DNA of 42,355 nt from a virus. The stretch's first letter is position 1, and each line of letters begins with the position of its first letter. The position numbers and the translations under genes are program-made. Shown here piece by piece: positions 1 through 42,355 of the stretch. The notes beneath the pieces were generated by a model, which was not told the DNA's origin, ran no database searches, and saw only the letters and a list, made by a program, of their open reading frames with translations. The DNA is taken from IMG/VR virus record IMGVR_UViG_3300048833_000282, positions 1 to 42,355 of that record; one strand, written 5' to 3'.

Positions 1-1
1 A

Positions 2-71
2 CCCGCCGGAGGTTTCTGCCTCCGGCGGGCAGGGCTTTGCCCTGCACCCAGCAGGGAAATGATTTCCCTGC
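2..71. repeat. Three consecutive host hairpins
   Basis: CCCGCCGGAGG/CCTCCGGCGGG (2-12, 19-29), GCAGGGC/GCCCTGC (29-35, 39-45) and GCAGGGAAAT/ATTTCCCTGC (51-60, 62-71). Host sequence left of the prophage; such hairpin runs mark ends of genes, so the phage likely inserted in an intergenic region. Confidence 0.75.
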
Positions 72-122
72 ACCCTCTATTCTCGGTGGATCGCCGCACG
101 GCCAGTATCAGCGGCAGGGATT

Positions 123-127
123 ATCTG
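123..127. repeat. Left target-site duplication ATCTG
   Basis: ATCTG immediately precedes the phage TG terminus and is repeated exactly after the right CA terminus at 42229-42233. Five bp is the duplication length known for Mu. Confidence 0.92.
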
Positions 128-152
128 TGAACGGGGACAGGACCGATTAGAG
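128..152 (+). repeat. Left terminal transposase site (L1)
   Basis: The first 17 bp read TGAACGGGGACAGGACC. The reverse complement of the right end reads TGAAGCGCGACAGGACC, so 14 of 17 agree, including a run of nine (GACAGGACC). The similarity continues through TTnGAG to 152. By analogy with Mu L1 this is the terminal binding and cleavage site of transposase A; this role is inferred from position and symmetry. Confidence 0.85.
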
Positions 153-155
153 AAC

Positions 156-190
156 CGGGATTGACCGGGATGAAACGGGACTGTGCGGGA
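156..190 (+). repeat. Helically phased CGGGA repeats
   Basis: CGGGA occurs at 156-160, 166-170, 176-180 and 186-190, exactly 10 bp apart, with a degenerate fifth unit CGGAA at 196-200. The first two units are ACCGGGA. The array sits directly inside L1 with one unit per helical turn, which fits a cooperative protein-binding array or a bend. It has no counterpart at the right end. Confidence 0.7.
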
Positions 191-301
191 ATGGTCGGAA
201 AAAATTGGCCTTCGGCAATACGTTGACAGCGGTGGACGGCGGGGTCGCCTGCGCTTGGGAGTGGAATGGGCTGTCTAGAGTGCGTGGTTAATTAGACGTG
301 C

Positions 302-322
302 CTGGGACCAGAGCTTTTAGAG
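302..322 (+). repeat. Second left end site (L2), inverted match of R2
   Basis: This 21-bp segment (CTGGGACC core, then AGAG and TTTTAGAG) matches the reverse complement of 42182-42202 at 19 of 21 positions. It lies 174 bp inside the left end; its partner lies 26 bp inside the right end. Such asymmetric spacing is also seen for Mu L2/L3 versus R2/R3. Probable second transposase-binding site. Confidence 0.75.
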
Positions 323-375
323 TGGTGGCCAGAAGACTGGCTTTCTGGCTTTCGTTTCCGAAGAGGCGCTAAATT

Positions 376-421
376 GGCTCTTAATAGTGACTTAGCGGGG
401 ATTTAGGGCTCAATAAGAGCC
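376..421. repeat. Inverted repeat GGCTCTTA/TAAGAGCC
   Basis: Perfect 8-bp arms at 376-383 and 414-421 separated by 30 bp. Position inside the left end suggests a protein-binding pair; function unknown. Confidence 0.5.
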
Positions 422-446
422 GCTGGCGTGTAATCGGCGACGCGAG

Positions 447-573
447 AAGTGGGACCTTTAGCGGAAAAGCCGTTCAAAATGGGGTCCCACTTTCATAACA
501 ATCAGAAATTGCGTTAGAAAATATGCCAAATCGGGTATCGCGCCCGATCTTTGGTGCGGCGCGAAGTGGGACC
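447..573. repeat. Three copies of AAGTGGGACC near the repressor 3' end
   Basis: AAGTGGGACC occurs at 447-456 (+), inverted at 483-492 (GGTCCCACTT) and again at 564-573 (+), overlapping the bases just after the repressor stop. The last two share a further CCC and TTTT tract. The core TGGGAC is also present in L2 and R2, so these may be extra transposase sites (Mu L3-like) or repressor operators. Confidence 0.6.
518..554 (-). terminator. Terminator of the repressor transcript
   Basis: On the minus strand, a stem CCAAA(GA)TCGGG / CCCGATTTGG (arms 554-543 and 535-526, two-base bulge, 7-nt loop) is followed by a T-rich ATATTTT. It lies 20 bp beyond the repressor stop codon. Confidence 0.55.
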
Positions 574-574
574 C

Positions 575-1078
575 CTATTTTCCGATCTGCGGTCGGCTGG
601 CGGCAACCAGCAAGAGCGCCAAGTCGTCGGACTCTACTCCGTATCGAAACTGCAGGGTCAGCATGGCCTGGCGCAGCGCTTCAGTTGGGATAACGCCGGC
701 AATCTGAGTTGCCTCCTCGACGATGCCGCGCGCTTCAGCGACGCGGTTCCCGACTTCATGGACGCGGGCGTCCGACGGCTCCCAGTTTGTCGGCGGTTCG
801 GACACCTTGCCGCCAGAAACCCCGGGAGGCTTCTCTCCAGTCATTAGATATTCAGCGGTTGTCCCAAGCGCGCGCGCAATGCGCACCATATTATCTGCCT
901 TCGGTTCCACCGATGCAATGATGCTGGCCAAGGTGCTCGGGCCAACGTTCGCGCTTTGGGCCAACCACGCCTGACTTCTCCCGTCCAGCAGCTCTTCAAT
1001 GCGCACGCCCCACGGCGAACGCGCTTTTTTGCTTGCGTTGATACGATCCGTCGTATTAATCATCGACACATTGGACAT
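575..1078 (-). CDS. Phage repressor (XRE-type HTH, c-like)
   Basis: 167-aa leftward protein at the left end, where Mu-like phages keep their lysogeny repressor. Residues about 30-85 form an XRE-like helix-turn-helix (WLAQSANVGPSTLASIIAS, then a second helix pair ending in LGTTAEYLMTG); the rest is a short C-terminal oligomerisation-type domain with no visible LexA-like peptidase. It is divergent from ner, with only 18 bp between the listed start codons. No Shine-Dalgarno precedes the ATG at 1078 or the one at 1063, and a good leftward promoter (1083-1055) would start RNA inside the frame. The true start may therefore be the in-frame GTG at 1006 (143 aa). It should repress the early promoter. 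Confidence 0.8.
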   Translation of the reverse strand: MSNVSMINTTDRINASKKARSPWGVRIEELLDGRSQAWLAQSANVGPSTLASIIASVEPKADNMVRIARALGTTAEYLMTGEKPPGVSGGKVSEPPTNWEPSDARVHEVGNRVAEARGIVEEATQIAGVIPTEALRQAMLTLQFRYGVESDDLALLLVAASRPQIGK

Positions 1079-1083
1079 TTCAA
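1033..1083. promoter_or_regulatory. Divergent early/repressor promoters with operator palindrome
   Basis: Rightward: -35 TTGCGT (1033-1038), 16-bp spacer, -10 ATTAAT (1055-1060), leading to ner. Leftward: -35 TTGAAA (1083-1078), 17-bp spacer, the same ATTAAT, which is self-complementary and can serve both strands. The palindrome ATACGA-TCCG-TCGTAT (1041-1056) overlaps both and is a natural operator for repressor or Ner. Elements are read by eye; the arrangement is inferred. Confidence 0.55.
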
Positions 1084-1096
1084 CGAGGCGTCAAAC

Positions 1097-1354
1097 ATGC
1101 TTGCCGGACTTCACTATGAGGACATTAAGGCCTCTATCCGGAAAAAGTATAAGACTTTGAGGGCGTTCGAACGTTCTCATGGCCTCCCGAAAAACTCCAT
1201 TCACAATCATTTCCGCGGCTTTACGAGCAAGAGGGTGCGGGTGGCAGTTGAACGCCATCTCGCCGCCATCGTCGCCCCCACGGCACTATACGACGAAGCG
1301 CAATCTAGCACCCCATCGACGCGGACGCATCGTCTAAATCGGAGGGCTGCTTGA
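1097..1354 (+). CDS. ner: Ner-like early DNA-binding regulator
   Basis: 85 aa, close to Mu Ner (75 aa). Residues 7-55 fit the Ner/Nlp helix-turn-helix: an early DIKASIRKKYKTLRAFERS stretch, then the recognition part LPKNSIHNHF, then a basic helix. In Mu, Ner lowers transcription from both the early and the repressor promoter. The ATG at 1097 is preferred over upstream in-frame starts because a CGAGG sequence precedes it and it begins at the domain edge. First gene of the rightward early operon; its stop overlaps a possible TTG start of the next gene. Confidence 0.8.
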   Translation: MLAGLHYEDIKASIRKKYKTLRAFERSHGLPKNSIHNHFRGFTSKRVRVAVERHLAAIVAPTALYDEAQSSTPSTRTHRLNRRAA

Positions 1355-1356
1355 AC

Positions 1357-2262
1357 ATGGGTGCGCTGCAGGGCGGAGAGGTCGTTGGCCATGTGGTTAC
1401 GATCCCGTTGGCTGATATTCAGGTTGGTGAGCGGCTGCGGCCGGTTGATGCCGAGTGGGCCGAAGGGCTGGCCGGGATCATGGCCCGGGATGGGCAGCTG
1501 ACGCCTATCGAAGTCTGCCGGCTGGAACAGGGTGGGTTTGCCCTGGTGACGGGCGGTCACCGGCTTGCAGCGGCCTCGCTGAACGGTTGGGCGGCCATCG
1601 ACGCCTTCATCGTTTCCAGCAGTTGGGCGGAGCGCCGGCTGCGCGAGGTGTCGGAGAACCTGTTCCGCCGCGATCTGGACCCGATCGACAGGGCCTCGTT
1701 CCTGGCCGAGCTCGTTGACCTTTCCCGCGCCGGGTCGGGCGCGACGGATCAATCGCCGCAACAGATTGCCGCCAATGCGCGGTGGCAAAAGGCCGTCAAA
1801 ACAGAGGCACTTAATGCGTCCCTCATCGTGAGGGACGCATACGGCTGGACGAAGCAGGTGTCCGACCGCGTTGGCCTTTCGGTCCAGACGGTTGAACGCG
1901 ATCTTATGCTGCACCGGCGCCTATCGCCCCAGGTGAAGGCAATGCTCTCGGGCCATCCGGTCTATCGCAATGCGACTGCCCTTCGTTCGCTCGCGAAGCT
2001 GGAAGCTGATCAGCAGCTGCAGGTCGCCGAAATGCTGGCTTCCGGCGCGATCAAGGGCGTCGGCGAAGGTGTGGCAACGCTGCAGCAGAAGCCCAAGGCT
2101 TCGGCTGAAGAGAAGCGGCTCTCGGCTGTCCTCGGCACGATATCGCGCATGGGTAAGGTGGAGCGTCAGGCCGCATTCGACCAGCTGGCAGGCCAGTACA
2201 TGAACGAGCTGATCCGCGCCGTCAGCAAGGCCCAGCTCGCCGCTGAAGACCTCGCCGCGTGA
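1357..2262 (+). CDS. ParB-like N-terminal domain protein
   Basis: 301 aa from ATG 1357, which GGAGGG precedes at good spacing (a TTG at 1351 is possible). Residues 15-90 form a ParB/Srx-type domain with the GGHRLAAA motif (66-73) and the ENLFRRDLDP box (100-109). Residues about 150-185 form a helix-turn-helix (WTKQVSDRVGLSVQTVERDL). ParB-family N-domains bind and hydrolyse CTP in partition proteins, but no ParA partner or parS site is visible here. Such proteins are common just before the transposase in alphaproteobacterial Mu-like phages; the role is unknown, possibly DNA binding during replication. Confidence 0.8.
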   Translation: MGALQGGEVVGHVVTIPLADIQVGERLRPVDAEWAEGLAGIMARDGQLTPIEVCRLEQGGFALVTGGHRLAAASLNGWAAIDAFIVSSSWAERRLREVSENLFRRDLDPIDRASFLAELVDLSRAGSGATDQSPQQIAANARWQKAVKTEALNASLIVRDAYGWTKQVSDRVGLSVQTVERDLMLHRRLSPQVKAMLSGHPVYRNATALRSLAKLEADQQLQVAEMLASGAIKGVGEGVATLQQKPKASAEEKRLSAVLGTISRMGKVERQAAFDQLAGQYMNELIRAVSKAQLAAEDLAA

Positions 2263-2723
2263 CACGCAAGCGACGCCCCTCCCTTACGGATGGCCAGATG
2301 GCCTTCACGTTTGCGCCGGCTCGCCCAGCGCGGGCGGAGGGCGATCTGGCTGGGCTGGAGCGCATCATTTCGAGCGCCGTTGGGCGGGCGCTGAAAGAGG
2401 ATTCGCGGCCTCGCGCCGTGGTGGCCGGCGCCGTTTCGGCGCTGCTGGGCGAGGACGTCTCCAAGTTCATGCTGGACGCCTACGCAAGCGAGGCGCGCGA
2501 GGGCCATTCGATCAGCGCTGGGCGGTTTCTGGCGCTGATGGCGGCGACCGAGCGGCTGGACATCCTGGACGCGGTGATTTCGCGCATCGGAGGCCGGGTG
2601 CTGGTGGGCGAAGAGTTCCACACGGCCCGCGTTGGCCATTTGATGGCCCAGAAGCAGCGGATCGACGAAGAGCTGCGTGCGCTGCGACCCATCACCACAC
2701 CGATTGAGCGGGGGAGCCTGTGA
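2259..2723 (+). CDS. Conserved early phage protein, unknown function
   Basis: 154 aa, GTG start overlapping the previous stop (GTGA), and its own stop overlaps the transposase start. A basic N-terminus (MTRKRRPSLTDGQMAFTF) is followed by a helical body with the sequence GRALKEDSRPRAVVAGAVSALLGEDVSKFMLD (in part) and a C-terminal coiled segment. The length and its place between the ParB-like protein and the transposase suggest a DNA-related accessory factor, but I recognise no domain. Confidence 0.75.
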   Translation: MTRKRRPSLTDGQMAFTFAPARPARAEGDLAGLERIISSAVGRALKEDSRPRAVVAGAVSALLGEDVSKFMLDAYASEAREGHSISAGRFLALMAATERLDILDAVISRIGGRVLVGEEFHTARVGHLMAQKQRIDEELRALRPITTPIERGSL

Positions 2724-4717
2724 TGTCGGCGCCAATCTTGCGCAAGGAATGGTTCTCGTCGGCCGAGCTCGCGTCCCTTGCGTTGCCGGGCCTCTCAACG
2801 GCCAAGCGCAAGATAAATGAACGCGCGGATGCCGAGGGCTGGGCGCTTCGCACCTGCCATCTGGGACAGGCGCTGGCGCGCAACCGCAACGCCCGCGGCG
2901 GTGGGGTGGAGTATCACGCTGCCGTGCTGCCGATCGCGGCCCGGCTGGAGCTGGTTCGGCGGGGCCTGGCGCCCGACGCTGTTGCCGACAACAAGTTGGA
3001 CGGTGGCCAGCCCCCGTCTGTGTCACCAAAGCCCGAACGGTCCAGCCTGTGGAGCTGGTTCGATGGCCGATCGGGGACGGTGAAGGCCGAGGCGGAGCGC
3101 CGGCTGCGCCTGATCGAGCAGGTGGAGGCTTCCGAACGGGCGGGCCTCAACCGCTCTGCAGCCGTTGCAACGGTCGCGATCGGCGCGGGTGTGAGCGGCG
3201 CGACCATCTGGAACTGGCTTTCGCTGGTGGCGGGTGCGCCGAGGCTGGACTGGTTGCCGGCGCTGGCGCCGCGTGCACAGGGCGGCGGCGCCGAGGCCGC
3301 AATCGACGACGAAATCTGGACGATCTTCAAGAGCGACTGGTTGCGGCCGGAGAAGCCCACGCTTTCGAGCGTCTATCGCCGGACCAAGAGCATCGCCGAC
3401 AGCCGGGGTCTCTCGATTCCCCATGTGAAGACGTTTCAGCGGCGCATCGAGCGGGAGGTGCCGCCTTCGGTGGTGACCGCGCTTCGGAACGGCGCCGAGG
3501 CTGCGCGCAAGATGCTGCCGCCGCAGATTCGATCTGTTGCGGACCTGCATGCGCTGGAGATCGTGAACATCGACGGCCACAAGTGGGACGTCTTCGTGAA
3601 GTTCCCGGCCACGGACGCCTATCAGGAGCGCGTCGCGCGCCCGATGATGGTGTGCATTCAGGACGTCTACAGCCGCAAAATCCTCGCCTGGCGCTTCGGC
3701 GACAGCGAGAATGCGGTGCTGACCCGGCTGGCGTTTGCCGACCTGTTCCAGAAATGGGGGATTCCCGACGCGGTTCTGCTGGATAACGGCCGGGCCTTCG
3801 CATCCAAGCTGATCACGGGCGGCGCAAAGACACGCTTCCGGTTCAAAATCCGTGAAGACGAGCCGTTGGGCCTGCTGACCCAGCTGCAGATCCGCAACAT
3901 GTGGGCGACGCCTTATCGCGGCCAATCGAAGCCGATTGAGCGGGCCTTCCGAGACTTCTGCGACGCCATTGCCAAGCACCCGGCCCTGGCTGGGGCCTAC
4001 ACGGGCAACAAGCCCGATGCGAAGCCGGAGAACTACGGCAGCCGAGCGGTGGACTTCGACCTGTTCGAGAAGATCGTGGCGACAGGCATCGCCGAACATA
4101 ACGCCCGCCAGGGCCGCCGCACGGAGATGGCGCGCGGCCGCAGCTTCGACGACGCCTTCAACGAATCCTATGCGGTATCGGCGATCAGGACGGCCGGGCC
4201 CGAGCAGCTGCGCCGCGCGCTACTGGCCTCCGACCGGGTGCGTGCGCACCGGGACAACGGAACGGTCGAACTCATGGGCAATCGCTATTGGCATGCCGAT
4301 CTGGCGCGGCATGCGGGCGAGCTGCTGACCGTCCGGTTCGACCCCGACAACCTGCACGGCGAGGTGCACTGCTATGACGCGAAGGAAGCCTTCATTTGTG
4401 CGGCGCCGATCTGGGCTGCGGTCGGCTTTGCAGATGCGGAGGCTGCTCGCCAGAGGGCGAAGCTGGCGGCGGATCATCGCAAGACGCTGAAGCGCGGAAT
4501 CGAGCTGCAGAAGCTGATTTCTGCAGCCGAGATCGCCGCGATGCTGCCGGATGCGGAGCCCGGCGAGGCGCCTGTGCGGAAAGTGTCGCGGATTGTGCGC
4601 ACGCGTGGGGCGGCAGCTGCCGCCGCGGTTCAGGCGGCGCCCGAGGTTGAACCTGAATTCATGGAGCGCCTCGGCCACGCGGTCGAGCGGCGCCTTCGGC
4701 TGATCGAGAACGAATGA
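2723..4717 (+). CDS. Transposase A (MuA-like DDE recombinase)
   Basis: 664 aa, same size as MuA (663). Catalyses end cleavage and strand transfer. N-terminal winged-helix domain (residues 5-70; MuA-like pattern SSAELASLALPGLSTAKR) would bind the internal enhancer. The central RNase H-fold core carries Asp284 (NIDGHKWD), Asp354 (LLDNGRAF) and Glu406 (SKPIERAFRDF), aligned with MuA D269, D336 and E392. The strongly Mu-like KHPALAGAYTG and KPENYGSRAVD motifs follow. The C-terminal basic and helical region corresponds to the B-interaction domain. A GTG at 2720 is an alternative start; ATG 2723 has better spacing from GGGGGAG. Confidence 0.97.
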   Translation: MSAPILRKEWFSSAELASLALPGLSTAKRKINERADAEGWALRTCHLGQALARNRNARGGGVEYHAAVLPIAARLELVRRGLAPDAVADNKLDGGQPPSVSPKPERSSLWSWFDGRSGTVKAEAERRLRLIEQVEASERAGLNRSAAVATVAIGAGVSGATIWNWLSLVAGAPRLDWLPALAPRAQGGGAEAAIDDEIWTIFKSDWLRPEKPTLSSVYRRTKSIADSRGLSIPHVKTFQRRIEREVPPSVVTALRNGAEAARKMLPPQIRSVADLHALEIVNIDGHKWDVFVKFPATDAYQERVARPMMVCIQDVYSRKILAWRFGDSENAVLTRLAFADLFQKWGIPDAVLLDNGRAFASKLITGGAKTRFRFKIREDEPLGLLTQLQIRNMWATPYRGQSKPIERAFRDFCDAIAKHPALAGAYTGNKPDAKPENYGSRAVDFDLFEKIVATGIAEHNARQGRRTEMARGRSFDDAFNESYAVSAIRTAGPEQLRRALLASDRVRAHRDNGTVELMGNRYWHADLARHAGELLTVRFDPDNLHGEVHCYDAKEAFICAAPIWAAVGFADAEAARQRAKLAADHRKTLKRGIELQKLISAAEIAAMLPDAEPGEAPVRKVSRIVRTRGAAAAAAVQAAPEVEPEFMERLGHAVERRLRLIENE

Positions 4718-4721
4718 ATTT

Positions 4722-4753
4722 GGCGGCGCCGGGGTAGCCGCCCCGACGCCGCC
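4722..4753 (+). terminator. Hairpin between A and B
   Basis: Stem GGCGGCG (4722-4728) with CGCCGCC (4747-4753), then GGGG (4731-4734) with CCCC (4741-4744), with a 2x2 internal mismatch and a TAGCCG loop. No U-run follows, so it may be an attenuator or an mRNA-stabilising structure that sets the A:B ratio. Confidence 0.45.
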
Positions 4754-4793
4754 TTCACCGGCCCGGAAGGGCCAGCATGGAGAAGGCCAAGAT

Positions 4794-5759
4794 ATGGCGA
4801 CTATCGCAGAAACACCAGAGACGACGCGGGAGGTTCGGAAGCGGCTGATCGAGCATCAGGCCGATTGTGGCCATACGTGGAAGCGTATCTCTGACGAATC
4901 CGGCATTAAGAACGGCACGCTGAGCCTGTGGAAGGCGGGTGCCTATACCGGCAACAACGAGAACATCACCGCCAATGTGCGGCGATATCTGGACGGGCAG
5001 GAGGCTGTTGGACAGCTGCGCGCCCGCGTCGGCGACGATCCTGGCTGGCTCAGCACCCCGACATCGCGCCGCATCCTGACGCTGCTGCGCATGGCGCACC
5101 TGAACGACGTGGTCGCGTTCGCCGGGGTATCCGGCTGCGGAAAGAGCCTGACGGCCCGCGAATACAAGACGCTGGCCAGCAATGTGTTCATCGTGACCAT
5201 GGACCCTACGACAAGCAGCGTATCGCAGATGCTGCGGGCCGTCCTTCGCGCGTTGGGCGATTCCGAGCCACGCTATGGTGCGGCGCCAAGCGACCTTTCC
5301 CGCCGGATCGTAAGCCGCCTGGCTGGCACCAAGGCGCTGATCATCGCTGATGAGGCACAGGAGCTTTGCCCGCAGGCCCTGCAGGTGATGCGCAGTTGGG
5401 TCGACCTCTGCGAAATCGGGCTCGCCTTCCTGGGCGATCCGCGACTGGTGCAGCTGCTGCGCGCCTCGCGAAAGGTGGACCTCGCCACGTTCAATTCGCG
5501 CATTGGCATGCAGGATTTCCGCCCGGCTGTGGATGCGGCCGATGTGGAGGTCGTGGCGGCTGGTTGGGGCATTGAAGACCCGTCAGCCGTTCGGTTCCTG
5601 AGGCAGATCGCCGCCAAGGACGGCACCTTGCGGGGCGTCGTGAAGACGATCCGGGCCGCCAACATGCTGGCGAGCGATGAAGAGCGCCCATTGGAGCTGG
5701 CCGACATGAAGGCTGCCTGGGCGCAACGGAACATCGACTTCCTGACTGTGGGGGGCTGA
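4794..5759 (+). CDS. Transposition protein B (MuB-like AAA+ ATPase)
   Basis: 321 aa (MuB is 312). Binds target DNA and delivers it to transposase A, and gives target immunity. An N-terminal helix-turn-helix (residues 13-50, SDESGIKNGTLSLWKAG) is followed by an AAA+ core with Walker A GVSGCGKS (111-118) and Walker B ALIIADEAQ (181-189). The C-terminal part (residues about 255-318) is helical, as in the MuB C-domain. GGAGAAGG precedes the ATG. Follows A after a 76-bp gap containing a hairpin. Confidence 0.95.
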   Translation: MATIAETPETTREVRKRLIEHQADCGHTWKRISDESGIKNGTLSLWKAGAYTGNNENITANVRRYLDGQEAVGQLRARVGDDPGWLSTPTSRRILTLLRMAHLNDVVAFAGVSGCGKSLTAREYKTLASNVFIVTMDPTTSSVSQMLRAVLRALGDSEPRYGAAPSDLSRRIVSRLAGTKALIIADEAQELCPQALQVMRSWVDLCEIGLAFLGDPRLVQLLRASRKVDLATFNSRIGMQDFRPAVDAADVEVVAAGWGIEDPSAVRFLRQIAAKDGTLRGVVKTIRAANMLASDEERPLELADMKAAWAQRNIDFLTVGG

Positions 5760-5762
5760 GCC

Positions 5763-6011
5763 ATGCAGAGCGAAATCGACGATATCCGCCAAGAGCTGCG
5801 CGGCATGGCGCACCTCAATGTCGAAGGCCTGCTCGACCAACAGACGGTCGACGGCTTCATCAACCGCATCGGAGACAGGCTGGGCCTGATCGAGCTTCAG
5901 CAGGCCGACCGTGTGGTCCGCGTGCCGGTGCTTACGCTGGCCATAATCAGTCAGCGCGCACGCCAGGAGCATCCGCGCCGGTTCACCGTCATTGAAGGGG
6001 AAAAAGCATGA
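5763..6011 (+). CDS. Small early protein, unknown
   Basis: 82 aa, starts 3 bp after the B stop. Mostly helical and charged (MQSEIDDIRQELRGMAHLN), with no membrane segment and no cysteine. The spacing shows it is co-translated with B; the stop overlaps the next start (ATGA). No family recognised. Confidence 0.7.
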   Translation: MQSEIDDIRQELRGMAHLNVEGLLDQQTVDGFINRIGDRLGLIELQQADRVVRVPVLTLAIISQRARQEHPRRFTVIEGEKA

Positions 6012-6499
6012 GCTGCACCCTGAATGAATCCGCCCTTGCCCGGCGGATGGAGGCAGTGACTGCTGCCTCTGTCGCACACGGCACCTGCCCCGAGCTGGTG
6101 ATGGGCCGGTCTCAGCTGCATCCGGTGCGCGCAGCGCGCAAGGCGGCGATGATGGCGATGCGCGAGCGGTTCGACGATCCGATCCATGTGATCGGGGCGT
6201 TCTTCGGCCGCAGCCGGCGCCAGGTGCAATATTGCATCGCTGCCGAAGCCGGCCACGGCCGAGACTGCCCAGATGCCATGGAGATCGTGGAGGCGGTAGC
6301 CGAAGCGCGCGGGTTCCGCGCTGCCGAGGTGCTGCACTGCACATCCCGGCGCCCGGCCATTCTGGCGGCGCGGCGGGCGGCGATCTGCGCCGCGTTCGAG
6401 GCGCTGGGCGGCACGCCGGCTGGCCTCGCGGCGGCGCTGGGCATCGATCAGACGACGGTGCGGCTGCACCTGCGCAGCGGGGAGGCGGCCCATGGTTGA
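6008..6499 (+). CDS. Tandem DnaA-domain-IV-like DNA-binding protein
   Basis: 163 aa. Two successive segments (about 15-80 and 93-157) each resemble the C-terminal DNA-binding domain of DnaA: a helix, a basic R-ARKAAM/ARRAAI helix, then a helix-turn-helix (VIGAFFGRSRRQVQYCI; GLAAALGIDQTTVRLHL). No AAA+ ATPase module is present. In DnaA this domain recognises DnaA boxes. A stand-alone double copy in a transposition early operon may bind phage or host origin-like sites; this is inference. Overlaps both neighbours by a few bases. Confidence 0.65.
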   Translation: MSCTLNESALARRMEAVTAASVAHGTCPELVMGRSQLHPVRAARKAAMMAMRERFDDPIHVIGAFFGRSRRQVQYCIAAEAGHGRDCPDAMEIVEAVAEARGFRAAEVLHCTSRRPAILAARRAAICAAFEALGGTPAGLAAALGIDQTTVRLHLRSGEAAHG

Positions 6500-6668
6500 C
6501 CCCAAGCGCAACCCGCAAACCGACGAAGCCCGTCGCGAGCAGGATGACCAGCCCTGGCCGGATAACCACGGCCGTGACGTCAATGAGCCGTCGGCTTGGG
6601 CATGGGTGCTGGTGGTGCTCGTGTTCACGGGCCTGATGATCGGTGCGATCGTGGAGTTCCTGCCATGA
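6492..6668 (+). CDS. Small single-pass membrane protein
   Basis: 58 aa. Hydrophilic, acidic/basic N-terminal half (DEARREQDDQPWPDNHGRD), then one transmembrane helix (about residues 36-56: WAWVLVVLVFTGLMIGAIV). Starts inside the end of the preceding gene and its stop overlaps the next start (ATGA), so it fits the translational coupling of the operon. Function unknown; in Mu-like phages this zone holds short non-essential early genes. Confidence 0.65.
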   Translation: MVDPKRNPQTDEARREQDDQPWPDNHGRDVNEPSAWAWVLVVLVFTGLMIGAIVEFLP

Positions 6669-6790
6669 ACCCGCGCCCAAGCCCCGGCCTCTACGCCGTG
6701 CTGATCGTCGTGCTGTCGTTGGGCATCGCGGCGGTCGCCACCTTGTCGGTGGTGGCTTCGGACATTCAAACGACAGGGGCCGTCCGTTGA
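6665..6790 (+). CDS. Small membrane protein
   Basis: 41 aa. One hydrophobic helix (residues 9-31, LYAVLIVVLSLGIAAVATL) after a short proline-rich N-terminus. Start ATG overlaps the previous TGA, and its TTGA end overlaps the TTG start of the next gene. Could be a membrane-acting early protein such as a superinfection-exclusion factor, but nothing in the sequence proves it. Confidence 0.6.
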   Translation: MNPRPSPGLYAVLIVVLSLGIAAVATLSVVASDIQTTGAVR

Positions 6791-6999
6791 GGCCCGCCCC
6801 TGAAGCCGTCCGCAGCTGCCGCGTTTGCGGCTGCACGGACACGCTCGCCTGCGAAGGCGGCTGCCACTGGGTTGGCGCCAATCTCTGCAGCGAGTGCAGC
6901 TGGGGCGGCGCTGCCGCCCCAGCCGGCCACGGCCCCGACGATCACTTTGACCCTGACCTGGACGGGTCGTTCGACCCGCGAGCGGGAGAGTTTTCATGA
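6787..6999 (+). CDS. Cysteine-rich zinc-ribbon-like protein
   Basis: 70 aa from a TTG that overlaps the previous stop. Seven cysteines: C11, C14, C16, C22, C26, C34 and C37, in the order CRVCGC ... CEGGC ... CSEC, consistent with one or two zinc sites. The C-terminal half is acidic (DDHFDPDLDG). No known family assigned; similar short Cys-rich proteins are common in phages of alphaproteobacteria. Start codon is not certain, but no ATG is available between the stop of the last gene and the first cysteines. Confidence 0.6.
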   Translation: MRPAPEAVRSCRVCGCTDTLACEGGCHWVGANLCSECSWGGAAAPAGHGPDDHFDPDLDGSFDPRAGEFS

Positions 7000-7385
7000 T
7001 GAACATCGACATGAGCGCGGTGGACGAAGCCCATAAGCGGCTGCGCAGCTGCGATTCACGGCTCAACTGGAACCTGCTGCTGGATGTGGTCAGCCACACG
7101 TTCCAGGTGAAGCGCTCGAAGCTTGTGGGGCCGAGTCGGGAGGTGCCTCTGCCCCGCGCACGTCAGGGGCTGGTGTGGGTGGCCCGAACGCTGACCGACT
7201 GGAGCCAGCACAGCCTGGGCGAGCGGCTGGCACGCGATCATTCGTCGATCGCCCATGCCGAAAGGACAGCCGAGAGGCTTCGCTCGAGCGACCCGGATTT
7301 CCGGGCGCTGACCGACGCGATGATGGCGGTGCTGGAGCCGTATTGCGCGGCCCGCTGCGGAATGGAGGCCGACCATGCCGGTTGA
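6996..7385 (+). CDS. DnaA domain IV-like protein
   Basis: 129 aa. Residues about 25-105 match the DnaA C-terminal domain in order: VVSHTFQVKRSKLVGPSR, a basic PRARQGLVWVARTL helix, then GERLARDHSSIAHAERTA, which mirrors the DnaA signature RDHTTVLHA that reads the DnaA box. There is no ATPase domain. Could compete with or recruit host initiation machinery, or act as a transcription factor. Second DnaA-like gene of this operon; starts ATGATG just after GGGAGAG. Confidence 0.75.
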   Translation: MMNIDMSAVDEAHKRLRSCDSRLNWNLLLDVVSHTFQVKRSKLVGPSREVPLPRARQGLVWVARTLTDWSQHSLGERLARDHSSIAHAERTAERLRSSDPDFRALTDAMMAVLEPYCAARCGMEADHAG

Positions 7386-7566
7386 AATCCGCACATCGGA
7401 CGGGCGGCACTGGGCGCGCCCGGCGCTGCAGAACCACGCGCCCGCGCCACTGGTGCGGCTGGTGACCCCGCACGAGCGGTACCGCCGCCAGCTGAAGTTC
7501 GTCGCCGCCCTCCTCCTCTTTTCCGGCCTGCTCATGAGCCTGGCCGCCCTTCTGAAAGGCATCTGA
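7375..7566 (+). CDS. Small membrane protein
   Basis: 63 aa, overlapping the previous gene by 11 bp. Basic residues (HERYRRQLK) precede one transmembrane helix near the C-terminus (residues 42-61, FVAALLLFSGLLMSLAALL). Topology likely N-in. Function unknown. Confidence 0.6.
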   Translation: MPVEIRTSDGRHWARPALQNHAPAPLVRLVTPHERYRRQLKFVAALLLFSGLLMSLAALLKGI

Positions 7567-7569
7567 AAC

Positions 7570-8151
7570 ATGGCTAGAAGCACCCTTAAAGTCGAAAAGC
7601 TGCCCGTTCCGCAAACCACGGCAGACGCGATTCCCATGCTGAAGCGCTGGTCCGATCTTCACATCGAGGTGGCCAAGGTGAAGCTGGAGGCGGAGGACGC
7701 AAAGGCCGAGATCGACACGGCGCGCGATCTGCTTCTGTTGCCGATAGCGGCGGAGGCAAAGCGCTTGATGGCGGCGCTGAAGACCTTCTTCATCGCCCGC
7801 CAGGATGAGCTGACGGACGGCAAGCGCAAGAGCGTGGTGCTGGGCCCGTGCCGGATCGGAATGCGCCTGGGCAACCCCACGCTGGACTACCCCAAGGGCG
7901 ACGAAGACCAGCTGCTTGAGGATTTGCGCCAGCTGGGATTCGACGACTGGGCCTGGCGCGAGAAAGTCGAGCTCAACAAGGAGGCGCTGATCGCGGCGCT
8001 GAAACCCAACGAGGACGACGATGAGGCCGTGGCCGACGCAGTGGCGCTGATCGGCCTTGGTTTCGGCATCAAGCAGACGGAGACCTTCTTCGTTGAGCGG
8101 TTGGAAACCGATCCGGCCGTGGTCGCCTCTCTCGGTCGGGAGGCAGCGTGA
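7570..8151 (+). CDS. gam: Host-nuclease inhibitor Gam
   Basis: 193 aa (Mu Gam is 174). Gam dimers coat double-stranded DNA ends and block exonucleases such as RecBCD/AddAB; the protein is related to Ku. The sequence has the expected long N-terminal helical pair (residues 20-75, WSDLHIEVAKVKLEAEDAKAEID) and the later R-G-R-like strand and C-terminal helix region (LGPCRIGMRLGNP; WREKVELNKEALI). It sits in the early operon four bases after the preceding stop, as in Mu-like phages. Confidence 0.85.
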   Translation: MARSTLKVEKLPVPQTTADAIPMLKRWSDLHIEVAKVKLEAEDAKAEIDTARDLLLLPIAAEAKRLMAALKTFFIARQDELTDGKRKSVVLGPCRIGMRLGNPTLDYPKGDEDQLLEDLRQLGFDDWAWREKVELNKEALIAALKPNEDDDEAVADAVALIGLGFGIKQTETFFVERLETDPAVVASLGREAA

Positions 8152-8450
8152 TGAAGGCGAAGCCACACTACACGCCACAGACGACGCTGCGGACCGGGAA
8201 AATGTTCGACCTCGGCGCGATCTCCCTGTCGCTTGGCCCAACAGCCGTCGACTACGCGCCGTCGGATCGGGTGACCTGCGCTGCTTCCGGCAATCTTGGC
8301 CTCGTCTTCCTGAGGGCGCGGGACGAACCGGTAGGGGTCTACATGGCAATGTCCGCCGCCGATCTGCGAGGCGTGGCGGCTGGAATGGTCAAGGTGGCCG
8401 ACATGCTGGATGCCGGCGGCGCTGCCCCCGCCGGGACGGTGCTGCAATGA
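8148..8450 (+). CDS. Conserved early protein, unknown
   Basis: 100 aa, ATG overlapping the Gam stop. Predicted mainly beta (FDLGAISLSLGPTAVD; LGLVFLRARDEPVGVYMAM), with an alanine-rich helical C-terminus. No motif that assigns a function. Coupled by ATGA overlap to the next gene. Confidence 0.65.
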   Translation: MMKAKPHYTPQTTLRTGKMFDLGAISLSLGPTAVDYAPSDRVTCAASGNLGLVFLRARDEPVGVYMAMSAADLRGVAAGMVKVADMLDAGGAAPAGTVLQ

Positions 8451-8908
8451 GGCGCGCCTTCCATTGTGAGCGCTGGGGCGTGTCGCGCGAACAAGTGCTT
8501 GCCGACATGCACCGCCTGTCCGCAGCGGCAGGCGGGAAGCGCCAGGCTGCGGCCCTGTGCGAGGTGCCCGCGCCGACTTTCATGAACGTGATGAGCGGCA
8601 CGTATAATCCGGGGGAAACCATCCTGCTGGCCCTCTATGGGCCAAGTGGCAGCACGCTTCGGCCAAAGCTGCTCGCCTTTGCGACTGGAAAGGGCCCCAG
8701 CCCAGAGGCCGCAGTCGCGGCGGCGGATGAACCGCGCGTGCTGGCCCCAATCTGCGGGGAAGATGCATTTGGCGGCCTGACCGTGGCCGAGCTGCTGCGG
8801 CGCGGGCAGCGCAAAGCGGCCGCGATGGAAAGCGATCTGGACGAGCTGACCGGCGCCCTCGCATCCCTCCTGGATCTGGCTACCGCTTTGGCAGGCGAGG
8901 AAGAATGA
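8447..8908 (+). CDS. Putative HTH early regulator
   Basis: 153 aa. Residues about 28-65 resemble a helix-turn-helix (GGKRQAAALCEVPAPTFMNV, then MSGTYNPGETILLALYG), the pattern seen in XRE-like phage proteins. The rest is a low-complexity alanine-rich linker and a C-terminal helix (ESDLDELTGALASLLDLATAL). Could regulate early or middle expression. Domain call is by pattern only. Confidence 0.55.
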   Translation: MRRAFHCERWGVSREQVLADMHRLSAAAGGKRQAAALCEVPAPTFMNVMSGTYNPGETILLALYGPSGSTLRPKLLAFATGKGPSPEAAVAAADEPRVLAPICGEDAFGGLTVAELLRRGQRKAAAMESDLDELTGALASLLDLATALAGEEE

Positions 8909-9231
8909 GCGCTGTTGCCACCCGCCGCGTCATTGTCGGCGAATCGCCGCCAGTGCCGGTCGGCATCGCCATGCTGGCGCACCGCTTTCGATATCTGTGC
9001 CGCCAGCTGGGCTACCACGCCTGGGTGGAGCTGAGCCGGACGGCTGAGTCGACGTCGCGGTATGTCCGCGTTGAGACAGGCGCCGCCAGGTGGCCGCTGA
9101 AGATCCGCATTTCTGACCACGAGCTCGCCCGGCCGACAGGTTGCGACTTTGAGCTCGTGTCGCGTGATGGCCGATCGGGCGCCGAGCATCTTTCCGCCTT
9201 CATCTACGCAGTGGCTCGGGGAGTGGCATGA
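8905..9231 (+). CDS. Conserved early protein, unknown
   Basis: 108 aa. Contains SRYVRVETGAARWPLKIRIS, a basic strand-rich section resembling small nucleic-acid-associated phage proteins, and an otherwise plain alpha/beta composition. ATGA overlap with the previous gene and with gemA. No family name can be supported. Confidence 0.65.
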   Translation: MSAVATRRVIVGESPPVPVGIAMLAHRFRYLCRQLGYHAWVELSRTAESTSRYVRVETGAARWPLKIRISDHELARPTGCDFELVSRDGRSGAEHLSAFIYAVARGVA

Positions 9232-9932
9232 CCGCCGCCGCGCCCAAGTTCGCGCCGAACCCAGCCGCGCGCGGGATGTTGGCGAAGCTCCACATCGCCC
9301 GGAAAGAGCTGGGGCTGGCCGAGGACGATTATCGCGCCGTGCTGCTGCGCGCGACCGGCAAGAGCTCGGCCAAGGCGATGTCTCTGGCCGAGCTGGACGC
9401 GGCACTGGCCGAGTTCGGGCGGCTGGGCTGGAAGCCGACGGTGGCCACAAGATCAGGGTCGGACCTGAAGGCCGGTCGGGGCGCGCCCCGGCCGGCCGAT
9501 CATCCGTCGGCCCGCAAGGCGCGCTCGCTGTGGATCTCGCTCTACAATCTCGCTGCCGTGCGCAACGGGTCTGAGGCCGCGCTGGAAGCGTTCGCAGCCC
9601 GGCAGCTGCGCGTGGAGCGCATGCAGTGGGCCGACCAGGCCAAGTGCTACAAGCTGATCGAGGCGCTGAAGGCCATGGCCGAGCGCGCGGGCTGGGATCA
9701 GACGCCGCCGACGGACGCCCCGGAGGAATTCCTCGCCCGCACTCTGATGCGGCGGCTCATCACCCGCCAGTGCGAGATCCTGCGCGCGGCAGGCGACACG
9801 CGCAGGGTGGACGAGATCGCGAACAGCGCGCTGTTCGAACCCGCGCGGGCGTGGGAGTTTCTGCCGATAAGTGTCCACTATGGCATGGCCACGAAGCTGG
9901 GCCACCAGGTGCGCAAGGCGCGCGCTGGCTGA
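9228..9932 (+). CDS. gemA: GemA / gp16 family regulatory protein (DUF1018)
   Basis: 234 aa. Residues about 14-70 fit the DUF1018 signature: LAKLHIARKELGLAEDDYRAVL, then ATGKSSAKAMSLAELDAALAEF and RLGWKP. Mu GemA (gp16) influences host gene expression and DNA supercoiling and lies next to mor, as it does here. The remainder (residues 95-230) is helical and may be the conserved C-terminal extension seen in such phages. Stop overlaps the mor start (TGATG). Confidence 0.85.
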   Translation: MTAAAPKFAPNPAARGMLAKLHIARKELGLAEDDYRAVLLRATGKSSAKAMSLAELDAALAEFGRLGWKPTVATRSGSDLKAGRGAPRPADHPSARKARSLWISLYNLAAVRNGSEAALEAFAARQLRVERMQWADQAKCYKLIEALKAMAERAGWDQTPPTDAPEEFLARTLMRRLITRQCEILRAAGDTRRVDEIANSALFEPARAWEFLPISVHYGMATKLGHQVRKARAG

Positions 9933-10297
9933 TGCCAATCGCGCCCGAATTCATGGATGTGGCTGCTCGGCTAACCCGCGTTATCGGGGAAGAGAGTGCG
10001 CGCAAGCTGCTGCATGTGTTCGGCGGTCGGCGCATCTATGTGCCGCGCGAAATCGGCGCGGCGCATCCGATATCCGTCACGATCGGTCCGGAGGCGGCCG
10101 CGAAGGTCGGAGAGTTTTTCCACGGGACGATTCTGTACTTTCCGATCGTCGCATCGCGGCGGGATCGCATCCTGAAGATGGCGGACGAGAAGGCGAAAGC
10201 GCAGGACATCGCAACGGCACTTTCGGTTTCCGAGCGTCTTGTATACTCAGTGCTTGCCGAGCGCCGCGAGCGGGATAGCCAACCCCTCCTCCTCTGA
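9932..10297 (+). CDS. mor: Mor-family transcription activator
   Basis: 121 aa (Mu Mor 129). The N-terminal dimerisation half carries LTRVIGEESARKLLHVFGG followed by RRIYVP, the typical Mor pattern; the C-terminal helix-turn-helix is about residues 85-112 (KAKAQDIATALSVSERLVYSVL). Mor and C activate middle and late Mu promoters by binding a dyad and recruiting RNA polymerase. Only one gene of this family is present here. Last gene of the early operon, with a near-perfect dyad just after its stop (10303-10324) and a second one before the head genes. Confidence 0.88.
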   Translation: MPIAPEFMDVAARLTRVIGEESARKLLHVFGGRRIYVPREIGAAHPISVTIGPEAAAKVGEFFHGTILYFPIVASRRDRILKMADEKAKAQDIATALSVSERLVYSVLAERRERDSQPLLL

Positions 10298-10302
10298 CAG
10301 GT

Positions 10303-10347
10303 TATGCTGCAGTCCTGCAGCATAGGGCCCTGCGCACCACCCACTAT
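10303..10347 (+). promoter_or_regulatory. Late promoter 1 with activator dyad
   Basis: Dyad TATGCTGCA (10303-10311), 4-bp GTCC, TGCAGCATA (10316-10324): perfect 9-bp arms. A weak -10-like CACTAT lies at 10342-10347 and no -35 is visible, as expected for an activator-dependent promoter. The same dyad recurs at 25956-25977. The ATG of the next gene is 54 bp from the dyad's first base, so the mRNA may be nearly leaderless. Confidence 0.7.
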
Positions 10348-10356
10348 CGTCCGCTG

Positions 10357-10620
10357 ATGCAGGACGGAGACGACACCCCAGAACCGATGCGCCGCCCTTT
10401 GAGCGGCGCCTTTGATTTCATGGTCCGTGGCTGGCGACCGGCCGCCGGCTGGGCCTGCACGCTGACTGTGCTGATCCGCGGTGCGGTGGTTCCGTTCGCG
10501 GAACTGGCGACGGGTGGGCCGGTGTCTCCGTTCGATTGGGTTGCGGCGGGCGCACTGCTCGGGGCGCTCGGGCTCGCTCGATATCGCCACCTTGAGCGCG
10601 TGTCCGGCGTGACGGTCTGA
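10357..10620 (+). CDS. Putative holin (3TM-type, GTA-like)
   Basis: 87 aa. Hydrophobic segments at about 28-50 (AAGWACTLTVLIRGAVVPFAE) and 58-76 (FDWVAAGALLGALGLARY), then the end RHLERVSGVT, which resembles the C-terminus of the 3TM holin family found in gene-transfer agents and alphaproteobacterial phages. It would permeabilise the inner membrane to release the endolysin. First gene after the late promoter, in a unit with spanins and endolysin. Confidence 0.65.
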   Translation: MQDGDDTPEPMRRPLSGAFDFMVRGWRPAAGWACTLTVLIRGAVVPFAELATGGPVSPFDWVAAGALLGALGLARYRHLERVSGVTV

Positions 10621-10630
10621 GGAGGCGGCG

Positions 10631-10954
10631 ATGGCGCGCATTGAGCCCGGTGGAGCGGATGACTTTCTGAAGAAGAGCGAGGCTGTTCTTGCAGCGCCCG
10701 GCGCTGTGACGCCGTGGGAATCTCTGCAGGGAAGCCTCAACCTCCACGTTACCGGCGCGTTTGTCGGGACCTATGTGGTTGATCGTTCCTTCGATGGCGG
10801 CGCCACTTTTGCCGCCTGCTCTGATCGTGGGCAGGTCATCGAGTTCAGCGGCCCGGCGTCCGAGGTGCTGGAGGCGTTCGAGCGCAACATGCTCTTCCGC
10901 ATCCGCTGCACCGCGCTGGATTCCGGCGAGATCGTGGCGCGGCTCAGCCAGTGA
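10631..10954 (+). CDS. Small structural protein preceding the tailspike
   Basis: 107 aa, GGAGG directly upstream, stop overlapping the tailspike start. Beta-rich: residues 35-100 read like a small sandwich (LNLHVTGAFVGTYVVDRSF ... FSGPASEVLEAFERN). Likely a virion or fibre-associated protein because it is paired with the tailspike; not recognised as a named family. Confidence 0.6.
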   Translation: MARIEPGGADDFLKKSEAVLAAPGAVTPWESLQGSLNLHVTGAFVGTYVVDRSFDGGATFAACSDRGQVIEFSGPASEVLEAFERNMLFRIRCTALDSGEIVARLSQ

Positions 10955-13900
10955 GCGTCTTCGCGGGCATCTTCAAAGGGCGAGCGGCGCTTGCTGCGGT
11001 CGATCTGCCGCCCATCTGCCTGAAGCGGCCGGCGCTGCACGACGATGTGCAGCCCACGGCCATGGTGGCATTCTCCTCCATTGCAGCCGGCTGGGCCGGC
11101 TCGTTTCCGATCGTGGTGGTGCGCTTCTGGCAGCGCCGCCTGGGCGTTGGAGAGTGGGAGACAATCTCCGGCAGCGAAGGCCTGATCTACACCCCCAGCA
11201 CCTCCGACGTCGGCTACGCGTTGCGCAAAGGCGAAACGGCTTCGAACGCGCACGGGGTCGCGACCGAGTACTCGGAGGAGTCGGCGCCAGTGCTTCCCGC
11301 CGGGGCGGGCGAAGAGCCGGCGGTGCCGGAAATGACGGCGCCGCCTGTCGCGTCGGCGGCCGCGCTGGCGATCGGCTCGCTGGTAAGCCTGGATGATCTC
11401 GGCGAGTACGATCCGCCCGCCACTTCGTTCGAGTACCAGTGGATGCGCGGCGCCGCAGAGATAGCGGACGCGTCCGGGCTGATCGAAGCTGGCGACCCGC
11501 TTCCATCCTACCTGACGACGGCCGCCGATGATGCGGCCCTGGTGCGCTGTCGCATCACCCCGATCAACGCGGACGGCGCCGGAGACAGCGCCTATTCCAA
11601 CTATGTCGGCCCGTTCGCGGCCGAAAAGGTCTGGTATCATCGCTGGAATTTCAGCAGTTCGGCGGCGGCGCCGGCTGCGCCTTTCGACCTGTTTCACCAA
11701 GCCATTTATACGGCGAATGTGCCGGTTGTCGGCTCGTCTGGCCTTCGGTTGCACCTCACTGGCGCGTCCACCTGGCAGCTCGACAATACGCCAACGGCAC
11801 CGTGGTTCGTGGGCTCGGTTTCCATGTATGGTGCAACCCGCCGCTTCGTGCTGGAGGCGCCAGAAGGGCGGCCCACGCGCTTGCGCTTTGCAGCCCGCAA
11901 CACGCACGCCACCCTGACCCGCGTGCTGCAGATCTGGGATGGCGACCCAGGCGTCGACGCAGGCGCTGTGATGCTGGCGACGGTGACGCTTCCGATCGGC
12001 GCCCTGGCGGTCGCCGCCGATGGCGTGGAGTATGGGGAAAGTGCTGCCTGGGAGAGCCTGACCGAGGACGCCTATGTTGACCTGCCGGCAGCGGCCCGAG
12101 GCAACTATACGCTGCGGATCGGCGACGCGACGGCGACGCCGGTTATCTTCTACCACCTGACACTGGAGAACCCGACCAACGCCCGCGTGCTGAGCGGAGT
12201 GGGTTCTTTCCATGTCTCGCCAGATGGCAACGACGTTACGGGTGACGGCTCGCTGGCCGCGCCCTGGAAGCATGCCCCCGGCACGCCTGGCGCCGGCGGC
12301 CTGGTTCCGGAATTCGTGCCGCTGCCGGGAAGCCGCATCCTCTTTCAGCGCGGCCGGGTTCATCGTCCGCCGTCGGTTGCGGCCGATCAGATCGCCATGC
12401 TGGCGCTTTCCAACGGCGGTACCGCCGAAGCGGCCATCACCATCGGGTCGTATGGCGCAGGCGCCACTCCGGAAATTCGCGGCACGGTGCCCCTCAGCAC
12501 CGGCTGGTCGGCGCCTGCAGGCGGATCGAAGGCGGCGCTGTCGGTGCAGGGCGCGGCCGGCAAGGTGCGGCGCCGGGCAGTCTCCAACCTGCACCGCGCC
12601 CAGCACCCGGTCCACGGCAATCAGAAGCTCTATGCGGCGCGTTGGCCATATGGCCCCACGCTTTCGCTCTGCGACAACGACGATCGGGCGGTCGGCTGGT
12701 ACCGCCGCAATGTCACCGTCATCAATTCCGGCACCACGCAGGATGCCGACACGGGGCAGCCCAACACCTCGACCTTTGTGGACCCGCTGCTGATCGAGCG
12801 CGGGACCGGCGAGGCGGCCAGCCTTGTTGGCTATCAGATCATCTATGCGGCCGTTGGCAACGTCCTGGCCGAAGCCACCATCCTCTTCCATGATCGCGCT
12901 TCCGGCACCCTGAAGTTTGTCTATGCGAGCGGCGCGACGCCCTACACCGTGACGACGCCGGGCGCCTCGGGCGAGAGCTGCTATCAGGTGGCCTGGTGCC
13001 CGTTCGATCTGCGCTACGAGTATCAGTACGCGCTGGATAACCCGCTGGCGCCAACCGAGCTCTTTGTCTCTCTGCCCGAGGGCGCCGATCTTGGCGTGCT
13101 GGAGCTGGCTGCCCTGTCGCAAGGGCTGGCGATTGAAGCCAACTACATCGAGACCGACGACGATGCGCTGAGCTTCCGCCACCTAGCGCTAAACAACGCC
13201 GCCCAGGCTTCCACCAAGCCGAACAGCTCCATTGCCATCTACAATGGTGGCCCGCGCGTTGGCGTGAAGATCGGGACGTTCAAGTGTCGCGACTTCTCGT
13301 CCGTCGCCAGCCTCGGCAGCCGCCGCAACGTCATCGGCGGCGACAGCAAGCTGCAGCTTTCCGAGGTGCGCGGAATTGAGGTCTACGACTGCCCTACGGC
13401 CTCGGTGATCCGCACTGGCCAGGAAAGCGGTTTCGTTTCGATCGCCAGCTTGAAGGCCAGCAACATCGGCCGCACGGGCCTGCTGATCCGTGGCCGCAAC
13501 AATGAGTTCTATGCGACCGGGCTTGAGTTCAACAACATCAACAACCGCCATGGCAACGCCGTGTCTCGCTACGAGAGCGGGCCGCTCGTCGGCGTGGTGG
13601 AAGGCCTCAGCGCTCGCAACTGTCAGCGATCGTTCACCCATTATGGCGCCGATGGCTACGATTCCAGCCTGACGATCCGCTACTTCTTCCTGACGCCGGC
13701 GCTGGCCGACGAAACGTCCGAGCCGATCGCTTACAGCGGCATCATTGACTACAACGGCTATTCGCCCGGCCTGGTCTTTGAATATGGCCTGGCCGTCGGC
13801 TGCGGCAACGCCAGGGGCGGCTACAGCTTTGCCGAGTATATCGGCCAGCCAGGGCCCGGCCGGCCGGCCACGCCAAATATCCGCCGAGGCATGGTTGTCG

Positions 13901-14487
13901 AAGGGCTGCTGATCGGCAGCGGAACCACAGACCTCAGCATGTGGACGTTCGAGAACGTCCTCATCACGAAGACGACGGCCAATGTCTCGTCGGCCGACGA
14001 TCTGCGCGCCCTGGGCGCCAACATCGTCAACGACAGCGTGGTTTTCGTCGACCAGCTGTGGAACGGCACCATCACCCGCGAGATGTGGGAGATGCTGACC
14101 CGCGACGGGCAGACCGGAAACCATGTCCTCCGTCCGCTCCCCGGCCATGGAATTCTGCCGGCCTTCGGCGCCATGCTGGATCGCGCCGCGCTCACCTGCA
14201 GGCTCAACACCCTGGATCGCATCCCCGCGCGGTGGCCGGCCGGCTACACGGTGGGCTCGATCACCGGCTATCTGCCCTGCACGTCGTTGTCGCTCGATCC
14301 TGCAGACGGTGACAATGCCGAGCTGGGCGCGCGCCTGGTGAAGGGCGACCTGCAGTTCACGGTCGTCGGCCCGACGGCGCCGAAGTCTCTGGTGGTGACA
14401 CTGACGCCGCTGGCCGGCGCCGGTTATGGCTGGACGAGCATCGAGCCGAAGAAGGTGGCGATCCTGCTGCCGGTGAGCGGGCTGTGA
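10951..14487 (+). CDS. Tailspike with Ig-like domains and beta-helix
   Basis: 1178 aa. Residues about 35-110 and 125-225 look like two Ig-like domains (GLIYTPSTSDVGYALRKGE; FEYQWMRGAAEIADA ... LVRCRITPINADGAG). About 230-415 is a beta-sandwich. From residue 418 the motif FHVSPDGNDVTGDGSLAAPW opens a right-handed parallel beta-helix of the pectate-lyase type running to about 1090, followed by a short C-terminal beta domain. Such proteins bind and often cleave surface polysaccharide. Its position among the lysis genes is unusual for a Mu-like phage. GTG start overlaps the previous stop. Confidence 0.8.
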   Translation: MSVFAGIFKGRAALAAVDLPPICLKRPALHDDVQPTAMVAFSSIAAGWAGSFPIVVVRFWQRRLGVGEWETISGSEGLIYTPSTSDVGYALRKGETASNAHGVATEYSEESAPVLPAGAGEEPAVPEMTAPPVASAAALAIGSLVSLDDLGEYDPPATSFEYQWMRGAAEIADASGLIEAGDPLPSYLTTAADDAALVRCRITPINADGAGDSAYSNYVGPFAAEKVWYHRWNFSSSAAAPAAPFDLFHQAIYTANVPVVGSSGLRLHLTGASTWQLDNTPTAPWFVGSVSMYGATRRFVLEAPEGRPTRLRFAARNTHATLTRVLQIWDGDPGVDAGAVMLATVTLPIGALAVAADGVEYGESAAWESLTEDAYVDLPAAARGNYTLRIGDATATPVIFYHLTLENPTNARVLSGVGSFHVSPDGNDVTGDGSLAAPWKHAPGTPGAGGLVPEFVPLPGSRILFQRGRVHRPPSVAADQIAMLALSNGGTAEAAITIGSYGAGATPEIRGTVPLSTGWSAPAGGSKAALSVQGAAGKVRRRAVSNLHRAQHPVHGNQKLYAARWPYGPTLSLCDNDDRAVGWYRRNVTVINSGTTQDADTGQPNTSTFVDPLLIERGTGEAASLVGYQIIYAAVGNVLAEATILFHDRASGTLKFVYASGATPYTVTTPGASGESCYQVAWCPFDLRYEYQYALDNPLAPTELFVSLPEGADLGVLELAALSQGLAIEANYIETDDDALSFRHLALNNAAQASTKPNSSIAIYNGGPRVGVKIGTFKCRDFSSVASLGSRRNVIGGDSKLQLSEVRGIEVYDCPTASVIRTGQESGFVSIASLKASNIGRTGLLIRGRNNEFYATGLEFNNINNRHGNAVSRYESGPLVGVVEGLSARNCQRSFTHYGADGYDSSLTIRYFFLTPALADETSEPIAYSGIIDYNGYSPGLVFEYGLAVGCGNARGGYSFAEYIGQPGPGRPATPNIRRGMVVEGLLIGSGTTDLSMWTFENVLITKTTANVSSADDLRALGANIVNDSVVFVDQLWNGTITREMWEMLTRDGQTGNHVLRPLPGHGILPAFGAMLDRAALTCRLNTLDRIPARWPAGYTVGSITGYLPCTSLSLDPADGDNAELGARLVKGDLQFTVVGPTAPKSLVVTLTPLAGAGYGWTSIEPKKVAILLPVSGL

Positions 14488-14999
14488 ACGCCGCCCTCAT
14501 CAAACTCGTCGCCTCGGTGGCCGGCGCCGGGCTGCTGATCGTGGCCGCGCTGGACTGGCGCTCCGCCCGCGAGGCGCGCGCCGAGCTGCGGATCTGCGCG
14601 GCCGGCGCCGGCAATGTGAGCAAGCCGCTCGACGGTTGCCCGCCCAAGCTGTCGGCCGCGATCACGGCCGCGCGCGCCGCCGCCGTCTGCGAAGCCGGGC
14701 TGAAGGCGGACGTGGCCTTCACCATCGCGACCGCCTGCGGCGCCCAGGTGCGCGACCGCGTGGCGCGTCAGCGGGCCGCCGAACACAATCTCGCCGATGC
14801 GCTCGCGCAGCTGGCCCAGGCCGAGCAGCGCACGATCGCGGCCGTCTCCCGCGCGGAAGCCCGCGCCACCCAAACCGCCGAAAGGAAAGCCCGTGCGGCC
14901 GCTGCCATTTCTGCTGCCCCTCGTGATGGGGCTGGTCTTCTTGTTTGCGATGCTCAGTGCCTGCGCGACCTCACGTCCGCCAGCCGCACCGATCGTTAA
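14484..14999 (+). CDS. Rz-like inner-membrane spanin
   Basis: 171 aa. N-terminal transmembrane helix (residues 4-23, LIKLVASVAGAGLLIVAALD), then a long periplasmic helical, alanine- and arginine-rich coiled-coil-like segment (RQRAAEHNLADALAQLAQAEQ). The Rz1-like lipoprotein gene starts inside its 3' part in another frame, the usual spanin layout. With Rz1 it would bridge and fuse inner and outer membranes at lysis. GTG start overlaps the tailspike stop. Confidence 0.7.
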   Translation: MNAALIKLVASVAGAGLLIVAALDWRSAREARAELRICAAGAGNVSKPLDGCPPKLSAAITAARAAAVCEAGLKADVAFTIATACGAQVRDRVARQRAAEHNLADALAQLAQAEQRTIAAVSRAEARATQTAERKARAAAAISAAPRDGAGLLVCDAQCLRDLTSASRTDR

Positions 15000-15189
15000 G
15001 CAGACGACCGTGACCCGCACCATCTGCCCGATCGAGCTGAAGCTGGCGCTGCCGGCAAAGCCGCAGCCGTCGCCCGGCGCCATCATCCAGGGCAACGAGG
15101 CCGGCCTCGGATTCGTGTCCGATCTCGGCGGCTATGCAGACGATCTGGCCGCGCGCCTGTCCGACGCGGCTGCGGGTTGCCCGCAATGA
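14893..15189 (+). CDS. Rz1-like outer-membrane spanin lipoprotein
   Basis: 98 aa from GTG 14893, preceded by AAAGGAAAG. Lipoprotein signal with hydrophobic core and lipobox LSAC, giving lipidated Cys24 (LVMGLVFLFAMLSAC), followed by a proline-containing periplasmic part. Begins inside the Rz-like gene and overlaps it by 107 bp. The frame is open further upstream, but those codons precede the signal peptide and are unlikely to be used. Confidence 0.7.
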   Translation: MRPLPFLLPLVMGLVFLFAMLSACATSRPPAAPIVKQTTVTRTICPIELKLALPAKPQPSPGAIIQGNEAGLGFVSDLGGYADDLAARLSDAAAGCPQ

Positions 15190-15731
15190 GCCCGGCGCTG
15201 AAAGCCATTATCGACGGCGTGATCGCGCGCGAGGGCGGCTATGTGAACGACCCGCGCGATGCTGGCGGTGAAACGAACTGGGGCATCACCAAGGCGGTTG
15301 CACGCGCCAATGGCTGGACAGGCCCGATGCGCGATCTGCCACGGCAAAAGGCGTTCGACATCTACTGGCAGCGCTACGTCGTCGCCCCGAAGTTCGATCG
15401 AATCGCCGGACTGAACACGCTGATCGCGGCCGAGTGCATCGACACCGGCGTGAACATGGGGCCCAGCTGGGGCGGCATCTTCCTGCAGCGAGCGCTGAAC
15501 GGTCTCAACAACCAGGGCAAGCTCTACAAGGATATCGCCGTGGACGGCGCCGTCGGCCCCGGCACGATCGGCGCCCTTGCGGCCTATCTGAAGCATCGCG
15601 GCGCCGAGGGCGTGACGGTGCTCCTGCGCGCGATGAACTGCCTGCAGGGTGCCCGCTACATCGAGCTCGCCGAGAAGCGGAGCGCGAACGAAGCCTTCCT
15701 CTACGGCTGGCTCCGCGAGCGCGTGGCGTGA
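15186..15731 (+). CDS. Endolysin, GH108 family
   Basis: 181 aa. Cleaves peptidoglycan glycan strands. The GH108 catalytic signature is at the N-terminus: AREGGYVNDPRDAGGETNWG with Glu16 as the expected catalytic acid, followed by GIT. The C-terminal half matches the peptidoglycan-binding partner domain of the family (residues 95-178; ends NEAFLYGWLRERV). No signal peptide, so it depends on the holin. ATG overlaps the Rz1 stop (ATGA). Confidence 0.9.
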   Translation: MSPALKAIIDGVIAREGGYVNDPRDAGGETNWGITKAVARANGWTGPMRDLPRQKAFDIYWQRYVVAPKFDRIAGLNTLIAAECIDTGVNMGPSWGGIFLQRALNGLNNQGKLYKDIAVDGAVGPGTIGALAAYLKHRGAEGVTVLLRAMNCLQGARYIELAEKRSANEAFLYGWLRERVA

Positions 15732-15988
15732 CAGACATGATCGACGACGCACAGCAGCTGGAAGAAGCCGAGCGCGCCGAGGGCGTGCGCGCCGTATCGG
15801 CCGCGCTGCTGGGGCCGGGCTCTGAAGATTGCGCCGAGTGCGGAGACAAGATCCCGGAAGCGCGCCGCCGCGCCTTCCCGGCCGCAACCCGCTGCATCGG
15901 CTGCCAGGAACAATCCGAGTGGAGCCGCCGTCTGGCGAGCCCTCCGCATTCCGAACCTGTGACGATCCTAGGGGGCAAACGTGTTTGA
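15728..15988 (+). CDS. DksA/TraR-type C4 zinc-finger protein
   Basis: 86 aa, GTG start overlapping the endolysin stop. One zinc finger with Cys35, Cys38, Cys56 and Cys59 (CAECGDKIPEARR ... CIGCQ), preceded by a helical hairpin stub. TraR/DksA proteins act in the RNA polymerase secondary channel. This C4 type is common in transposable phages at just this position between lysis and the gp25-like gene. Confidence 0.85.
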   Translation: MTDMIDDAQQLEEAERAEGVRAVSAALLGPGSEDCAECGDKIPEARRRAFPAATRCIGCQEQSEWSRRLASPPHSEPVTILGGKRV

Positions 15989-16370
15989 GTGGTTAATGGA
16001 AGTCATGCCGCGTTGGGGCAGCTTTCTGGTCGCGGCCATGGCCGTGTGGATCAGCTTGTTCAGCCTGTGGCGCGGCGGCAGCTGGCGCAATCAGGACGAG
16101 GATGCGGCCGTGAAGGCGCGCCTGCAAGCGGTGGAGACGGACAGCAAGTCGGTCAAGGATCGACTGCCGGATCTGGCCACCAAGTCCGAGCTGAAGGCGC
16201 TGGCCGATCATATCGAGACGCGCCTGGAACAGACGCCCAGCAAGGCGGATTTCGCGGGGCTGGAAGCAAGGCTCACCTCGGAAGTCACATCGCTGCGCCG
16301 CGACGTGGAGAACGTCGGTGGCGGGGTGAAGCGCATCGAGAGCTTCCTGATCGAGAAGGGCTCGAAATGA
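15981..16370 (+). CDS. Mu gp25-like membrane/coiled-coil protein (DUF2730)
   Basis: 129 aa. One transmembrane helix (residues 12-30, WGSFLVAAMAVWISLFSLW), then a long coiled-coil (residues 45-125) rich in charged heptads. The order DksA-like, gp25, gp26, gp27, gp28 (terminase) is the standard one in Mu-like phages. Function unknown. GTG start, 8-bp overlap with the previous gene. Confidence 0.75.
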   Translation: MFEWLMEVMPRWGSFLVAAMAVWISLFSLWRGGSWRNQDEDAAVKARLQAVETDSKSVKDRLPDLATKSELKALADHIETRLEQTPSKADFAGLEARLTSEVTSLRRDVENVGGGVKRIESFLIEKGSK

Positions 16371-16669
16371 CCGATTACAGCCAGTTCATGGCGGAGCATG
16401 TGCGCATTGCCATACTGCGCATGCTGGACGAGGCACCCGCCTGGCAGATGAACAGCTCCATGCTGCGCGATGGCCTGTCTGCCATGGGCCTCGGCGCGAC
16501 CGGCGATCAGGTCCGCACGCAACTGGCCTGGCTGAAGGAGCAGGGCCTTCTGCACCTGGTGGAGGCGCTGCCCGGCCTGCTGGTAGCGACCGCAACCGAG
16601 CGCGGCCTGGACGTTGCCGCCGGCCGGGCGACCGTGCCCGGCGTTCGCCGCCCGTCGCCGAAGGGCTGA
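16367..16669 (+). CDS. Mu gp26-like winged-helix protein
   Basis: 100 aa. Resembles the VpaChn25_0724 family: AEHVRIAILRMLDEAPAWQMN, then SSMLRDGLSAMGLGATGDQV and RTQLAWLKEQGLLHL, i.e. a compact winged helix-turn-helix. Sits between gp25-like and gp27-like genes as in Mu. Possibly a DNA-binding adaptor of packaging. Overlaps the previous stop (ATGA). Confidence 0.8.
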   Translation: MTDYSQFMAEHVRIAILRMLDEAPAWQMNSSMLRDGLSAMGLGATGDQVRTQLAWLKEQGLLHLVEALPGLLVATATERGLDVAAGRATVPGVRRPSPKG

Positions 16670-16673
16670 TGCC

Positions 16674-17390
16674 ATGGCGGACAAGAAGCCACGCAAGAAG
16701 GCTGAGCGGGTAGACCGCCCCAGCTCGATCGACCGGATGCCAAAGGACATCCAGGACGAGATCTATCGCCTGCGCTTCGCCGAGGGCCGCCACCTGGACG
16801 AGATCATCGCCCACCTGAGGGGCATGGGGGCAGAGACGCCGTCGCGGACTGCGCTCGGCCGCCACATCAAGTCTCTCCAGCATGAGATCGACCAGAAGGT
16901 TGAGGCGAACCTGCGCGCCATCTCGCCCGTGATGCAGACGCTGCAGCAGCTGAACGCCGCGGTGATGGCCTCTCTGGCCGGCGCCGGGCCCGATGCGATG
17001 ATGGACGGCCTGGAGCAGATGGTGATGTCCCTGCTATTCAAGTTCTCGCTTCAGTCCATGAAGGCGGCGGGCGCCACGCCGGAGGAGATCGAGGAGAACC
17101 CAGAGCTCGCCCACGCGCAGATGGACCCGCTTTCCGCCAACCGCATCGCCCGCACCATGGGCACCTTCGTGCAGACGCGCCGCCACCTGCAGGCGCTGCA
17201 GATCGAGGCGGACAAGGAAGCCGATCGCAAGAAGGACCGGGACGAGCAGGAAAAGGAAGCCAAGGCCCTCGCCAAGGCGGAGTCAGACAGCAAGGCCGCC
17301 GCCGAAGAGGTGGTGAAGGTGGCGAAGCAACGCGGCCTGTCCAGCGAGACGATCGACGAGTTCTACGACTTCGTGGTGAAGGGCGCCTAG
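16674..17390 (+). CDS. Small terminase subunit, gp27-like (DUF3486)
   Basis: 238 aa. N-terminal helix-turn-helix (residues 15-65: SSIDRMPKDIQDEIYRLRFA ... SRTALGRHIKSL) fits DUF3486, followed by helices and a highly charged C-terminal coiled coil (residues 175-220) and FYDFVV end. It would recognise the phage left end and guide the large terminase; Mu-like phages package by headful into flanking host DNA. Confidence 0.85.
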   Translation: MADKKPRKKAERVDRPSSIDRMPKDIQDEIYRLRFAEGRHLDEIIAHLRGMGAETPSRTALGRHIKSLQHEIDQKVEANLRAISPVMQTLQQLNAAVMASLAGAGPDAMMDGLEQMVMSLLFKFSLQSMKAAGATPEEIEENPELAHAQMDPLSANRIARTMGTFVQTRRHLQALQIEADKEADRKKDRDEQEKEAKALAKAESDSKAAAEEVVKVAKQRGLSSETIDEFYDFVVKGA

Positions 17391-17542
17391 TGCTGGACCC
17401 GCTCGGCGAGCTGGACCGCGATGTGCGGCGCTGGGTTAGCAGCCTCTGGGGGGTTCCTCAGAGGCTTCTTACTGGCCTGTTAAAGCGCGCCGAGGCTGCC
17501 CTCGCCTGGGCTGTCAGCCTTGTTGTCGGCGGCCGGCCGTGA
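17390..17542 (+). CDS. Short hydrophobic ORF, unknown
   Basis: 50 aa, starting with a GTG that shares one base with the previous stop and ending in a TGA that overlaps the next GTG. Sequence is amphipathic to hydrophobic with tryptophans (DVRRWVSSLWGVPQRLL; AALAWAVSLVVGG), perhaps a membrane-binding helix pair. The seamless fit between neighbours is the main support; no Shine-Dalgarno. Confidence 0.45.
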   Translation: MLDPLGELDRDVRRWVSSLWGVPQRLLTGLLKRAEAALAWAVSLVVGGRP

Positions 17543-17745
17543 CGCGCCCGGTGCCAACCTGCCGCCATTGCGGCGAGCCCGTGAAGCGCGGCCAGCTGAT
17601 GTGCCGCAGCCATTGGTTCGCGATCCCCAAGGCCTTGCGCCTCGCCATCAACGCCACCTGGCGCGGCCGCGAGTTCCGGGCCTATCTGGCCAATGTCCGC
17701 GAAGCCGAGCGCCTTCTGCGCGAAGATGAAGGAGCCGGAGCATGA
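17539..17745 (+). CDS. Small zinc-finger protein
   Basis: 68 aa. CxxC at Cys8/Cys11 (CRHCGEPV) and Cys22 with His25 (MCRSHWF) form a likely zinc site; the C-terminal half is a basic then acidic helix. Comparable short proteins occur beside terminase genes in alphaproteobacterial phages. Role unknown. Confidence 0.65.
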   Translation: MTRPVPTCRHCGEPVKRGQLMCRSHWFAIPKALRLAINATWRGREFRAYLANVREAERLLREDEGAGA

Positions 17746-18305
17746 ACCCCTTCATGATGCTGCGGCATTATCACTATGGCCTGATCCTGGCTGACCCACC
17801 CTGGCAGTTCGAGCTGCACAGCGACAAGGGCGAGGCCAAGAGCCCACAGGCCCACTACAGCTGCGCCACCCTGGAGGATATCGCACGGCTTCCGGTGGCA
17901 AAGCTGGCGGCGCCGGATTGCGCCCTGGTGATGTGGGCGACCGCGCCCATGCTGCCGCACGCGCTGGCCGTGATGGAGTGCTGGGGCTTCGAATTCAAAA
18001 CGGCAGGCGCCTGGGAAAAGCTTAGTAGCACCGGCTCCAAGATCGCCTTCGGCACCGGCTTCATCTTTCGCAGCGCAGCTGAATTCTATCTCGTTGGCAC
18101 ACGCGGCAAGCCCCGGCCGAAGTCCAAAAGCGTCCGCAACCTGATCGTCGCCCCGGTTCGCGAGCACAGCCGCAAGCCCGATCAGATCCATGCCGATTGC
18201 GAGGCGCTCTACGACGGGCCCTATGTTGAGCTGTTCGCCCGGCAGCGCCGCCCTGGCTGGGATGCCTGGGGCAACGAGACCGAGAAGTTCGAGGCGCTGG
18301 CATGA
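17742..18305 (+). CDS. MT-A70 family DNA adenine methyltransferase
   Basis: 187 aa. Transfers a methyl group from S-adenosylmethionine to adenine N6. The catalytic DPPW motif is at residues 18-21 (LILADPPWQF), followed by the family features LVMWATAPMLPHALAVMECWGF and a late EHSRKPDQI segment, then GWDAWGNE at the end. Size is typical of phage MT-A70 enzymes. It probably protects phage DNA against restriction. One of three methylase-like genes in the phage. Confidence 0.9.
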   Translation: MNPFMMLRHYHYGLILADPPWQFELHSDKGEAKSPQAHYSCATLEDIARLPVAKLAAPDCALVMWATAPMLPHALAVMECWGFEFKTAGAWEKLSSTGSKIAFGTGFIFRSAAEFYLVGTRGKPRPKSKSVRNLIVAPVREHSRKPDQIHADCEALYDGPYVELFARQRRPGWDAWGNETEKFEALA

Positions 18306-18487
18306 AGTCGCGCTTCGTCTATCGCGTCGAGCAGCTGTGCCAGTCCCTCGACGGGCCGATCTGGCTGGTTGTCAGTCGGCACAAGCGCGAGTTCGCCGCC
18401 AACCATGCCGCCCATGTCCTTCGTGCGGCCAATGGGCACCGCACCGATGTGCGCGTGCGCTATGTCGGCGAAGAGGTCTCCCAATGA
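18302..18487 (+). CDS. Small protein, unknown
   Basis: 61 aa; basic, with the segment WLVVSRHKREFAANHAAHVL. No membrane helix or metal site. ATGA overlaps on both sides place it in the same translational chain as the methylase. Confidence 0.6.
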   Translation: MKSRFVYRVEQLCQSLDGPIWLVVSRHKREFAANHAAHVLRAANGHRTDVRVRYVGEEVSQ

Positions 18488-18549
18488 CCGCCATCTTTGT
18501 GGCGCTCATCGTCGGCCTCGCCCTCCTGGCAATGGGGGGGCGGCGTTGA
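18484..18549 (+). CDS. Micro-ORF with membrane helix
   Basis: 21 aa, almost entirely one hydrophobic helix (IFVALIVGLALLAM) with a basic end (GGRR). ATG overlaps the previous stop and its TGA overlaps the TTG of the terminase, so it may act to couple translation. Real product uncertain because of its size. Confidence 0.4.
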   Translation: MTAIFVALIVGLALLAMGGRR

Positions 18550-20063
18550 CCCAGTTCCACCCCGACCTGAAGGACGAGAAGCGCGTCGAGATCGAAGTCG
18601 CCGAGCGCGTCTTCGCGAACAAGAGCCGGCGCGCCGTGCTGCTGGGCTATCAGGGCAAGGTCATTGCGGAGCTGCGCGCTGGCACGGCCGTGATGGTGGT
18701 GGAGAAGAGCCGCCGCATCGGCCTGACATGGGGCATCGCTTGCGGCGCGGTCATGCGCGCGGCGGCCGCCGTCTCGGCCGGCGGCGATAACGTCTTCTAC
18801 ATGGGCTACTCGAAGGACATGGCCGTCGAGTTTATCGAAGCCTGCGCGATGTGGGCGCGCGCCTTCAAGATCGTGGCCGATGCGGTCGATGAAGAGGTCA
18901 TTGATGATCTCGACGAGGAAGGGAAGTCGAAGCACATCCAGTCCTACCGGATTCGCTTCGCCAGTGGATTCCGCATCCTGGCGCTGCCGTCTGTCCCTCG
19001 CGCTTTCCGCGGCCTTCAGGGCGTCGTCATCCTGGACGAGGCCGCCTTCCACAGCCACATCGAGGAGAAGATCAAGGCGGCGCTGGCGCTGCTGATGTGG
19101 GGCGGCCAGGTGGTCATCATCTCCACACACGATGGCGTGTCCAATCCCTTCAACGCGCTGGTGGAGGATATCCGATCCGGCAAGCAGCTCGGCAAGCTGT
19201 TCCGCATCACCTTCGACGATGCCATGGACGATGGCCTGTACGAGCGGATGACCGAGGTGTTCGCCGCCCGGGGCAAGAAGATCGAGCCCAAGCCGGAGTT
19301 CATCGCCAACATCCGCGGCTACTATGGCGACAATGCCGGCGAGGAGCTGGACGTCATCCCGGCGATGGGCGGTGGCTCGCTCATCAACCTGGAACATCTG
19401 ATCGCCTGCGAGGATGACAGCGCCGGCAAGCCGGAGCTCTATACCGGCGGCCACTACATCATCGGCCGCGACGTCGCCCGCCGCCACGACGGCCAGATCA
19501 TCTGGGGTTTCGAGCTGGTGGGCGACGTGCTGGTGCTGCGCGACCGCTTCGAGGAAGTGGGCAAGACCTTCGCCGAGCAGGATGCCTTCTTCGACCGACT
19601 GTTCATGGAGCGGCGGGTGCTGCTGTCCGGCATCGATCAGACCGGCATGGGCGAGAAGGTGGTGGAGGACGCCAAGGCGCTGCACGGCGATTATCGCGTG
19701 CAGGGCTTCCAGCTGACCGGGCCGACACGCCTCGATCTCGGCCTCTCGCTGGCGCAGCGGTTCGAGCGGATGCGCATCCGCATTCCGTTCGAGCGGAAGA
19801 TCCGCGCCGACATGATGGCCATCAAGAAGAAGGCCGTCGGCGATGCCATCCGGCTGGTGAACGACGATACCGTCCACGCCGACCTGTTCTGGGCGGGCGC
19901 GATCGCCAGCCGCCTGGCCGACTTCCCGCCGATGGAGTTCGGATACCATGCCGTCGGCCGGGGCAACGCCCTGGCGGCGGCCGCCAAGCGCGATTTCAAC
20001 AAGCCTGATCACAGCAGCGATCGCCGCCAGGGCGGCGGCCGTGGCTGGCTGCGCCGTCACTGA
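18546..20063 (+). CDS. Large terminase subunit, gp28-like
   Basis: 505 aa from a TTG that overlaps the previous stop. ATPase motor with a degenerate Walker A (VEKSRRIGLTWG, residues 52-63) and Walker B VVILDEAAF (160-168), then an HD-containing coupling segment (ISTHDGVSNP). The C-terminal nuclease region shows IIGRDVARRHD and LLSGIDQTGMGEKV, with acidic residues expected for metal binding. Drives headful packaging. Mu gp28 is the family reference. Confidence 0.92.
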   Translation: MTQFHPDLKDEKRVEIEVAERVFANKSRRAVLLGYQGKVIAELRAGTAVMVVEKSRRIGLTWGIACGAVMRAAAAVSAGGDNVFYMGYSKDMAVEFIEACAMWARAFKIVADAVDEEVIDDLDEEGKSKHIQSYRIRFASGFRILALPSVPRAFRGLQGVVILDEAAFHSHIEEKIKAALALLMWGGQVVIISTHDGVSNPFNALVEDIRSGKQLGKLFRITFDDAMDDGLYERMTEVFAARGKKIEPKPEFIANIRGYYGDNAGEELDVIPAMGGGSLINLEHLIACEDDSAGKPELYTGGHYIIGRDVARRHDGQIIWGFELVGDVLVLRDRFEEVGKTFAEQDAFFDRLFMERRVLLSGIDQTGMGEKVVEDAKALHGDYRVQGFQLTGPTRLDLGLSLAQRFERMRIRIPFERKIRADMMAIKKKAVGDAIRLVNDDTVHADLFWAGAIASRLADFPPMEFGYHAVGRGNALAAAAKRDFNKPDHSSDRRQGGGRGWLRRH

Positions 20064-20071
20064 GGAACCCC

Positions 20072-21820
20072 ATGGCCAACATCATCGACCGAACGAAAAA
20101 CTGGTTCGAGAACTTCTGGAGCAAGCCGGACCCCGGCCTGCTGAAGAAGGAACTGTCGGCCGCTGACACCGCGCACGGACGCTCGATCGATTCCTCGCAC
20201 CCCAGCATCGGCCTCACGCCGAAATCGCTGGCGCAGATCCTGCGCTCCTCAACAACGGGAAGTGCCGAGCGGCTGCTGGATCTGGCGGAGGACATGGAGG
20301 AGCGCGACCCGCACTACCTCTCCATCATGGGCACGCGGAAGCGGCAGGTCTCTCAGCTGCCCGTCACGCTGGAGGCTGCGAGCGATGGCAAGGAAGATCA
20401 GCGCGTCGTGGATTTCCTGCGGGAATGGACCACGCGCGATCTGATCGAGGGGGAAATGTTCGATGTGCTGGACGCGGTCGGCAAGTCCTACTCCGCATCG
20501 GAGCTGGTTTGGAATCAGGATGGGAAGCTCTGGTACCCGGAGGCCATCAAGTGGCGGCATCCGCGCTGGTTCGCGTTCGACCAGGCCACGGGTGAAATTC
20601 CTCTCCTGAAGGGAGGGTATGAGGGCGCCGGAGAATGGGGGATCGAGGGAGCACCGCTGCCGCCAGCCAAGTTCCTGTTCCACCTGCACCCGGCGAAATC
20701 AGGCCTGCCCATCCGCGGCGGGCTGGGCCGGGCGCTGGCCTGGACGTACCTGTTCAAAAGCTACGCGATCAAGGATTGGGTGAGCTTCGTGGAGCTGTAT
20801 GGCCGCCCGCTTCGGATCGGGAAATACCCGGCCGGATCGACCGAGCGCCAGATCGACACGCTTATGGAGGCGGTGGAGGGGATCGGCCACGACTTCGCGG
20901 CGGTGATCCCGCAATCCATGCTGATCGACATTGTGGAAGCGAAGGCCGCCGCAAGCGCAGGCGTCTATCGCGAACTGGCTGAGTATCTCGACCAGCAGAT
21001 GTCGAAGGCCGTGTTGGGGCAAACGGCCACCACTGACAGTGTGACCGGCGGGCTTGGCTCGGGGAAAGAGCATGGCGAAGTGCGGGCCGATATCGAGCGC
21101 GCTGATGCCAAGCTGGTTGCTGCCTCGCTACGTCGTGACGTTTTGGCACCCATGGTTCGGCTGAACTTCGGCGAAGGCGTGCCGGTGCCCAAGGTCCGCA
21201 TTGGTCGCGAGGAGGATTGGGACCCGGGCAAGATGATGCCGGCAATCAAGACCTTAGTGGACATGGGCGGCCGGGTGGAGGAATCCGTCGTGCGGGACAG
21301 GCTGGGCCTGCCCGATCCGCCGGAAGGCCCGGAGGTGAAGCTGCTGGGAAAGCCCGCCGCAGAGCCGGACCCCGAAAATCTGCCCGCCAGCAAACGCAAG
21401 GGCCAAAATGGCCCGGAGATGCCTGAAACGGCCTCGACCCGGTTCTTAGGTGCCTCTTATCGTTCTTATTCGGCATCCCCGGGGGAAGGGGCGCTCGCCG
21501 AAGTCGTTGCAGCCGCCGTGGCCGAGCGCGTGGCCGAAAAGCTGGGCTCGGCCGGAGATTTGCTGGTCGCCGCGAATTCCGGGCGCGGCGGTATCGATGT
21601 CGATCAGCAGATCGCCAATATCTTGTCGGAGGACTGGGAGGAAATTCTGTCTCCGATGGTCGATCCGGTAGTCGCGGCCATGCAGCGCGCCACCACTTAC
21701 GAGGGCGCGATCGAGGCGCTGACGGCCAGCCTGGACGCGATGGACACCGCCGCGCTGGAAGGCGCGGTCGCCCGCGGCAGCCTGGTCGCGCGCTCCGTCG
21801 CGCTGGGGGGTGGGGAATGA
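20072..21820 (+). CDS. Portal protein, gp29-like (DUF935)
   Basis: 582 aa. Matches Mu gp29 in size and features: ILRSSTTGSAERLLDLAEDM, the MGTRKRQV segment, SYSASELVWNQDGKL, and the C-terminal LVDMGGRVEESVVRDRLGLP. Twelve copies would form the DNA channel at the capsid vertex. GAGGAACCCC precedes the ATG. The C-terminal 130 residues are alanine-rich and more variable. Confidence 0.92.
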   Translation: MANIIDRTKNWFENFWSKPDPGLLKKELSAADTAHGRSIDSSHPSIGLTPKSLAQILRSSTTGSAERLLDLAEDMEERDPHYLSIMGTRKRQVSQLPVTLEAASDGKEDQRVVDFLREWTTRDLIEGEMFDVLDAVGKSYSASELVWNQDGKLWYPEAIKWRHPRWFAFDQATGEIPLLKGGYEGAGEWGIEGAPLPPAKFLFHLHPAKSGLPIRGGLGRALAWTYLFKSYAIKDWVSFVELYGRPLRIGKYPAGSTERQIDTLMEAVEGIGHDFAAVIPQSMLIDIVEAKAAASAGVYRELAEYLDQQMSKAVLGQTATTDSVTGGLGSGKEHGEVRADIERADAKLVAASLRRDVLAPMVRLNFGEGVPVPKVRIGREEDWDPGKMMPAIKTLVDMGGRVEESVVRDRLGLPDPPEGPEVKLLGKPAAEPDPENLPASKRKGQNGPEMPETASTRFLGASYRSYSASPGEGALAEVVAAAVAERVAEKLGSAGDLLVAANSGRGGIDVDQQIANILSEDWEEILSPMVDPVVAAMQRATTYEGAIEALTASLDAMDTAALEGAVARGSLVARSVALGGGE

Positions 21821-22044
21821 TCGGGCGCTTCCTCGGCTACACCTGGGCGAAGGCGGCCGCCGCCCTTCAGATGGCGGCCACGATCGCGGCCGGGCCCAGC
21901 CCATACCAGCAGCGGTATTTCGAGCAGCTGAAGCGGCGCCCGCCGATCGAGCACTCGGCAACGGCCACCCGCAAGTCCGCGCAGCGCGGCCGGCGGCGCA
22001 AGCGGCGGGAGCGCCGGGCGAAGGCGCGAGCACGGCGCCGCTGA
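21817..22044 (+). CDS. Small highly basic protein
   Basis: 75 aa. N-terminal helix (residues 8-26, YTWAKAAAALQMAATIAAG) then a strongly basic tail (SAQRGRRRKRRERRAKARAR) likely to bind nucleic acid. First gene of a stretch inserted between portal and MuF, which are adjacent in Mu. ATG overlaps the portal stop. Function unknown. Confidence 0.55.
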   Translation: MIGRFLGYTWAKAAAALQMAATIAAGPSPYQQRYFEQLKRRPPIEHSATATRKSAQRGRRRKRRERRAKARARRR

Positions 22045-22072
22045 TTTCCACGCAACTGAATAGGAGGGTTTA

Positions 22073-22237
22073 ATGGCAGACGAGACGAAGATCGACGCGA
22101 CCGAGGCGATGGTGGCCGACGCGATCGCCGCCATGGAGGACGCAAACGTCTGGTTCGCAGAAGTGTTCGAATGGAATGAAAAGCGTGATCTCGCCAGGGC
22201 GGCACTGGTAGCCGGGTTGGCGGTGGCTCATGGCTGA
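22073..22237 (+). CDS. Small acidic protein
   Basis: 54 aa, with the best ribosome-binding site of the region (AGGAGGG, 7 bp before ATG), which suggests independent and strong translation. Acidic helix (DETKIDATEAMVADAIAAME) then NVWFAEVFEWNEKRD. No known family. Confidence 0.65.
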   Translation: MADETKIDATEAMVADAIAAMEDANVWFAEVFEWNEKRDLARAALVAGLAVAHG

Positions 22238-22511
22238 ATGGCTGGAAACGGCCGGTGCCGAGATCGCGCGGATCGATGCCGCCAGCCCGGCCGGCGCCAC
22301 AGTGGAGCAGCGCCTGGCCGCGATCGACGCCGGCTATCCCTTCGGCGCCCGGCGCTGCTTTGCCTACAAGGCCTGGCTGAAGGCGCGCCGGGAATGGCGC
22401 GGCCGCAATGGCGCGCCGATACCCCGCCGCCTCGAAACGCCACTGGAGCGCGCCATTCGCGGAACCCGCGAGGCTGAAGCCGCGCGCACACCACAACTTC
22501 AACAAGCCTGA
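22230..22511 (+). CDS. Small protein, unknown
   Basis: 93 aa. Contains VEQRLAAIDAGYPFGARRCF and a basic helix (AYKAWLKARREWRGR). Compact, possibly a nucleic-acid-binding protein. Overlaps the previous gene by 8 bp. Confidence 0.6.
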   Translation: MAEWLETAGAEIARIDAASPAGATVEQRLAAIDAGYPFGARRCFAYKAWLKARREWRGRNGAPIPRRLETPLERAIRGTREAEAARTPQLQQA

Positions 22512-22524
22512 CCAGGAGAAGACG

Positions 22525-22761
22525 ATGGACCTTTGCCAACCGGCCCCGGCCGAGTTCACGGCCGAGCAGCTGCAGGCCGACCAGATCCTGCGCTACTTCC
22601 ACTATAGCCACCTGCCGGCGCCGCTGCAGGCGGTGTCGAAACCGTTCTGCGATCTGGCGCGGACGATGGTGGAGCAGCTGCCCCGAAACGCAGAACGCTC
22701 GGCCGGGCTGCGCAAGCTGCTGGAAGCCAAGGACTGCGCCGTTCGGGCGAATGTGTCGTGA
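22525..22761 (+). CDS. Acb2-like candidate anti-CBASS protein
   Basis: 78 aa, GGAGAAG before the ATG. Two-helix hairpin pattern: ADQILRYFHYSHLPAPLQ, then AVSKPFCDLARTMVEQLP, then SAGLRKLLEAKDCAVRA. This resembles the Acb2/Tad1 hairpin family (phage T4 Vs.4-like), whose proteins form hexamers that bind cyclic di- and trinucleotides and so silence CBASS defence. The aromatic FHY and the LRKLLEAKD-A segment are the parts most like the family. The call is from memory of the family pattern and needs a profile search. Neighbours are short unknown genes, as expected for an anti-defence island. Confidence 0.55.
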   Translation: MDLCQPAPAEFTAEQLQADQILRYFHYSHLPAPLQAVSKPFCDLARTMVEQLPRNAERSAGLRKLLEAKDCAVRANVS

Positions 22762-23000
22762 AATCCCGGTTGAAAGGCCACCGGCATGGCCAGCTGCAGC
22801 TGCTGCTTGATGCCGGAGCTCGGTCGCTCGAGACGGCCGTGCCGGTCGGGTTCGGCGGCGGCTTCCGGCCCGTAACGCTCAGCGCGATGATAGGAGAGGG
22901 GCTGGTGAAGAACGCCTATCTTCCGCTGAAGGGCGATGCCCGCCGCCGCACCAGCCACTACTGGTTGTCTCCGGCCGGCGAGAAGGCGCTGGCGGGATGA
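22758..23000 (+). CDS. Small winged-helix-like protein
   Basis: 80 aa. LSAMIGEGLVKNAYLPLKG then RRTSHYWLSPAGEKALAG has the look of the wing and last strand of a small winged helix (compare AGEKALA ends of MarR-like and phage regulators). Basic overall. ATGA-type overlap with the gene before and after. Possible local regulator. Confidence 0.55.
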   Translation: MKSRLKGHRHGQLQLLLDAGARSLETAVPVGFGGGFRPVTLSAMIGEGLVKNAYLPLKGDARRRTSHYWLSPAGEKALAG

Positions 23001-23683
23001 ACCCTGCTCTTCGCGTGCTGATCGGCTGCGAGCGGAGCGGCACTGTGCGCGACGCGTTCTTGAGGCGCGGGCATGACGCTTGGAGCTGCGATCTCGAGCC
23101 AGACATTCGGGGAAGCAATCGCCACATAAGGGGGGATATTCGAAAGCAGCTCGTTCGGGGCCTCTGGGATCTGTTGATCGTGCTGCATCCGCCCTGCACC
23201 CGTCTCTGCAAGTCGGGGCTTCGCTGGCTGCACACACCTCCGCCCGGCCGGACGCTCGAAGAGATGTTCCGGGAGCTGGATGAGGCCGCCGATCTTTTCA
23301 GCGCCTGTCTAAACGCGCCGATCAAGCGCAAAGCCATCGAGAACCCGCGCATGCACAAGCTCGCGCAGCAACGGATCCGGAATTATCGCCACCCCGATCA
23401 GATCGCGCAGCCCCACCAGTTCGGAGACCCCGAGTTCAAAGGGATCGGGCTTTGGCTGGAAGAATTGCCGCTGCTGGTCGAAACGGCGCCACTCGTCGTT
23501 CCCGAGCGGGGAACAGAGGAGTGGGTGGCTTGGTCGCGCGTGCATAGAGCATCCGGTTGGGGCGCCGCGGGCCGCCGCCGCGCCGAGGAGCGCTCGCGCT
23601 TTTTCCCGGGAATCGCCGACGCCATGGCGGATCAGTGGGGCGGCTGGGCAAACGACAACATCAACGCCGAGCTGGCCGCATGA
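22997..23683 (+). CDS. DNA cytosine methylase-like protein
   Basis: 228 aa. Rossmann start VLIGCERSGTVRDAFLRRGH, SCDLEPD, then the catalytic-type motif HPPCT (residues 64-68) followed by SGLRWLH, then ENPRMHKLA and QFGDPEFKGIGLWLEELP. This is the phage group usually annotated as cytosine-C5 methylase-like; it is shorter than Dcm and lacks an obvious target-recognition domain, so the activity is unproven. Could protect phage DNA or make a modified base. Confidence 0.65.
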   Translation: MNPALRVLIGCERSGTVRDAFLRRGHDAWSCDLEPDIRGSNRHIRGDIRKQLVRGLWDLLIVLHPPCTRLCKSGLRWLHTPPPGRTLEEMFRELDEAADLFSACLNAPIKRKAIENPRMHKLAQQRIRNYRHPDQIAQPHQFGDPEFKGIGLWLEELPLLVETAPLVVPERGTEEWVAWSRVHRASGWGAAGRRRAEERSRFFPGIADAMADQWGGWANDNINAELAA

Positions 23684-23916
23684 TCAGCGCGGGGCCTGAC
23701 GACTTCAAAACCTTCACCGGCACCTATCGCTTCGAGGGTTCGGAGTGGTCGATCGAGATCCGCGCGCGCAGCTGGGGCGAGGCGCAGGCCCGGCTGCGCT
23801 CGATCGGGCTGGGCCGGATCGATGGCGAGCTTGTCGCCCGCATCCCGGCCGGGCCCGGCGCCGGCTGGCTGGCGCGGCTGATCCGCGCCGTGCGCACCGC
23901 GTTTCGGCCGGCATGA
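23680..23916 (+). CDS. Small protein, unknown
   Basis: 78 aa. TYRFEGSEWSIEIRARSWGE then AQARLRSIGLGRIDGEL reads as a beta-alpha-beta unit, found in many small phage proteins. C-terminus basic (RLIRAVRTAFRP). No function assigned. Confidence 0.6.
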   Translation: MISAGPDDFKTFTGTYRFEGSEWSIEIRARSWGEAQARLRSIGLGRIDGELVARIPAGPGAGWLARLIRAVRTAFRPA

Positions 23917-24206
23917 CCAGCGCCGCCGTGAAAAACTGTCAACTGCGGCAGGCCGTGTGCCAGCAGGTTGACTCGCGCCACCCCTTCCCGCCAACCCTGA
24001 ATGCGGTGCTGAAAACACCTCAGACAGAACCGCTCGGAGCCGTTTCGGCTGCGGGTCGGGAGTGCGTGAATAAAAGACCTGCGCAAGCGGGGAATAAGCG
24101 CGCCCAACTGTCTGATGGGTTTTCAGCTCCCGGCTACGCGCGCGCCATTTCGGCGCGGCGTCTCCGGTGGAGGTCCAAAACCTGCAAAGATGGGTGCAAA
24201 GAAACT
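23917..24206. other. 290-bp segment of unusual composition
   Basis: Frame of the next gene is open through this stretch and begins with an ATG at 23913 that overlaps the previous stop, but the predicted residues are of poor protein-like composition and codon use differs from neighbours (many AAA, AAC, TGC). A small hairpin AGCCG-TTT-CGGCT lies at 24038-24050 and CTCC-GGT-GGAG near 24160. Either an N-terminal extension of the next gene or a regulatory or recently acquired segment. Confidence 0.4.
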
Positions 24207-24476
24207 ATGTCCGCTTTTCCACATCCTGTTTCCGATCTTCCTCAGCTGGCGTCTCTGGCGCCGGACAACAGCCTGCGCGAAGGGCGCATGGCCGATGTGC
24301 TGGGCTGGCTGGCGCGGGTAAGCGCAGAGCGCCCCGACCTGCCGGCCGGCGAAGGCTTCGCCGCCCTGATGGGCCTGCTGGAAGACGAGCAGCGCCGCAA
24401 CGACCTGCGCAAGGATCTGACCGAAGATCAGCGCGCGCAACTGGAAGCCGAGCTGCTGAAGCACGCGCCGGATTGA
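24207..24476 (+). CDS. Small helical protein before MuF
   Basis: 89 aa from ATG 24207; an extension to ATG 23913 (187 aa) cannot be excluded. Helical: MADVLGWLARVSAERPDLPA, then FAALMGLLEDEQRRNDLRKD and DQRAQLEAELLKH. Acidic and soluble. Neither start has a strong ribosome-binding site. Unknown function, possibly linked to the MuF gene 10 bp downstream (for example as a chaperone or immunity partner), which is speculation. Confidence 0.5.
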   Translation: MSAFPHPVSDLPQLASLAPDNSLREGRMADVLGWLARVSAERPDLPAGEGFAALMGLLEDEQRRNDLRKDLTEDQRAQLEAELLKHAPD

Positions 24477-24486
24477 AAGAGACGAA

Positions 24487-25812
24487 GTGGCCGACGAACC
24501 TTCCACTACCATCCGCCAGCAGCTGAACCTGCCGCCAGAGGAGATGCTGCGGTATCTCCGCGCGAAGGACTATCAGCTGACGGTGGACTGGGCGGAGGCC
24601 TGGCACGACGATCATGTCCGCGCCTTCACGGTCGCCAAGGTGGCGCAATATGATCTGCTGGAGACGATCCGCGCCTCGATCGACGATGCCTGGGCGAGCG
24701 GCAAGACTGTCGATCAATGGCAGGACGAGCTTATCCCCCAGTTGCAGAAGAAGGGCTGGTGGGGCCTGGTGGAAGACCGGCGGGTGACCGGCACGGATGA
24801 CGCGGTGTTCATCGGGCCGAAGCGGCTGGAGAATATCTTCGTCACCAACTTCCGCATGGCAGGCGCGGCGGCGGGATGGAAGCGCATTCAGGCTGCCAAG
24901 AAGCTGCTGCCGTTCCTGCTCTACAAAACCAAGGGCGACGAGCATGTCCGCCACAGCCATGTGTTGCTCAACAACATCCTGCTGCCCGTCGACCACCCGT
25001 TCTGGCTGGTCTATTTCCCGCCGAACGACTGGGGTTGCCGCTGCGATTATGAGCAGCTGAACCAACGCATGCTCAACCGGCGCGGCCTGAAGGTGACGCC
25101 GGAATCCGAGCTGCCCGAGCGCGCGCCGCGCCTGTTCTGGCGGCCGGGGATTACCACGCCGGAGGTTGTGCCGGCGCTGGTTGGCCCCGGGTTCGGTTAC
25201 AACCCGGGCGTTGCTTATCTGAAATCCTTCGAGCCGCCCCGGCTGGATGCGCCGCTGCTGGGCCCCAGCCTGGCGATGCGCGGGCCGGATGGGCCGATCG
25301 CGCCGCTTCCCAGTCCGCCGCGCCGCCTCCCGGCCGAAACCCTGCTGCCTGCGGACATCAGCGACGAGGCCGCGGTCGCGCGCTTCGTGGATAGTTTCCG
25401 GCCGGTTTCGCAGTCAGTGGGCGACGAGCTGGTGTTCACCGATGCCACCGGCCATCCGGTGGTGGTCTCGCCGCGCTTCTTCCATCGGCCCGACGGCACC
25501 GGTAAGCTCAACTCAGAGCGGCGCGCCAACATCCTGTTGCTGGCAGAGGCCATTCGGGAGCCCGACGAGATCTGGCGCGTGTGGGAGAAGGTGTTCACCT
25601 CGCCCGAGCGAACCGCGTTCCGCTGGCGCCTTACCCGCCGATATGTTGCTCGGTTCGATATTGAAGGCGACACGCGCCAGGCTGTGGTTGCAGCGCAGGT
25701 TGGCAAGGATGGCTGGTATGGCGTGACCGCCTTCCCCGCCGCACCAAACTATGTCGAGAAAGAACGGGTGCGGGGCGGCGTGCTGGCCTGGCGGCGCGTG
25801 ACGGAGGAGTAG
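24487..25812 (+). CDS. MuF head protein with C-terminal nuclease-toxin-like domain
   Basis: 441 aa. The N-terminal 200 residues are a gpF/SPP1 gp7-type head morphogenesis domain (GWWGLVEDRRVTGTDDAVF ... the zinc-like HVRHSHVLLNN and WGCRCDYEQL). After a proline-rich linker (residues 255-290), residues about 305-430 look like a PBECR-type phage nuclease domain of the barnase/EndoU/colicin E5/RelE group: ELVFTDATGHPVVVSPRFF, REPDEIWRVWEKV, and the final GWYGVTAFP. MuF proteins with such toxins are packaged in virions. GTG start. Confidence 0.85.
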   Translation: MADEPSTTIRQQLNLPPEEMLRYLRAKDYQLTVDWAEAWHDDHVRAFTVAKVAQYDLLETIRASIDDAWASGKTVDQWQDELIPQLQKKGWWGLVEDRRVTGTDDAVFIGPKRLENIFVTNFRMAGAAAGWKRIQAAKKLLPFLLYKTKGDEHVRHSHVLLNNILLPVDHPFWLVYFPPNDWGCRCDYEQLNQRMLNRRGLKVTPESELPERAPRLFWRPGITTPEVVPALVGPGFGYNPGVAYLKSFEPPRLDAPLLGPSLAMRGPDGPIAPLPSPPRRLPAETLLPADISDEAAVARFVDSFRPVSQSVGDELVFTDATGHPVVVSPRFFHRPDGTGKLNSERRANILLLAEAIREPDEIWRVWEKVFTSPERTAFRWRLTRRYVARFDIEGDTRQAVVAAQVGKDGWYGVTAFPAAPNYVEKERVRGGVLAWRRVTEE

Positions 25813-25819
25813 AAGCAAG

Positions 25820-25851
25820 AGAGGGGCGCCCGGTTGCCCGAGCGCCCCTCT
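25820..25851 (+). terminator. Terminator hairpin after MuF
   Basis: Perfect 10-bp stem AGAGGGGCGC (25820-25829) with GCGCCCCTCT (25842-25851), extended by CGG/CCG inside. No U-run follows. It separates the lysis-terminase unit from the next promoter. Confidence 0.6.
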
Positions 25852-25955
25852 GTGCGATGCTGCCGGCCTTCATCCACCCCCGCAAGGATCAGCTCGGCTC
25901 TGGACGCGGCCAGTGCGGTTCTGTCTATATAGGCTGATCGGGGCCCGAGATCAAT

Positions 25956-26000
25956 TATGCTGCAATCCTGCAGCAAAGCACCTCTAGGCCGCCCCCTTAA
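25956..26000 (+). promoter_or_regulatory. Late promoter 2 with activator dyad
   Basis: Dyad TATGCTGCA (25956-25964), ATCC, TGCAGCAAA (25969-25977), differing from the first dyad by one arm base and one spacer base. A weak -10-like CCTTAA lies at 25995-26000 at the same distance from the dyad as in promoter 1. The GTG at 26010 is 54 bp from the dyad start, as in promoter 1. Probable Mor-family target driving head and tail genes. Confidence 0.7.
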
Positions 26001-26009
26001 ACAGGCTGG

Positions 26010-27089
26010 GTGCCAGCCGATCTCGAAACCCTTATCGCCTCAGTTGCCGCCTCCGTCGAGGTGGTTTCGGATGGCGCGCCCAAGCAGCGCATCCAGATCC
26101 TGCCGATGGGGTCGGGCGCGCTGAGAGATGGCCGCGGCGAGTTCCATGTCGCAGACAAGGCGGCTGCCGAAGCCGTCATCGCTGCCACCCGGGCGCACCA
26201 GGGCCGCACGCACCTGATGGTCGATTATGATCATCAGGCCGTCTACGGCGCGGTCGAGGGCGTGGGCGGGCAAGCGCCAGCCGCCGGCTGGATCGATCCA
26301 GCGACGCTGACCGCCGAGGCCGACGGCATCTATGGCGTGGCCGAGTGGACCGTTGCCGCGCAGGCAAAGCTGCAGGCCCGCGAGTACCGCTACATTTCCC
26401 CCTATTTCACGGTCCTGAAGACGACGCGCGCCGTGCGCCGGATCGTCAACGTCGGGCTCGTCAACAGGCCTGCGATCGAAGAGCTCGCCGCCGTTGCCTC
26501 GGAAGATTTGAAGCAGGCCGCCAATGGCGGCGACCAACCGGAGACTGAAATGGACCTCTCGAAAATCGCCGCCGCGGCGGGCCTTGCGGCCACTGCGACG
26601 GAGGGCGAGATCATCACGAAAGTGGTGGCTCTTGCCGGCACCGCGACTGCCCTGATCGCGGCGAACCAGAAGCTGGGCCTGGCGGCCGACGCCAGCGCCG
26701 AGGAACTGGTGGCAGCCGCCGCCAGGCCGGACCCCGAGAAGTATGTGCCTGCCAGCGAGGTCACCAGCCTGCAGGGCGAGGTGGCTCAGCTGAAGAAGGA
26801 TGCGCTCGAAACCAAGGTGGCGGCTTCCGTCGCTGATGCGCTGGAGAAGCGCAAGATCACGCCCGCGATGGAAAAGTGGGCGAAGGACACAGCCACCGAG
26901 AACTTCGCCAACTGGGAGAAGTATCTGGCCGGCGCCCCCGTCTTCGTGGCGGCAGGCGAGCAGTTCGCGCAGCTGAAGGACCCGCCCAAGCCTGAAGATC
27001 ACGGCCTCACCGCCGAGGAGCTGAAGGTCGCGGCTTCCATGAACCTGTCGGCGGAGGAATTTGCCGCCGCCAAGCCGAAGGGGGCCTGA
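26010..27089 (+). CDS. Head maturation protease (gp32/I-like) with scaffold part
   Basis: 359 aa, GTG start. N-terminal half (residues 20-170) matches Mu I protease: IQILPMGSGALRDGRGEF, the THLMVDYDHQAVYG block with the conserved histidine, AAGWIDPATLTAEADGIYG, and YRYISPYFTVLKTTRAVRRI. The C-terminal half is helical, alanine-rich and charged like a scaffold. As in Mu I and Z, a second protein may start at ATG 26550. Processes the prohead before packaging. Confidence 0.9.
   Translation: MPADLETLIASVAASVEVVSDGAPKQRIQILPMGSGALRDGRGEFHVADKAAAEAVIAATRAHQGRTHLMVDYDHQAVYGAVEGVGGQAPAAGWIDPATLTAEADGIYGVAEWTVAAQAKLQAREYRYISPYFTVLKTTRAVRRIVNVGLVNRPAIEELAAVASEDLKQAANGGDQPETEMDLSKIAAAAGLAATATEGEIITKVVALAGTATALIAANQKLGLAADASAEELVAAAARPDPEKYVPASEVTSLQGEVAQLKKDALETKVAASVADALEKRKITPAMEKWAKDTATENFANWEKYLAGAPVFVAAGEQFAQLKDPPKPEDHGLTAEELKVAASMNLSAEEFAAAKPKGA
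26550..27089 (+). CDS. Internal-start scaffold protein (Z-like)
   Basis: 179 aa, in frame with the protease, from ATG 26550 preceded by GGAGACTGAA. Residues start MDLSKIAAAAGLAATATEGE and contain a coiled-coil stretch (VTSLQGEVAQLKKDALETKV). Mu makes scaffold Z by the same internal initiation within I. The site fits, but use is inferred. Confidence 0.6.
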   Translation: MDLSKIAAAAGLAATATEGEIITKVVALAGTATALIAANQKLGLAADASAEELVAAAARPDPEKYVPASEVTSLQGEVAQLKKDALETKVAASVADALEKRKITPAMEKWAKDTATENFANWEKYLAGAPVFVAAGEQFAQLKDPPKPEDHGLTAEELKVAASMNLSAEEFAAAKPKGA

Positions 27090-27092
27090 GCC

Positions 27093-27503
27093 ATGGTAGC
27101 CATGACCAAGGACCGGGTGGTCCGCCTGCAGGCCGGCCAGGAGCGCAACGACCCTGTCGCTGCCAACGAAACCATCTACGCGGGCGCCATGGTGTTCCTG
27201 GATGCCGCGGGCAACGCGGTGCGCGGCAAGACGGCCCTTGGCCTGAAGGCGCGCGGGTTCGCCGTCTCGCAAGTGATCAACGGCGCCGTGGCCGGCGAGA
27301 AGCGTGTGCGCAGCCAGCCTCAGGAGGGCCGCGTCGCCAACTCGGCCGCGGCAGACGCCATCACCCGGGCTGACATCGGCGCCGTTTGCTACGTCGTCGA
27401 CGATCAGACCGTCGCCAAAACCAATGGCGGCGCCACGCGCTCCGCCGCGGGCACGATCGTCGACGTCGACAGCGGCGGCGTCACCATCAAGCTCGGCCTG
27501 TAA
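27093..27503 (+). CDS. Capsid decoration/cement-like protein
   Basis: 136 aa. Beta-rich with the DUF2190-like pattern: ANETIYAGAMVFLDAAGNAV, GFAVSQVINGA, then IGAVCYVVDDQTVAKTNGG and GTIVDVDSGGVTIKL. Located between protease and capsid, where Mu-like phages place a small decoration protein. A second ATG at 27102 is possible. Confidence 0.75.
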   Translation: MVAMTKDRVVRLQAGQERNDPVAANETIYAGAMVFLDAAGNAVRGKTALGLKARGFAVSQVINGAVAGEKRVRSQPQEGRVANSAAADAITRADIGAVCYVVDDQTVAKTNGGATRSAAGTIVDVDSGGVTIKLGL

Positions 27504-27514
27504 CGGAGACTGAC

Positions 27515-28405
27515 ATGATCAACACCGCAAAGCTGCTGGCCGCAACGACCGGCTTCAAGGCGACCTTCCAGAAGCACCAGGCCGCGACCGAGACCCAGTG
27601 GCAAGGCATTGCGATGGAGCTGCCCTCGACCACGTTCGAGGAGGAATATGGCTGGCTGAAGGAAAGCGCTGGCATCCGCGAGTGGATTGGCGACCGCCAG
27701 ATCCTGCAACTGGAAGCCGAGGGCTACAAGATCCGCAACCGGGACTTTGAAAAGACCCTGGGCGTGGACCGCAACATCATCAAGGATGACCGCCTTGGCC
27801 TGATGACCCCTCGCCTGATGACGATGGGCGAGGATGCCGGGCGATTCCCTGACGAGCTGGTGTTCGACACCATGAACCGGGGCTTCGACACCAAGTGTTT
27901 CGATGGCCAGTTCTTCTTCGACACCGATCATCCGGTGCAGGTGGATGAACTGACCACGTCGACCGCCAGCAACTTTGGCGGCGGCGTTGCCTCCTCGGCC
28001 TGGTTCCTGGTGGACAACAGCCGGCAGCTGAAGCCGATCATCCTGCAGAAGCGCCAGGGCTTCGAGTTCACTGCGCTGGATGACCCGACGGACGTGAACG
28101 TCTTCATGAAGAAGACCTTCATGTACGGCATCGATGGCCGGTTCGGTGCCGGCTATGGCTTCTGGCAGACGATCTACGCCAGCCGACAGCCGCTGAACGC
28201 CGCCAACTTTGAGGCGGCGCTGACCGCGATGACGACGATGCGTGGCGACTATGGCCGCCGTCTGAACCTGAAGCCGACGGACATCTGGTACCCGCCCGAG
28301 CTGGAAAGCAACGCGCGCGATGTGCTGAAGGTGGCGCAGCACGCCGGCACCAACAACAAGTGGCTGGACCGCGTTCAGCTGAAGCCCTGTGGGTGGCTGA
28401 ACTGA
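27515..28405 (+). CDS. Major capsid protein (gpT-like)
   Basis: 296 aa (Mu T 305). FKATFQKHQAATETQWQGIA, then ELPSTTFEEEYGWLKESAGI, REWIGDRQI, and the later EGYKIRNRDFEKTLGVDR and GAGYGFWQTIYASRQPLN are the characteristic Mu T/HK97-fold stretches. Forms the icosahedral shell. CGGAGA precedes the ATG. Stop overlaps the next start (TGATG). Confidence 0.95.
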   Translation: MINTAKLLAATTGFKATFQKHQAATETQWQGIAMELPSTTFEEEYGWLKESAGIREWIGDRQILQLEAEGYKIRNRDFEKTLGVDRNIIKDDRLGLMTPRLMTMGEDAGRFPDELVFDTMNRGFDTKCFDGQFFFDTDHPVQVDELTTSTASNFGGGVASSAWFLVDNSRQLKPIILQKRQGFEFTALDDPTDVNVFMKKTFMYGIDGRFGAGYGFWQTIYASRQPLNAANFEAALTAMTTMRGDYGRRLNLKPTDIWYPPELESNARDVLKVAQHAGTNNKWLDRVQLKPCGWLN

Positions 28406-29271
28406 TGGCCGCCCGGGCCCCCGCCGCCGCGTCCACACGCGGCAGCAAGGCGCTGAAGACAGGGCAGGCGGAAACGCCTGCCCCTCTTCAGGCCGCAACC
28501 GATAACCCCGAGCAGAAGGGGGCTGCATCTGCTGCCCCCGCAACGCCACCCCCGGCCGCGCCCCCAGTGGATCAGTCCACGGGCGCGGCCGGGGTCAAGG
28601 CTCCGGAGGGTTCCACCGATACCAGCGAGCTGGCCGCAAGCGCGACGGAGGCCTTGGCCGCCGTCGATGGCACGGCCGGCGCCCCCGCCGCTCTTCCTTC
28701 GGGCGCGGCGGCGGGGGTTCAATACGATACGGCAGAGGTGGCAGTTGAAGCAGCCATCCGCGACGCTCTCACCAACGGCGAGGCGCCCGAGCCAACGGCC
28801 GAAGATGTTGAGAAGCTGGTGCGCGCAATGAAGGCCATCGGCGACGGCGTTGAGGCCCTTCCGCCTCCAACCGCCATCGAATTCGCCGACCTCTCCGGCC
28901 AGGCGGCTGAAATCGATCGCGCGCCGGTCGCCACTGAATTGGCCCGCCGTCTTGCGGCTCTGGGGCCTTCGATCGAGGACGCAGAGCTTACAGCCGATGG
29001 TGAGAGGCTGGCGTTTGAGATCTTCGATGCGGCCACGGGCCGTGGCGTTTGGGATGATGTCGGCTTCCGATTGTTCGGGGGGGCCTGCGCACGGGCGGTG
29101 CAAGTTGCCATTCTTATGCGCGTCTTTCCGGGCGACAACCTGTGGCGCGGCGGGCGCTACTTCACGGTAGGCGAAACCCAGACGTTCGCGCCTACGGACC
29201 TGACGCCCCAGCAGCTGCTGAACCTGCTGAACGAGCGGCGCTTCAATCTGGAATGGATCGAAGCGGAATGA
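28405..29271 (+). CDS. Gp35-like head protein with low-complexity N-terminus
   Basis: 288 aa. Residues 1-110 are a low-complexity Ala/Pro/Glu-rich region; 115-155 helical (EVAVEAAIRDALTNGEAPEP); the C-terminal 50 residues (GRYFTVGETQTFAPTDLTPQ and QLLNLLNERRFNLEW) match the short Mu/FluMu gp35 (HI1506-like) protein. So a gp35 domain seems fused behind a long variable section. ATG 28405 chosen because it overlaps the capsid stop. Confidence 0.7.
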   Translation: MAARAPAAASTRGSKALKTGQAETPAPLQAATDNPEQKGAASAAPATPPPAAPPVDQSTGAAGVKAPEGSTDTSELAASATEALAAVDGTAGAPAALPSGAAAGVQYDTAEVAVEAAIRDALTNGEAPEPTAEDVEKLVRAMKAIGDGVEALPPPTAIEFADLSGQAAEIDRAPVATELARRLAALGPSIEDAELTADGERLAFEIFDAATGRGVWDDVGFRLFGGACARAVQVAILMRVFPGDNLWRGGRYFTVGETQTFAPTDLTPQQLLNLLNERRFNLEWIEAE

Positions 29272-30008
29272 GCCTGACCCCCGTCCTGAAAGACCCGGCC
29301 GGCCGGGCGCATCTGCGCTTCGTGTTTGCCCTGGTTGGCGGCGTGCCGATCGGCGCGATCAGCTCCGTCTCCATCACGCCGCGCGGTCGCGTGGCAGAGG
29401 TGGCGCCGCTGATCGTGGCCGCCCAGCACGCCGGCACCGACTATGCGATGGTCAGCCTGGACGGGGGAACGGACGGCGAGCTCTATCTGGTGGAATGCCT
29501 CGTGTCGGATGGGGCCGGCGGCCAGATCGAGCAGCGCCAGGAGCTGCTGTGCATCGATCTTTCGTGGCGCGTGCCGAGCCAGGCACAGCCCACCTACATG
29601 GATATCGCGGGTTTCGTCGCGCGCGCCGGCCTCGACCTCTGCATTGAGCTGACGGACGAGGACGGCCGTGGCGCGATCGTGGGGCAGACGCTGGAAGCGG
29701 CGCTGCTGGACGCGCAGTCGGAAGCGGATTCCTACATCGCCGCGCGGTACCAGTTGCCGCTGGCGCTGCCGGCGCCGGCGCCGCTGCCCACGCTGATCTA
29801 TGATCGCGCGCTCGCACGGCTTTACAAGCACGGGGCGCCGGAAAGCGTCGTGAAGCGGTCGGACGAGGCGCTCCGCCGCCTCCGCGAGCTGGGCGAGGGC
29901 AAGGCCCAGCTGGCGGTTCCCGTGGCGCCCGCCACCTCGGCGCCGGAGCCGGTGCTGTTCCGCCCGGGCGCCAATGTGTTTTCCCGCGAGAGCCTGAGGG
30001 ACCTGTAA
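29268..30008 (+). CDS. Head-tail connector, gp36-like (DUF1320), with N-terminal beta domain
   Basis: 246 aa. The C-terminal 130 residues carry the gp36 features TYMDIAGFVARAGLDLCIEL, EAALLDAQSEADSYIAARYQ and LARLYKHGAPESVVKR. The first 105 residues (LRFVFALVGGVPIGAISSVS ... GTDYAMVSLDGGTDGEL) are an extra beta domain not present in Mu gp36 (about 140 aa). Works in joining the head to the tail. Confidence 0.8.
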   Translation: MSLTPVLKDPAGRAHLRFVFALVGGVPIGAISSVSITPRGRVAEVAPLIVAAQHAGTDYAMVSLDGGTDGELYLVECLVSDGAGGQIEQRQELLCIDLSWRVPSQAQPTYMDIAGFVARAGLDLCIELTDEDGRGAIVGQTLEAALLDAQSEADSYIAARYQLPLALPAPAPLPTLIYDRALARLYKHGAPESVVKRSDEALRRLRELGEGKAQLAVPVAPATSAPEPVLFRPGANVFSRESLRDL

Positions 30009-30009
30009 G

Positions 30010-30507
30010 GTGGACACGGTCTTCACCTTCACCGACGAGCTGACGGCCGGCCTCGAGCGCGGCGCGGCGGCGCATGTGGATTTCACGCCGGCTATGGCGG
30101 CGATCTCGGCCGTCATGCGCAACGCCATGCGCAGCCGCTTCGAGCTCGAGGAAGACCCGGACGGCCTCCCTTGGCTGCCATCTCAGCGCAAGCTGAAGGA
30201 AGGCGGAAAGACACTGCAGATCCGCGGCGAGCGCGGCGGCCTGCTGGGCAACCTGCTGGGCAACGCCGGCTATGATGCGTTCTCCTCATGGATCGGCACG
30301 AACCTGCCGTACGCCGGCATCCACCAGCTCGGCGGCACAATCCGCCCGAAGGTGGGCGGCGGCAAGAAGGCGCTGAAGACGCCGTTCGGCCCGCGCGCCA
30401 GCGTGAACGTGCCTGCCCGACCCTTCGCCGGCTTCGGCAGCGAAGAGCAGGAAGAGATCCCCGAGATCCTTGGCGACTACATCGCCAGCGCTTTCGAGGG
30501 CCGATGA
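30010..30507 (+). CDS. Virion morphogenesis protein (gpG-like tail completion)
   Basis: 165 aa, GTG start with AAGG upstream. Matches the Mu G/P2 S group: MAAISAVMRNAMRSRFELEE, WLPSQRKLKEGGKTLQIRGE, YAGIHQLGGTIRPK, then VPARPFAGFG and a C-terminal EILGDYI helix. Needed to complete the tail or head-tail joint. Confidence 0.88.
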   Translation: MDTVFTFTDELTAGLERGAAAHVDFTPAMAAISAVMRNAMRSRFELEEDPDGLPWLPSQRKLKEGGKTLQIRGERGGLLGNLLGNAGYDAFSSWIGTNLPYAGIHQLGGTIRPKVGGGKKALKTPFGPRASVNVPARPFAGFGSEEQEEIPEILGDYIASAFEGR

Positions 30508-30935
30508 TGGAAACGGAATCGATCCGCGCCCTACTGGATGGATTGCCCTTCAAGACTTGGGGGGAAATCGACGAGCTCAACGAGATCGTCGACAAGCCCA
30601 ACGTCGCGCTGCCCGGCCTCTACATCGTGGACGATGCAGAGCAGGGATTGCCACCACCGGAAGGCAGCTACGTGCTGCACCAGGTGATCAACGCGACCGT
30701 CTCCATCGTGATCGTGATGAACGCCCAGGCGGCGCAGAAGGGCGCAATCAAGGTTCGCCTGCGCGCACTTGGAAAGATGGTGACCGAAAGGCTGTTCGGC
30801 GCCCATCCTGACGGGTGGGATTCGGCGCTGACGTTCGGCGACATGCGCACCGTCCGTCTGAGCCCCGCGCTTATCGCCCGCGTGATCCGCTTCCGCGGCC
30901 GAACCCATCTCCGCAAAACTCAACAGACCCCCTGA
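30504..30935 (+). CDS. Tail terminator-like protein (gp37 family)
   Basis: 143 aa, ATGATG start overlapping the previous stop. IRALLDGLPFKTWGEIDEL, GLYIVDDAEQGLPPPEGSYV, then HQVINATVSIVIVMNAQAAQ and a closing MRTVRLSPALIARVIRF fit the gp37/minor tail terminator proteins of Mu-like siphophages. Caps the tail tube next to the head. Confidence 0.7.
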   Translation: MMETESIRALLDGLPFKTWGEIDELNEIVDKPNVALPGLYIVDDAEQGLPPPEGSYVLHQVINATVSIVIVMNAQAAQKGAIKVRLRALGKMVTERLFGAHPDGWDSALTFGDMRTVRLSPALIARVIRFRGRTHLRKTQQTP

Positions 30936-30946
30936 GGAGCCTTTAA

Positions 30947-31237
30947 GTGGCCACTGAAACCCCTTTTGAAGACGGCGGCGCGCCCCATTGGTTCGACTTC
31001 GCGCGCCACCTTGTCACCCCGGCCGGGATCGTCCGCAGGTCTGACCAGGCGCTGCTGGCCGAGGACGGCGAGCCCGCCAGCCTCGCGCTGCGCGCGGCCG
31101 AGGCGCATGCCGCGAAGGCGGCCGAGCAAGCGGCGGCCGAAGCCGAGCTCGCGGAAAAGGCGGCCCGCGCGGCCGAGAAAGCGGCTGCGAAGGAAGCCAA
31201 GACCCTGAAGACGGAGGCCGGCGATGGCGATCAGTGA
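30947..31237 (+). CDS. Small Ala-rich tail-region protein
   Basis: 96 aa, GAGGAG before the GTG. N-terminus PHWFDFARHLVTPAGIVR, then an alanine/glutamate-rich helix (residues 50-90). Frequently sits just before the tail tube gene in this phage group. Overlaps the next gene by 14 bp. Function unknown. Confidence 0.7.
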   Translation: MATETPFEDGGAPHWFDFARHLVTPAGIVRRSDQALLAEDGEPASLALRAAEAHAAKAAEQAAAEAELAEKAARAAEKAAAKEAKTLKTEAGDGDQ

Positions 31238-32186
31238 TCTTTCCCTCATGCTCGCCAAGACCGAGGCGAGCTATGCCACCTGGGCGGCGCCGGCACCCGC
31301 TACCGACGCCTCGGTGATCTTCGGCTACACCATGACGCCGATCGAGGGCGAGGACGTGCGCCGGCAGATCGAGCGCGGCTTTCATGGCGCCAATCCCAGC
31401 TTCCGCACCGCAAAGCGCCAGCGCCACCGCTTCAGCCAGGAACTGACCGGGGCCGGGACGGTCGATGGCGTGGCGCACTGGGCGAAGTTCACGCGCGGCT
31501 GCCAGTTCGGCGCAGCCGTGCCGGTCGCTGCCACCGAGTGCGGCTATCCGCTGATCGGGGTGGGTGACGGCGGCTCTCTCAGCCTGGCCGGGAACAAGGG
31601 CAACGCCTTCGATCTGCGGGGCAAGGGCGCCCGCGGCAACATGACGATCAGCCTGGTCGAAAAGCAGCTGGCGTCGATCGGCTGGGATTTCATGGCGCTC
31701 CACCAGGACGACGCCAACATCATCACGCCCAGCAGCCCGGCCGGCGTCGTGCTGCCGGTCTATCCGCCGCCTGTCGAAGTGTCGCTGATCAACACCGTCG
31801 TGCAGCTGTTCGGCATCACGCTCGGCGTTCGCAGCTTCGAGCTGGATATGGGCAACAAGACGGAGTTCTACTCGACGACGGCCACGCGCCAGATCGTGTT
31901 CGGCAAGGATGACAGCGGCTCGGCCCGTTCGCCCCGCGCACGCGTGGTGTTTGAGCTGCCTGACCTCGCCGTCCGCAACTTCTTCACCGATATCGGAAGC
32001 GGCACAGGCGGCAACTTCAGCCTCACGCACGGCACCCAGGCAGGCAACATCGTCTCGATGAGCAGCTCGAACGCTATCCTCGAAAATGGCGAATTCACGG
32101 TCGAGGCCAACCGCCTCTTCCTGTCCGGCGATCTCGCCTTCGTCTCTACCGCCGCCGGCAACGATTTCACCCTGAAGACCATGTAG
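31224..32186 (+). CDS. Tail tube protein (siphovirus type)
   Basis: 320 aa. FGYTMTPIEGEDVRRQIERG, KRQRHRFSQELTGAGTVDGV, and LVEKQLASIGWDFMALH followed by a C-terminal beta domain (FSLTHGTQAGNIVSMSSSNA; FTVEANRLFLSGD) match major tail proteins of B3/D3112-like phages. No sheath gene accompanies it, so the tail should be long and non-contractile. Followed by a hairpin and a strong AAGGAGG for the next gene. Confidence 0.85.
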   Translation: MAISDLSLMLAKTEASYATWAAPAPATDASVIFGYTMTPIEGEDVRRQIERGFHGANPSFRTAKRQRHRFSQELTGAGTVDGVAHWAKFTRGCQFGAAVPVAATECGYPLIGVGDGGSLSLAGNKGNAFDLRGKGARGNMTISLVEKQLASIGWDFMALHQDDANIITPSSPAGVVLPVYPPPVEVSLINTVVQLFGITLGVRSFELDMGNKTEFYSTTATRQIVFGKDDSGSARSPRARVVFELPDLAVRNFFTDIGSGTGGNFSLTHGTQAGNIVSMSSSNAILENGEFTVEANRLFLSGDLAFVSTAAGNDFTLKTM

Positions 32187-32187
32187 C

Positions 32188-32206
32188 GCCGCGCACCTTG
32201 CGCGGC
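32188..32206 (+). other. Hairpin after the tail tube gene
   Basis: Perfect stem GCCGCGC-ACCTT-GCGCGGC without a U-run, directly after the stop at 32186 and before AAGGAGG. Probably protects the 3' end of abundant tube mRNA or partly terminates transcription. Confidence 0.5.
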
Positions 32207-32225
32207 TGCCACCAAGGAGGATTCC

Positions 32226-32642
32226 ATGTTCAAGATCGTGAAGGAGCCGGTCGCGCTGTGGCCGGTGAAGTGGGCCGGTGTGGCCGAGGACGGCTCAGTG
32301 ATCGAGCAGTCGATCGAGATGAAGCTGGCCCGGGTCGGCCGGAAAGAGTTCAACCGCATCTTCGCGTCCGACGAGGAGGTGAGCCCCGAGCAGGAGCTCG
32401 ATAACGTCGTGCGCCTGGTGAAGGGCTGGGAACCGTTCAAGCTGGACGACGAGGTGCTGTCGCACTCCCGCGAGAGCATCGCCGAGCTGCTCGATCTGGC
32501 CGGGTTCGCCCAGGGCTTCACGCTGTCGTACATCGCCTACTGGTCCGGGCGTCGGGAAAAAAACTCCGGGCCGTCGCCCGCTGGGCAAGCGGCGGCGGCG
32601 CCCCGGACAGGCGTAGCGGCGGCGGCTTCCGAGAGCGCGTAA
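32226..32642 (+). CDS. Tail assembly chaperone (G-like)
   Basis: 138 aa in frame 0. MKLARVGRKEFNRIFASDEE and LDNVVRLVKGWEPFKLDDEV, ESIAELLDLAGFAQGF, then IAYWSGRREKNS. Binds the tape measure during tail assembly. AAGGAGG lies 5 bp before the ATG. After the slippery site (32558-32564) frame 0 adds a short alanine/proline-rich end; frame -1 yields the longer GT product. Confidence 0.85.
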   Translation: MFKIVKEPVALWPVKWAGVAEDGSVIEQSIEMKLARVGRKEFNRIFASDEEVSPEQELDNVVRLVKGWEPFKLDDEVLSHSRESIAELLDLAGFAQGFTLSYIAYWSGRREKNSGPSPAGQAAAAPRTGVAAAASESA

Positions 32643-32959
32643 GGGCGGCCTTGCAGTCCGCCGGCGCCAGCCCTGAGAACATCGAGCGCGAGCTAGCCAA
32701 GCTGCCCGCGGACGATCCTGAAGACATGCTCGAAATCGGCGTGGAGGATGAAGGCCCGGCCATCATCCTGTTCTTGGGGCTCGCTACCCAGTGGAAGACG
32801 GCAGGTATGGCCGGCTTCAAGACGGGGCTGGACTATGGCGCCGTTAAGGGAACGGCCGCCAACCTGGGCGTGGCCATGTCTCCGCCCGTGTTCTGCGATC
32901 TGCAGTTGATGGAGGCCGAGGCGCTGAAGGTGCAGGCCGAACGGATGGCCGCCCGATGA
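32226..32959 (+). CDS. GT-like chaperone made by -1 frameshift
   Basis: Predicted 244-aa fusion: 113 codons of the chaperone to AAC at 32562-32564, then the -1 frame from CTC at 32564, open without stop through to 32959. The added 131 residues include GGGFRERVRAALQSAGASPE, ELAKLPADDPEDMLEIG, and LATQWKTAGMAGFKTGLDYG. This mirrors lambda G and GT. A separate start at TTG 32651 is less likely. Confidence 0.75.
32558..32564 (+). other. Slippery heptamer A AAA AAC
   Basis: In frame 0 the codons are GAA AAA AAC, giving the canonical -1 slip sequence. GC-rich hairpins follow at once (CCGCT/AGCGG near 32580). The -1 frame is open and enters the downstream tail ORF. Confidence 0.75.
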
Positions 32960-35883
32960 CGGTGCAGCTGAACGTCGAGAGCCGGGTTGATATCAAGCCC
33001 GGCTCGTCCGAACAGACGCTGAAGAAGCTCGGCGGCGAGAGCAGGAACTTCGGCACCGCCATGCGCGAGGCGGCGGCCGAGGCGAAAGCGGCGGGCGGAT
33101 CGATCAGCCAGTCGGTGCAGGCCGTCACCCGCGAGGTGCAGGAAGCTGGCCGCCGCCAGGTGAACGACGCGCGGGCGGCAGCCCAATCGAAGCGCGGTGT
33201 AGAGCGCCAGGCCGCGAACGAGCGGCTGGAAGAAATCCGGCGCGCAGCCCAGCAAGAGATCGAGGCGGCGCGGGTTGCGGCCAATGCAGTCATCGCGGAG
33301 GCGCAGCGCAAGGCGGCGGCCGAGCGGCAGGCGGCCGAAGCCATCCGCAAGGCGCAGGTCGGCCAGCGCATGGGCATGGCCCAAATGGGCATGCAGGCGA
33401 ACGACGTCGCCACCCAGCTCGCCTCTGGCACAGACGCTGCCATCGTCTTTGCGCAGCAGGCAAACCAGGTCGGCTACGCAATGACCATGATGGGCGGTGC
33501 GGCCGGGCGGGTGGGCGCGATCTTCGCCGGGCCGTGGGGGGCGGCGATCACGGCGGCCGTCATGGGCCTGTCCATTCTCAGCCGCAATGCGGGCGAGGCG
33601 GGCGGCATGGCCGACTACCTTTCCGACCGCTTTGGCGAGGCCGGAGAGCGCGTGGCGGTCGCCTTCGTCGACCCGGTGAATGACGCGATCGATTCGATCA
33701 GCGATCTGATGGACCGTCTCGGCGGCCGTCTTGTGGACGGGATCATCAACGATCTCGATCTCGCGGCCCGCGCCCTTGCCTGGTTCAAGGGGCAGGTCGA
33801 CGCGCTGATTCCAGCGGCTGGCCAGTCGGCGATCAGCCGTGGCCTGAAAGCAGCGCTGAATCCGCTCGGAAACCTGATCGACCAAGGCCGAAATGCTGCG
33901 GGCTGGAACGGGCCCGAGCGCGATCGGGCGGCGGAGCGCGAGGCGCGGCGCGTCGACCGGGCCTTCGCCGCAACGGCGCCATCCCACCAGTTCAATGTTT
34001 CAACCGGCTTCGACCCCTTCGATAAGGACAAGCTCCGCGATTTTGGCCGGGCCGTGCAGGAGGAGGTGCGCACGGGTGAGCGCGAGGCGAAGAAGCTGGC
34101 CGACGCCGCCGCCCGCGAAGCCAAACGCGCCGCCGATGCGGCGACCCGCGAAGCGAAGCGCGTGGCCGAGGCGCACGCGAAATTTCTGGATCAGATGGAG
34201 CTGGCGGCCGCAAAAGCCACCAGCACGGATCTGTTCAAGCCCGGCCTGGTGGATGACCACTTCAAGAAGCAGGAGCAGGCGCGCAAGAACGATGAGCTTT
34301 CACGCGTCGTCGGCGAGGCGGACAATCGGCGTGCGAGCGCGAAGGAAGAGGCGAAGGTAAAGGCCGACGCCTTCAACAAGGCCATGCTCGGCTATGCGAC
34401 CACGATAGGTGACGCCATCGGCAACGAGGCCGGCCGGTCGGCCGCCAGCGTCGTCGGCGCGCTGATCAGTGGCGATGCGGGCCGGCTGCGCGGGCCCGGC
34501 GGCAACGTGGCGCGCGGCCTGCTGGATATCGCCGGCACGAAAGAGATCAAGGAAGCCTTCCGGCCGCTCGTCGCGCAGATGAAGACGGTGTTTGGCGATC
34601 AGCCCTTCGGCAAGGAGTTGGGCAAGGCCTTCGAGGCGGCCGGGTTCGGTGCCGGCGTCGCCGCGCTGATCGGCAAGGGCTCGAAGGAAGAAAGCATCGG
34701 CGGCGCCATTGGCGCCATGGGCGGGCAGGCGCTTGGCAATGCCATCGCCGGCCCGCTTGGCGGCGCGATCGGCAAGATCGCCGGCTCCATCATCGGAACG
34801 GCCATCGGCGGGCTGTTCGTGAAGCCGAAAACCGGCTCTGTCACCATCACGGGCTCGGGTGGCGAAATCGGCGTGTCGGATGCCGTCGGCACGGGCGGCT
34901 CGCAGAAGAAGAACGCCACGGCTGCCGGCAACAGCCTGTCCGATGCCTTGCGCCAGTTCGCCGAGCAGATTGGCGGCACCATCGGGGATTTCTCGGTCTC
35001 GATTGGCCAGTCCGGCAAGAACTGGCGGGTGGATACGTCCGGCGCCGGGCGGACCAACAAGAAGAACGCGGGCGTGCTGGCCTTCGGCGAGGATGCGGAA
35101 GCCGCCTATGCGGCCGCCCTGGCCGACGCGATCCGGGATGGCGCCATCGGCGGCGTTTCGCCCCGCGTCCAGGCCGCCATCCAGCGTTATGCCGACGATG
35201 TGAACCGGGCGCTGTCCGAAGCGATCAAGGTGCAGAACCTCGAAAACTGGCTGGCGGATCGCAAAGACCCGTTCGCGGCGGCCTTCCGCGAATTCGAGCG
35301 CCAGGCGGCCGAGCGCGTGCGCGTGGCGCGGCAGTACGGCTTTGACGTGCTGGAGATCGAGAAGGCGAACGCCGAAGAGCGCGCCAAGCTGATCAAGGAA
35401 CAGACGGAAGCATCGCTCGCGTCCGTCCGCCAGCTGCTGGACGATATCCGCTTCGGCAGCCGCGCCGAAGGCTCCATTTCTGACCGGCTGACCGCGCTCG
35501 GCTCAGAGCGCAGCCGCCTGCAGGGTTTGGTGGACGGCGGCGACGTCACCCAAATCGACGCGCTTGCGGCCGTGCTGCAACAGCAGCTGGATCTGCAGAA
35601 GGAAGCCTATGGTTCGACCGGCCAATACGCCTCCGGCCGAAGCGAGACGATCACGACGCTCGAGCAGCTGATCAAGCAGACGGAGGATCGGGTCGCCGCC
35701 GCCAGCTCGGCCGCGCAGAACCTTACCAACGACAAGCTCACGGAGCTGAACGGTACGGCCGACGAGCAGATGACCGAAATGCAGCGCCAGACCGCCGCTC
35801 TCAACCAGATCATCGCCCAGCTGGCGAATTCGGGCGGCAGCGGCGGCGGGCTGATCGGCGCCTTTGCGCGGTTCGCGGTATGA
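32956..35883 (+). CDS. Tape measure protein
   Basis: 975 aa. N-terminal coiled coil (residues 60-135, rich in A, E, Q, R), a hydrophobic section (about 173-205, GGAAGRVGAIFAGPWGAAIT), more coiled coil (350-480), and a second Gly/Ala hydrophobic section (about 570-618, GGAIGAMGGQALGNAIAGPL). It sets tail length and probably takes part in DNA delivery through the cell envelope. At about 1.5 angstrom per residue it predicts a tail near 145 nm. Confidence 0.9.
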   Translation: MTVQLNVESRVDIKPGSSEQTLKKLGGESRNFGTAMREAAAEAKAAGGSISQSVQAVTREVQEAGRRQVNDARAAAQSKRGVERQAANERLEEIRRAAQQEIEAARVAANAVIAEAQRKAAAERQAAEAIRKAQVGQRMGMAQMGMQANDVATQLASGTDAAIVFAQQANQVGYAMTMMGGAAGRVGAIFAGPWGAAITAAVMGLSILSRNAGEAGGMADYLSDRFGEAGERVAVAFVDPVNDAIDSISDLMDRLGGRLVDGIINDLDLAARALAWFKGQVDALIPAAGQSAISRGLKAALNPLGNLIDQGRNAAGWNGPERDRAAEREARRVDRAFAATAPSHQFNVSTGFDPFDKDKLRDFGRAVQEEVRTGEREAKKLADAAAREAKRAADAATREAKRVAEAHAKFLDQMELAAAKATSTDLFKPGLVDDHFKKQEQARKNDELSRVVGEADNRRASAKEEAKVKADAFNKAMLGYATTIGDAIGNEAGRSAASVVGALISGDAGRLRGPGGNVARGLLDIAGTKEIKEAFRPLVAQMKTVFGDQPFGKELGKAFEAAGFGAGVAALIGKGSKEESIGGAIGAMGGQALGNAIAGPLGGAIGKIAGSIIGTAIGGLFVKPKTGSVTITGSGGEIGVSDAVGTGGSQKKNATAAGNSLSDALRQFAEQIGGTIGDFSVSIGQSGKNWRVDTSGAGRTNKKNAGVLAFGEDAEAAYAAALADAIRDGAIGGVSPRVQAAIQRYADDVNRALSEAIKVQNLENWLADRKDPFAAAFREFERQAAERVRVARQYGFDVLEIEKANAEERAKLIKEQTEASLASVRQLLDDIRFGSRAEGSISDRLTALGSERSRLQGLVDGGDVTQIDALAAVLQQQLDLQKEAYGSTGQYASGRSETITTLEQLIKQTEDRVAAASSAAQNLTNDKLTELNGTADEQMTEMQRQTAALNQIIAQLANSGGSGGGLIGAFARFAV

Positions 35884-38546
35884 GCATCGTCACCCTCATT
35901 GAGCTGCGGCCGCGCGGCGCGGGCGATGCCGTGACGCAGGTCATTCGCCTCGTCCACAACGCGCGGGCGTCCGGCCGATTCCTTGGCCAGCAGTGGTTGC
36001 CGGGGCATGTAGCGAGACTGCCGGACTTCGAGTTGGATCTGGGATTCGACGGCGAGAAGTTCGGCCAGGGCGCAACGCCGCAGGTCGGTCAGCTTGTCCT
36101 GGTCGTGCCGATCAGCAGCAGCTGGGCGTCGCTCGCGTGGAAGGGCGCGGAAGTCACTCTCCGCACCGCGCCATGGCCGACCTATCATGTGGACCCGGCA
36201 GACGGCGCGTTCGGGGCGGCCGTCAACTATCGCGTCGAGGATGTCAGCTGCTCGGCCGACGGGCGCATGACGCTTACGTTGATCGACCTCGGCCGAGCGC
36301 TCCGCAACTCGGCCCAGCCGGCGAAATTTGGTTCGAGCGCAGATCCGCTTCTGGATGGCGTCGGCGCAATAGATCATCGCGGAAAAGTCGTACCGATCGG
36401 ATACGGCCGGCTGTATGGCGTGCCGGCACTGCTCGTCGACCGCGTCTACAACATCTATCTGCTGATCGCGCGACCGACGAGCGTGTTTCATGGGATCTAT
36501 GACGGCGGCGCAGACTGGGCGCCCGGCATTGTCCGCGCCGATCTGGCGGCTCTCCGGGCCAACACGCCTGCCGACGGCGCGGTCGATGTGTGCGGCAATG
36601 CCGGCGGCCTCACGCTGATCCGCCCCTGGACGACGCCGACCTATGCGCTGACGGCCGATATCACCGCCAGCGGCCCGGTCACGGCGGCCAACATCGCGAC
36701 CACCATCGTTGCCGCGCGCGCCGCCGTCCCGTTCGCGGCAGGCACCGTCGCGGCCTTCAACGCGCTCCAGCCCGCCACGTGCGGGCTCTACATCAACGAT
36801 GAGCGCTCGGCCGCCACGGCGCTCGACGAGCTGATCTGTCGCCTCGGCGGTTTCTGGCGCGTCAACGACGCGGGCGCCATCGAGCTCGGCCGGCTGGACT
36901 TCGCCGCACCGGCCGTCGTCTTCGGGGCGCACCAGCTGCTGTCGATCGAGCGCAAACGGATCGTGATGCCAACGCGCAGGCGCAGCGTCGGCTATGGTCG
37001 CAACAACCGGGTGCATTCAGAGGGCGAGATCGCCGGCATCCTGCTGGCGGGCGATATCGACGGCCTGGGCGGGCTCGCCTATCTCGACAACCTGGACTGG
37101 GCGCTGGTGACTGGCGCCGGCCGGCCGGCGGACAATGCCACAGTCGGCGCGCCGGCCGGATCGAACGTTGCCGGAACGCCGGCCGCAACGCTGGTGACGA
37201 ACGCAGCCAATGCACTTGCCACGGCCAACTCGGCCGCCAGCACCATCTCCATCATTGTTTCCGACGGATATCTGGCGCGCGGCGAAAAGCCGGCGCTGAT
37301 CAAGGAGTGGACGGCGATCTACAACGAGAGCTCGGTGCTTGCCGCCCGTGCCGCGACGCTGAGCCTTTCTGGCCACGCCACCTATTCCAGCTACAGCGCT
37401 GCCTATCTGGCGCTCAGCACCTATCTCGGCGGCCTTTCGCCTGCCTACGACAACACGGCCCTGGACACGCCGATCGTCGGCGCCACCTTCCGGGGCAAGT
37501 TCACCGACTATTTCTATGCGCGGCAGTTGCTGCTGGATCTGTTCACCGCCACCACCAAGGCTGCGGCCGACGCGGCGCAGGCAACCGCCGACAACAAGAC
37601 GCGCAATGTTCATGTCGGCGTGTGGGACGATGTCGCCATCGGCTTCCCTTTCAGCATCGGCGAAGAGGTAGAGCGCTATGGTTGCAGCTGGACGGTAAAG
37701 GCTGCCCACGCGAAAACAGCCGTGAACGGCCCGCCGCTGCCGCCTGCTACCTCGAACGCGCTTTGGGCGATGCGGACGAAGGCTGGCGCGGATGGCGCGA
37801 ACGGCGTTTCAAGCTTCGCCGTGACGCCGTCGCTGGGCACCTGGACGGTGCCGTGCGATTCCGCGGGCGCCCCACTGGCCGACGCCTTCACCGGCGCCAC
37901 TGGACGCCTGCAGTGCCGCTACGCCGGCGCCGACGTTTCCGCCAGCTGCACCTTCGCCGCACAGCCGCACACGGCCGCCGCCGGCTCGATCGATGCGGCC
38001 GGCAACTACACGATCACGGACATCGGTGCGCTCGTTGGCAAGCTGGTGTTCCGGGCCACCTATGATCCGCCGGGTGCGGCGCCGGTAGAGCAGGTGGACA
38101 TCGTCATCCAGGTCGTGAAGTCGATCCGGGGCGCGGCAGCGATCGAAGTGGCCGACAACAGCATCGATCGGCCAACCAGCGCCGATCAGGTGGTCTCCGA
38201 CCCGTTGGTCATTCCGGCCGGCCCGGGCGGCAGCATCAGCATCTCTGCCACCATGGGCTTTTTCGGGACTGGCGGCGGCTCCAGCGCCAATGTGCGGATG
38301 AAGGCGCAGAAGCGCCTTGCTGGTACCAGCGACCCCTATGTGGACGTGACGGCTTATGTCACGGGCTCGATGCCCAGCGTCAAAGATGGCGAGGGTATCT
38401 GGAATGGCGGCTCGGCCGCCTATACAACCAGCGTCTCCGGGCCGGCCGCGCAGGAGTTCTGGCAGCTGCGGCTGGTGGCGAGCCCTGTGGGTGCGCTGGC
38501 GGCCGGGGGCTTCACTGGCGCCTTCAAGGTGTCGCGAGCCTCATGA
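35880..38546 (+). CDS. Central tail tip / fibre protein
   Basis: 888 aa. N-terminal 390 residues are a beta-rich tip (hub-like) domain (RLVHNARASGRFLGQQWL ... YRVEDVSCSADGRMTLTLID). About residue 406 the motif WALVTGAGRPADNATVGAPA begins a helical linker, as in many tail tip and fibre proteins, followed by small beta domains to the end (FAVTPSLGTWTVPCDSAGAP). Likely the distal tail organiser that contacts the cell. ATGA overlap with the tape measure gene. Confidence 0.75.
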   Translation: MSIVTLIELRPRGAGDAVTQVIRLVHNARASGRFLGQQWLPGHVARLPDFELDLGFDGEKFGQGATPQVGQLVLVVPISSSWASLAWKGAEVTLRTAPWPTYHVDPADGAFGAAVNYRVEDVSCSADGRMTLTLIDLGRALRNSAQPAKFGSSADPLLDGVGAIDHRGKVVPIGYGRLYGVPALLVDRVYNIYLLIARPTSVFHGIYDGGADWAPGIVRADLAALRANTPADGAVDVCGNAGGLTLIRPWTTPTYALTADITASGPVTAANIATTIVAARAAVPFAAGTVAAFNALQPATCGLYINDERSAATALDELICRLGGFWRVNDAGAIELGRLDFAAPAVVFGAHQLLSIERKRIVMPTRRRSVGYGRNNRVHSEGEIAGILLAGDIDGLGGLAYLDNLDWALVTGAGRPADNATVGAPAGSNVAGTPAATLVTNAANALATANSAASTISIIVSDGYLARGEKPALIKEWTAIYNESSVLAARAATLSLSGHATYSSYSAAYLALSTYLGGLSPAYDNTALDTPIVGATFRGKFTDYFYARQLLLDLFTATTKAAADAAQATADNKTRNVHVGVWDDVAIGFPFSIGEEVERYGCSWTVKAAHAKTAVNGPPLPPATSNALWAMRTKAGADGANGVSSFAVTPSLGTWTVPCDSAGAPLADAFTGATGRLQCRYAGADVSASCTFAAQPHTAAAGSIDAAGNYTITDIGALVGKLVFRATYDPPGAAPVEQVDIVIQVVKSIRGAAAIEVADNSIDRPTSADQVVSDPLVIPAGPGGSISISATMGFFGTGGGSSANVRMKAQKRLAGTSDPYVDVTAYVTGSMPSVKDGEGIWNGGSAAYTTSVSGPAAQEFWQLRLVASPVGALAAGGFTGAFKVSRAS

Positions 38547-39022
38547 GCTGCTGGGTTCTCTACGATGCCGCCACGGGCGAGATCGACCAGATCGTGCTGG
38601 ACGATCCGGCCGAGACGATCGCGCCGGGCATGGCGTTCGCCGCCATCGCCGACTTGCCCGATCTGTCGCGCTGGCGCTGGGATGCCGATCTGCTGGACTT
38701 CGTGCCCCAAATCGGCCCGCGCTTCCTCACCGGCCTACAGATCCTCGGACTTTATACCGCCGCACAGACGGCCCGCGCTAACCGCATGCTGACGGCCGTC
38801 TACCCGGCCGAGCATCCGTGGGCGGGGCAATATGTTGACCCGGAAGGCCTCACGCAGCGGCTGATCAACGCCACCACGGCGCTGAAAGAGCCGATCCTGA
38901 CTACCGGCTCGTTCCACGTTCAGGGCACGGCCTGGATGCGTATGATCGGCGTGATCGAAAGCGATGAGGAAGCCGCGCGTATCGCGGCCGGGATCAGCCC
39001 CGAGGAGGCCGCAGCCCTATGA
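38543..39022 (+). CDS. Tail-tip accessory protein
   Basis: 159 aa. MSCWVLYDAATGEIDQIVLD and LSRWRWDADLLDFVP look like the short beta unit found at the ends of tail-fibre-associated proteins; the second half is helical (LQILGLYTAAQTARANRML). Position after the tip protein suggests a structural or fibre-assembly role. Confidence 0.6.
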   Translation: MSCWVLYDAATGEIDQIVLDDPAETIAPGMAFAAIADLPDLSRWRWDADLLDFVPQIGPRFLTGLQILGLYTAAQTARANRMLTAVYPAEHPWAGQYVDPEGLTQRLINATTALKEPILTTGSFHVQGTAWMRMIGVIESDEEAARIAAGISPEEAAAL

Positions 39023-39381
39023 CCGCCACTGTCACCCGCGCCGAGTTCCTGAAGTCCGAGGAGCGCTTTGCCACGGCTTCGGCGCCAGCGATCGAGGTCC
39101 GATGGGGCGAGGACGCGGCCGACACCAGCCAGTCCAGCCCGCTCGCCTTCGAGCCCGACGCTGTTGCCGAATCCGCCCGCCAGCTGGCGCAGATGGGCGA
39201 CACCAGCGCCGAGGACATCGCCGTCATCACCGGCCTCTATCCGGGCCTCGAGGGCAAGACCGTTCGCCTGGCCTACGGAGGGCGTTTCGGCATGGCCGCC
39301 GAGGCCAACATGTTGGTGACCCGCGCCTCGCTCAACCGCAACGAGGGCACGACCACGCTGCAGGGGTTCGCAAAGCTGTGA
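39019..39381 (+). CDS. Tail-region protein, unknown
   Basis: 120 aa. Mixed sequence with FLKSEERFATASAPAIEVRW, and near the end LYPGLEGKTVRLAYGGRFGM. No recognised motif; overlaps both neighbours by four bases. Confidence 0.6.
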   Translation: MTATVTRAEFLKSEERFATASAPAIEVRWGEDAADTSQSSPLAFEPDAVAESARQLAQMGDTSAEDIAVITGLYPGLEGKTVRLAYGGRFGMAAEANMLVTRASLNRNEGTTTLQGFAKL

Positions 39382-40226
39382 CCTGGATCATGAAGCCCTT
39401 TCCCCTCGCCACCGCGTCGCTGATCACGGCGACACACGGCGGCACACCGGCCAATCTGGCCGATCCGCAGCCGAAGGTGGTTTGGGAGGTGGCTACGCCT
39501 GCCGGCGCATGGACCATTGCAGTCGACGTCGATCTACTAGCGGACCGGCGCCTCGATACCTTCGCCGCCCTGTTCCACAACGGCCCAGCGGGTGGACAGT
39601 GGCGCATCTATGCGCGGAGCAGCGCGGCTGGTCCGCCGGCCGCGATCTTCGGCGATGACCCGGCCGACGCGCTGTTTCCGGCCGAAGGCTGGGGCCTGCG
39701 CCCCGCCTCGGCCGACGGCGTCATCGAGGAGCGCCGCGCCCACGCGCTGAAGGTGCTGCCGGCCGCTGTCAGCCGTCGCTATCTCCGCATCTATTTCTAC
39801 TGGCCGCCGGGCGCCAGTTTGCAACCATTTCGGCTCGGCGTGCTGGCCATCGGCGAGCGGTTGGAGCCCGGCCGCGAGGCCGGCGAGCTGGGCGGCTTCG
39901 ATTGGGGCGCCGGCCGCCGGATCGACGACATGTCCGTTGTGCACCAGCTGCCGGATGGGTCGCAGGCTGCATGGCTGGGGACAAAGGTTCCTGAAGTGCA
40001 GGGCAGCTTCAAGCACCTGACGGCGGCCGAGGCAAAGAAGATGTGGGCCTTAGTGCGCGCCGCAGGCGTGACGGAGCCTCTGCTGCTTTGCGAGGCAGAC
40101 GACGGCTTGGGCGCCGCCAGCCTGGCTGACCGCCTTCACTATGGGGCTCTCACCAAGATCGATTTCTTTGCGCGGACGGCGCCCAACAAGGCCGCTTTCG
40201 ACCTTCTCCTGCGCAACTGGTTGTGA
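39378..40226 (+). CDS. Tail tip protein, unknown family
   Basis: 282 aa, GTG start overlapping the previous stop. Beta-rich: VVWEVATPAGAWTIAVDVDL, YLRIYFYWPPGASLQPFRLG, RIDDMSVVHQLPDGSQAAWL; resembles phage tip proteins that carry a discoidin-like sandwich (residues 15-150). Last gene of the tail unit before the terminator. Could bind host surface sugars. Confidence 0.65.
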   Translation: MTWIMKPFPLATASLITATHGGTPANLADPQPKVVWEVATPAGAWTIAVDVDLLADRRLDTFAALFHNGPAGGQWRIYARSSAAGPPAAIFGDDPADALFPAEGWGLRPASADGVIEERRAHALKVLPAAVSRRYLRIYFYWPPGASLQPFRLGVLAIGERLEPGREAGELGGFDWGAGRRIDDMSVVHQLPDGSQAAWLGTKVPEVQGSFKHLTAAEAKKMWALVRAAGVTEPLLLCEADDGLGAASLADRLHYGALTKIDFFARTAPNKAAFDLLLRNWL

Positions 40227-40274
40227 TTTCCGCCGCCGAAAGGCGGGGGGCAAGGGCGCGCCAACGCCCAAGCC

Positions 40275-40314
40275 GCAGGGCAGACCACCCTGCACATCGG
40301 GCGCGGCCGCGCCC
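40275..40314. repeat. Hairpin and 16-bp perfect palindrome
   Basis: GCAGGG (40275-40280) pairs with CCCTGC (40288-40293), and GGGCGCGG/CCGCGCCC (40299-40314) is a perfect 16-bp palindrome. They lie in the 140-bp gap between tail and methylase genes, ahead of the terminator. Confidence 0.6.
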
Positions 40315-40320
40315 TTCGAT

Positions 40321-40351
40321 CCCCGCGCCGCCCGAGCGGCGAGGGGGTTTT
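40321..40351 (+). terminator. Late operon terminator
   Basis: Stem CCCC-GC-GCCGC / GCGGC-GA-GGGG (40321-40331 and 40336-40346, one mismatched pair, CCGA loop) followed by GTTTT. The best rho-independent terminator in the window; ends the tail unit. Confidence 0.75.
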
Positions 40352-40366
40352 CAGCAGGTCAATCAC

Positions 40367-41176
40367 ATGGAGTCGATCAAAGTTGCAGCCGGTTTGGAGG
40401 CTGTTGAACCTACCCGGCCGGTGGCCCCCTATGTCGGCGGCAAACGCAATCTGGCGCGCCGCCTGGACGAGATGATCGCGGGCGTGCCGCACAGGATCTA
40501 CGCAGAAGTTTTCTGCGGCATGTGCGGCGTGTTCCTTCGCCGTAAATGGCGGCCGAAGGTGGAGGTCATCAACGACATCTCAACTGATATCGCCACGCTG
40601 TTCCGCTTGCTGCAGCGGCATCCGCAATCTTTCCTGGACGAGCTCAAATGGCGCCTGTCGTCGCGCGCCGAGTTCAACCGGCTTGTCAGGATCGATCCAT
40701 CCACTCTGACGGATTTCGAGCGCGGCGCTCGCTTCCTCTATCTGCAGCGGCTTGCGTTCAGCGGCAAAGTGGTCGGCCGGACCTTTGGCGTCACTCGCTC
40801 GACCAGTGCCCGCTTCGACACCACGAAGCTGCTGACGATGCTGGAGGACGTCCACGAGCGCCTTTCGGGCGTCACCATCGAGCAGCTGCACTACCCTGAC
40901 TTCATCCGGCGCTACGACACGCCCGACACGCTCTTCTATCTCGATCCGCCCTATTTCGGCTCCGAAGATTACTATGGGCCGACCTTCTCGGCGGCCGATT
41001 ATGAGGCCCTGAGGGCGCTCTTAGAGGCGTCTAAAGGCAGCTTCATCATGTCCATCAACGACACGCCGGAAATCCGCGAGATCTTCGCCGCTTTCGAGAT
41101 CGAGGAGGCGCGGCACCATTTCAGAGTGAGCGGGCGGCCGACCGAGGCGCGCGAGCTGATAGTCTCGCGCATCTAA
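40367..41176 (+). CDS. D12-class DNA adenine methyltransferase
   Basis: 269 aa from ATG 40367. Motif I-like start APYVGGKRNLARRL and FCGMCGVFLRRK (a variant of the FxGxG SAM loop), then VINDISTDIATLFRLLQRHP, and catalytic DPPY at residues 193-196 (LFYLDPPYFGSEDYYG). Adds methyl to adenine N6, as Dam. Located after the late terminator near the right end, the place where Mu carries mom, so it may be the functional replacement for anti-restriction. Confidence 0.92.
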   Translation: MESIKVAAGLEAVEPTRPVAPYVGGKRNLARRLDEMIAGVPHRIYAEVFCGMCGVFLRRKWRPKVEVINDISTDIATLFRLLQRHPQSFLDELKWRLSSRAEFNRLVRIDPSTLTDFERGARFLYLQRLAFSGKVVGRTFGVTRSTSARFDTTKLLTMLEDVHERLSGVTIEQLHYPDFIRRYDTPDTLFYLDPPYFGSEDYYGPTFSAADYEALRALLEASKGSFIMSINDTPEIREIFAAFEIEEARHHFRVSGRPTEARELIVSRI

Positions 41177-41183
41177 CGAGGGC

Positions 41184-41543
41184 TTGCCCGACTCGCGCGG
41201 CGTTCTGCAACTGTTCCGGATGGACAACCGGATCGGCCTCGCGTGGTGTCAGACAGTCGGGGCGATGCTCGACACGCCCGGCTGTTCCGTGCGCGTTACG
41301 TGCGAGAAGTGCGGCCTTGATCGTCCTGTAGACCTTCAGGCGGTTGCCAAGCGCCGGGGCCGCGACTTCAGCCTAATCAATGTCAGATGTCCTTGCCCGT
41401 GCGGCCACTGGGTGAGGTTCATCGGGGCCTGCGGGCGGGGTGCCTGGATGCACGCGTTGCACGACGAGGCGCATGGTTTCTTGTGGGCCGCCGGAATACC
41501 GCTCGAGAAGACCTATGCTGCCCAACGGCAGAGGAGGAAGTGA
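41184..41543 (+). CDS. Zinc-binding protein, unknown
   Basis: 119 aa from TTG 41184 (AACGAGGG upstream); ATG 41220 is an alternative. Cysteines 40 and 43 (CEKCG) and 69, 71 and 73 (CPCPCGHW) suggest a zinc ribbon. Basic region LQAVAKRRGRDFSLINV between them. Shares the right-end cluster with the methylase and SRAP genes. Confidence 0.65.
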   Translation: MPDSRGVLQLFRMDNRIGLAWCQTVGAMLDTPGCSVRVTCEKCGLDRPVDLQAVAKRRGRDFSLINVRCPCPCGHWVRFIGACGRGAWMHALHDEAHGFLWAAGIPLEKTYAAQRQRRK

Positions 41544-41544
41544 A

Positions 41545-42171
41545 ATGTGTAACCTCTACAGCAACCGCAAAGGGCCGGCTGCCATCCTCGATATCGCGCG
41601 GGCCATGCGCAGTTCGGCAGGCAATCTGGAGCCGGGGAGCGTCTATCCAGACTATCCGGCCGCCATCGTGCGAACGGGCGGCGACGGCGCGCGGGAGCTG
41701 GCCACTGCGAGATGGGGAATGCCTTCGCCAGCATTCGCATTGGAGGGAAAGAAGACTGATCGCGGGGTCACCAACGTTCGCAACACAGCCTCTCCCCATT
41801 GGCGCCGATGGCTTGGCGAAGCGCATAGGTGCCTCGTCCCCTTCGACGCATTTTCCGAGCCAGGCAAAGGCGGGCCAGTGTGGTTTGCGCTGGGCGAGGA
41901 CAGGCCGCTCGTGTTCTTCGCCGGGCTTTGGACCAGCTGGACATCAACCCGGAAGCTTGCCGAGGGTGAAGTGACGGCGGATCTGTTTGCATTCCTGACC
42001 ACCGACGCCAACGCGGAGGTGGGGGCCGTCCACCCCAAAGCGATGCCAGTGATCCTGACCACCGAGGCCGAGCGGGAGCTCTGGATGACGGCGCCGTGGG
42101 CGGAGGCGCAGAAGCTTCAGCGACCGTTGCCGGATGGGTCGCTCGTCACGCTTCAATCGGCCGCTTCATAA
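41545..42171 (+). CDS. SRAP domain protein (HMCES/YedK-like)
   Basis: 208 aa, GAGGAGG before ATG. Cys2 (MCNLYSN) is the residue that forms a covalent thiazolidine bond with abasic sites in single-stranded DNA. Other family parts: TNVRNTASP (the conserved Asn), CLVPFDAFSE (the catalytic Glu region, with FYEW altered to FSEP), VFFAGLW, FAFLTTDANAEVGAVHPKAM with the active-site His, then PVILT. It would protect abasic sites in phage single-stranded intermediates. Ends 11 bp before the R2 site. Confidence 0.88.
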   Translation: MCNLYSNRKGPAAILDIARAMRSSAGNLEPGSVYPDYPAAIVRTGGDGARELATARWGMPSPAFALEGKKTDRGVTNVRNTASPHWRRWLGEAHRCLVPFDAFSEPGKGGPVWFALGEDRPLVFFAGLWTSWTSTRKLAEGEVTADLFAFLTTDANAEVGAVHPKAMPVILTTEAERELWMTAPWAEAQKLQRPLPDGSLVTLQSAAS

Positions 42172-42181
42172 AGTCCGAGTG

Positions 42182-42202
42182 CTCTAAAACCTCTTGTCCC
42201 AG
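42182..42202 (-). repeat. Second right end site (R2), inverted match of L2
   Basis: Reverse complement carries CTGGGACA, AGAG and TTTTAGAG, 19 of 21 identical to 302-322. It lies directly inside R1 and just beyond the last gene (stop at 42171). Confidence 0.75.
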
Positions 42203-42203
42203 A

Positions 42204-42228
42204 CTCCAAAAGGTCCTGTCGCGCTTCA
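42204..42228 (-). repeat. Right terminal transposase site (R1)
   Basis: Inverted counterpart of 128-152, 19 of 25 identical, ending in the CA dinucleotide that joins the host duplication. Probable R1 site for transposase A. Confidence 0.85.
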
Positions 42229-42233
42229 ATCTG
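42229..42233. repeat. Right target-site duplication ATCTG
   Basis: Exact copy of 123-127, directly after the terminal CA. Removing 128-42233 rejoins the host as an uninterrupted sequence with one ATCTG. Confidence 0.92.
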
Positions 42234-42355
42234 CCTGCGGCGCCACCAACCTTCTCCCTCCCCCCGTCAGGGGGGTATACGAAGGGGCAGTGCCCATTTC
42301 AGTGAGATAGCCTTTGGCTTTGCCGCGCATTGTCACTCTTCTGGATGGAAGCGGC
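42234..42355. other. Right host flank, no gene recognised
   Basis: 122 bp beyond the duplication. Contains CCCCCC-GTCA-GGGGGG (42260-42275) and no open frame that can be assigned. Confidence 0.6.

Follow-up and report, generated by a model that had tools for sequence, protein, structure and literature searches.

The closest described systems are Acb2 and Tad1 (Thoeris anti-defence 1), which sequester bacterial alarm nucleotides. The C-terminal hairpin of Tad1, a protein that also has an N-terminal β-sheet, falls in PF24729 (Acb2_Tad1_hairpin), the Pfam family that it shares with Acb2; T4 Acb2 (Vs.4, PDB 7uq2) matches this family at 71 bits, the curated cut-off being 27 bits. In PaMx33 Acb2 (p26, PDB 8h2j and 8ixz), residues Y11, K26, and R67 presumably have a role in the pocket, with K26 as the pocket lysine. 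The Acb2 fold comprises a short helix and two long helices that run antiparallel (PMC10419184, PMC12043709). In the T4 protein, the Y8A substitution leads to a binding-deficient phenotype, while T68M lowers binding (PMC12657230). Sponges of the Acb2 type trigger the Panoptes operon (PMC12657218, PMC12657230). Actinophage-type members of PF24729 (phrog_1454, which is the PF24729 family; PDB 9ptq, "Acb2 homolog 43") were used as a reference set. All 13 of them matched PF24729, and in the PDB, a profile built from them picked up "Acb2 homolog 43" as well as Tad1 chains. Since a search of ~200 genomes from the order of one related host yielded few PF24729 members, the reference set was drawn from phages and viral contigs.

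The window, i.e., the whole stretch of DNA that was analyzed, is 42,355 bases long (virus record IMGVR_UViG_3300048833_000282). Based on PHROG profile matches, it encodes a Mu-type transposase (phrog_310) and a DNA transposition protein (phrog_296), and it also carries Mu-type genes for a portal, an F-like head protein, and an I-like protease. As an earlier note on this DNA had claimed, the phage is transposable; it is a MuA/MuB-bearing, Mu-like phage. The gene under study, P0001 (22525..22761, plus strand), codes for a 78-amino acid protein. It starts with an ATG at 22525, six bases downstream of an AGGAG ribosome-binding site (22514..22518, plus strand), and ends with a TGA at 22759–22761. 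When compared with its eight nearest relatives, P0001 showed 16–38 synonymous and 19–25 non-synonymous codon differences, and thus is a conserved coding sequence under protein-level constraint. The ribosome-binding site, this constraint, and the presence of relatives in hundreds of phages indicate that the 78-residue open reading frame singled out in the earlier note is real. No RNA structure was found in the start region, and neither a promoter nor a terminator was found in the surroundings of the gene. ORFs on the opposite strand over P0001 were rejected, as family searches gave them no backing.

P0001 is located between the portal gene (20072–21820) and the F-like gene (24487–25812), in a cassette of plus-strand genes. 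An upstream small ORF of 93 amino acids (22230..22511) and a downstream ORF of 80 amino acids (22758..23000), whose start overlaps the P0001 stop by four bases, have no family match. The final four bases of the downstream ORF are shared with a gene for a DNA methyltransferase (22997..23683; phrog_757, E = 1.6e-48), which is a candidate for a second counter-defence gene of the cassette. A second DNA methyltransferase is encoded elsewhere in the window (17742–18305; MT-A70/phrog_359), and both methyltransferases are candidate anti-restriction genes. A homologue of the phrog_757 methyltransferase is found close to a P0001-family member at another locus (L108), and in Gordonia phage Jumbo, a DNA methylase gene lies four genes 3′ of the family member. 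At its C-terminus, the F-like head protein of the window has a PBECR2 nuclease-like domain (E = 1e-23); here, a virion protein is joined to an RNase domain of the toxin type.

P0001 matches two PHROGs, 1761 (E = 5.2e-31, residues 15–78) and 5120 (E = 7.9e-22, residues 19–77), both annotated without function; a literature search on the PHROG/Pfam identifiers and the LRKLLEAKD motif found no publication. Relatives are present in 371 phage records and in viral contigs, of which 411 were confirmed in one scan and at least 562 in a second scan that used a different pattern. The family also occurs in prophage-like loci on 32 genome contigs from many phyla, and the phages that carry it have hosts as diverse as Proteobacteria, Actinobacteria, Bacteroidota, and Planctomycetes. 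Conservation counts and structure prediction were based on an alignment of 134 family members. Residues F25, H29, L30, E67, K69, D70, V73, and R74 are invariant in this alignment, while S38, A45, E57, R63, K64, L65, and L66 are nearly invariant. In diverged relatives from mycobacteriophages Nigel and KayaCho (L297 and L298), LRKLLEAKDCFVR or LRKLLEAQDCFLR is retained but the FxYxHLP motif is gone; conservation of the last helix is thus independent of that of the loop. Some relatives have N-terminal extensions, which bear no resemblance to Tad1. One relative, phiOH_p62 of Ochrobactrum phage vB_OspP_OH (L290, 765–1133), has two domains, an N-terminal CxxCxGxG zinc-knuckle (DnaJ/anti-TRAP-like) and the hairpin. 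The name "anti-TRAP" given to this homologue derives from the extra zinc-knuckle, which P0001 lacks, and was not adopted.

The relation of P0001 to PF24729 was studied in several ways. In the profile search against the Acb2/Tad1 hairpin family proposed in the earlier note, the single P0001 sequence gave no PF24729 match at E ≤ 1 or E ≤ 10, and the best-scoring of its relatives reached 16.4 bits, under the 27-bit cut-off. Sub-threshold matches, both in register, were obtained for the relative from phage AGM5 against PF24729 (E = 0.011) and for the P0001 single sequence against phrog_1454 (E = 0.02). Alignment of the P0001 family with PF24729 members by hhalign gave E values between 7e-6 and 2.4e-5 if the alignments were trimmed or deep, and 7.5e-5 if they were untrimmed. 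From 52 to 58 columns, spanning the N-terminal loop, both helices, and the turn, were in register, with a probability of 76–84%, which falls below the usual comfort level of 90–95%. The observed hhalign scores of 29.5–30.4 were reached by 0 of 300 shuffled controls in each of three schemes, with maxima of 19.0–19.1, 23.8, and 28.1 for blocks of one, four, and seven columns, respectively. The seven-column shuffles, which preserve helical periodicity, approached the real score (28.1 vs. 29.5), while none of 14 decoy families made up of neighbouring ORFs scored above 13.9, as opposed to 30.4. When 5,951 pooled ORFs were searched with hmmsearch, the PF24729 HMM recovered its own members and then, from E = 2e-4, almost exclusively P0001-family members; the P0001-family HMM likewise recovered its own members and then, from E = 0.002, PF24729 members. 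P0001 itself ranked 197th in the PF24729 search (E = 0.66), inside the P0001-family block, so that the family as a whole gives a clear signal and this member a weak one. No direct match to the T4/PaMx33 Acb2 branch was obtained with hhalign (probability 0.5%).

Two other sequence matches were considered and rejected. P1 Gp22 (PDB 8jaj), the best PDB match of a 23-sequence profile (E = 0.0034), was judged to be a chance hit, since it is the tail sheath of P1, only half of the domain was aligned, and the E value rose to 0.033 with a deeper profile. Matches to Dps (best E of 6e-4 in NCBIfam and 0.08–0.6 in the PDB) are limited to one helix-turn-helix segment and become weaker as the profile deepens.

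An AlphaFold2 model of P0001 based on the 134-sequence alignment has a pLDDT of 93.4 and bears out the two-helix pattern seen in the earlier note. A predicted helix turn (residues 13–18) and a short N-terminal helix (residues 20–25; 22582..22599, plus strand) precede two long helices, α2 (residues 32–51; 22618..22677, plus strand) and α3 (residues 56–75; 22690..22749, plus strand), the latter bearing the nearly invariant LRKLLEAKDCAVRA. A control model of a PF24729 member has helices at 2–7, 16–39, and 44–65. The P0001 model thus matches, at the level of prediction, both the anatomy of Acb2, including that of the T4 and PaMx33 proteins, and the control. No strand corresponding to the N-terminal β-sheet of Tad1 was found in the model of the 78-residue protein. 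In a Foldseek search of viral models, the protein's own family came first, followed mostly by proteins named "Acb2/Tad1 hairpin": between ranks 9 and 35, at least 12 entries from outside the family are named "Acb2/Tad1 hairpin domain-containing protein". A Foldseek search of the PDB with the P0001 model gave no useful match, either to Acb2 or to Tad1. The latter result carries little weight, since a positive control, a certified PF24729 member, retrieved T4 Acb2 (7uq2) first but at E = 2.

At the level of individual positions, P0001 and the actinophage-type members have in common their length, helix order, FxY(x)HxP loop, a proline turn followed by Glu, and KLxEA in the last helix. The FxYxHLP motif of P0001 (residues 25–31; 22597..22617, plus strand) aligns with FxYHxP of PF24729. 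The P0001 family has a loop before the long helix that is ~5–6 residues shorter, and LRKLLEAKDCAVRA in place of the TxxEEAM.WANA.IAR of the actinophage-type proteins. The LRKLLEAKD segment, on which the earlier note relied, is present in P0001, as part of LRKLLEAKDCA at residues 62–72, but is not itself the signature of Acb2; the hairpin family has TKLEEAM.WANA there. In comparison with T4 and PaMx33 Acb2, P0001 has a shorter turn between the long helices.

The Pfam register and hhalign were used to map T4 Acb2 residues onto P0001. The ligand residue Y8 aligns with Y27 of the FxYxHLP motif, which is a tyrosine in 117 and an aromatic residue in 127 of the 134 family members. The position of T68 is occupied by R63, an arginine in 132 of the 134 members. 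T4 R79 aligns with the invariant R74 in the shared family register, while the position of PaMx33 K26 falls on S38/K39. According to a helical wheel, R63, E67, D70, and R74 (i, i + 4, i + 7, i + 11) would point to the same side of the last helix. With the tyrosine retained and T68 changed to arginine, the pocket is partly kept and partly changed, and because of the changed residue, the ligand of P0001 may differ from that of T4 Acb2.

The genomic location of family members is variable. In phages with Mu portal and F proteins, the gene lies 5′ of the portal gene, between the portal and F genes, or 3′ of F; several of the closest relatives (L211, L213, and L218) come from viral records in which no Mu portal was detected, although these may be incomplete. 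Named phages have relatives close to the terminase gene, among head genes, within lysis cassettes, or close to the right end, and replication regions also harbor them. The nearest same-strand ORFs belong to 150 different PHROGs, each seen five times or less. Given their shifting positions in Mu-like head operons and the lack of fixed neighbours, the P0001-family genes behave as accessory, not structural, genes. Acb2 genes scatter similarly: in JBD67, which is also a transposable phage, the gene is in the head operon, 3′ of the major head protein gene; the copy in Vibrio phage D305 is directly 3′ of the portal gene, and that in prophi91-3 lies between the lysin B and holin genes. In a single case among ~190 loci (L077), a P0001-family gene (2989–3222) is followed, after a 5-bp gap, by a PF24729 gene (3228–3443), which scores 41.9 bits against the cut-off of 27.

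Taken together, the profile alignments and the predicted fold make it very likely that P0001 belongs to the Acb2/Tad1 hairpin superfamily in a broad sense that extends beyond the Pfam model, and its family is probably a new, remote, previously unannotated clade of this superfamily. Chance convergence of short amphipathic helical hairpins that have no ancestry in common with Acb2/Tad1 appears improbable. The two-helix hairpin is a widespread fold, weak sequence matches are also obtained with Dps and designed helical repeats, the PDB fold search was empty, and block shuffles came near the observed score; yet the FxYxHLP/FxYHxP motif, the turn, the position of the gap, and the last helix align in order, the reciprocal HMM ranking is clean, and it is Acb2/Tad1 hairpin proteins in particular that are matched among viral folds. 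Of the family assignment made in the earlier note, remote homology and the predicted fold hold, while the PF24729 cut-off, the missing match to the T4/PaMx33 branch, and the replacement of T68 speak against it. Since scores remain under the curated cut-off, P0001 is filed neither as a PF24729 nor as an Acb2 member, and the label "Acb2-type" is too specific.

Sequestration of a nucleotide signal is the best explanation of P0001 function, though we favor it by a modest degree. That P0001 is a true Acb2-type anti-CBASS sponge for the Acb2 ligands 3′,3′-cGAMP and cA3 is rather unlikely: the predicted anatomy, the remote homology, the ligand tyrosine retained as Y27, and the locations of the JBD67 and D305 genes agree with such a role, but direct similarity to the T4/PaMx33 branch is lacking, T68 is replaced by R63, and the PaMx33 lysine K26 falls on S38/K39. 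A protein that shares the hairpin fold and ancestry but does another job without binding nucleotides, e.g., as a small assembly factor or an inhibitor of a host protein, is a somewhat stronger contender, if still a doubtful one. Counter-defence genes are often fast-evolving, and the extreme conservation of the last helix of P0001, which is unlike many of them, counts against a sponge; a helix so conserved in phages of many phyla would fit a partner, be it a protein or a ligand, that does not change, and in the window, P0001 sits among head genes. However, relatives are not tied to head genes, being found in lysis, replication, and other regions next to ~150 neighbour PHROGs, and, where phages have the head module in common, the gene varies in position, which speaks against a structural part. 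Anti-CBASS activity is plausible and a reasonable hypothesis, not a result, because there is no PF24729 match, no match to the T4/PaMx33 branch, and a ligand-site residue is changed.

In the favored explanation, P0001 is a minimal helical-hairpin protein, probably from a remote clade of the Acb2/Tad1 hairpin superfamily, and may self-assemble into a hexamer-like oligomer, as do Acb2 and the hairpin part of Tad1. Pockets between protomers, presumably using the conserved Y27 of the FxYxHLP loop and the charged stripe R63-E67-D70-R74, would sequester a nucleotide immune signal, and the phage could thereby blunt CBASS, Thoeris, or related signalling defence. More tentatively, PHROG 1761/5120 may be a large unrecognized clade of nucleotide sponges with their own pocket (Y27, R63, E67, D70, and R74) and possibly a new ligand. 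In that case, the Acb2/Tad1 superfamily would be enlarged by a big clade spread over many host phyla, hundreds of "hypothetical" phage genes would gain a testable function, and a new ligand would be an immune signal outside the range of known sponges. The differing pocket residues make a ligand screen worthwhile, and the identity of the ligand could reveal the defence signals met by these phages; with a small gene and a high-confidence model, the function of P0001 is easy to test.

Several additional small ORFs were noticed at the loci studied. At L197, a PF24729 gene (401–604) is accompanied by a second, diverged hairpin ORF that starts at 634 (A6 HMM, E = 1.5e-4). At L278 (from 2162) and L282 (from 1510), a small cysteine-rich ORF ending in KKLEDALFWLKHSI is located ~300 bp after the family member, and shows a weak likeness to the PF24729 helix (E = 1.1). 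The PaMx41 acb2 homologue (L129, 201–479) contains an in-frame stop at codon 37 and is annotated as a short ORF only; the stop matches the reported X37Q mutation (PMC10419184).
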